From assembly GCA_019232665.1 (NCBI GenBank), contig JAFANN010000068.1:1-32952 (forward strand): DNA of 32,952 nucleotides, in the 5' to 3' direction. This document shows, in pieces, positions 1 to 32,952 of this stretch (the first letter of the stretch is position 1; each line of letters begins with the position of its first letter). The translations under genes were made by a program, and so were the position numbers. Below the pieces are notes generated by a model, which searched no databases, was not told the DNA's origin, and saw nothing but the letters and a program-made list of their open reading frames with translations. Source of the DNA: Caulobacteraceae bacterium. Lineage in GTDB: Bacteria > Pseudomonadota > Alphaproteobacteria > Caulobacterales > Caulobacteraceae.

Positions 1-1074
1 GAGACGCCGCCGGATCTGGCCGACCATGTGCGAGGCCTCCTGGTGGGCCGCCTGGGCGCGCGGAGGAACGAAGGCGTCCGTCCCCGGCATCGGGCAGGCC
101 GCGCAATCGCCGATGGCGAACACATCGCGGTCGCGCGTTGTCTGCAAGGTCGGCAGGACCATGAGCTGGCCTCCGCGCGTCGTCTCCAGTCCGCCCAAAC
201 CGGCCAGGATAGCGGGACCCTTTACCCCCGCGGCCCACACCACGAGCTCCGAGGGAATGACCTCACCGCTCTCCAGCACGACGCCGTCGGCGCGGACGGC
301 CGCAACCCGAGCGCCCACGCGGACATCGATTCCGAGATCCGCCAGCCGATCGCGGGCGGCGTCCGCCATCCGTTCGGGTAGCGCCGGCAGGATGCGGTCG
401 GCGGCCTCCATCAGCACGATCCGCACGTCGCGGGCCGGGTCGATCCGGTCGAGACCGTAGCCGACGATCGCCCGCACCGTCCGATGCAGTTCGGCGGCCA
501 GCTCGCTCCCGGTCGCCCCCGCGCCGATGATGGCGACAGTCAGCTGGCCGGGGCGGATCGGCCCTGCCTGGGCGTTCGCGCGCAGGCAGGCGTTGACCAG
601 CCGCCGATGGAACCGCTCCGCCTGGTCGGGCGTGTCCAGCGGAACCGCATATTCGGCGACTCCAGGCGTGCCGAAGTCGTTGGTGACGCTTCCGATCGCC
701 ATCACCAGCGTATCGTAGGGAACGCTCTGCGACGGGGTGATTTCGCGCCCCTCCTCGTCGTGGGTCGCGCCCACCGCCAGGCGGCGGTTCTCCCGGTCGA
801 GACCGGTCACCTGGCCGAGCACGAATCGGAATTTGTGCCACTGCGCCTGCGCGAGATAGTCGAGCTGGTGGTGCGAGCGCAGGAGACTTCCCGCCGCGAC
901 CTCATGCAGGAGCGGCTTCCACAGATGGGTGCGCTCGCAGTCGACCAGGGTCACTTGCGCCGCCCCGGAGCGGCCCAAGGTGTCACCCAGGCGTGTCACC
1001 AACTCCAGGCCGCCCGCGCCGCCTCCGACCACGACAATCCGATGAGCGCCTCGCGGCCCGCGTGTCGCGGCCAT
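1..1074 (-). CDS. ndh: Type II NADH dehydrogenase (NDH-2), 3' end cut by window edge
   Basis: FAD-dependent single-subunit NADH:quinone oxidoreductase, a peripheral membrane enzyme that feeds electrons from NADH to quinone without pumping protons. The 358 visible codons are open to base 1 with no stop, so the C-terminus (including any membrane anchor) lies outside the window. Visible motifs: the FAD-binding Rossmann glycine loop VVVGGGAGG near residues 14-22, a second NAD(H)-binding loop IIGAGATGSE around 183-192, the GDCAA FAD-contact motif at 322-326, and AQAAHQEASHM just after it, which is typical of NDH-2. The start chosen is the ATG at 1074 because GGAGG lies six bases upstream; an in-frame ATG at 1086 would itself overlap that ribosome site. 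Other flavin oxidoreductases of the same fold are possible, but the AHQ motif makes NDH-2 most likely. Confidence 0.88.
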   Translation of the reverse strand, partial: MAATRGPRGAHRIVVVGGGAGGLELVTRLGDTLGRSGAAQVTLVDCERTHLWKPLLHEVAAGSLLRSHHQLDYLAQAQWHKFRFVLGQVTGLDRENRRLAVGATHDEEGREITPSQSVPYDTLVMAIGSVTNDFGTPGVAEYAVPLDTPDQAERFHRRLVNACLRANAQAGPIRPGQLTVAIIGAGATGSELAAELHRTVRAIVGYGLDRIDPARDVRIVLMEAADRILPALPERMADAARDRLADLGIDVRVGARVAAVRADGVVLESGEVIPSELVVWAAGVKGPAILAGLGGLETTRGGQLMVLPTLQTTRDRDVFAIGDCAACPMPGTDAFVPPRAQAAHQEASHMVGQIRRRL

Positions 1075-1286
1075 GCCCGCCTCCATCGGCGCTCGGGCGC
1101 CGAGCGTACAATCTAGCCAGTGCTTCCCCGTTCCAAAGACGATTTGCGCCCGAGCGCCATCGGTGACGGAGGATGAGCCAATCGGCGCCGCCGATGGGCG
1201 GCGAGCGGATTGCGCCGCTTTCGCGCGAGGCCGCCCTTCCCATATTCGTCACGCCGCCTCAGGCTCGCGTCGATAGGAGGCACGCC

Positions 1287-1487
1287 ATGATCGTCGGACA
1301 GCAGCCGAGAGGGTCGCCGGGGCTCCTCATTATCTTCGTCGCGCTGCTCGCCGCGGCCTGGGTCGCCCGGGAGGCGACGCATCGGAACCCATCCGAGACA
1401 AAGGCCTCCAGCGTCGGACCGGGCGCGGCGCGGCCCCCATCCGTCATTGTCGGGGCGCCGCCCGAGTCACAGCCGCGTCGGCCCTGA
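1287..1487 (+). CDS. Small putative membrane protein (66 aa)
   Basis: Unrecognised small protein. A consensus AGGAGG at 1275-1280 sits seven bases before the ATG, which is the main reason to call it. Residues about 11-27 (GLLIIFVALLAAAWVA) form one hydrophobic segment, followed by a Pro/Ser/Arg-rich tail with no motif I know. It is separated from the divergent NADH dehydrogenase by about 210 bases. An in-frame upstream ATG at 1173 would add 38 residues, but its GGAGG abuts the start codon with no spacing. It could be a real single-pass inner-membrane peptide or chance coding in GC-rich DNA. Confidence 0.5.
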   Translation: MIVGQQPRGSPGLLIIFVALLAAAWVAREATHRNPSETKASSVGPGAARPPSVIVGAPPESQPRRP

Positions 1488-1773
1488 TCCCGCTGGCGCG
1501 CGGCGGCGCGCAGCACGGGAGGCGCACACGACCTACGAAAAAGATTGTGAAGCTCTGGCAGCCGGAGGCGATATCCGAACCTGTCCTTCCAACGGGGTAA
1601 TGGCGCGTCTCGCGCCAAAACAGGCGCCTGTGCAGAGACGATTGGGTCCGCTATTTCCATTTTTCGGCGATTACTCGCAATCATCAAAGAAATTGCCCGG
1701 TTAAATAGCAGTTCAATTTCCGCAAGCCGTAACCGATAGCTTTTGACAGCCAAGGTCCAGATGCGGCTGAAGT

Positions 1774-1992
1774 ATGGCGAAAGCCAATCGGGACAAGTCC
1801 ACTATGTCCGTGCCGTATGATCTGAGCGCCGCAATCGAGAAGGCCCAGGCGGCCCGTCCGATGCGGACGGGCCGGCGCTCGCGCCACAACTTCCAGCGTG
1901 TTTCGCTGCTGCGCCCCCGGTGGGAGAACTGCGCCGTGATCGCCTCCGTCGCCGGGTTCTGGCTGATCGTCGGGATGGCCTTCATCAAATAG
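1774..1992 (+). CDS. Small C-tail-anchored membrane protein, hypothetical (72 aa)
   Basis: No family recognised. The N-terminal two thirds are polar and basic (KANRDK, RTGRRSRHNFQR). The C-terminus from about residue 52 (CAVIASVAGFWLIVGMAFI) is one hydrophobic helix ending in a lysine, so a tail-anchored inner-membrane protein is the simplest reading. There is no clear ribosome site before the ATG at 1774; an internal ATG at 1804 (MSVPYDLS) is an alternative start and would remove ten basic residues. The gene lies just downstream of a locally AT-rich stretch (about 1650-1750), which could hold its promoter. Composition and the clean TM tail argue for a real gene. Confidence 0.5.
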   Translation: MAKANRDKSTMSVPYDLSAAIEKAQAARPMRTGRRSRHNFQRVSLLRPRWENCAVIASVAGFWLIVGMAFIK

Positions 1993-2917
1993 GATCGGCC
2001 GGCTCTCCGAATTTGACCGGCCCCCGGCGTTCCGTGGAACCCGATCGAGAACACCGCGAAAGGCCAGCTCCTCGCGCAAGGATTCCCGAGTCGCAGTCCA
2101 ACCCTTCCCCCATTTTGATGGCCTCCGCGTGAAGTCTCACGAGGCGAAGTCGCCTGTCCGGACGATCCGGCAAGGATGTCGACCCAATTGGATCCTACGC
2201 TGGGTATTCGCCTGACAGAGTAATTCTGTGCGGTTTCGACAAAACATCGTTCAAATACGCGCGTTAGTGGACGCAACTTGTCGCGTTGCAGCGAACGTGC
2301 GGTTACGGGCAAATGCGGCCGGGCCAAGTTGTTTTTTGAGTACCGGCCCAGCGTTCGGCCCCGCCCCCTCCCCCGGAGGGCGGGGCTAGAACTCCCTTCC
2401 CCCAATCGCAAGCCATCGCGCCGGACGCATTCTGATGCGTGCGCCGTGCGCCTCGCCGCCCGTTCCCGGTAGAGCCCTGCGGGCGTCGCACCTGCTGCGC
2501 CGCGGCGAAAGATGGCGGTGACCTATCCCGGGCTCAAGGCCGTGGCCGCCCACAGGGGCGTCGCTCTCGCCGCGGTGGCGATGGACGCGGATGGGATCAG
2601 GCCCGACTTTTGCGGCGCCTGCCGTCGTCTGACGTTTTCCTTCAGCGCCCGCCGACCGCCGGACCATCGGACGATCACAATGATGTTGAAACAAAATTTA
2701 AAGAATCGGCTGGACTCGTAAACAACCAAAGGTTCACTATCGCACACTTCCGGCGGGGGCTCGGGGTGGGGTTTCCCTGGATCGAGAGGCGCCTTGACGG
2801 ACCGAAAACCCGCCCGGGTGCGAGAGACCGCCTGACCGATACCTACCAGCCGCGGGGCGTACTCGTGGTGTGCGGACGCGCTTGGCCAGCGGCCTCAAGT
2901 AAGAGTGAGGCTTTCCT
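1993..2917. other. Gene-poor stretch of about 0.9 kb
   Basis: I find no convincing gene here. Open frames exist on both strands (for example 2512-2721 plus and 2386-2694 minus), but none has both a ribosome site and a sensible composition. The stretch contains a strong GC hairpin at 2358-2386 and two locally AT-richer patches (about 2205-2340 and 2670-2750) that could hold promoters; the second may serve the cysteine-rich gene starting at 2918. No tRNA cloverleaf or riboswitch was recognised by eye. Confidence 0.5.
2358..2386. repeat. GC-rich palindromic hairpin
   Basis: A perfect 9-bp stem (GCCCCGCCC at 2358-2366 pairing with GGGCGGGGC at 2378-2386) encloses an 11-base C-rich loop. It has no trailing T-run, so it is not a classical intrinsic terminator. 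Similar C/G-rich intergenic palindromes are common in Caulobacterales genomes, so a dispersed repeat is likely; that is from general knowledge, and there is only one copy in this window. Confidence 0.5.
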
Positions 2918-4954
2918 GTGCTCGATCCCAATTCCACTCAAGCCGCAGCCGCCCGTCTTGCGGCGCAATCGGACGCCGTCGCCCGTCTGGCGAAGGACAG
3001 CGGCGCGTTCGCCGCCACAGTCGCCGCCTTCGAGGCCGAGGATGGCGAGGCCGTCCGTTGGATCCTCGACCGTCTCGAGCTCTTCCCATTCTGCGAGCTC
3101 ATTTGCGAGTGGCTGCGCATCAAGCTCTGCGTTCTGCGCTGCATCGAGATCTGCGGGCCGCCGCGGATCGAGGATGAGCTCCCAAGTCTTCCCGACTTCG
3201 CGCGCGAACTCGCCCAGCTCGGCCGCCACGACACGCTGCTGCGCGACCTCGTCGATGCGGTGGATTGCGGCGCCTCGGAGGCCTACCACGCCCTGTTGCG
3301 GGAGCATGGCCTCGAGCGGTTCTGTCACCTCTTCTGCCGGTGGATCTGCTCGGTCCGTTACGAGCGGATATGTCGGCTGGTCTGCATCCCGATCCCCGAG
3401 CCGCTGATCGACCCGGCGGCGGCCGCGGTCGCCGAGGCGCGGAGTCTGGAGAAGCTCGTCTCCGGCGACACCCTCGCGCGCCTCTCCGAGGCCGTCATCG
3501 GCCTCCTGTGCGAGGAGGCCCAGAGCGCGATCAACGACGGCGGCTTCCAGGGAGAGTGCGAGATCATCTGCCGCCTCATCTGCGTCTGGCGGATTACCTG
3601 GGTGTGCCGCGAGCTCTGCCGTCGCCCGCCCATTATCCTGACAGGGGTGCTGGCGACCGAGGAGGCGCGGGAATTCGCCCTCGCCTCCCGCGCCCTCTCC
3701 GCCCAGCCGCGCGTGGCCGCATCCCTGGTCGACGCCGTCGCCCGCAATGACGCCCAGGCCTACGGCGCCTTGATCGCGCGCATCGGCTTCGAGCCGTACT
3801 GCTGGCAGGTCTGCAGCTGGGTCGGCTCGCTGATCTGCTTCGAATTCTGCCTGTGCGTCTGCCCCAATCCGCAGGTGCAGCCGCCCGAGTGGACCAACAT
3901 CGGCTACATCCTTGTCGATTCCGACATCGACGCCACAGGCAAGACGACCACCTCACGCAGTGGCGCGGGGGGTGTCGGCTACGCCTTCTTCGACAGCCTG
4001 CAGCTGACCGGCTTCATTTCGGCGACATCCAACATCGTCCCCGGCGCGCCGATGATGTACCGGTTCCTGTATTCCCTGAATGGCGGACCGACGACGCCGG
4101 TCGTCGACGGCATGCTGGATCACAACCCATTCCAGGTGGCGGGCCTGCCCACGCAGCTCTGGCCGGAAAAGGATGGCGCGGGCAACGCCACCTCGACCAG
4201 CACCCTGACGCCGGGCGGCGCGGTGTTCGTGTCCAACAGCGGAGACGTGCCGTTTCCGGTCACCACCCCGCCGGCGGTCCGTCCGCCGCCCGCGCCGGGC
4301 AACCCGTGGTATCCGCCGCAGGTCTTTGTCTGGCCGGACGCCGCGACCGGCTGGACGCTGGTGTTCCAGAACACTTATGCGGGATTCTACACCGGCTTCA
4401 TGGACCTCGAGAGCGAGACCATTGTCGCCGCCCAGAACCCGAACGTCGGCTACCCTCTCGCGGATATCGGCAGCGCGATCCCAGCGAGCGCCACCCTCAA
4501 CGGGTCCAACGTGGTGCTGACGTTCGAGGCCAGCCGCACCACCACCCCGTCACCGCCCGACTACCAGCAGGCGCCCGTGCTCATTCGCGTGAACAACAAC
4601 ACCGAGGTCAACGAGCTGTATTTCCAGCAGTTCTTCGGCCCGGATGGCTGCTGCACGCCGATCTCTTCGGAACTGAACGTCCTCTTCGACGCGGATCACG
4701 AGGAGATGGGATCGTTTTCGATCGTCGTCACGAGCTGCGCCCTGTCTTCGCCGATCACCCTGTGGCCTGCCTCACCGATTCCGACGGTCACGACGGGCCC
4801 GCGCGGAGGCTTTGGATCGATCCCGTTGGATACCAGCACATTCTCGGCATGTTCCTATACAGTCACCCAGACGACGGTCCCGCTTCTCACCACCGGCATC
4901 GTCAACCGCTCGGCGTGGCCCAATTCGCTCACCTTCTGCATCTGCGGGCCCTGA
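2918..4954 (+). CDS. Four-module cysteine-lattice protein of unknown function (678 aa)
   Basis: No named family recognised. Residues 1-320 consist of four repeats with a 77-81 residue period. Each has a helical, Ala/Leu-rich lead-in (compare DAVDCGASEAYHALL and DAVARNDAQAYGALI) followed by a Cys/Trp/Arg-rich segment and a Pro-containing turn. Module cysteines: 59,63,71,75,79; 136,140,144,152,156; 214,218,222,230,234; 295,299,307,311,313,315. Relative to the first Cys of each module, all but C313 fall at offsets 0,4,8,12,16,20, with either 8 or 12 vacant. Two extra cysteines (117, 198) lie in lead-ins. Residues about 322-678 look beta-rich (Thr/Ser/Gly/Pro) and end in CICGP. There is no signal peptide or clear TM helix. 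The start is GTG with GAGTGAGG seven bases upstream. It is followed 18 bases later by a DUF1360-like gene. Regular CxxxC spacing suggests cysteines lining helices, perhaps metal- or disulfide-related; that is inference. Confidence 0.88.
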   Translation: MLDPNSTQAAAARLAAQSDAVARLAKDSGAFAATVAAFEAEDGEAVRWILDRLELFPFCELICEWLRIKLCVLRCIEICGPPRIEDELPSLPDFARELAQLGRHDTLLRDLVDAVDCGASEAYHALLREHGLERFCHLFCRWICSVRYERICRLVCIPIPEPLIDPAAAAVAEARSLEKLVSGDTLARLSEAVIGLLCEEAQSAINDGGFQGECEIICRLICVWRITWVCRELCRRPPIILTGVLATEEAREFALASRALSAQPRVAASLVDAVARNDAQAYGALIARIGFEPYCWQVCSWVGSLICFEFCLCVCPNPQVQPPEWTNIGYILVDSDIDATGKTTTSRSGAGGVGYAFFDSLQLTGFISATSNIVPGAPMMYRFLYSLNGGPTTPVVDGMLDHNPFQVAGLPTQLWPEKDGAGNATSTSTLTPGGAVFVSNSGDVPFPVTTPPAVRPPPAPGNPWYPPQVFVWPDAATGWTLVFQNTYAGFYTGFMDLESETIVAAQNPNVGYPLADIGSAIPASATLNGSNVVLTFEASRTTTPSPPDYQQAPVLIRVNNNTEVNELYFQQFFGPDGCCTPISSELNVLFDADHEEMGSFSIVVTSCALSSPITLWPASPIPTVTTGPRGGFGSIPLDTSTFSACSYTVTQTTVPLLTTGIVNRSAWPNSLTFCICGP

Positions 4955-4972
4955 GCGGAAACGGGAGAGGCC

Positions 4973-5380
4973 ATGGCGCAGCCCGGCGAATTCGCTATCC
5001 GGTTCATCCTGGCGGCGCTGGCGATCTGGCGAGTGACCCATCTCCTCGCGGCGGAAGACGGCCCAGGCGCGGTCATCTTCCGCCTTCGGCGGACACTCGG
5101 CTCGGGCTGGCTCGGCGACCTTGCGGACTGCTTCAACTGCCTGAGCCTGTTCGTGGCCGCCCCGGCTGCGTTCTTCGTATCGCAGCAGCCGCTCGTCTGG
5201 GTCGTCGCATGGCTGGCCCTCTCGGGCGCCGCCTGTCTGCTCGAAAGACTGGGCCAGGCTTCCCCGCTTGTGGACCCGTTCGCCCAACCCCTGGAAGGAG
5301 AGGCCGATGTGCTGCGGTTCGAGACGCGCGACGCTCCGTCCGCCCCCGATGCGGACCCACGCCCCGCGCGCCGCCGCTGA
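4973..5380 (+). CDS. DUF1360-like small membrane protein (135 aa)
   Basis: Resembles the DUF1360 family (PF07098), known mainly as small bacterial membrane proteins of unknown function. Visible hallmarks: IWRVTHLLAAEDGPG near residues 22-36, an LRRTLG element, and a CFNCLSLFVAAP motif (CxxC) around residues 56-67 that opens a hydrophobic stretch. Two to three TM segments are likely (about 8-24, 60-75, 80-98). The C-terminal 40 residues are polar and Pro/Arg-rich. The start ATG at 4973 follows GGGAGAGG. The gene lies 18 bases behind the Cys-lattice protein, and its last 74 bases overlap the next gene in another frame, so the three are almost certainly one operon. A role as membrane partner of the Cys-rich protein is inferred from position only. 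Confidence 0.8.
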   Translation: MAQPGEFAIRFILAALAIWRVTHLLAAEDGPGAVIFRLRRTLGSGWLGDLADCFNCLSLFVAAPAAFFVSQQPLVWVVAWLALSGAACLLERLGQASPLVDPFAQPLEGEADVLRFETRDAPSAPDADPRPARRR

Positions 5381-5582
5381 TCCGCCTCCCGGGCCAGCCC
5401 CAGACCCGGCCGCGCCTCTCGTGGGCCTGGCGACCCTGCGCTACCTGCAGTCGGCGCCGATCAGGGTCGTCGGGCCGGCGACAGGCCGCGCCTACGCCTT
5501 CTCCGGTTCGAGGCCCATCCAGATGGTGGATCCCCGCGACGCCGAGATCCTCGGTCGCGCTGCACTCTTCCAGCGGGGCTGA
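5307..5582 (+). CDS. Small MCCG-start protein, hypothetical (91 aa)
   Basis: Unrecognised function. It starts MCCGSRRATLR, then a Pro/Ala-rich linker, then a compact folded-looking tail: ATLRYLQSAPIRVVGPATGR, then AYAFSG, VDPRDAEIL and a final phenylalanine stretch. I recall small bacterial proteins with an MCCG head and a GPxTGRxYxFSG core, but cannot name a family. The ATG at 5307 has a strong GAAGGAG site, and the first 74 bases overlap the end of the DUF1360-like gene in a different frame, arguing for translational coupling. The adjacent Cys2-Cys3 pair is a conspicuous link to the Cys-rich first gene of the cassette. A frame start further upstream (5268) is less likely because it lacks such a ribosome site. 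Confidence 0.7.
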   Translation: MCCGSRRATLRPPPMRTHAPRAAADPPPGPAPDPAAPLVGLATLRYLQSAPIRVVGPATGRAYAFSGSRPIQMVDPRDAEILGRAALFQRG

Positions 5583-5610
5583 GCCCCTCTGAGGTCGTCC
5601 CCCGCGCCTA

Positions 5611-5653
5611 TTGACCGATACATATCTGTCTGGTTATGAATTTACCCATAGCC
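5611..5653 (+). promoter_or_regulatory. Promoter and candidate ArsR operator
   Basis: A sigma70-like pair: TTGACC at 5611-5616 and TATGAA at 5635-5640 with an 18-bp spacer. Overlapping the -10 and the predicted start point is a dyad, GGTTATG at 5632-5638 and CATAGCC at 5647-5653 (one mismatch, 8-bp spacer). That position would let the ArsR-type product of the first gene block its own promoter. Autoregulation is usual for the family; this operator assignment is inference. Confidence 0.5.
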
Positions 5654-5672
5654 GAGAGGTTATCGATTTCAC

Positions 5673-5996
5673 GTGCCCGACGCTCACGACGTGCTTTTCC
5701 GAACCCTGGCCGATCCGACGCGTCGGGCGATCTTCGAGCGGCTGTGCCGGGAAGGAGAACAGACGGTCGGCGCGCTGACAGCTCTCGCCGGAGTGTCCCA
5801 GCCGGCGGTGTCGAAGCATCTGGGCGTGTTGAAGCATGCGGGCCTCGTCCTGGACCGACACGAGGGCCGTCAGACACACTACCGCGCTCAAATCGGCGCC
5901 CTGGCTCCGCTGGTCGATTGGACAGGCCGGATGAGCGGCTTCTGGCAGGACCGGTTCGACGATCTCGAAGATCTGCTCAAGAGGATGGACCAATGA
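5673..5996 (+). CDS. ArsR-family winged-helix transcriptional regulator (107 aa)
   Basis: Small winged-helix repressor. Residues about 5-28 (DVLFRTLADPTRRAIFERL) are the canonical ArsR N-terminal helix, VGALTALAGVSQPAVSKHLGVL (about 33-54) is the recognition helix-turn-helix, and GLVLDRHEGRQTHYRA is the wing. There is no ELCVCDL-type metal-binding cysteine motif, so it is unlikely to sense arsenic or other thiophilic metals; it belongs to the subgroup that pairs with SRPBCC/AHSA1 proteins. The start is GTG at 5673, with GAGAGG 13 bases upstream (long spacing). Its stop overlaps the start of the SRPBCC gene (ATGA), so the two are co-translated. Confidence 0.9.
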   Translation: MPDAHDVLFRTLADPTRRAIFERLCREGEQTVGALTALAGVSQPAVSKHLGVLKHAGLVLDRHEGRQTHYRAQIGALAPLVDWTGRMSGFWQDRFDDLEDLLKRMDQ

Positions 5997-6403
5997 CCAA
6001 CTCCACGACCGAGAAACTGTCGGTGGTCGTCGAGCGGGAGGTTCCTTTCCCGCCCGAGAAGATCTGGCGGGCGCTCACCCAGCCGCACCTGCTCGAGGGG
6101 TGGCTGATGAAGAACGACTTCAGCCCCGTTGTGGGTCACCGTTTCAGGTTCAGCGCAGACTGGGGCTCGGTCGATTGCCAGGTCCTTGCGGTCGAACCGA
6201 ACAGGACCTTGTCCTACACCTGGGGCGCGTTCGGGTTGGGGAGCGTAGTGACCTGGACCCTCTCGCCGACGAGCACGGGCACGCATCTGCGGATGGAGCA
6301 GGCCGGCTTCCCGGCGGACATGCCACAGGCCTACCACGGGGCCCGAGCCGGCTGGCCGCGTTTCCTGGACAGCCTCGAGAAGGTCTTGGCCAAGCTAGAT
6401 TGA
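5993..6403 (+). CDS. SRPBCC/AHSA1-domain protein (136 aa)
   Basis: START-like (helix-grip) fold of the AHSA1 group, a small soluble protein that binds hydrophobic ligands in a cavity. Family markers: VVEREVPFPPEKIWRALT near the start, LLEGWLMKNDF, the VGHRFRF strand, VDCQVLAVEPNRTLSYTW, and a C-terminal helix (GWPRFLDSLEKVLAKL). The length is normal for the family. The ATGA overlap with arsR is the standard arrangement; in such pairs the regulator usually controls the SRPBCC gene. The ligand is unknown. Confidence 0.9.
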   Translation: MTNSTTEKLSVVVEREVPFPPEKIWRALTQPHLLEGWLMKNDFSPVVGHRFRFSADWGSVDCQVLAVEPNRTLSYTWGAFGLGSVVTWTLSPTSTGTHLRMEQAGFPADMPQAYHGARAGWPRFLDSLEKVLAKLD

Positions 6404-6446
6404 GCTTCAGAACCCCGGCATTCAGCGGCAGCGGGCAACGAGGGAC

Positions 6447-6668
6447 ATGACGAGCCGGTCTATTGTCCGATGGCTTCACATCGCCCTCGCCGTGCCGATC
6501 ATCGGCTACATCTATAGCCCGTTTGAGGTGATCCCGGACTACGCCCCGGCTACCCGGTTCGTCTTCCTGCCGGCCATGCTGCTTTCGGGTCTTTGGATGT
6601 GGAAAGGCCACCTGCTCCGACGGCTTGTGTCGAAGCGCGCGGCGACCAAGCGAGAGGGACCAGTATGA
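6447..6668 (+). CDS. Small two-TM membrane protein, hypothetical (73 aa)
   Basis: Unrecognised. Two hydrophobic segments (about residues 8-24 and 36-52) are followed by a strongly basic tail (HLLRRLVSKRAATKR), consistent with an inner-membrane hairpin with a cytoplasmic C-terminus. The ATG at 6447 follows GAGGGA at short spacing. It lies 43 bases after the SRPBCC gene and overlaps the next gene by ATGA. The same spot in comparable ArsR/SRPBCC clusters is often filled by a small DoxX-type membrane protein, but I cannot align this one to DoxX. Confidence 0.7.
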   Translation: MTSRSIVRWLHIALAVPIIGYIYSPFEVIPDYAPATRFVFLPAMLLSGLWMWKGHLLRRLVSKRAATKREGPV

Positions 6669-7063
6669 CCACGAGCGGCGCGGCCGAGGCCAGGACTCCC
6701 TCCCAACTCATCGACGCGAGGATCGCGGAACTCCACGACTGGCGGGGGGAAACGCTTGGCCGCCTCCGCGCCCTGATCAGGCAAGCCGATCCCGGCGTGG
6801 TCGAGGAGTGGAAGTGGAGAGGCGTACCGGTGTGGTCGCACGCCGGCATCATCTGCACGGGCGAGACCTACAAGGCCGTGGTGAAGATGACCTTCGCCAA
6901 GGGTGCGGCGCTTGAGGATCCTTCCGGGCTGTTCAACTCCAGCCTCGAGGGCAATACGCGGCGCGCGATCGACTTTCGCGAGGGCGACAAGATCGACGAG
7001 GCGGCGCTCACCGCCCTGATCCGCGCTGCAGTGGCCCTGAACACGGCGAAATCGTCCCGCTAA
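6665..7063 (+). CDS. DUF1801 (YdhG-like) domain protein (132 aa)
   Basis: Matches the DUF1801/YdhG family, small frataxin-like-fold proteins of unknown role often linked with ArsR/SRPBCC operons. Visible family features: RLRALIRQADPGVVEEWKW, a WRGVPVWSH core around residues 45-53, then ICTGETYKAVVKMTFAKGA and a C-terminal FREGDKIDEAALTALIRAAV helix. The start ATG overlaps the preceding stop. It is last in the four-gene unit; a convergent gene ends at 7150. Confidence 0.85.
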   Translation: MTTSGAAEARTPSQLIDARIAELHDWRGETLGRLRALIRQADPGVVEEWKWRGVPVWSHAGIICTGETYKAVVKMTFAKGAALEDPSGLFNSSLEGNTRRAIDFREGDKIDEAALTALIRAAVALNTAKSSR

Positions 7064-7149
7064 CCGACGCACGCGAGTCCCCTCGAAGCCGCGGAGAGGC
7101 GGCGCCGAACGATCGGCTTGCGAGGAATCGACCGCGGGAGGGCGCGGCT

Positions 7150-7410
7150 TTAGTGAAGTCGCGAGGATCCTGGCCCGTAGAACCCAGGCGGGGGCGCGTC
7201 GGGAGCGGCGTCCTCATCCATCACCACGCCAAAACTCGAGGCGCGCGGCGCGGCGAAGATGCGGTCGGGTCCACGCCAGACTTCGCCGGCGTTCCGTCCC
7301 GCAAGATCGAGCATGGAGGCGATGGCCTCGTCAGCCGTGGCGCACCACACCTCCTCAAGGTCCGTCACGCCGCTTGGCTGATCGGACAAGTACACTCTAT
7401 AGCGTTGCAT
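7150..7410 (-). CDS. Hypothetical protein (86 aa)
   Basis: No family recognised. It is a compact soluble protein: an N-terminal strand (RYRVYLSDQP), an acidic helix-rich middle (ATADEAIASMLDLAGRN, reminiscent of small proteins that post-process a residue stream but without a named motif), then GPDRIFAAP and a Pro-rich tail ending in LH. The ATG at 7410 has an AGGGGC-type site upstream, and the DNA beyond it is a markedly AT-rich promoter-like tract. It is convergent with the DUF1801 operon. Confidence 0.6.
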   Translation of the reverse strand: MQRYRVYLSDQPSGVTDLEEVWCATADEAIASMLDLAGRNAGEVWRGPDRIFAAPRASSFGVVMDEDAAPDAPPPGFYGPGSSRLH

Positions 7411-7435
7411 CAGGTTGCCCCTGCCTACGTCTTGG

Positions 7436-7533
7436 AGGTAGTTAACCCTTTCTCAGCAATCTTGCCTAAGCGAATCAGTCGCCTTGGCGCGAATCTGACT
7501 AAAGTTAATATTCAAATTTTAAAATAAATTCTC
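7436..7533 (-). promoter_or_regulatory. AT-rich upstream tract of the 86-aa gene
   Basis: This tract, especially 7490-7531, is the most AT-rich stretch in this part of an otherwise very GC-rich window. It lies directly upstream of the minus-strand gene starting at 7410 and just beyond the stop of the SDR gene. It most likely carries that gene's promoter, or an upstream element or nucleoid-protein site. I cannot fix a single -35/-10 pair with confidence. Confidence 0.35.
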
Positions 7534-7589
7534 CGCAACGACTTTCCGACGCATCCGCGCTTTGCGGGTTTCGTCAGGTCAGATCGCCT

Positions 7590-8306
7590 TCAGCGCACGA
7601 AACTGGCCCCGTTCACGTCCAGCACTGCGCCGGTCATGGAGGCCGGGGCGTCGAGCGCCAGATAGGTGGCGACGCTCGCCACCTCCTCGGGCTGCGCCAC
7701 TCGGCCCAGTGGAATGTCCGCCAGCAGTTTCTCCCCGCCGCGTGAGGCCACGTAGTCCTCCGCCATCCCCGTCATCACGAAGCCCGGGCAGACGGCGAAG
7801 GCCAGGATCCCCTCGCCTGCATAGCCGCGGGCGATCGACTTGGTCATGCCCACCATGCCCGCCTTTGACGCCGCGTAGTGCCAATGCGCCGGCGAATCCC
7901 CGCGATAGGCCGCGCGGCTGGCGACGTTCACGATCCGGCCGCCCGACTTCCGCGCGCGCCAGTGGAGAACGGCCCGCCGGCAGAGATCCGCGGAGGCCTG
8001 CAGGTTGATCTGCATCGTCCGCCCCCAGGCGCCCTGCCAGGCGTCGAGGGGAGATTCCGGCGCGATGGGCTCGAACACGCCGGCATTGTTGATCAGGACG
8101 TCGATCTGGCCGTCCAGCCGCTCGAGCGCGCGATCCCACAGGGCGTCGGCCGCGCCGGAGTCCTCGAGGTCCGCTCCGATTACATCCGGACCATCGTGGC
8201 GCGCATGACCAACGACCTGCGCCCCGCGGGCGCTCAGCGAGTCGAAGACCGCGCGACCGATGCCGCGGGACGAACCGGTGACAAGGATGTGCGGAGGCGA
8301 GGACAT
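7590..8306 (-). CDS. SDR-family NAD(P)-dependent oxidoreductase (238 aa)
   Basis: Classical short-chain dehydrogenase/reductase with a Rossmann fold. The nucleotide loop TGSSRGIG is at residues about 10-17, NNAG at about 74-77, the catalytic serine lies in NVASRAAYRG, the catalytic Tyr-Lys pair in HYAASKAG, and CPGFVMTGMA follows. The C-terminal part ASMTGAVLDVNGASFVR matches the usual substrate-loop and dimer end, with the common final glycine region replaced by ASFVR. It is closest in style to FabG/3-oxoacyl-ACP reductases, but substrate cannot be assigned. The ATG at 8306 has a consensus AGGAGG. It is divergent from the phosphoribosyltransferase-esterase gene (137-bp gap). Confidence 0.92.
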   Translation of the reverse strand: MSSPPHILVTGSSRGIGRAVFDSLSARGAQVVGHARHDGPDVIGADLEDSGAADALWDRALERLDGQIDVLINNAGVFEPIAPESPLDAWQGAWGRTMQINLQASADLCRRAVLHWRARKSGGRIVNVASRAAYRGDSPAHWHYAASKAGMVGMTKSIARGYAGEGILAFAVCPGFVMTGMAEDYVASRGGEKLLADIPLGRVAQPEEVASVATYLALDAPASMTGAVLDVNGASFVR

Positions 8307-8443
8307 GGACGCCTCCTATCGTCCTTGCGCCACGTCATCCAGCGCTCGCGGCCGATCCCCCAAAAGGCCTCGGGCGCCGGTGGGCCGGCCCGCGCGTTGC
8401 TTCCGATCAAGGCCCGCGTTCCCGCTTTGCAGGACAAGGCGCC

Positions 8444-10444
8444 ATGGTCGGATATTCGACGCTGTTTCGGGATCGCGCCGACGCCGGGCGGCGCCTCGCC
8501 CCCAAGGTCGCCGCCCTCGGCCTGATATCGCCTGTGGTCTACGCCCTGCCGCGCGGCGGGGCGCCGGTGGCCGCGGAAGTGGCCCGGGCGCTCGACGCGC
8601 CCCTCGACCTGCTTCTGGCGCGGAAGATCGGCGCTCCCGGGGCGCCGGAACTTGCCCTCGGAGCCGTGGTCGACGGAGATTCGCCCCAGCTCATCGTCAA
8701 CGACGACATCCGTGAGATCACCGGAGCCAGCCCCGAGTTCCTGGAGGCCGCGCGCCAGCGAGAGTTGCAGGAGATCCGCCGGCGTCGAACCGAATGGCTT
8801 GGCGGGCGCGCGCCAGTGAGCCCGCGCGGTCGCGCGGCGGTGGTTGTGGACGACGGTCTGGCGACCGGCGCGACGGCCAAGGCCGCTCTTCGGGCGCTGC
8901 GCTCCCAGGGAGCGGCCCGAACCGTTCTGGCGACGCCTGTTGCGCCCGTCGAGACACTGGCCGCCATGCGCGCCGAAGCCGACGACGTGGTGTGCCTGGC
9001 GCCCGTGGAGCGGTTCCGGGGCGTGGGAGCGTTCTACGACGACTTCCACCAGCTCACCGACGAGGAGACGCTCAGCTGTCTGCGCGCCGCTTCGTCGACA
9101 GCGGAGGCTAAGTCCTCCCGGTGGGGGCAAGCGACACCGTCGAAGACGGGAATGGTAGAACGGATGGAAGTCGCGGCCGAACACCTCCCCGAAATCGACG
9201 ATCCCGCGTTCGCCGCCGCTTTTGACCGTTACGCAGACCGACGCATCATCCTCCTGGGCGAAGCGACCCACGGGACCAGCGAGTTCTACCGAGCTCGCGC
9301 GGCCATCACCGAGCGCCTGATCACGCAGCACGGATTCCGCGTCGTGGCGGTCGAGGCGGATTGGCCGGACGCCGCGGCGATCGACCGACATGTCCGGCTC
9401 AAGCCGCACCGACAGATGGAGACGAAGCCGTTCAGCCGGTTCCCCACCTGGATGTGGCGCAACGCGGAGGTGGACCCGTTCATCAGCCGGCTCAGGACCC
9501 GCAACGCCGGCGTTCCCAGCGAGGGCCGCGCGGCGTTCTACGGCCTCGACCTCTACAACATGCGCGGCGCCATGGCCGCCGTGCTCGAGTACCTCGACAA
9601 GGCGGATCCGGAAGCCGCCGCTCAGGCGCGCGAGCGCTACGCCTGCCTCTCGCCATGGGCGGCCGAACCGGCGGCGTACGGGATGGACGCCCTGCGACGG
9701 GGAATCGCCCTGTGCGAACACGGTGTCGCGGCCACGCTGCGGGAAATGGCTTCGCGCGGGCTCGAGCACGCAGGTCATGACGGCGAACTGCTGTTCGACG
9801 CCACCGAGAACGCCCGGCTCGTCGCCGACGCGGAACGCTACTACCGCGCGATGTACTTCGGTTCGCGCGAGTCCTGGAATTTGCGCGACCGGCACATGTT
9901 CGAGACCCTGCAGCGGATCCTGCAGGCCCGTGGACCCGCGTCGCGCGCGGTGGTGTGGGCGCACAACTCCCACATCGGCGACGCCCGCTTCACCGACATG
10001 GGCGCAGAGCGCGGCGAGTTGAACCTGGGCCAGCTATGCCGCGAGGCCTATGGCGACCAGGCCGCCCTGATCGGATTTGCCGGCGACTCCGGTACGGTCT
10101 TCGCCGCCGACGAGTGGGACGAGCCGGGACGGGTGATGAACCTGACGCCCGCGCGGGCGGATAGCTACGAGGCCCTTTGCCACGAGACTGGGATCGATCG
10201 CTTCCTCGTGGACCTGCGCCACGGCCAGAACGAAACCCTGCGGCGCGAGCTTCGCGAGCCGAAGCTCGAACGTTTCATCGGCGTGATCTATCGGCCGGCG
10301 ACCGAGCTGCTCAGCCACTATGGGCGTTGCTCGCTCCCCGACCAGTTCGACGGATTCGTCTGGTTCGACCGCACCTTAGCCATAGCGCCACTGACGACTT
10401 CGGTGCGGCCAGGAGAGGAAGAGACCTACCCGTTCGGCCTCTAA
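8444..10444 (+). CDS. Phosphoribosyltransferase-erythromycin esterase fusion protein (666 aa)
   Basis: Two domains in one frame. Residues about 1-215 form a type I phosphoribosyltransferase: YALPRGGAPVAAEVARAL near 33-50, the LLLARKIGAPGAPELALGA segment, and the PRPP loop VVVDDGLATGATA at 133-145. A linker of about 25 residues follows. Residues about 245-660 are an erythromycin esterase-family domain: LLGEATHGTSEFYRAR (E273, H276), VAVEADWPDA (E304), FYGLDLYN and WAHNSHIGD carry the conserved Glu/His set. M. tuberculosis Rv2030c, in the dormancy (DosR) regulon, has the same domain order to my knowledge. True macrolide hydrolysis is not implied, since most members have unknown substrates. It is divergent from the SDR gene. 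Frame and length are intact. Confidence 0.9.
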   Translation: MVGYSTLFRDRADAGRRLAPKVAALGLISPVVYALPRGGAPVAAEVARALDAPLDLLLARKIGAPGAPELALGAVVDGDSPQLIVNDDIREITGASPEFLEAARQRELQEIRRRRTEWLGGRAPVSPRGRAAVVVDDGLATGATAKAALRALRSQGAARTVLATPVAPVETLAAMRAEADDVVCLAPVERFRGVGAFYDDFHQLTDEETLSCLRAASSTAEAKSSRWGQATPSKTGMVERMEVAAEHLPEIDDPAFAAAFDRYADRRIILLGEATHGTSEFYRARAAITERLITQHGFRVVAVEADWPDAAAIDRHVRLKPHRQMETKPFSRFPTWMWRNAEVDPFISRLRTRNAGVPSEGRAAFYGLDLYNMRGAMAAVLEYLDKADPEAAAQARERYACLSPWAAEPAAYGMDALRRGIALCEHGVAATLREMASRGLEHAGHDGELLFDATENARLVADAERYYRAMYFGSRESWNLRDRHMFETLQRILQARGPASRAVVWAHNSHIGDARFTDMGAERGELNLGQLCREAYGDQAALIGFAGDSGTVFAADEWDEPGRVMNLTPARADSYEALCHETGIDRFLVDLRHGQNETLRRELREPKLERFIGVIYRPATELLSHYGRCSLPDQFDGFVWFDRTLAIAPLTTSVRPGEEETYPFGL

Positions 10445-10576
10445 GGCGAAGCTGGCTGCGGCTCGCGCGCGCACCTGTCATTAATCCGTCATCGGATCAA
10501 AACGCTGTGATATTTGCTGGAACGAGCGCCGACTCATGGCACTTATAATGCAACTGGGGGACTGACAGGCGTGGAG

Positions 10577-11044
10577 ATGCGGGCATCAAGACGCATCGGT
10601 GGGGAAGGGAGTTGCGCGACGGGGGTGCAGTACGCGGCCTTGCCGTATCGCATGAAAGATCGGGTGGAGGTGCTGCTGCTCACCTCCCGCGAGACTGGAA
10701 GGTGGGTCCTGCCGAAGGGCTGGCCCATGGCCGGGAAATCGCCCCGCGCAGCCGCCAAGCGCGAGGCGCTCGAGGAGGCGGGGATCGTCGGCCGGATATG
10801 CAAGCGGCCAATCGGCGAATTCCACTATGACAAGCGCCTGTCCGACGGCGGCCTCGTGACCTGCAAGGTGGTCGTCTATCCCCTGGCGGTGGAACGGCAG
10901 CGCAAGCGGTGGCCCGAACAGGCCCAGCGGACGACCGGCTGGTTTACGCCGGATGAGGCCGCCCGGGCCGTCGTCGAGCCGGAATTGGCCATGCTACTCC
11001 ATGAGTTCGCACCACCGGCCAAGGACAAGCCCGCCAAGCGATGA
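10577..11044 (+). CDS. Nudix hydrolase (155 aa)
   Basis: Nudix-fold pyrophosphohydrolase. The box runs about residues 48-71: GWPMAGKSPRAAAKREALEEAG. The REALEEAG half with the metal-binding glutamates is intact, while the first Glu of the GX5EX7REUXEEXGU signature is Lys (K54), as in many alphaproteobacterial relatives with WVLPKGWP. That lineage resembles diphosphoinositol-polyphosphate or dinucleoside-polyphosphate hydrolases, but substrate is unknown. The start is set at the ATG at 10577; the frame stays open upstream to a TTG at 10514, but that would add a segment with no family similarity. The basic Lys/Arg/Pro tail is short. Confidence 0.87.
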   Translation: MRASRRIGGEGSCATGVQYAALPYRMKDRVEVLLLTSRETGRWVLPKGWPMAGKSPRAAAKREALEEAGIVGRICKRPIGEFHYDKRLSDGGLVTCKVVVYPLAVERQRKRWPEQAQRTTGWFTPDEAARAVVEPELAMLLHEFAPPAKDKPAKR

Positions 11045-11060
11045 GCTGACGGTGGACGGC

Positions 11061-11264
11061 TCAGGTGATCCGCTTGGGCGAGATCGGATCGCTGGCGGGG
11101 AAGGTTTCCTGCACCGCCTCGTCGATCAACTTCTCCTGCCGCTCGGACAGGTCTTCGCCAGGCTTCAAATCTCCCGGGGCGCACTCGGCTGCGCGATCCG
11201 CATGCGACTGCGGCGAGCTTGCGCGATCGTCCGTCGCCTTGTCCTGGTCCCGCTTGCTGCTCAT
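11061..11264 (-). CDS. Small FPASDP-motif protein (67 aa)
   Basis: Very hydrophilic, probably partly disordered small protein. The C-terminal half reads QEKLIDEAVQETFPASDPIS; the motif with FPASDP is a recurring signature in short alphaproteobacterial proteins of unknown function. The ATG at 11264 has GAAGGGA upstream. The frame runs on open upstream as a long GC-rich open frame, but only this end has real composition. It lies 65 bases downstream of the ilvE stop on the same strand and may be co-transcribed with it. It is convergent with the Nudix gene (16-bp gap). It contains a single cysteine. Confidence 0.75.
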   Translation of the reverse strand: MSSKRDQDKATDDRASSPQSHADRAAECAPGDLKPGEDLSERQEKLIDEAVQETFPASDPISPKRIT

Positions 11265-11329
11265 CGGGGAATTCCCTTCACCTCCGCGGAGGCGCGCGAG
11301 GGCGGGTTCCACCCTCGCGCTGGCCCTGC

Positions 11330-12217
11330 TCAAGCCGTCTGTCGCTGGCGGCGCACCAGTCCCGCGTAGTCGTCCATCAGCGACAGCGAGATGTTGCCGG
11401 GCGTGAAGCGGTGTTCGCCCACCTGCGCCACGGGAGTCACCTCCGCCGCCGTTCCGACAATGAAGCACTCTGAGAAGGTTGCCAGTTCCTCGGGACGAAT
11501 ATGGCGCTCCTGGATCTCGAAACCGCGCCCACGCGCAATCTCCATCACGGAACGACGTGTGATCCCGTCCAGGAAGCAGTCGGGAGTGGGCGTGTGCAGG
11601 ACGCCGTCGCGCACGAAAAAGACGTTGGCCCCGGTCGCCTCGGCGACGTAGCCGCGCCAGTCGAGCATGAGAGCGTCGGCGAAGCCTTCTCGTTCGGCGG
11701 CGTGCTTGGAGATCGTGCAGATCATGTACAGCCCCGCGGCCTTCGACGCCGTCGGGGCGGTCTCCGGCGAAGGACGACGGTATTTGGCCCAGGTCAGACG
11801 GACGCCCTTGGCCTTCTGTTGCGGATCGAAATAGCTCGGCCATTCCCAGACGGCGATCGCGACGTGGATCTTGGAATCGTGGGCCGCCACGCCCATTACC
11901 TCGGAGCCGCGCCAGGCGATCGGCCGGATGTAGCAATCCTCCAGGCCGTTGCGCTCGCAGGTCTGCTTGCACGCCTGATCGATCTCTGCGAGCGTGTAGG
12001 GGATCTCGAAGTCCAGGATCTCGGCGGACTGGAACAGCCGGCGGGTATGTTCGCCCAAGCGATAGATCTCCCCAGCGTACATCCGCTCGCCCTCGAATAC
12101 GGCCGAAGCGTAGTGCAGACCATGCGTGAGGACATGGATCTTGGCCTCGCGCCACGGGACGAAGCGCCCGTCGAACCAGATCCAGCCATCTCGATCGTCG
12201 TAGGGAATTAGAGCCAT
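11330..12217 (-). CDS. ilvE: Branched-chain amino-acid aminotransferase (295 aa)
   Basis: Fold-type IV PLP transaminase that interconverts Leu/Ile/Val and their 2-keto acids with 2-oxoglutarate/glutamate. The sequence has the family N-terminus WIWFDGRFVPWREAKIHVLTHGLHY, FEGERMY (about 41-47), IRPIAWRG, the catalytic lysine K159 in TASKAAGLY, E193 in AEATGANVFFV, and the phosphate-binding GITRRSVMEIA. All catalytic residues are present and the length is normal for the 290-300 residue bacterial group. The ATG at 12217 is the natural start; divergent promoters for it and the response-regulator gene must share about 92 bp. D-amino-acid or ADCL lyase relatives are less likely given the RG/GANVF pattern. 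Confidence 0.93.
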   Translation of the reverse strand: MALIPYDDRDGWIWFDGRFVPWREAKIHVLTHGLHYASAVFEGERMYAGEIYRLGEHTRRLFQSAEILDFEIPYTLAEIDQACKQTCERNGLEDCYIRPIAWRGSEVMGVAAHDSKIHVAIAVWEWPSYFDPQQKAKGVRLTWAKYRRPSPETAPTASKAAGLYMICTISKHAAEREGFADALMLDWRGYVAEATGANVFFVRDGVLHTPTPDCFLDGITRRSVMEIARGRGFEIQERHIRPEELATFSECFIVGTAAEVTPVAQVGEHRFTPGNISLSLMDDYAGLVRRQRQTA

Positions 12218-12309
12218 TGCGGAATAAGCCTCTGGCGGGGTCCTTGGGCGAGCCGCCCTTCACAGAAAGACGAGCCTTAGACGCCCAGGGTTCCAGTCCG
12301 TCAAACGAA

Positions 12310-13011
12310 ATGGCCCGCGCTCCGAGCGGCGAGCCGCGACACCTGCTGGTGGTCGACGACGATGACCGTCTGCGCGACCTGCTCAAGGAATTCCTGTCGG
12401 ACCGTGGCTTTCGGGTCAGCACCGCGCGCGATGCGGCCGCCGCCCGACGACTGATCGAGGCGCTCCGCTTCGACCTGCTCGTCCTGGACGTGATGATGCC
12501 CGGAGAGGACGGCCTTTCCCTCACGCGCTGGCTTCGCGGTCGCGCCGGGGCGGCGGGGACCGCGCCCGTTCTCATCCTCACCGCACGGGGTGATCCTGAG
12601 GCCCGCATCGAGGGCCTGCGTCACGGCGCCGACGATTACCTGGCCAAGCCGTTCGAGCCCGAGGAGCTCGTGCTTCGGATCGGAGCGATCCTGCGGCGGT
12701 CAGCGCCGGCGTCGGTGGACGGGCCGGTGCGTCTGGGACGCTGTCTCTTCGACGTGACTCGGGGCGAACTGACCGCCGATGGCGAGGCCATCCGGCTCAC
12801 CGAAAGCGAGACCAATCTGCTGCGCGCGCTAGCCCGTTCCGCCCATGGAGCCGTGGACCGTTTCGAGCTAGCCGGCGGATCGGGCGATCCTAGCGGCCGG
12901 GCGATCGACATCCAGGTCACGCGCCTCAGGCGCAAAATCGAGGCCGATCCGGCCAATCCGCGGTACCTGCGTACGGTGCGCGGCCGCGGCTATATGCTCA
13001 CCCCCGACTGA
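12310..13011 (+). CDS. OmpR-family response regulator (233 aa)
   Basis: Two-component response regulator. The receiver domain (about 11-125) has the acidic cluster DDDD at 16-19, phosphoacceptor D60 in LLVLDVMMPGEDG, T91 and K113 (YLAKPFEPEEL). The winged-helix output domain (about 145-230) has RLTESETNLLRALA, DIQVTRLRRKIE and the YLRTVRGRGYML wing typical of OmpR/PhoB. The start is ATG 12310; an upstream TTG (12217) in frame is rejected because the extension is low-complexity and reaches the ilvE promoter. Its stop overlaps the histidine kinase start by one base. The kinase-regulator pair next to ilvE is a recurrent alphaproteobacterial arrangement (compare PetR/OmpR-like loci), where a MarR gene is often also present but is absent here. 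Confidence 0.92.
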   Translation: MARAPSGEPRHLLVVDDDDRLRDLLKEFLSDRGFRVSTARDAAAARRLIEALRFDLLVLDVMMPGEDGLSLTRWLRGRAGAAGTAPVLILTARGDPEARIEGLRHGADDYLAKPFEPEELVLRIGAILRRSAPASVDGPVRLGRCLFDVTRGELTADGEAIRLTESETNLLRALARSAHGAVDRFELAGGSGDPSGRAIDIQVTRLRRKIEADPANPRYLRTVRGRGYMLTPD

Positions 13012-14357
13012 TGCGGCTTCCAAAGCCCTGGCCCAGGTTCCTGTGGCGGCGAGTCAAGCGCCTGACGCCAACCTCCCTGTTCGGCCGAAGCCTGCTGATC
13101 ATCGTCCTGCCGGTGGCTCTGATGCAGATCGTCGTCACCTGGATCTTCTTCGACGCCCATTGGCAGACGGTGAACAGCCATCTCGCCGAGGGCCTCGCCG
13201 GCGACGTCGCCTACGTCCTGCAGAGCTACGAAGAGGACCCCTCTCCCGCCAACTTCGCCAAGATCGTCCGGCGGGCGCAGGAGAACCTGGACCTGTCGAT
13301 CCAGTTCGAACCCGAGGCGATCCTGCCGCACGGAAAGCGCCCGAGCCTCTTCATCACCGTCGACCGCTCGTTGCAGCGGGCGCTGGCCGAACGGGTCGAC
13401 GAGCCCTTCTGGTTCGATACTGGCCGCTATCCCGCCTATGTCGATGTCCGCGTGAAAGTGCCGGGCGGCGTGCTGCGGATGATCGCGCCCAAGGACCGCG
13501 TCTTCGCCACGCGCGGCCAGATCTTCGTGCTCTGGCTCACCGTGGCCACCGTCCTGCTGACCGGCGTCTCCATCCTCTTCATCCGCAATCAGGTGCGGGC
13601 GATCGAGCGGCTCGCCGCCGCGGCGGACGCGTTTGGGCGGGGCGTGGACGTCGCCTTCCGGCCGCACGGCGCGCGCGAGGTGCGGCTCGCGGCGAGGGCC
13701 TTCCTCTCCATGAAGGCGCGCATCCAGCGGCACGTGGAGCAGCGGACCGTGCTGCTGGCCTCGGTCAGCCATGATTTGCGCACCCCGCTGACCCGGCTGA
13801 AGCTCCAGTTGGCCCTTGCGGGCAAAAACGCGCGCACCGAGGCGATGAAGACCGACGTCGCCGAGATGGAGCACATGATCGACGAGTACCTGGCCTTCGC
13901 CCGTGGCGAGGGACAGGAGGGCGTGGAGAGCGTCTGCCTGGCCGAACTGATCCGCTCGGTGGGCGACGACGCCGCGCGCGCAGGCGCTGAGGTGAACCTC
14001 AACGCGGACCCCGACCTGCGCGTGCTGGCGCGCCCTGGCGCGATCCGGCGCGCGCTTTCCAACCTCATCATGAATGCCGCCATGCACGGCGCGCAGGTGG
14101 AAGTGACGGCGCGGCCCCTGCCTAACGGGGGGGTGGAGATCCTCGTCGAGGACGATGGTCCAGGAATACCGCCGGAGCGTTTCGAGGAAGCGTTTACGCC
14201 CTTCTCGCGCCTGGACGAGGCGCGCAACCTGAACAACGCCAAGGGCGTTGGCCTTGGCCTCGCCATCGCCCGCGACGTCGCCCGCGGACACGGTGGCGAC
14301 ATCTTTCTCGGGCGCTCCCCGCTCGGCGGCCTGTGCGCTACCATGCGACTTCCATGA
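13011..14357 (+). CDS. EnvZ-like sensor histidine kinase (448 aa)
   Basis: Inner-membrane sensor kinase. TM1 is about residues 27-46 and TM2 about 171-191, flanking a periplasmic sensor region of about 125 residues. A HAMP-like linker (AIERLAAAADAFGRG) follows. The dimerisation/phosphoacceptor box VSHDLRTPLTRLKLQLAL contains H254. The ATPase domain has the N box NLIMNAAMHG, G1 EDDGPGIPP and G2 GVGLGLAIA. All catalytic elements are intact. It is translated from an ATG sharing one base with the regulator's stop, so this is a coupled two-component pair. The osmolarity-sensing EnvZ role is a family parallel, not shown by the sequence. Confidence 0.92.
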   Translation: MRLPKPWPRFLWRRVKRLTPTSLFGRSLLIIVLPVALMQIVVTWIFFDAHWQTVNSHLAEGLAGDVAYVLQSYEEDPSPANFAKIVRRAQENLDLSIQFEPEAILPHGKRPSLFITVDRSLQRALAERVDEPFWFDTGRYPAYVDVRVKVPGGVLRMIAPKDRVFATRGQIFVLWLTVATVLLTGVSILFIRNQVRAIERLAAAADAFGRGVDVAFRPHGAREVRLAARAFLSMKARIQRHVEQRTVLLASVSHDLRTPLTRLKLQLALAGKNARTEAMKTDVAEMEHMIDEYLAFARGEGQEGVESVCLAELIRSVGDDAARAGAEVNLNADPDLRVLARPGAIRRALSNLIMNAAMHGAQVEVTARPLPNGGVEILVEDDGPGIPPERFEEAFTPFSRLDEARNLNNAKGVGLGLAIARDVARGHGGDIFLGRSPLGGLCATMRLP

Positions 14358-14367
14358 GGACGACCCC

Positions 14368-14865
14368 ATGATCCTGCGTGCGGGCCGACCCAGCGACGCC
14401 GAATCTGTCCTTGCGGTCGTCGAAGCCGCATTCGGCGCGCGCGCCGAGGCGGAGCTCGTCGCAGGCCTCATCACCGCAGGGGACGACGAGATCTCCCTTG
14501 TCGCGCAGTCGGAGGGTCGAGTGGTCGGTCACGTGCTCCTCTCGCGGATGCGGGCGCCGTTCCGCTCGCTCGCCCTCGCTCCGGTATCGGTCGCACCCGC
14601 GCATCAGGGGCGCGGCGTCGGCTCCGCCCTCGTGCGCGAGGCCATCGACCGCGCCCGCAAGGCTGGGTGGTTGGCGATCTTCGTCCTCGGCGCGCCGGCC
14701 TATTACACGCGTTTCGGCTTCGACCTCGCCCTCGCGGGCGGGTTCACCTCACCCTACGCCGGCCCCCACTTCATGGCCCTGGCCCTGCAGGGGCCATTGC
14801 CCCAACTCATTGGCGACCTCCGCCACGCCCCAGCGTTCGCTACGCTGGACGAAGCGCACGGCTAG
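14368..14865 (+). CDS. GNAT-family N-acetyltransferase, YhbS-like (165 aa)
   Basis: Acetyl-CoA-dependent acyltransferase of the GNAT fold. The N-terminus ILRAGRPSDAESVLAVVEAAF starts the domain; LALAPVSVAPAHQGRGVGSALVREAI (about 70-95) holds the acetyl-CoA pyrophosphate loop (Q/RGRGVG). FVLGAPAYYTRFGFDLA is the hallmark of the COG3153/YhbS subgroup. The start chosen is the ATG at 14368, ten bases after the histidine kinase stop; an upstream in-frame extension would overlap that gene. The substrate is unknown. It may be the third gene of the two-component operon. Confidence 0.87.
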   Translation: MILRAGRPSDAESVLAVVEAAFGARAEAELVAGLITAGDDEISLVAQSEGRVVGHVLLSRMRAPFRSLALAPVSVAPAHQGRGVGSALVREAIDRARKAGWLAIFVLGAPAYYTRFGFDLALAGGFTSPYAGPHFMALALQGPLPQLIGDLRHAPAFATLDEAHG

Positions 14866-14885
14866 GCCGGCCCGGAGCGCCCGGC

Positions 14886-15359
14886 TCAACCCTCCCGCGG
14901 TTCCACCATCACTTCGGTCGTCACCGAGTTGGCGATGAAGCATAGCTCGTGCGCGCGGTGGTGCAGGTTGGCGAGCTCCTCGGCGGTCGGCGTCTTGTCG
15001 CCGGCGAACACGATCCTCGGGCCTAGGACGACGCGGGTCATCGCCAGGCGGCCGCGCCCCACGCGCGCCAGAGTGCCGACAGCGTCATCCTCGTAGGACG
15101 CCACGGCGAAGCCAGCCTGCTTCGCCAGGTCCAGGAACCAGAGCATGTGGCAGGCGGACAGGGCGGCGGTGAACGCAGCTTCTGGATCGACGGCGGCGGT
15201 GCGCGACCAGGGCGCGGGCACGATCAAAGGCGAGGGCGTTCCAGGAACCTCCAGACCGTCCTCAAATCCCAGCGTGTGGGCGCGGCTGTATCGGCCCGCA
15301 ACAAAGGCCTTCGCGTCCTCCGCGAGGCGCCAGACCACCCGTGCGCGGTGCTCGCTCAC
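14886..15359 (-). CDS. OsmC-family peroxiredoxin-like protein (157 aa)
   Basis: OsmC/Ohr-fold protein that reduces organic hydroperoxides or related electrophiles by two cysteines. C70 sits in ALSACHMLWFL and C140 in HELCFIANSV, the conserved reactive pair. The N-terminal strand region (RARVVW, AGRYSRAHTLGF) and the acidic Glu/Asp loop around VDPEAAFTAA are normal. The start is GTG at 15359, whose GTGA overlaps the stop of the acyl-CoA dehydrogenase, so it is translationally coupled. It is third in the MerR-dehydrogenase-OsmC operon; co-location suggests detoxification of a by-product of the dehydrogenase pathway (inference). Confidence 0.88.
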   Translation of the reverse strand: MSEHRARVVWRLAEDAKAFVAGRYSRAHTLGFEDGLEVPGTPSPLIVPAPWSRTAAVDPEAAFTAALSACHMLWFLDLAKQAGFAVASYEDDAVGTLARVGRGRLAMTRVVLGPRIVFAGDKTPTAEELANLHHRAHELCFIANSVTTEVMVEPREG

Positions 15360-16537
15360 AGGGTGCGCGCGATCAGGACCTTCATGATCTCGTTCGCCCC
15401 GCCGTAGATCCGTTGCACCCGGCTGTCCCGGTACATGCGCGAGATCGGATACTCGTCCATGTAGCCCCAGCCGCCGAAGAGCTGGAGGCATTCGTCGATG
15501 ATCTTGTTCTCCAGGTCGCTGACCCAGTACTTGGCCATGGAGGCCTTGGTCGCATCGAGCTTGCCCTGCAGGTGCTGCTCGATCAGCCAGTAAACGAAGA
15601 CCTTGGCCACGGTCGCCTCGGTCTTGCACTCGGCGAGCTTGAACTGGGTGTTCTGGAAATCGATCAGGCGTTTGCCGAAGGCTTCGCGCTGCTTGACGTG
15701 GTCGATGGTGAGGGCCAGCGCCCGCTCGATCGCCCCCATGCCCTGGACGGCGATGTTCAGTCGCTCCTGCGGCAACTGGTTCATCAGCTGGAAGAAGCCC
15801 TGGCCCTCGTCGCCGCCGAGCAGGTTCTCGGCCGGAACGCGCGCCTCGTCGAAGAACAGTTCGGAGGTGTCCTGCGCCTCCAGGCCGAGCTTGTGGAGGT
15901 TGCGCCCGCGCGAGAAGCCGGGGGTCTTCTCTGTCTCGACGACGATCAGCGAGACGCCCCGCGCACCCTGCGAGGGGTCGGTCTTGGCCACGACGCAGAT
16001 CAGGTTGGCGGTCTGGCCGTTGGTGATGAAGGTCTTCTGGCCGCTGATGACATAGTCGCCGCCGTCTTTGCGAGCGACCGTGCGGACGCCTTGAAGATCG
16101 GAGCCTGCCCCCGGTTCGGTCATCGCGATGGCGGTGACGTACTGGCCCGTGCAGATGCCCGGCAGCCACCGGTCCTTCTGCTCGGGCGTACCGTAGTGGA
16201 CGATGTACGGGGCGACGATGGCGTTGTGCAGGGAGATACCGAAACCGTCGACGCCCTTGGCCGCCAGCGCCTCCATGAGGATGACCTCATGGCGATAGTC
16301 GCCTCCAGCGCCGCCGTACGCCTCCGGAACGCTCAGACCGAGGAGCCCGGCCTCTCCGGCGCGCAACCACATCTCGCGATCGACAATGCCGTTCTCCCGC
16401 CAGCGGGCCACGGTCTCCGGCGGCGCGTGTTCGTCGAAAAAGCGGTCGACCGCCGCGGCGAAGATGTTGAGATCCTCCTCCGCGAGGAACGCAGGACGCT
16501 CGACATCGAGCACCGGGCGGTCGGCGCCGTCACGCAT
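15356..16537 (-). CDS. Acyl-CoA dehydrogenase, LCAD-like (393 aa)
   Basis: FAD enzyme that introduces the alpha-beta double bond into acyl-CoA and passes electrons to ETF. Family motifs: GLLGLSVPEAYGGAGGD (about 64-80), AIAMTEPGAGSDLQG (137-150), ISGQKTFITNG (164-174), LFGGWGYMDEYP (353-364) and IYGGANEIMK (377-386). At the MCAD catalytic-glutamate position there is Gly (YGGANE), but E258 in LPQERL matches the alternative catalytic Glu position of long-chain ACADs, whose wording (LPQERL, GGWGYM, YGGTNEIMK) it closely follows. The ATG at 16537 overlaps the MerR gene stop by 8 bases. Chain-length specificity is not certain. Confidence 0.93.
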   Translation of the reverse strand: MRDGADRPVLDVERPAFLAEEDLNIFAAAVDRFFDEHAPPETVARWRENGIVDREMWLRAGEAGLLGLSVPEAYGGAGGDYRHEVILMEALAAKGVDGFGISLHNAIVAPYIVHYGTPEQKDRWLPGICTGQYVTAIAMTEPGAGSDLQGVRTVARKDGGDYVISGQKTFITNGQTANLICVVAKTDPSQGARGVSLIVVETEKTPGFSRGRNLHKLGLEAQDTSELFFDEARVPAENLLGGDEGQGFFQLMNQLPQERLNIAVQGMGAIERALALTIDHVKQREAFGKRLIDFQNTQFKLAECKTEATVAKVFVYWLIEQHLQGKLDATKASMAKYWVSDLENKIIDECLQLFGGWGYMDEYPISRMYRDSRVQRIYGGANEIMKVLIARTL

Positions 16538-17021
16538 GGCGGGGACTTGCCAGCCTTCGATCCGTGGACGAGCGGCCGGAGGGCGGGGGAGGCGCCATCT
16601 CCGCAGCCGAAACGAGCAGATCGGGGGCGGATTTCTCGAGGAAGGCCTCGAGCCTGGCGCAGGCTTGTCGAAGCTCGGCGAGATGCTCGTCGATATCCGC
16701 CCTCTGCTGTTCGAACGCGACGATCCGCTCGCGGAATTTGCGCAGCGCCTTGGCGTTCTGGGCGGCTCCGCCGTCGCCCTTGCCATAGAGTTGGAGGATC
16801 TCCCGGATCTCCGCCAGGGAGAGGCCCACTCGCTTTCCGCGCAGGATCAATTGCAGTCGCGCGCGGTCCTTGTAGGAATAGATTCGGTTCAGGCCCTGAC
16901 GCGCCGGCGAGAGCAAGCCCTTGTCTTCATAGAATCTGAGGGCTCGCGGGGTGCATTTGAATTCGAGGCACAATTGTCGAATTGTGAAGGTCCGCTCGGG
17001 GCGTCTAAGCTCCGCAGCCAT
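16530..17021 (-). CDS. MerR-family transcriptional regulator (163 aa)
   Basis: The N-terminal winged helix reads FTIRQLCLEFKCTPRALRFYEDKGLL (RFYEDKGLL is the signature), followed by the RLQLILRGKRVGLSLAEIREIL wing and a long coiled-coil dimerisation helix (about residues 85-140). There are no effector-binding cysteines of the metal-sensing type (MerR, CueR) and no GyrI-like domain. MerR proteins in front of acyl-CoA dehydrogenase genes (for example LiuR) usually control branched-chain or fatty-acid catabolism. The ATG at 17021 has AAGGGAG. It is first gene of the operon, so autoregulation through the upstream palindrome is likely. The Pro/Ser-rich tail is unremarkable. Confidence 0.9.
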   Translation of the reverse strand: MAAELRRPERTFTIRQLCLEFKCTPRALRFYEDKGLLSPARQGLNRIYSYKDRARLQLILRGKRVGLSLAEIREILQLYGKGDGGAAQNAKALRKFRERIVAFEQQRADIDEHLAELRQACARLEAFLEKSAPDLLVSAAEMAPPPPSGRSSTDRRLASPRHA

Positions 17022-17098
17022 GTCGTCTCCCTTTCTCCTCCCACCGGCTTGAGAGCCGGACCGCGCGGTCATGATTGCCACGTTTTGTCGGTCCTGAA

Positions 17099-17127
17099 AC
17101 GTTACGCTCGGCTGACGTAAACGTCAA
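17099..17127 (-). promoter_or_regulatory. Promoter with perfect palindrome, candidate MerR operator
   Basis: Read on the minus strand: TTGACG at 17127-17122, a 17-bp spacer, then TAACGT at 17104-17099, upstream of the MerR gene. A perfect inverted repeat TGACGT-AA-ACGTCA spans 17113-17126, overlapping the -35 and entering the spacer, which is where MerR regulators bind. The spacer is shorter than the 19-20 bp of classical MerR-activated promoters, fitting a repressor-type member. Confidence 0.65.
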
Positions 17128-17243
17128 CGCGCCCCGATGCGAAATTTATAACGCGTCCTGAGTCCGGCGGGGCATGGCGGGGCGTCTTTTCGTTCTTCCC
17201 TGGCAGAGCTAGATTCGAGCCCAGAAAGCAGGGAGAACTGTAG

Positions 17244-17585
17244 GTGCGCTTCATCGTCCAGGCTCTCGCTGCGGCGATCGGCTTCTGGGTCGCCTCGCGA
17301 ATCGTGCCCGGCGTTCACGCCCGAGGCCTTGGCAGCCTTGTGGCGGCCGGCGTGATCCTTGGCGTCATCAACGTCCTCGTGCGGCCGATCCTGATCCTGC
17401 TGACGATCCCCTTGACCTTGCTCACTCTGGGGCTGTTCCTCTTTGTCGTGAACGGCATAACGGTCTGGATCACGGCCGCCTTCCTCAAGGGCGTCGACGT
17501 CGACGGCCTGTGGCCGGCGATCCTCGCCTCCATCGTGATCACCGTGATCAGCTGGGTGGCGCGCGCGGTCTTCGACATAGCCTGA
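17244..17585 (+). CDS. Small four-TM membrane protein, phage-holin superfamily IV (PF04020-like) (113 aa)
   Basis: Almost entirely hydrophobic, with about four TM helices (roughly 5-22, 28-49, 50-72, 85-110) and the VARPILILLTIPLTLLTLGLF-type core found in the PF04020 family (here VRPILILLTIPLTLLTLG). Despite the holin name these are usually ordinary chromosomal membrane proteins, and nothing phage-like surrounds it. The start is GTG at 17244 with AGGGAGA upstream. It precedes two secreted protein genes on the same strand but with an 85-bp gap; co-transcription is uncertain. Confidence 0.82.
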   Translation: MRFIVQALAAAIGFWVASRIVPGVHARGLGSLVAAGVILGVINVLVRPILILLTIPLTLLTLGLFLFVVNGITVWITAAFLKGVDVDGLWPAILASIVITVISWVARAVFDIA

Positions 17586-17670
17586 GATCTGGACCTCTTC
17601 TCTGGGCGACGAGCGCAACCCACATTCCATGTTGAAGGGACGAACGCGCTTCGAACTGCGAGACCGCACG

Positions 17671-18090
17671 ATGAAGAACTTGCTTCAGACGACTGCCGTC
17701 GCCCTAGCCGCAATCACCGCCGCCAGCGCCGTCGCCGCCCAGGACGTTCCTGCCGATCACGCGAAGACGGCCCGTGAAACTACGCCATGCTTCTACATTA
17801 CCCAGTGGCGAGGCTGGAAAGCGCCCAACGATCACACGATCTATCTCGGCGTGAACTTTCGCGACGTCTACGAAGTCCAGATCACCGGCAGCTCCCCCCT
17901 CCTTCAGGACACAACCTCGCGGATCGTCTCGGTGACCCGGGGGCCGGAAACAGTCTGCAATCCGGTGGACCTCCAGCTCACCATTTCCCAGACGCCGTAT
18001 GGGGTCCAAGAACCCCTGATCGTTAGGTCGCTGGTCAAACTCACGCCGGAGCAGGTGAAGGCGATCCCGAAGAAATACCTGCCTTACTAA
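17671..18090 (+). CDS. DUF6491-like secreted protein, copy 1 (139 aa)
   Basis: Periplasmic or secreted protein of unknown function. An N-terminal signal peptide (basic KNLLQT, hydrophobic TAVALAAITAASAVAA, likely cleavage after AAQ) leads into a small domain with TPCFYITQWRGW, HTIYLGVN, YEVQITG, a second Cys in ETVCNPVDLQL and the C-terminal KLTPEQVKAIPKKYLPY. The two cysteines could form a disulfide. The pattern matches DUF6491-type proteins common in Caulobacterales. The start is ATG 17671, chosen over an upstream ATG because it begins the signal peptide. A paralogue follows 111 bases downstream. Confidence 0.8.
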   Translation: MKNLLQTTAVALAAITAASAVAAQDVPADHAKTARETTPCFYITQWRGWKAPNDHTIYLGVNFRDVYEVQITGSSPLLQDTTSRIVSVTRGPETVCNPVDLQLTISQTPYGVQEPLIVRSLVKLTPEQVKAIPKKYLPY

Positions 18091-18201
18091 CGCGCCTCAG
18101 TTCTCCTTTGCGCCGGGCCGAGGAGAACACCCCTTCAAGCGCAGTCTCTCGCACCCCACATCCTTTCCCGAAGGGACGACCGGCTTTCGCGAGATGACGT
18201 C

Positions 18202-18606
18202 ATGAGTACAACCCTTCCCACCGCGCTCCTGGCCTTGGCCGCTGTCGCTGCCGCCGGAGGCGCCGCCGCCGGTCCCCATCAGACTGGCCCCGACAACGCG
18301 CCATGCTTCCTCCTGAGACAATGGCAGGGCGTGACCTGGCCCAACGAGCATACGCTCTACCTCGGCGTGAACTACAAGCAGGTGTATGAGGTGACGCTCG
18401 ACAGCAACTACCGACAGCTGAACGATCCTCTCGCCCGCGTCATCTTCCGGACTTCGGCGCCGTCGAGCATCTGCTCGGCTCGTGATCTTCAGTTGGACGT
18501 CCGCGTGCCTCCCAATATCCAGGAGGGCCTGGTCGCCACCTCGATGGTCAAGCTGACCCCCGAGCAGGTGAAGGCGATTCCGCCCAAGTACATCCCCAAC
18601 TGGTAG
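18202..18606 (+). CDS. DUF6491-like secreted protein, copy 2 (134 aa)
   Basis: Paralogue of the previous gene. It has a signal peptide (residues 1 to about 23, Ala-rich, ending GGAAAG) and the same layout: APCFLLRQWQGV, HTLYLGVNYKQVYEV, SSICSARDLQLDV, then KLTPEQVKAIPPKYIPNW. The last 10 residues before the end are nearly identical to those of copy 1, while the middle has diverged, so the duplication is not recent. There is no close ribosome site of consensus type before the ATG, but the signal peptide fixes the start well. It is convergent with the MFS transporter that ends at 18610. Confidence 0.8.
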   Translation: MSTTLPTALLALAAVAAAGGAAAGPHQTGPDNAPCFLLRQWQGVTWPNEHTLYLGVNYKQVYEVTLDSNYRQLNDPLARVIFRTSAPSSICSARDLQLDVRVPPNIQEGLVATSMVKLTPEQVKAIPPKYIPNW

Positions 18607-18609
18607 GCC

Positions 18610-19803
18610 TCAGAGGGCGTCGTCCGCGCCCGTGAAACGAAGCCAGACGATCATGGCCAGACCGGCAAGAACCAGGCCGGAGCCGAGCCACAGGACTCCG
18701 CGGACAGGGCCGTCGCCGATGATCAGCGAAGACAGAAGCGGGCCGACGGCTCCTCCTAGCAGTTGCGCGGCGCCGGTCTGAACGGCGGCCCGTCTGCTTC
18801 TGTCTGCGGCGATGGTCATTGGGGCGATGAAGGGCGCCAGAACGAGACTCACCACCCCCGAGAAGACGTTGTCGGCGACGAAGAGCCAGGGGGGGACGTC
18901 GAGGCCCATGATCGTCCAGATCACCAGGGTCAAGGCCGTGCCGACAATGAATACGAGCAGATAGCGGACGCGCCCGGCCATCACCGTCGCCAAGGCTCCC
19001 CCAGCCACCTGTCCGACGAGGGACATCCAGAGCGCCGTACGCGCGACCCCAGCGTCCAGGCCGGCGGCGTGCGCCAGCGGCTGAAGGTAGACGCCGACCG
19101 CCCCGCCGCCGGCGACGAAGACCACCGTGGCCGCCAGGGCGGCCCATCCCCGGGGCGGCGGGGCGCCGTGCTCGCCCGGCTGTGTCGGTAGGGGCTCGTA
19201 CGCCCGAGGGTTCGTCAGGGCGGGAATGACGCCGGCGAGGCTCACCAGGGCCAGGGCGACAAAGGCGCCGTCGGCCCCGAATTGGGGAAGGACGTAAATA
19301 GCCAGGACGAACGCCAGCGCCAGTTGCGCCGCCGTCTGGATGGTGAAGAAGACCCCTCCCCAGCGCTCGGGTGTCGAGGTGCGCACGATGAAGCCGATGG
19401 TGATCCACAGTAGGACACCCTCGATGGCGCCGGCGACGCCCCGTAGGGCCAGGAGGCCTGCGCCATGCGCGCCCATCCCGGCGACATCCACGGCGGCCAG
19501 TGTCAGGGAAGCGGCCACCCCGATGAGCCGGAGCCGCGCAGGCCGGTGGGCCAGACCGCAGAGACCGGTCGACACCCCCATGGAGAGCAGTTCGAGCATC
19601 GCCGACAGGCCGATCTGGCTCTCCGTCAATCGATGCTCGTCGGCGAGGGCGCCGAGCAGGGCCGGCAGCACGCCGAGCACGAGCAGGGAATTGACTCCTA
19701 CGGTCAGCGCGGATGCGGCTTCGAGAGGGCTGAACTCTGGGCCTACGACCTCGTGTACGACATGCGTGTGCGCAGGCGGGTCGTCGGTCTTCACATCAGC
19801 CAT
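18610..19803 (-). CDS. MFS transporter (397 aa)
   Basis: Major facilitator superfamily permease of about 12 TM segments. The N-terminal cytoplasmic segment is short and acidic (ADVKTDDPPAHTHVV), followed by TM-rich sequence (VGVNSLLVLGVLPALLGALA, LRLIGVAASLTLAAVDVAG, GVLLWITIGFIV and so on) and a Pro-rich central loop (PLPTQPGEHGAPPPRG). Substrate cannot be inferred. The start is the ATG at 19803; an open frame continues upstream into the Kdo hydroxylase gene, which is divergent with a gap of only 52 bp, so the two share a promoter region. Confidence 0.82.
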   Translation of the reverse strand: MADVKTDDPPAHTHVVHEVVGPEFSPLEAASALTVGVNSLLVLGVLPALLGALADEHRLTESQIGLSAMLELLSMGVSTGLCGLAHRPARLRLIGVAASLTLAAVDVAGMGAHGAGLLALRGVAGAIEGVLLWITIGFIVRTSTPERWGGVFFTIQTAAQLALAFVLAIYVLPQFGADGAFVALALVSLAGVIPALTNPRAYEPLPTQPGEHGAPPPRGWAALAATVVFVAGGGAVGVYLQPLAHAAGLDAGVARTALWMSLVGQVAGGALATVMAGRVRYLLVFIVGTALTLVIWTIMGLDVPPWLFVADNVFSGVVSLVLAPFIAPMTIAADRSRRAAVQTGAAQLLGGAVGPLLSSLIIGDGPVRGVLWLGSGLVLAGLAMIVWLRFTGADDAL

Positions 19804-19855
19804 CGCTCGCCTTTCGATCCACAGTGGGGTCGATGGGGTGTATGCGTCATGTACG

Positions 19856-20719
19856 ATGCGCGCCAATACTTCTGCTCCCGACGTCGACCCTTCGGGCGCC
19901 GCCGACGCCTTCGCGGTGAGACTGGAGACCGAGGGTCTCGTTCTCCTCGAGGGGCGAAGCTTCTCCCTGACGTCCGCCGAAGCGGATCTGCTCGACCCCA
20001 GCCACGGCGACGGGCGCGCCAAGAACATCAGCCTCGGTGCGGGGGGCGTTCGTGGCGCCGCCGAAGCCGACCCGGATCTCGATCGTCTCCGCGCACTGAT
20101 GGAGCGCTACCGTGACTGGTCCCGCGACACCCTGTGCGACCTCGCGCCGCGTTATCGTTCCTGGCTCGAGATCGGCCGCACGAGCTTCCGGACTCGCGAA
20201 GTGGCCGACGGGGCCGCGAGCCCGCGCAAGGATGACCGGCGCCTCCACGTCGACGCCTTCGCCTCTCAACCGACTCAGGGCCGGCGGATCCTGCGGGTGT
20301 TCGTCAACATCAATCCCTCTGGCGAGGGGCGGGTCTGGCGCGTCGGCGAGGATTTCGAGGCGCACGCCCGGCGCTTCGTCCCGTCGGCCCGCCGGCTCGC
20401 GCCAGGCGAGTCGTGGGCGCTGAAGACGCTGGGCGTCACGCGGTCGCGGCGCACGCTTTACGACCAGCTGATGTTGCAGCTGCATGACCAGGCCAAGCTG
20501 GACGAGGCGTATCAGGCCGGGGCGCCGGCGCGCGAGATGGTCTTCCCGTCGGGCGCCGCCTGGATCGTCTACACCGACAGCGTCGTCCATGCGGCCATCG
20601 CGGGCCGCTTCGCCCTTGAGCAGACGTTCTATCTTCCGCTCGAGGCGATGGCGGCGCCGGCCGCGGCCCCGGCGCGCGTCCTTGAACGGATCACAGGGCG
20701 CTCCCTGCTCCCCGCGTAG
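19856..20719 (+). CDS. kdoO: Kdo hydroxylase family protein (287 aa)
   Basis: Matches the Kdo hydroxylase family (PF11004, KdoO), Fe(II)/2-oxoglutarate-dependent enzymes that convert lipid-A-linked 3-deoxy-D-manno-octulosonate (Kdo) into the Ko form at the inner-core/outer-membrane level. Supporting sequence: RLHVDAFASQPTQGRRILRVF (the HxD iron motif at RLHVDAF), INPSGEGRVWRVGEDFEAHAR, and PSGAAWIVYTDSVVHAAIAGRFALEQTFYLP, where the second iron-ligand histidine (VVHAA) and the 2-oxoglutarate arginine would lie. The start is the ATG at 19856; an earlier ATG at 19849 is in another frame. It is monocistronic as far as seen, divergent from the MFS gene. Confidence 0.83.
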   Translation: MRANTSAPDVDPSGAADAFAVRLETEGLVLLEGRSFSLTSAEADLLDPSHGDGRAKNISLGAGGVRGAAEADPDLDRLRALMERYRDWSRDTLCDLAPRYRSWLEIGRTSFRTREVADGAASPRKDDRRLHVDAFASQPTQGRRILRVFVNINPSGEGRVWRVGEDFEAHARRFVPSARRLAPGESWALKTLGVTRSRRTLYDQLMLQLHDQAKLDEAYQAGAPAREMVFPSGAAWIVYTDSVVHAAIAGRFALEQTFYLPLEAMAAPAAAPARVLERITGRSLLPA

Positions 20720-20733
20720 CCGCGACCACCTGG

Positions 20734-20846
20734 AGCGCATTCCGCAAAACTGGGAACCGGTTTTGCGATGAGAACCCGCTCAAGCTTTTGAATCTAGAGC
20801 ATGTTGATCCTGTTCAGGCGATTCCGCCTGAACAGCAGGTGCTCTG
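20734..20846. repeat. Intergenic palindromic repeat with two hairpins
   Basis: Two perfect stems in one block. Stem 1: CGCAAAAC at 20743-20750 with GTTTTGCG at 20760-20767, around a GGAACC-type loop. Stem 2: an 11-bp arm at 20810-20820 with its complement at 20825-20835 around ATTC; GAGCA before it and TGCTC after it extend the pairing in outline. The wording resembles REP-like intergenic repeats widespread in Caulobacterales and Rhizobiales. The second hairpin lies about 100 bp upstream of the sugar transporter. A terminator or mRNA-stability role is possible. Confidence 0.7.
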
Positions 20847-20941
20847 GGGGCGCCGGCGCGCCTGTCTGTCCGTTCGTTAACTTGCAATTGGTTTGTCGAC
20901 GCTGAGAGTGCGAAATCGGGCGCGCCCAGGGGAGAAGACGT

Positions 20942-22375
20942 ATGCAGGTAGGGCGCGTGACGCCGAGCGGGCGGCTGCCGTTGGCCACCATCCTCGCCTT
21001 CTCTGCGGCCAACCTCCCTATCGCGGCGCTCGGCGTCGCCGTATTTGTCTACCTGCCCCCCTACTTCGCCGGACATCTTGCCGTCCCCACGGCGATTGTC
21101 GGCGGGGTCTGGATGGGCGTCCGGCTCTTGGACATCCCCGTGGACGTCGGCCTGGCGATGCTGATGGACCGCACCCACACGGTGGTGGGTCGATACAGAT
21201 TCTGGCTGATCCTCGGCGCGCCGCTGCTCAGCCTGTCTCTCTACAAGCTCTACATGGCGCCGAAGGGGTTCGGCTGGGAGTTCCTCACCGTCTGGCTGCT
21301 GGTGCTCTACCTGGCGATGTCGATCGCCAACCTGAGCACCAGCGCGTGGGGCGGGACCCTGGCGACGCTCTACCATGAGCGCTCGCGCCTGTTCGGCTGG
21401 CAGACCGCCGTTGGCGTCTTCGGCGCGGTGGGCATCCTCCTGATCCCGGTCCTGGGACAGGGATTTCAAGCCGACGACGCCGCCAGCGTGCAGGCGATGG
21501 GCTGGGCGATGGCCGCGTCCGTGCCGATCACGGTCGCGATCACCGCGATCTTCACCCCGGAAAGGGTTCCAAAAGACTTCGTCGCCAGCCACGGCGTGGA
21601 CTGGCGCGAGGTCTGGGCGGTCCTCTCCAAGCCCGACCTGCTGCGACTGTTCCTGGCCCAGACTTCCCTCACCCTAGGTCCGGGCTGGATGAGCGGCCTC
21701 TACATCTTCTTCTTCACCCAGGGGCGCGGTTACACCGTGCAGCAGGCCTCACTCCTGCTTGCGGTCTACATCTTGGCCGGGGTTCCGGGGGCGCTTGGCG
21801 CGGCGGCCGTCGCCAAGCGGATCGGCAAGCACCGCGCCCTGATGGTGTCCACGACCGCCTATTCGCTGGGCCTGTTCACCGTTCTGATCCCGGCGAAGGG
21901 GAGCATGCCGCTTGGCCTGGTCACGATGATCTGGTGCGGCGCGATGGCGTCGAGTTTCGGCCTGATGATCCAGGCCATGCTCGCGGACGTCGGCGACGAG
22001 GTCCGCCTGGAGCAGGGCAAGGAGAGGATCAGTCTCGTCTACGCCCTGAATGGACTGGCGGCGAAGGTCGCCGGGGCGCTTGCCATCGGCCTCAGCTTCC
22101 CCCTGGTGACCCTGCTCGGGTTCAACGCCGCCGAGGGCGCGATCAACACGCCACAGGCCATCGTCAACCTGACGTGGGCCTTCATCGCAGGTCCCATCTT
22201 CTTTGTGATGCTCGGAGGCGCCTGCGTGGTCGGCTGGCGACTGGACGCGAAGCGTCAGCACGAAATCCGCCAGGCGCTCGACGCGCGGGAGACGACCTCC
22301 GGAGCCTCCGTAACCTCCCAGTCGGTCCGAGATATTGACTTTGTTGAAGCCGAAGTTGATATTTCTAATGTATGA
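20942..22375 (+). CDS. GPH-family (sugar:cation symporter-type) MFS transporter (477 aa)
   Basis: Glycoside-pentoside-hexuronide type permease of about 12 TM segments. The diagnostic early motif is RLLDIPVDVGLAMLMDRTHTVVGRYRFW (about 62-89), matching the G-D/N-P-x-x-G-x-x-x-D-R-T-x-x-x-x-G-R-x-R-P element of GPH proteins, here with VDVGLA replacing the usual DPxxG. The C-terminal tail is polar and unusually AT-rich (DIDFVEAEVDISNV). The ATG at 20942 has GGGGAGAAG upstream. It is followed 64 bases later by the P450 gene on the same strand, so a joint catabolic role (uptake then oxidation) is possible; sugar versus other substrate is not resolved. Confidence 0.85.
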   Translation: MQVGRVTPSGRLPLATILAFSAANLPIAALGVAVFVYLPPYFAGHLAVPTAIVGGVWMGVRLLDIPVDVGLAMLMDRTHTVVGRYRFWLILGAPLLSLSLYKLYMAPKGFGWEFLTVWLLVLYLAMSIANLSTSAWGGTLATLYHERSRLFGWQTAVGVFGAVGILLIPVLGQGFQADDAASVQAMGWAMAASVPITVAITAIFTPERVPKDFVASHGVDWREVWAVLSKPDLLRLFLAQTSLTLGPGWMSGLYIFFFTQGRGYTVQQASLLLAVYILAGVPGALGAAAVAKRIGKHRALMVSTTAYSLGLFTVLIPAKGSMPLGLVTMIWCGAMASSFGLMIQAMLADVGDEVRLEQGKERISLVYALNGLAAKVAGALAIGLSFPLVTLLGFNAAEGAINTPQAIVNLTWAFIAGPIFFVMLGGACVVGWRLDAKRQHEIRQALDARETTSGASVTSQSVRDIDFVEAEVDISNV

Positions 22376-22439
22376 CGTCGTGATTAGCCAATTTCTCTGA
22401 GGTCGCTCTCGGGCGGCCCGAACGCGAGGGTGTCCGACA

Positions 22440-23876
22440 ATGTCCGACCATGCCCTGGAAACCAGTGAGACCCCCCCTCTCGCCGGCAGCAAGGAGGCGA
22501 TGCGTGCGCGGCCGCGGCGCGAGCGCCGTCGTCGTCAAGAAGGGTTCTTCGGCGCCATCCCCGACAAGGCCTACCAGGAGCCTGTCTTCGTGGGCCGCAG
22601 CATCTTCGGGCGCTGGGCGGTGGTCAGCGATCCGGCGGCCGTGCGCCGCGTGCTGGTCGAGCAGTGGGCGAACTACCCGAAGACGAAGATGGACATCGAG
22701 TTCTTCAACGCCATCTTTGGCGGAGGCCTGCTGGGCCTGGACGGCGAGGACTGGCGCCTGCATCGGCGGATTATGGCTCCGGCCTTCGATCCGCGCACCG
22801 TGGCCTCCTACGGCCCGGCGATGGCCTCCACGATCCAGTCGTTCCTCGCCCGCTGGGACGCGCTCCCGGACGAAGCTCCTATCGACATGTCCGAGGAGAT
22901 GACCGCCCTCACCTTGGAAGTCATCTCGCGCACGGTGTTCTCGGCCGACAGCGGCGAGATGGGCTCGCTCGTGCGAGACGTGCTTCTGCGCGGAGCCGAG
23001 ACTTCGGCAGCTGCAAATCTCCTGGACCTGGCGCCCGTGATCGGTCCCTGGCGAATGAGACGCCGTAAACGGGAGCTGGCCGAGGCGTCACGGCCTTTGG
23101 ATGCGGCCATCGAAAAACTGCTGGCCGAACGGGAATCGCGCGGACACGAGGGTCCGAAGGACCTGATCGACCGGCTGATGGCCGCCCGAGACGCCGAGAC
23201 TGGCGGTCGGCTGACCGCCAAGGAGATCCGCGACGAGATCGTCACCATCTACGTCGCGGGCCACGAGACCACCGCCAGCACCCTGTCGTGGACCTGGTAC
23301 GTTCTCTCGCAGCGCCCCGAGCCCCTCGCCCGCCTTCAGGCGGAGCTGGACGCGGAGCTTGGCGGCCGAGCCCCCGAACCCGGCGACCTGGCGCGCCTCC
23401 CCTATGTCCGGCGCGTGGTGGAGGAGGCGATGCGGCTCTACCCCGCCGCGCCTGGCCTCTCGAGCCGACGCGCGGTCGCGGACGACGAGCTTGCCGGCGT
23501 GAGAATTCCCAAGGGGACGTCGGTCAACGTCCTTCCCTGGATCATCCATCGACACGAGCAACTGTGGGAGGACCCCGAGACCTTCGATCCCGATCGCTTC
23601 GCTCCGGAGCGTTCGGCCGACCGTCCGCGCTTCGCCTACCTGCCGTTCGGCGGCGGCCCTCGCGTGTGCATCGGCCAGGTCCTGGCGATGAACGAGTCCA
23701 TCCTCGCCCTGGCGGCCCTCGGCCAGCGCTACTCGGCCCGCCTCGCGCCCGGCGCCGATGTGGCGCCCAAGGCCAACATCACCCTGCAGTTCCAGCACGG
23801 CCTGCCGATGATCCTCGAGCGACGGGCCATTGCGCGGGCGGACGGCAAGAGCGTGGCGGCGGAGGCGGTGGCGTGA
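22440..23876 (+). CDS. Cytochrome P450 (478 aa)
   Basis: Haem-thiolate monooxygenase. The I-helix oxygen motif AGHETT is at 273-278 (T278 region), the ExxR pair E329/R332 lies in EEAMRLYP, the PERF-type segment is DPETFDPDRFAPER (about 378-391), and the haem loop FGGGPRVCIG has the axial ligand C410. The length and lack of an N-terminal membrane anchor indicate a soluble class I type; no ferredoxin or reductase gene is adjacent, so redox partners must come from elsewhere. The N-terminal 35 residues are very Arg-rich (RARPRRERRRRQ), which is unusual for a P450. The start is ATG 22440. The substrate is unknown; the upstream GPH transporter is the only functional hint. Confidence 0.93.
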   Translation: MSDHALETSETPPLAGSKEAMRARPRRERRRRQEGFFGAIPDKAYQEPVFVGRSIFGRWAVVSDPAAVRRVLVEQWANYPKTKMDIEFFNAIFGGGLLGLDGEDWRLHRRIMAPAFDPRTVASYGPAMASTIQSFLARWDALPDEAPIDMSEEMTALTLEVISRTVFSADSGEMGSLVRDVLLRGAETSAAANLLDLAPVIGPWRMRRRKRELAEASRPLDAAIEKLLAERESRGHEGPKDLIDRLMAARDAETGGRLTAKEIRDEIVTIYVAGHETTASTLSWTWYVLSQRPEPLARLQAELDAELGGRAPEPGDLARLPYVRRVVEEAMRLYPAAPGLSSRRAVADDELAGVRIPKGTSVNVLPWIIHRHEQLWEDPETFDPDRFAPERSADRPRFAYLPFGGGPRVCIGQVLAMNESILALAALGQRYSARLAPGADVAPKANITLQFQHGLPMILERRAIARADGKSVAAEAVA

Positions 23877-23924
23877 GGGGGTTAGTGTCGCGGCGTCCTA
23901 CCTAATCCACGGGCTTATAATAAA

Positions 23925-23962
23925 CTTCGTCATGGCCGGGCGTCAGTCCCGGCCACCCATCG
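23925..23962. repeat. Left 38-bp terminal repeat of GIY-YIG unit
   Basis: Contains an internal 8-bp palindrome, TGGCCGGG at 23933-23940 with CCCGGCCA at 23948-23955 and a 7-base loop. It lies 48 bp after the P450 stop. The mate on the other side is inverted and differs at one base in the loop. Confidence 0.85.
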
Positions 23963-24024
23963 CTCGACTGAGCGAGCGTTGGCCGTGGCCGCGTTCTTGG
24001 CGCGGCCAAGTTCGGCCGGCAGGG

Positions 24025-24360
24025 TTACACCTTCTCACCCAGACCCTCAGGCCAGCCGATTGACCCGCGCCACGTTTTGCTCAAATCCTCCCGGTGTGGA
24101 TTCTCGCGCTCGATCAAATTGATCTTCCAATCCCGCTTGTATTTCTTAAGTGACTTCTCCCGCCGTATCGCGAGCACGACGGACTCGTGCTCCTCGAACC
24201 AGACCAGCCGATGAAGGCCGTACTTCTTCGTGAAACCCTCGAACTGGCCCGCCTGATGTTGGTCGACTCGTGTCTCGAGATTGGACGTGACGCCGATGTA
24301 GAGCGCTCCGTAGGGCCGGTTTGCCATCATGTAGACCGCGATGAACGGGCGACGCTCCAT
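24025..24360 (-). CDS. GIY-YIG nuclease-superfamily protein (111 aa)
   Basis: Single-domain GIY-YIG protein, the small UvrC-N/YhbQ-like type, predicted to nick or cleave DNA; it carries no separate DNA-binding domain. Motifs: VYMMAN in place of the first GIY, LYIGVTSNLETRVDQH with the YIG at 21-23 and the conserved Arg at R31, then RREKSLKKYKRDWKINLIE holding the presumed metal-binding Glu (E68) and NPHREDL at the end. The length fits the YhbQ class of about 90-110 residues. It is flanked on both sides by inverted repeats, and local composition is less GC-rich than its neighbours, both pointing to a transferred element. The ATG at 24360 lacks a strong ribosome site. Confidence 0.88.
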   Translation of the reverse strand: MERRPFIAVYMMANRPYGALYIGVTSNLETRVDQHQAGQFEGFTKKYGLHRLVWFEEHESVVLAIRREKSLKKYKRDWKINLIERENPHREDLSKTWRGSIGWPEGLGEKV

Positions 24361-24467
24361 AGCGTCACCGTTCTATCTGCGGATGACAGAGACAAGTCTC
24401 GCAATGCCTCTCCGCCGTACGTGGCCGCGCTCATTCGCGGTCATTGCCGACATCTCGCCAAGTCGAC

Positions 24468-24505
24468 CGATGGGTGGCCGGGACTAACGCCCGGCCATGA
24501 CGAAG
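24468..24505. repeat. Right 38-bp terminal repeat of GIY-YIG unit
   Basis: Inverted copy of the left terminal repeat with a single-base difference in the hairpin loop. The TGGCCGGG/CCCGGCCA stem is conserved. It is followed by a short AT-rich tract before the lipoprotein stop codon. Confidence 0.85.
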
Positions 24506-24544
24506 AATTAATTGGGTTCAAAAATTTACTCGCCCCGACGTGCC

Positions 24545-24859
24545 TCAACGCCACCGGGAGTAGGCGAAGGTCGGGCCGCCGGCGAGGCCGAAGTAGAAGC
24601 CGACGTCGTAAGGGACGCTGGCGGCGCTGGTCTCGTAGAGGTGCCAGGGCTGCGGGATCGGCAGCACGCCCGGGAAGAACCGCTGGATCACTTCGATGAT
24701 CAGGGTCACCGGGGCGATCAGTCCATGCCAGAAGCCGAGGACGAGAAGGGTTAGCGGTCCGCCCCCTGCCGCCTGGCGGGCGTCCGGGCTGCCCGCGGCG
24801 CAGGCGGCGAGTAGCAGGACGAGGCCGACGATACCGGCGATCCGCAACGACCTGCCCAT
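24545..24859 (-). CDS. Small lipoprotein, hypothetical (104 aa)
   Basis: The signal peptide MGRSLRIAGIVGLVLLLAAC ends in the lipobox LAAC with lipidation at C20, so it should be a membrane-anchored lipoprotein. The mature part has a hydrophobic segment (GFWHGLIAPVTLIIEVIQRFF), PQPWHLYET, and a Tyr-rich end VPYDVGFYFGLAGGPTFAYSRW. The pattern (FWHGLIAPxTLI then YDVGFxxG) is shared by conserved small bacterial proteins of unknown role, but I do not know a family name. The ATG at 24859 has a GAGGAGG site; an upstream ATG (24952) is rejected because it would bury the lipobox. It is divergent from the O-antigen ligase gene. Confidence 0.78.
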   Translation of the reverse strand: MGRSLRIAGIVGLVLLLAACAAGSPDARQAAGGGPLTLLVLGFWHGLIAPVTLIIEVIQRFFPGVLPIPQPWHLYETSAASVPYDVGFYFGLAGGPTFAYSRWR

Positions 24860-25042
24860 GACGCCTCCTCGTGGGGGAAAAGCGACCCCGACAGTGGTCG
24901 GTCCCATTGGGCCGTGCAACGCCGCCCTCAAGGCGACGGTTCCGCGTCCCACCCTGCGGCACGCCGTCCCTTTGGCTCGCGCGAGGGGACTGGTAAGCGC
25001 TCCCGCCGCGAGCCGACGGGTGCTGGGATGTCTGGAAGGGGG

Positions 25043-26365
25043 ATGGCCGACAACGGCTCCGAGCGGCCGCTCCTGGCCGCATCGGCCTTCCTATGCCTGG
25101 CGGCTGTCGCTTTCGGCGGCGCCAGCGCCGGTGCGCCGCTTCGCCTCGCCGTCGTCGAACTTTGCGCCCTTCCTGCCCTGACACTGGCTCTCCTGGGCGC
25201 GGCCCGGGACCGGAGAGTTGACTGGGGCGTAGGCGTCCTGACGCTGATCGTGGGGACGCCGCTCCTCCAGCTCGTCCTGCTTCCACCGTCCGTCTGGCGA
25301 CATCTCGCCGCCAGCGCCGAGCGGAGTGACGCGCTCGCCGCTGCGGGGGTCGCCCTTGGGTGGGCGCCGCTCAGCCTCTTCCCCGCCGCCACGCTCGATT
25401 GCCTGCTGGCCCTGATCGCCCCGGCCGCCATCTTCCTCGCCACAACGCAGCTGACATCCCGAGGACGGCGGAGACTCGCCGGGCTTTGGCTGGCTTCGGC
25501 GTCCGCGGGCCTCGTCCTGGGCATGGTTCAGCTCTCGCAGCCGGATGGGGGATGGGCGTACCTCTACGTCCCGACCAATCCGGGCTCCCTGGTGGGACTG
25601 TTCGCCAACCGCAATCACCAGGCTGCCTGGCTGCTGGCTCTCATCCCCATCTCCGCCGGCCTGGCCGCGCCTGAACTCCTCGCGTCGGATTCTCGGAAGC
25701 GCGCCGCGGCAATCGCGATCGGCGCACTCGCCCCCATCCTCGCCATCGTCGCGCTCGCCGCAGTCCGGTCCAGGGCCGGCGTCCTGCTGGCGGCCCCCGC
25801 GGCCGTTGGCGCGCTGGCCGTATTGGCGGGAAGCCGCCTTCCCCGCCGGACGCTCGCGATCCTGGCCATCGCCCCGCTCATCGCCGGCGCGGCGGTCGCC
25901 GCCTTCGCAAGCGGGCCCGTGCTCGACCGCTTCGCCGACCAGCCAAGGCTCGAAGCCCGCGCGGAGACCTGGCCGGCGGTGGTCGACGCAGGACGCGGGG
26001 TCATGCCCTTGGGGTCTGGAGTCGGAAGCTTCGATCGCGTGTTTCGCGCCGCCGAGCCCCTCGGCCTCGTAGGGCCGACCTTCCTCAACCATGCGCACAA
26101 CGACTATCTGGAAGTCTGGATCGAGACCGGCCTCGTCGGCGCTCTTGTCCTCGCCGCCTTTCTCGTCTGGTTCGGCCTGCGCGTCGCCCGCGCCTGGAGC
26201 CCGTCCGGGAGCCGACTCGCCCGCGCATCGAGCGTGAGCGCAGGCCTGCTGATGGCGGCCTCGGCCGTCGACTATCCGCTCCGCACCGAGACCCTGGCCT
26301 GCCTGTTCGCCTACGCCTGCGGCTGCCTCGTCCCCTCTCGCACGGCCGCGGAGTCAGCGGCTTGA
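25043..26365 (+). CDS. O-antigen ligase/polymerase-like (Wzy_C) membrane protein (440 aa)
   Basis: Polytopic inner-membrane protein, about 11-12 TM segments. The diagnostic large-loop motif HAHNDYLEVWIETGL (about residues 350-364) is the hallmark of the Wzy_C/O-antigen ligase family (PF04932); NRNHQAAWLLAL (about 190-201) is also typical of the family. These proteins transfer or polymerise glycan chains on lipid carriers at the periplasmic face; the exact acceptor is unresolved (O-antigen, capsule or exopolysaccharide). The start ATG at 25043 has GGAAGGGGG; ATG 25028 in frame is an alternative. The stop overlaps the start of the fucosyltransferase gene, so the two form a coupled pair. Confidence 0.87.
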   Translation: MADNGSERPLLAASAFLCLAAVAFGGASAGAPLRLAVVELCALPALTLALLGAARDRRVDWGVGVLTLIVGTPLLQLVLLPPSVWRHLAASAERSDALAAAGVALGWAPLSLFPAATLDCLLALIAPAAIFLATTQLTSRGRRRLAGLWLASASAGLVLGMVQLSQPDGGWAYLYVPTNPGSLVGLFANRNHQAAWLLALIPISAGLAAPELLASDSRKRAAAIAIGALAPILAIVALAAVRSRAGVLLAAPAAVGALAVLAGSRLPRRTLAILAIAPLIAGAAVAAFASGPVLDRFADQPRLEARAETWPAVVDAGRGVMPLGSGVGSFDRVFRAAEPLGLVGPTFLNHAHNDYLEVWIETGLVGALVLAAFLVWFGLRVARAWSPSGSRLARASSVSAGLLMAASAVDYPLRTETLACLFAYACGCLVPSRTAAESAA

Positions 26366-27165
26366 AGACGGTCAAGATCCAGGGCGGACTTGGGAACCAG
26401 CTCTTCGGCCTGGCTTTCGCGCGCTCCGTGGCCATCGTGAGCCAGCGGCCCGTGGCGCTGGACCTCTCTTCCTACGAGCGCGACCGCTACGGGCGCGGCT
26501 TCGAACTGGCTGAGTTTTCGCGCAACCTCGGGGCCTTCGTCCCAAGTCATCGACCCTTGGCGGGCTCGCCCCTTGCGCACATTGCGGCGCGCTTCATGCC
26601 GACCCCCGGCTTCGTTGCCGAACGCAAACGGCCCGCCGATGAAGCGGCGCTGCGAGCCCTGGTCGGAAAAGGCGACTTCTTCAGCGGCTACTGGCAGGAC
26701 GAGGCCTATATGCTCGAGGTCGAGCGGTTGCGTCTTCAGACCCGCCGCCTGTTCGAGACCCGCGGCCGCCATGCTCCCGCCGGTCTCGTTGTGATCCACT
26801 ACCGCACCTATCAGGAGGAACGGCGCCGCCGCGCACGCCGAACGCCGCCTGGGCGCTTCTTCGCCGACGCCCTCGACCAGATCGAAGCGAAGACGGGACC
26901 GGTGTCGGAGGTGGCCTTGATCTCGGACGACGTCGGCCTCGCCCGCCGGCGGTTGGGCGATCTGGGCCGCCCGATCATCGAGCTCGATCAGCCCGACGCC
27001 TGGTCGGATCTCGCCGTGATGGTCCGGGCGCGGGCGCTTGTCCTCAGCAACTCGTCATTCTCTTGGTGGGGCGGCTTCTGCTCGGCCGCGCGGGCGGTGA
27101 TCTATCCGAGCCCCGACGGCTATGCTCACTATCCCCGACCCTCAGCGCGCTTCATCGTTCTGTGA
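26362..27165 (+). CDS. GT11-like alpha-1,2-fucosyltransferase (267 aa)
   Basis: Glycosyltransferase family 11-like enzyme, which normally moves fucose from GDP-fucose to galactose. Supporting motifs are GGLGNQLFGLAFARSVA right at the N-terminus (about residues 8-24), IHYRTYQEE around 144-152, where classical members read HxRRGD, and NSSFSWWGGFCSAA near 240-253. The key first-motif Arg-Arg-Asp is thus altered to Y-R-T, so activity or donor may differ. The start is TTG at 26362: it overlaps the previous stop (TTGA) and no ATG lies between it and the essential GGLGNQ motif. It is translationally coupled to the Wzy-like gene, implying decoration of the same glycan. Confidence 0.83.
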   Translation: MKTVKIQGGLGNQLFGLAFARSVAIVSQRPVALDLSSYERDRYGRGFELAEFSRNLGAFVPSHRPLAGSPLAHIAARFMPTPGFVAERKRPADEAALRALVGKGDFFSGYWQDEAYMLEVERLRLQTRRLFETRGRHAPAGLVVIHYRTYQEERRRRARRTPPGRFFADALDQIEAKTGPVSEVALISDDVGLARRRLGDLGRPIIELDQPDAWSDLAVMVRARALVLSNSSFSWWGGFCSAARAVIYPSPDGYAHYPRPSARFIVL

Positions 27166-27243
27166 CGCGCTGGTTTCGCCGCATGCCGAAGGTCTCTAAG
27201 AACTTTTCGGACATTGCGGCACGCCTAAGCCGAAGGGGATTCC

Positions 27244-28953
27244 ATGAGCCTGCGCCTCCCGGTCGTCTCGCTGATCCTTTGCGCGCTCTTCGCGGGCTTG
27301 GCGCACGCGCAGCCTTCGCCGACTCCGCTGCATGGGCCCAGGGCCATGATCGCGGCGGCCAATCCGCAGGCTGTGGAGGCCGGTCTTGCGATCCTTCGCC
27401 GAGGTGGCAACGCCATCGACGCCGCGGTGGCCGTGCAGGCGACGCTCGGCCTCGTCGAGCCCCAGAGCTCCGGAATCGGCGGCGGCGCCTTCATCGTCCT
27501 CTACGATCCGCACACGGGCAAGGTGACGGCCTACGACGGCCGTGAGTTCGCGCCCGCCGGCGCGACCAAGGACCTGTTCCTCAGGCCTGACGGACACCCA
27601 ATGTCCTATGCCGAGGCCGTGCTCTCCGGCCGCTCGGCCGGGGTCCCCGGCGCGGTCGCCGCTCTCTACATGGCGCACAAGGAGCGCGGGAAGCTGCCCT
27701 GGGCAAACCTGTTCACGGACAGCGAAAAGCTCGCCGAGGAAGGCTTCCTGGTCGGGCCGCGCATGCAGGGCATGGTCGTGAGCAGGGCTCCGCAGACCAA
27801 GGCTCCCGACGTCATCGCATATTTCAAGGGCCCTGACGGGCTTCCGGTCCGGGCCGGGGAACGGCTGAAGAATCCCGCCTACGCCGCCACGCTACGGCTG
27901 ATCGCCTCCCAGGGCCCCGACGCCATCCTCAAAGGACGCATCGCCTCGGACATCGTCGGCCGCCTCAAGCAGGATCCCCTGCCCAGCACCATGACCATGG
28001 CGGACCTTGCTGCCTACAAACCCGAGCGGAGCGAAGGACTGTGCCGTCCCTATCGGATCTGGCTGGTCTGCGTGCCGGACCCACCCTCGGGTGGCCTCGA
28101 CACCCTCGAGGCGCTCGGCATCCTCGAACACACCGACATCGCCTCGCGCGGTCCCACAGATCCGCAGGCCTGGTTCGAACTGGCCCAGGCCGAGCGGCTG
28201 AGCTACGCCGACGACCTGTACTACAACGCCGATCCGGCTTTCGTGACGGTTCCGGTGGCGGGCCTGCTGGATCGCGACTACCTGGCCGATCGTGCGCGCC
28301 TCATCGGGGACACGGCGGGGCCGCCACCGAAGCCGGGCCATCCCGCCGGCGCGCCATCGCATGGTCCGGACGCCACGCGCGAACCGGGCGGCACCTCGTC
28401 CTTCGTCGTCGTCGACCGCTGGGGAAATGTCGTGGCCATGACCACGACGGTGGAAAGCATCTTCGGCGACGGCCGGATGGTCGACGGCTTCTTCCTCAAT
28501 AACCAGTTGACCGACTTCTCCTTCAATCCGGACAACCCAGACGGCACGCCGGCCGCGAACGCGGTGGCGGGGCGCAAGAAGCCGCGCTCGTCGATGTCGC
28601 CTACCATTATCCTGGATCGCCAGGGTCGGTTCGTCGCCGCCATCGGCTCCCCCGGCGGCTTGGCGATCCCGGCCTTCGTCCTCAAGGGGATCGTGGGCGC
28701 GCTCGACTGGAAGCTGTCGATGCAGGACGCCGTGGCGCTGCCCAACCTAGTGGCGATCGGCAACCGCTTCATCTCCGAACCGGAAAAATTCGCTCCCGGC
28801 GTCGTCGACGCGCTGGCCGCCAAGGGGATCACCCTCGAGGGCGGCGCTGGGGTCGAGGACTCCGGTCTCCACGGGGTCATCGTTCGCAACGGCAGTCTGC
28901 AGGGCGGCGCGGACCCCCGTCGCGAAGGCGTCGCCCTGGGGTGCTGCGAGTAG
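27244..28953 (+). CDS. ggt: Gamma-glutamyltransferase (569 aa)
   Basis: Periplasmic Ntn-hydrolase that cleaves or transfers the gamma-glutamyl group of glutathione. The signal peptide is residues 1-22 (LRLPVVSLILCALFAGLAHA). Family sequence: GGNAIDAAVAVQATLGLVEPQSSGIGGG, TAYDGREFAP and GRSAGVPG in the large-subunit part; autocatalytic cleavage should occur before T384 in EPGGTSSFVVVD; later SMSPTII and GSPGG hold the substrate glycines. The length is normal for bacterial GGT. The catalytic Thr is preserved, although GGTSSF differs from the common HGTTHL. The gene has ATG at 27244 with AAGGGGA upstream and stands alone, 78 bp after the fucosyltransferase. Confidence 0.93.
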   Translation: MSLRLPVVSLILCALFAGLAHAQPSPTPLHGPRAMIAAANPQAVEAGLAILRRGGNAIDAAVAVQATLGLVEPQSSGIGGGAFIVLYDPHTGKVTAYDGREFAPAGATKDLFLRPDGHPMSYAEAVLSGRSAGVPGAVAALYMAHKERGKLPWANLFTDSEKLAEEGFLVGPRMQGMVVSRAPQTKAPDVIAYFKGPDGLPVRAGERLKNPAYAATLRLIASQGPDAILKGRIASDIVGRLKQDPLPSTMTMADLAAYKPERSEGLCRPYRIWLVCVPDPPSGGLDTLEALGILEHTDIASRGPTDPQAWFELAQAERLSYADDLYYNADPAFVTVPVAGLLDRDYLADRARLIGDTAGPPPKPGHPAGAPSHGPDATREPGGTSSFVVVDRWGNVVAMTTTVESIFGDGRMVDGFFLNNQLTDFSFNPDNPDGTPAANAVAGRKKPRSSMSPTIILDRQGRFVAAIGSPGGLAIPAFVLKGIVGALDWKLSMQDAVALPNLVAIGNRFISEPEKFAPGVVDALAAKGITLEGGAGVEDSGLHGVIVRNGSLQGGADPRREGVALGCCE

Positions 28954-28968
28954 GCGTGGCGCTCCGCG

Positions 28969-30279
28969 TCAGGCGGTAGCCGGAGTCTCGGCAATCTCCC
29001 GGAGGACCTCGGCCTCGGCCTCCGGACTGGCTTGCCCGTCGGTGGTCGCCAGGAGGTGCTTGGGGATCAGCATGACCACCGGCAGCATCAGGGCGTAGAC
29101 GATGGTGATGGCGATCACGCAGTAGGTGAAGCCGTAGGTGGGACTGCTGGCGTAGATCACCGAACCGAGCAGGTCGCTGCCACGTGTCGAAAGGGCGAAG
29201 GCCGCCTCGATGAGCATCATCAGTGTCCCCTGCAGTCCTGGCGGACATGAGCGCATGGCCAGGTCCCACATGGCGCCGGTGACGATGCCGCCCATCGCGC
29301 CGATGGGCGCGGCGAGGATCAGGGCCTCGGTCGGCGTATGGATGAAGGCCAGCGGGATCATCTGCGGGATTGAGATGATGATCCCCCACACCAGCAACTT
29401 CCCGAGACGCACGCGCTTGCACAGCCAGCCGTAGATCAGGAAGACCGGAATGAAGGAGGCGACGAAGATCGCCTGGAAATCTCCGTAGATCGCGTCCGAG
29501 GCGTGAAGATGGTTCGTCAGGTAATATTGCAGGGGCGTCTGACCCCCGGGCGCGAAGGAGAACAGGAACATCAGCAGGGCCGCCGGGTAGATCGCCTTGT
29601 GCTTCACGAGGCGCTTCAGGTCCCCGACGATCGACGTTCCGCGCGCCTGGGGCGCGTCATAGGCGCCGGCGAAGACCGCCCGCGGCTTCCATAGGCCCAT
29701 CGCACCGATCCCGACCGTGAGGACGGCGAGGCAGAGAAAGATCGTCGAGGCGCTGACGTGCTCGGTCAGATATCCCGACGCGGCGGCGCCGGCGAGGACG
29801 GGGATGTAGGCGACGATCTGCCAGAGCACCGTCAGGCGCCCCGACATGAGTTTCTCCTGGCCCGTCAGGGCCATGAGCCCGCTATAGGCGGCGCCGATGA
29901 GCCGCGACGCGAGCATCACCAGGAACATGCCGCCGAAGAGGGCAGGGTAGCTGATCGGCGACAACGCCATCCAGAGGAACACTACGGCCGTCAGCGGCGC
30001 GAAGATCAGGAAATAGCCGCGATCCCTAAGGCCGAGCGGATTCCACGTGTCGCGCAGGAACCCGAAGATGAAAGCGAAGTAGGTCGGAACTGCGGTCAGC
30101 AGCCGGAAGACCGAGACCTGCGCGGCGCTGGCGTGCAGGTGGTTCTTCAGCATGTAGGAGGTCGAGATGTCGACCAGGTATCCGGACGGCGTCGCGAGGT
30201 AGAGCAGAAACGTCAGGGCGCCAAAGTAGAGATAGGTTTGCCGCGCATCGCGGCCGTCCTGGACGTAAGTCGTCGTCAT
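28969..30279 (-). CDS. MFS transporter, folate/biopterin-transporter-like (436 aa)
   Basis: About 12-TM major facilitator. The N-terminal region LVDISTSYMLKNHLHASAAQVSVFRLL and FIFGFLRDTWNPLGLRDRGYF resemble the BT1/folate-biopterin branch, while the C-terminal half has SFAPGGQTPLQYYLTNHLHAS, an internal echo of the first half (KNHLHAS). Substrate is not determined. The start ATG at 30279 overlaps the stop of the AlkD-like gene (ATGA), so it is translated as the second gene of a pair. Confidence 0.82.
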   Translation of the reverse strand: MTTTYVQDGRDARQTYLYFGALTFLLYLATPSGYLVDISTSYMLKNHLHASAAQVSVFRLLTAVPTYFAFIFGFLRDTWNPLGLRDRGYFLIFAPLTAVVFLWMALSPISYPALFGGMFLVMLASRLIGAAYSGLMALTGQEKLMSGRLTVLWQIVAYIPVLAGAAASGYLTEHVSASTIFLCLAVLTVGIGAMGLWKPRAVFAGAYDAPQARGTSIVGDLKRLVKHKAIYPAALLMFLFSFAPGGQTPLQYYLTNHLHASDAIYGDFQAIFVASFIPVFLIYGWLCKRVRLGKLLVWGIIISIPQMIPLAFIHTPTEALILAAPIGAMGGIVTGAMWDLAMRSCPPGLQGTLMMLIEAAFALSTRGSDLLGSVIYASSPTYGFTYCVIAITIVYALMLPVVMLIPKHLLATTDGQASPEAEAEVLREIAETPATA

Positions 30280-31016
30280 CCGGGCTCCCTGATCGTCCGT
30301 GCTCGACCGGACTTGGTTCCCGTGGCGAGCTTGAGACGCGTCTCCCTTACCGCGACCTTAGGCAGGCGGTCGGCCTCGCGCGCAAGGAAATGTTCGATTT
30401 CGAGCCGGTGGCGAATTGTCATCGTCCGCAGCAGCCAGGACACCGCCTTTGTGATGAGGATGTCGCGCTCGCCTTTCAGGAGGTCGACCACCTCCAGAGC
30501 CAGATCGCGGAACCGCCGATCGTCCGAGGCTCGGACCGGTGCGTTGAGCAACACCATAGCCGCGCGGCGCTTGTTGATGTTCTCATCCGCGGCCAGGCGC
30601 TCGATGAGCGACTTCCATGCCGGCCAGTCGGTGGCGAGATCCTCGGCCGTGAAAACGCTCTGGCAAAGGCAGTCGATCTCCGCCCAGCCGTTCAGCTCGC
30701 CCAGCCACCGTTCGACGTCCGACGGTTGGACGGCTCGCCGCGCCGCCCGATCGACCGCGAGGATGAAGCTCGGCAGGGTCTTCTCCTCATGCGAGTCTCC
30801 GGCGAACAGGCTGTCGAGCACGGCGAGGGCGTCCGACGGTTGCCCGCCGCGCCGTTCCGCAATCCAGGCCCGGGCGATCGCCCGCCGCTCGGGCACGCCG
30901 ACGCTATAGAAGGGATGTCCGCTTCCGCCGTACGAGTCCCGCAGAGGAGGTCCCTCGCGTGGCGGTCGCCCCATCGCCTGGATCTGCGTCAGCAGCTTGG
31001 CGTGTTCGGGATGCAT
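30276..31016 (-). CDS. AlkD-like DNA alkylation repair protein (246 aa)
   Basis: HEAT-like-repeat DNA glycosylase of the AlkD type, which removes alkylated purines, mainly cationic 3- and 7-methyl lesions. Visible: FYSVGVPERRAIARAW, the helix run DALAVLDSLFAGDSHEEKTLPSFILA, WAEIDCLCQSVF (family WxxxD), NINKRRAAMVLLNAPVR and DILITKAVSWLLR. The start chosen is the ATG at 31016, with an AAAGGGG site; an upstream ATG at 31076 would add 20 residues with no similarity. Coupling to a transporter by a 4-base overlap is unusual for a repair gene. Confidence 0.82.
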   Translation of the reverse strand: MHPEHAKLLTQIQAMGRPPREGPPLRDSYGGSGHPFYSVGVPERRAIARAWIAERRGGQPSDALAVLDSLFAGDSHEEKTLPSFILAVDRAARRAVQPSDVERWLGELNGWAEIDCLCQSVFTAEDLATDWPAWKSLIERLAADENINKRRAAMVLLNAPVRASDDRRFRDLALEVVDLLKGERDILITKAVSWLLRTMTIRHRLEIEHFLAREADRLPKVAVRETRLKLATGTKSGRARTIREPG

Positions 31017-31089
31017 GACGGCTACCCCTTTCAGGTTCGCGACTGGAGGCCGGTCGTCGTCGACACCTTCGTTCACCCTTGGCGTAATT

Positions 31090-32883
31090 TCAGTGACTTA
31101 AGCCCCTCAACCTAGCGTCGTCAGCGATTTTCGGCCGTATCGAGTTGGCTGCCGCGAAATCGGCCTTGGCTGCCTCGCTACCGCCGGTCCTTTGCTCGGC
31201 CAGAGCCCTACCGTACAGCGCCCAGGCCAGCTTCGGTTGCGCCGCGAGGGCCGCATCGAAGTCTGTGATCGCCCTGGCGTCCTCGGATTTTCGAAGTCGC
31301 ACGAGACCACGGCCCTCCCGGGCCTGCGGATCATGGGTGTCGCGACGCAGGGCGCTGTCGCATGCGCTGGTCGCCCGATCGAGATCATCGCCGCTCATCG
31401 CGCCGGCCCAGCATCGGCCGGCGAGGGCGCGTTCGAGGCGGGCGTCGTCCCCGTGCGTGCGGATCCACGCGTCGAAGTTGGACGCCGCCTGATCGTACGC
31501 CCCGACTCGGATATAAAGCCCGGCCAGGATCAGCCGCGCGTCCGACTCCTTCGAAGCCAGCTTGTCCGCAGCCTCCAGATCGGTCGCCGCTCCGTCCATC
31601 TGCTTTCCCTCGAGTCGCAGTTCGGCCCGCGCGATGCGCGCGTCGACGTTGGCCGGATCGAGCTTCACGGCAGCGTCCAGGTCGGCCATGGCGAGGGACG
31701 GCTGGCGGTTCATCCGGTAGGCGACGCCCCGCCGGAAGAGATAGGCGGCGGAGTCAGGCGCCAACTCGTGCGCCCTTGTCAGGTCCGCGATCGCGTCGGC
31801 AAGCTCGCCGCGGCCCAACGAGGCGGCGCCGCGGCGCGCATAGGCCGATGCGTCCTTCGGCGCGTCCTCTGCGGCGCCTGCGCTCGCGGCTGCCGCCTGC
31901 GGCGCGGATAGATTGGGCGAAGCCGTCGGTGGGCCAGACGCAGCAAACTGGGGCCGGAGGTTGAACACAGGGCCGCCGTTGTAGGTGAAGTAGATCTTGT
32001 TCTGCGAATTGGCGACGAAGATACGGTGCGACAGGAAGAAGTCGGCGCCCAGCAGCATGTCCGAACTGCTGAAACCGACGTCGGCGAGCCGGATTTGCGT
32101 GTGCTCGATCTTCTCGCCGCCTAGCTCGAGCACGTCGACGGGGACTATCCGGCTCTCGACGCTGCGTCTGCCGACGCCATAGAAGGCGCCGCCCGACTGC
32201 GAGCCCGGGCCGTAGGGATCGATCCCCGCCCGCCGCGCAGCGTCGAAGCTGAGGGCGGAGGTGGCGGCGCCGCTGTCGAAAGTGATGCGGATCCGATGCC
32301 CGTTCACCTTGCCATAGCCGCTCGTCATTCGGCCGAGCTGGGCGAACGACACCAAGTTCATCACCGCATAGGTCCGCGTGCGGTCCCAGTACGCCATCGG
32401 AACATGGGCGCAGTCTTTCGGTCTCGAGATGCGGATCGTCCCGTTGGCGAGATCGTACTCGTCGTCGAAATGGGCCCAGAGGTTCTGACCCAGGAGACCA
32501 GCCGCTTCCACGCCCGCCGAGCCGCCGCCAACGAGGAACTGCACGTTGAGCTGCGCCAGCTTGCCGTCGGCGAGGGTGAACTGGCGCGCCGTGGTGATGG
32601 AAGGCCGAACGTCGCCGCCCACGCCAGCGACCCAAAAATTGTAAGGGGCCGGGGAAAGCGGCAGCTTCAGCTCGTCGGCGGCCGGCGATGTGAGCATGCT
32701 GAACGAGGCGCCGGTGTCGACGACCAGGTCGATCGGATGGCCATCGATGGACGCGGAGATCATCGGCCGCGTTCCCCGCATGGTCACGGGAAGCTCGATA
32801 TAGGGATCCTGACAGGCGGCGATCGCGGACGCGGCCGCCGAGGTGCTTGTGAGCGCCAGGGCGGCCGCGATGAACGCCTTCAT
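31090..32883 (-). CDS. Secreted double retropepsin-like aspartyl protease with TPR tail (597 aa)
   Basis: Three parts. A signal peptide (1 to about 23, MKAFIAAALALTSTSAAASA). Two tandem retroviral-type aspartic protease domains: the first with LVVDTGASFS (D56, T57, G58) and the GLLGQNLW flap region (about 129-136); the second with ITFDSGAATS (D203, S204, G205) and DMLLGADFF. Each single-domain protease needs two such DT/SG loops, so the tandem arrangement could form a complete site in one chain. From about 345 on come TPR repeats (AYARRGAASLGRGELADAIADLTRAHEL, then similar units at about 34-residue spacing) to the end. The ATG at 32883 follows GAGGTGAG. Periplasmic proteolysis with TPR docking is inferred. 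Confidence 0.88.
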   Translation of the reverse strand: MKAFIAAALALTSTSAAASAIAACQDPYIELPVTMRGTRPMISASIDGHPIDLVVDTGASFSMLTSPAADELKLPLSPAPYNFWVAGVGGDVRPSITTARQFTLADGKLAQLNVQFLVGGGSAGVEAAGLLGQNLWAHFDDEYDLANGTIRISRPKDCAHVPMAYWDRTRTYAVMNLVSFAQLGRMTSGYGKVNGHRIRITFDSGAATSALSFDAARRAGIDPYGPGSQSGGAFYGVGRRSVESRIVPVDVLELGGEKIEHTQIRLADVGFSSSDMLLGADFFLSHRIFVANSQNKIYFTYNGGPVFNLRPQFAASGPPTASPNLSAPQAAAASAGAAEDAPKDASAYARRGAASLGRGELADAIADLTRAHELAPDSAAYLFRRGVAYRMNRQPSLAMADLDAAVKLDPANVDARIARAELRLEGKQMDGAATDLEAADKLASKESDARLILAGLYIRVGAYDQAASNFDAWIRTHGDDARLERALAGRCWAGAMSGDDLDRATSACDSALRRDTHDPQAREGRGLVRLRKSEDARAITDFDAALAAQPKLAWALYGRALAEQRTGGSEAAKADFAAANSIRPKIADDARLRGLSH

Positions 32884-32892
32884 CTCACCTCG

Positions 32893-32952
32893 TCAACGCC
32901 AGTGGCGACCGTACCCGCGATGGCCCCACCCCCCACCCCAACGGCCGTGGCG
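32893..32952 (-). CDS. C-terminus of a Gly/Arg/His/Trp-rich protein, 5' end outside window
   Basis: The last 19 codons plus TGA read RHGRWGGGWGHRGYGRHWR, a low-complexity Gly/Arg/His/Trp/Tyr tail seen in small secreted or envelope-associated bacterial proteins. Only the end is visible, so product and signal peptide cannot be judged. It lies 9 bases upstream of the protease-TPR start, so it is probably the preceding gene of the same operon. Confidence 0.5.
   Translation of the reverse strand, partial: RHGRWGGGWGHRGYGRHWR

Follow-up and report, generated by a model that had tools for sequence, protein, structure and literature searches.

A protein family with a four-residue cysteine grid and proposed antiparallel two-cysteine rungs, encoded beside a DUF1360-like gene in a Caulobacteraceae bacterium

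The closest described systems to the protein considered here are the copper storage proteins (Csps) and the alpha-hairpinins. In the Csps, four helices form a bundle whose core is lined with Cys. Csp1 and Csp3 possess many helix cysteines and CXXXC motifs, and Csp3, with 18-19 Cys per chain, is cytosolic (PMC5171941, PMC5519932); in the latter, a CXXXC motif or a pair of neighbouring helices supplies the two thiolates that bind Cu(I) (PMC5171941). The alpha-hairpinins, peptides from plants, have two or three rungs and a short loop; their antiparallel helices, with the pattern C-X3-C-Xn-C-X3-C or, in the six-Cys form, C-X3-C-X3-C...C-X3-C-X3-C, are joined by disulfides (PMC11591084).

The stretch of DNA analyzed here (the window, 32,952 nucleotides of contig JAFANN010000068.1, assembly GCA_019232665.1) encodes a protein with 20 grid cysteines, close in number to those of a Csp3 chain, hereafter the Cys-ladder protein. 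Many helix cysteines and CXXXC motifs are common to it and the Csps, whereas the strict C(x3C)5 grid, the tandem modules, extra helices, a C-terminal domain and a gene cassette are features of the ladder protein; its cysteine losses imply helix pairs and not one core, and its Cu binding is only proposed. With the alpha-hairpinins it shares four-residue Cys spacing and, as predicted, antiparallel helices. It differs from them in having six positions per helix, in partner helices about 57 residues apart, in its bacterial origin and in a size of 460-820 aa within the family; the alpha-hairpinin definition (a short peptide, CX3C-Xn-CX3C, n of 4-20) is matched in its CX3C element but not in the length (678 aa in the window) or separation (about 57 residues). 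Sequence similarity to Csp or DUF326-type proteins was found neither for the window protein and 13 relatives against Pfam nor for the family profiles against the PDB. By analogy, the protein may work like an extended CX3C helix pair of the alpha-hairpinin kind or like a Csp-type thiolate site, being in sequence a member of neither. Our preferred reading, with a probability of about 0.42, is that it forms an antiparallel Cys ladder which resides in the cytosol, holds metal and works with the partners from its cassette. The features of the gene are as follows.

2918..4954, + strand: Cys-ladder protein, 678 aa, GTG start; four modules (about residues 1-320) and a C-terminal domain (about 325-678)
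3092..3154, + strand: module 1 Cys helix, residues 59-79; Cys at grid positions 0, 4, 12, 16, 20; position 8 is Arg67
3266..3268, + strand: C117, off-grid, between modules; retained in 5/5 members of the window's clade
3323..3385, + strand: module 2 Cys helix, residues 136-156; Cys at 0, 4, 8, 16, 20; position 12 is Tyr148
3509..3511, + strand: C198, off-grid, in module 3; found in exactly those proteins that have Cys at module 4 position 18 (C313)
3557..3619, + strand: module 3 Cys helix, residues 214-234; Cys at 0, 4, 8, 16, 20; position 12 is Ile226
3800..3862, + strand: module 4 Cys helix, residues 295-315; Cys at 0, 4, 12, 16, 20 and C313 at 18; position 8 is Gly303
3890..4951, + strand: C-terminal domain with conserved Cys, homologous in four- and two-module relatives

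The reading frame shows a gene-like codon bias, with GC of 0.62, 0.52 and 0.87 at the three codon positions. Module cysteines are located at residues 59, 63, 71, 75, 79 / 136, 140, 144, 152, 156 / 214, 218, 222, 230, 234 / 295, 299, 307, 311, 313, 315, and each module is closed by a grid segment of 21 residues in which Cys occurs only at positions 0, 4, 8, 12, 16 and 20, C313 excepted. The preliminary description of this DNA had listed the offsets per module, a 77-81 residue period and one empty position, 8 or 12, in each module: the offsets are exact in the translation, the measured module spacing is 77, 78 and 81 residues, and the empty positions are borne out. Its statement that all cysteines but C313 lie on multiples of four holds for 20 of the 23 Cys of residues 1-320, since C117 and C198, between the grids, are also off it. 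Within modules, 40 of 45 Cys-Cys separations are multiples of 4, versus about 11 expected, and on these statistics low complexity or chance was rejected as the origin of the grid, the chance of inner Cys falling on it with module ends fixed being about 1e-9.

The ladder protein gave no Pfam match at E up to 1, no NCBIfam match and no PHROG, nor was a common Pfam match found for the 13 relatives; judged by its sequence, it is a member of a hitherto undescribed family. The first close relative, from an Acidobacteriaceae MAG, is 48% identical over 431 residues and is truncated by the contig end. The family comprises nine four-module proteins (about 640-820 aa; that of locus L002 is incomplete) and six two-module proteins (about 460-510 aa), which align to modules 3-4 of the former; the module common to both consists of three short helices and one long Cys helix. 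Conservation of the grid among homologues had been set beforehand as a test, and the spacing proved exact, insertion-free down to about 25-30% identity, with no relatives losing it freely. In 33 helices of 11 proteins, Cys occupies positions 0, 4, 8, 12, 16 and 20 in 32, 31, 29, 28, 31 and 32 cases, respectively, and the two-module relatives have it at 12/12 positions (6+6). As relatives thus hold Cys at nearly all six positions, the full ancestral Cys helix was most simply C(x3C)5, the empty 8 or 12 of the window being a loss from it. The period of four extends beyond the cysteines: in the same helices I, V, L or F precedes Cys at positions 3, 7, 19 and mostly 15, and Trp stands at position 6 in 23/33. 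The C-terminal domains of four- and two-module proteins are also related (hhalign probability 94.9, E 4.5e-8); in the proteins of L054 and L070 this domain is interrupted by an inserted beta-like stretch (TTLASAINSAQTTITV...TWTVTRGQDGTTA).

The arrangement of the helices is suggested by the way in which lattice cysteines were lost. Among the nine four-module proteins, 12/12 losses are paired and none is unpaired, position p of module 1 (or 3) being lost with position 20-p of module 2 (or 4). M1-8 and M2-12 (module and grid position) are lost together in seven proteins, M1-16 and M2-4 in two (L021 and L059), M1-0 and M2-20 in one (L059), and M3-12 and M4-8 in two (the window and L070). Five alternative schemes, with parallel register or other module pairings, leave 16-24 unpaired losses each. 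A column-level permutation, in which positions were shuffled within modules and carriers kept, gave p = 0.0014, about 0.008 when corrected for six schemes; the pairing had been spotted in the data before testing, so this value is only a guide. The losses represent at least four events on the tree, a safe count because the tree leaves a shared window/L070 event possible, and the permutation therefore rests on few events. The residue pairs at the lost positions (Val with Ala or Phe, Ala with Ala, Ile with Gly, Arg with Thr) are as expected for contacting positions.

Such a small number of independent events, four or five, also leaves room for the reading in which the pairing is coincidental and the grid represents a thiol-redox or protein-binding surface, or a modified peptide segment. 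We consider this unlikely: all events fit one scheme, and the off-grid Cys pairs agree with it. C198 and the Cys at M4-18 are jointly present in four proteins and jointly missing in five, including that of L070, a member of the window's clade, while L058 and L071 gained a module-2 helix-B Cys and M2-11 together. The paired losses thus imply, at the level of sequence, that the helices pair up antiparallel, with two cysteines per rung, instead of forming a free four-helix core of the Csp type, and an architecture of this kind is probable. The helix pair (1+2, 3+4) looks like the structural unit, because the losses pair 1-2 and 3-4 and because two-module relatives exist. For a family devoid of a known structure, paired Cys loss provides a residue-level contact map and makes the earlier proposal testable rung by rung.

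In the ladder so proposed, the 21-residue Cys helices of modules 1+2 and 3+4 would pack antiparallel and in register, p opposite 20-p, forming up to six two-cysteine rungs per pair, of which the window would retain five. The candidate rungs are 59-156, 63-152, 71-144, 75-140 and 79-136 in pair 1+2, and 214-315, 218-311, 222-307, 230-299 and 234-295 in pair 3+4.

A two-sequence AlphaFold2 prediction of residues 1-320 (pLDDT 81.8, pTM 0.82; confident in 1/5 models) placed each grid inside one helix of 23-24 residues (56-79, 133-156, 211-234 and 292-314) and predicted three further short helices per module. With modules 1-2 alone the helix positions were the same, the second grid helix being broken (pLDDT 50.6). 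The preliminary description had envisaged helices with a thiol stripe, packed as one four-helix bundle around a Cys-lined core. Its helices are recovered in this prediction, while the straight stripe is not: on a straight alpha helix, Cys at every fourth residue drift by 40 degrees per step, 200 degrees in total, and therefore form a winding band. The single core is not favoured either. Four Cys helices, the CXXXC motifs and the lack of a visible signal would suit a Csp-like store with all four helices in one bundle, but loss covariation is confined to modules 1-2 and 3-4, two-module relatives with only two such helices would have to dimerize, each module has three short helices in excess, and neither a Pfam family nor a Csp among the PDB sequence matches was retrieved; a store of this design appears improbable, more so than a coincidental pairing. 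Foldseek searches with residues 1-320 revealed no known fold in the PDB or BFVD, and no VIA-align Z exceeded 3.0. The PDB sequence search with family profiles gave no convincing relative; the matches of the module profile were de novo designed helical proteins and were taken as an effect of composition. A reading of each module's three short helices as Nif11-leader-like found no Pfam support and was dropped.

The filling of the rungs is less certain than their arrangement. In a rigid two-helix model, which ignores helix bending and real side chains, ideal straight antiparallel helices bring six rungs to Cbeta-Cbeta distances of 6.7-7.8 A at an interaxial distance of 7.6 A; the best fit of all six to 4.0 A leaves 5.4-8.2 A, too long for six disulfides, and free supercoil fits which reached disulfide distance for all rungs had an unrealistic pitch. 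According to this model, a bridging metal would fit the rung geometry better than six disulfides would. We propose that the protein stays in the reducing cytosol, inspection by eye of the N-termini of relatives having shown no export signal, and that its rungs would serve as two-coordinate thiolate sites, resembling the cross-helix and CXXXC sites of the Csps, for soft metal ions, of which Cu(I) is the likeliest. Metal as the filling is a tentative assignment, made by analogy; no metal genes were found to recur across the compared loci. If the rungs hold metal, the protein would be a thiolate store whose building principle differs from that of the Csps and of metallothioneins. To our knowledge, little is known of metal handling in the phylum of the carriers. 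At L054 (4147-8445), the ladder gene is closely preceded, on the same strand, by an RND efflux pump gene (PF00873) and its apparent partner.

The same antiparallel pairs could instead carry disulfide rungs stapling a rigid scaffold, and this reading, possible but somewhat doubtful, predicts strictly paired loss with no orphan grid Cys, a fit at least as good as that of metal. Alpha-hairpinins show that antiparallel helices with C-X3-C spacing can be joined by disulfides in two or three rungs (PMC11591084). A disulfide ladder would require export by an unseen route, no signal peptide having been seen by eye, or an oxidizing partner, for which the CxxC-bearing DUF1360-like protein encoded downstream, with invariant Cys 53, 56 and 88, is a candidate. 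Straight alpha helices, however, cannot bring all six four-residue-spaced rungs to disulfide distance, and the number of Cys in residues 1-320 is odd in the window's clade. If filled in this way, the ladder would be the longest regular helix staple known to us. With either filling, the protein could tentatively represent a new architecture unlike any known family: a tape of up to six two-cysteine rungs, single or tandem, that is a linear metal-thiolate (or disulfide) wire, which in some lineages is the N-terminal part of a large protein in a DUF1360/MCCG cassette.

In the preferred, metal-holding reading the ladder protein would work with two proteins encoded in the same cassette:

4973..5380, + strand: DUF1360-like protein, 135 aa, WRVTHLL...DCFNCLSLF, third conserved Cys at 88
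5307..5582, + strand: small MCCG protein, 91 aa, ...GPATGRAYAF...VDPRDA, overlapping the end of the DUF1360 gene

The order of ladder gene, directly adjoining DUF1360-like gene and small MCCG gene is found in the window, L052, L054 and L070, i.e., in 4/4 members of the window's clade with downstream DNA (the L002 contig ends before it); the small protein of L054 is short and has no TGRxYxF end. The second gene is a member of, or close to, DUF1360 (PF07098)/phrog_781, a family with no assigned function: against the gathering threshold of 21 bits, the window copy (16.6) and that of L052 (20.7) score below and the L201 copy (31.4) above, and profile A6, to which the window copy belongs, also finds the L201 copy. 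This likeness concerns the partner gene, not the ladder protein. Its hydrophobic segments suggest that the DUF1360-like protein is a membrane protein. At six examined loci of the other subfamily the DUF1360/MCCG pair was not found, and PADLOC anti-phage models matched neither the three cassette proteins nor L055.

Two congeners of the window's bacterium, which have no ladder, carry at other sites a cassette in the same order, in which a gene for a protein of 750 or 749 aa is followed by a DUF1360 gene and then by one of MCCG or MACC type. As its large protein differs there, the cassette taken as a whole does not necessarily concern metal. In one congener, the MCCG protein is homologous to that of the window (profile, E 6.8e-8), and the large protein weakly matches the two-module C-terminal domain (probability 50, E 1.6e-4) but not the four-module one; no C-domain match was detectable in the large protein of the other congener, L201. 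It is mainly the gene order which suggests that a common carrier may bear different N-terminal parts, the ladder being one of them. Under the metal and the disulfide reading alike, DUF1360, a family without a function, gains a conserved partner. The congener large protein of L200 (7944-10196) has WWWWW runs with nearby CC at residues about 150-190. DUF1360-like genes also occur in IMG/VR (L193, 5775-6303; L194, about 6000-6200). That of L193, a viral contig, adjoins a gene for a small protein starting MPCSSC and has long structural-looking genes nearby; homology of this small protein to MCCG proteins was not demonstrable.

Module-profile searches found the ladder gene in 3/396 genomes of a sample of the acidobacterial phylum, in 11/397 genomes of one acidobacterial order and, as clear cases, in 3 of 162 genomes of another. 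The samples overlap, and together contain 14 carriers, outside which the gene was found only in the window's genome. No copy was found in 118 further genomes of the window's family, nor did samples of its class and phylum contain other carriers, single weak partial matches aside; absences are provisional, as the large-sample searches scored only part of the first-look candidates. Weak partial matches at L008, L026 and L069 (E 3.9e-6 to 8e-4; two with an internal stop) were left out of the counts. No relatives were found in phages, plasmids or viral contigs. An IMG/VR scan for the C(x3C)5 DNA pattern gave at least 120 stretches, which were rejected as relatives, nearly all among the matches listed being short tandem repeats. 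Because carriers are otherwise acidobacterial and the samples of its family, class and phylum otherwise have no such gene, the ladder gene of the window was most likely acquired horizontally. A binning error is not evident, since 11 congeners have counterparts of a neighbouring gene at 78-83% identity, which places the contig in the genus.

Several neighbours of the ladder gene deserve mention. Genes for an ECF-type sigma factor and a TPR-CHAT protease adjoin it at L002 (1171-5637), L052 (10353-14770) and L021 (10737-15427); the ladder may have some link with regulation or proteolysis. Past the CHAT gene, the L002 contig encodes a set of large proteins (L072, 9416-19998), one with DUF6603 and two with no Pfam family. 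One two-module ladder gene lies 4 kb from a gene for a contractile tail sheath (L060, 6016-7086; PF04984, PF17482).
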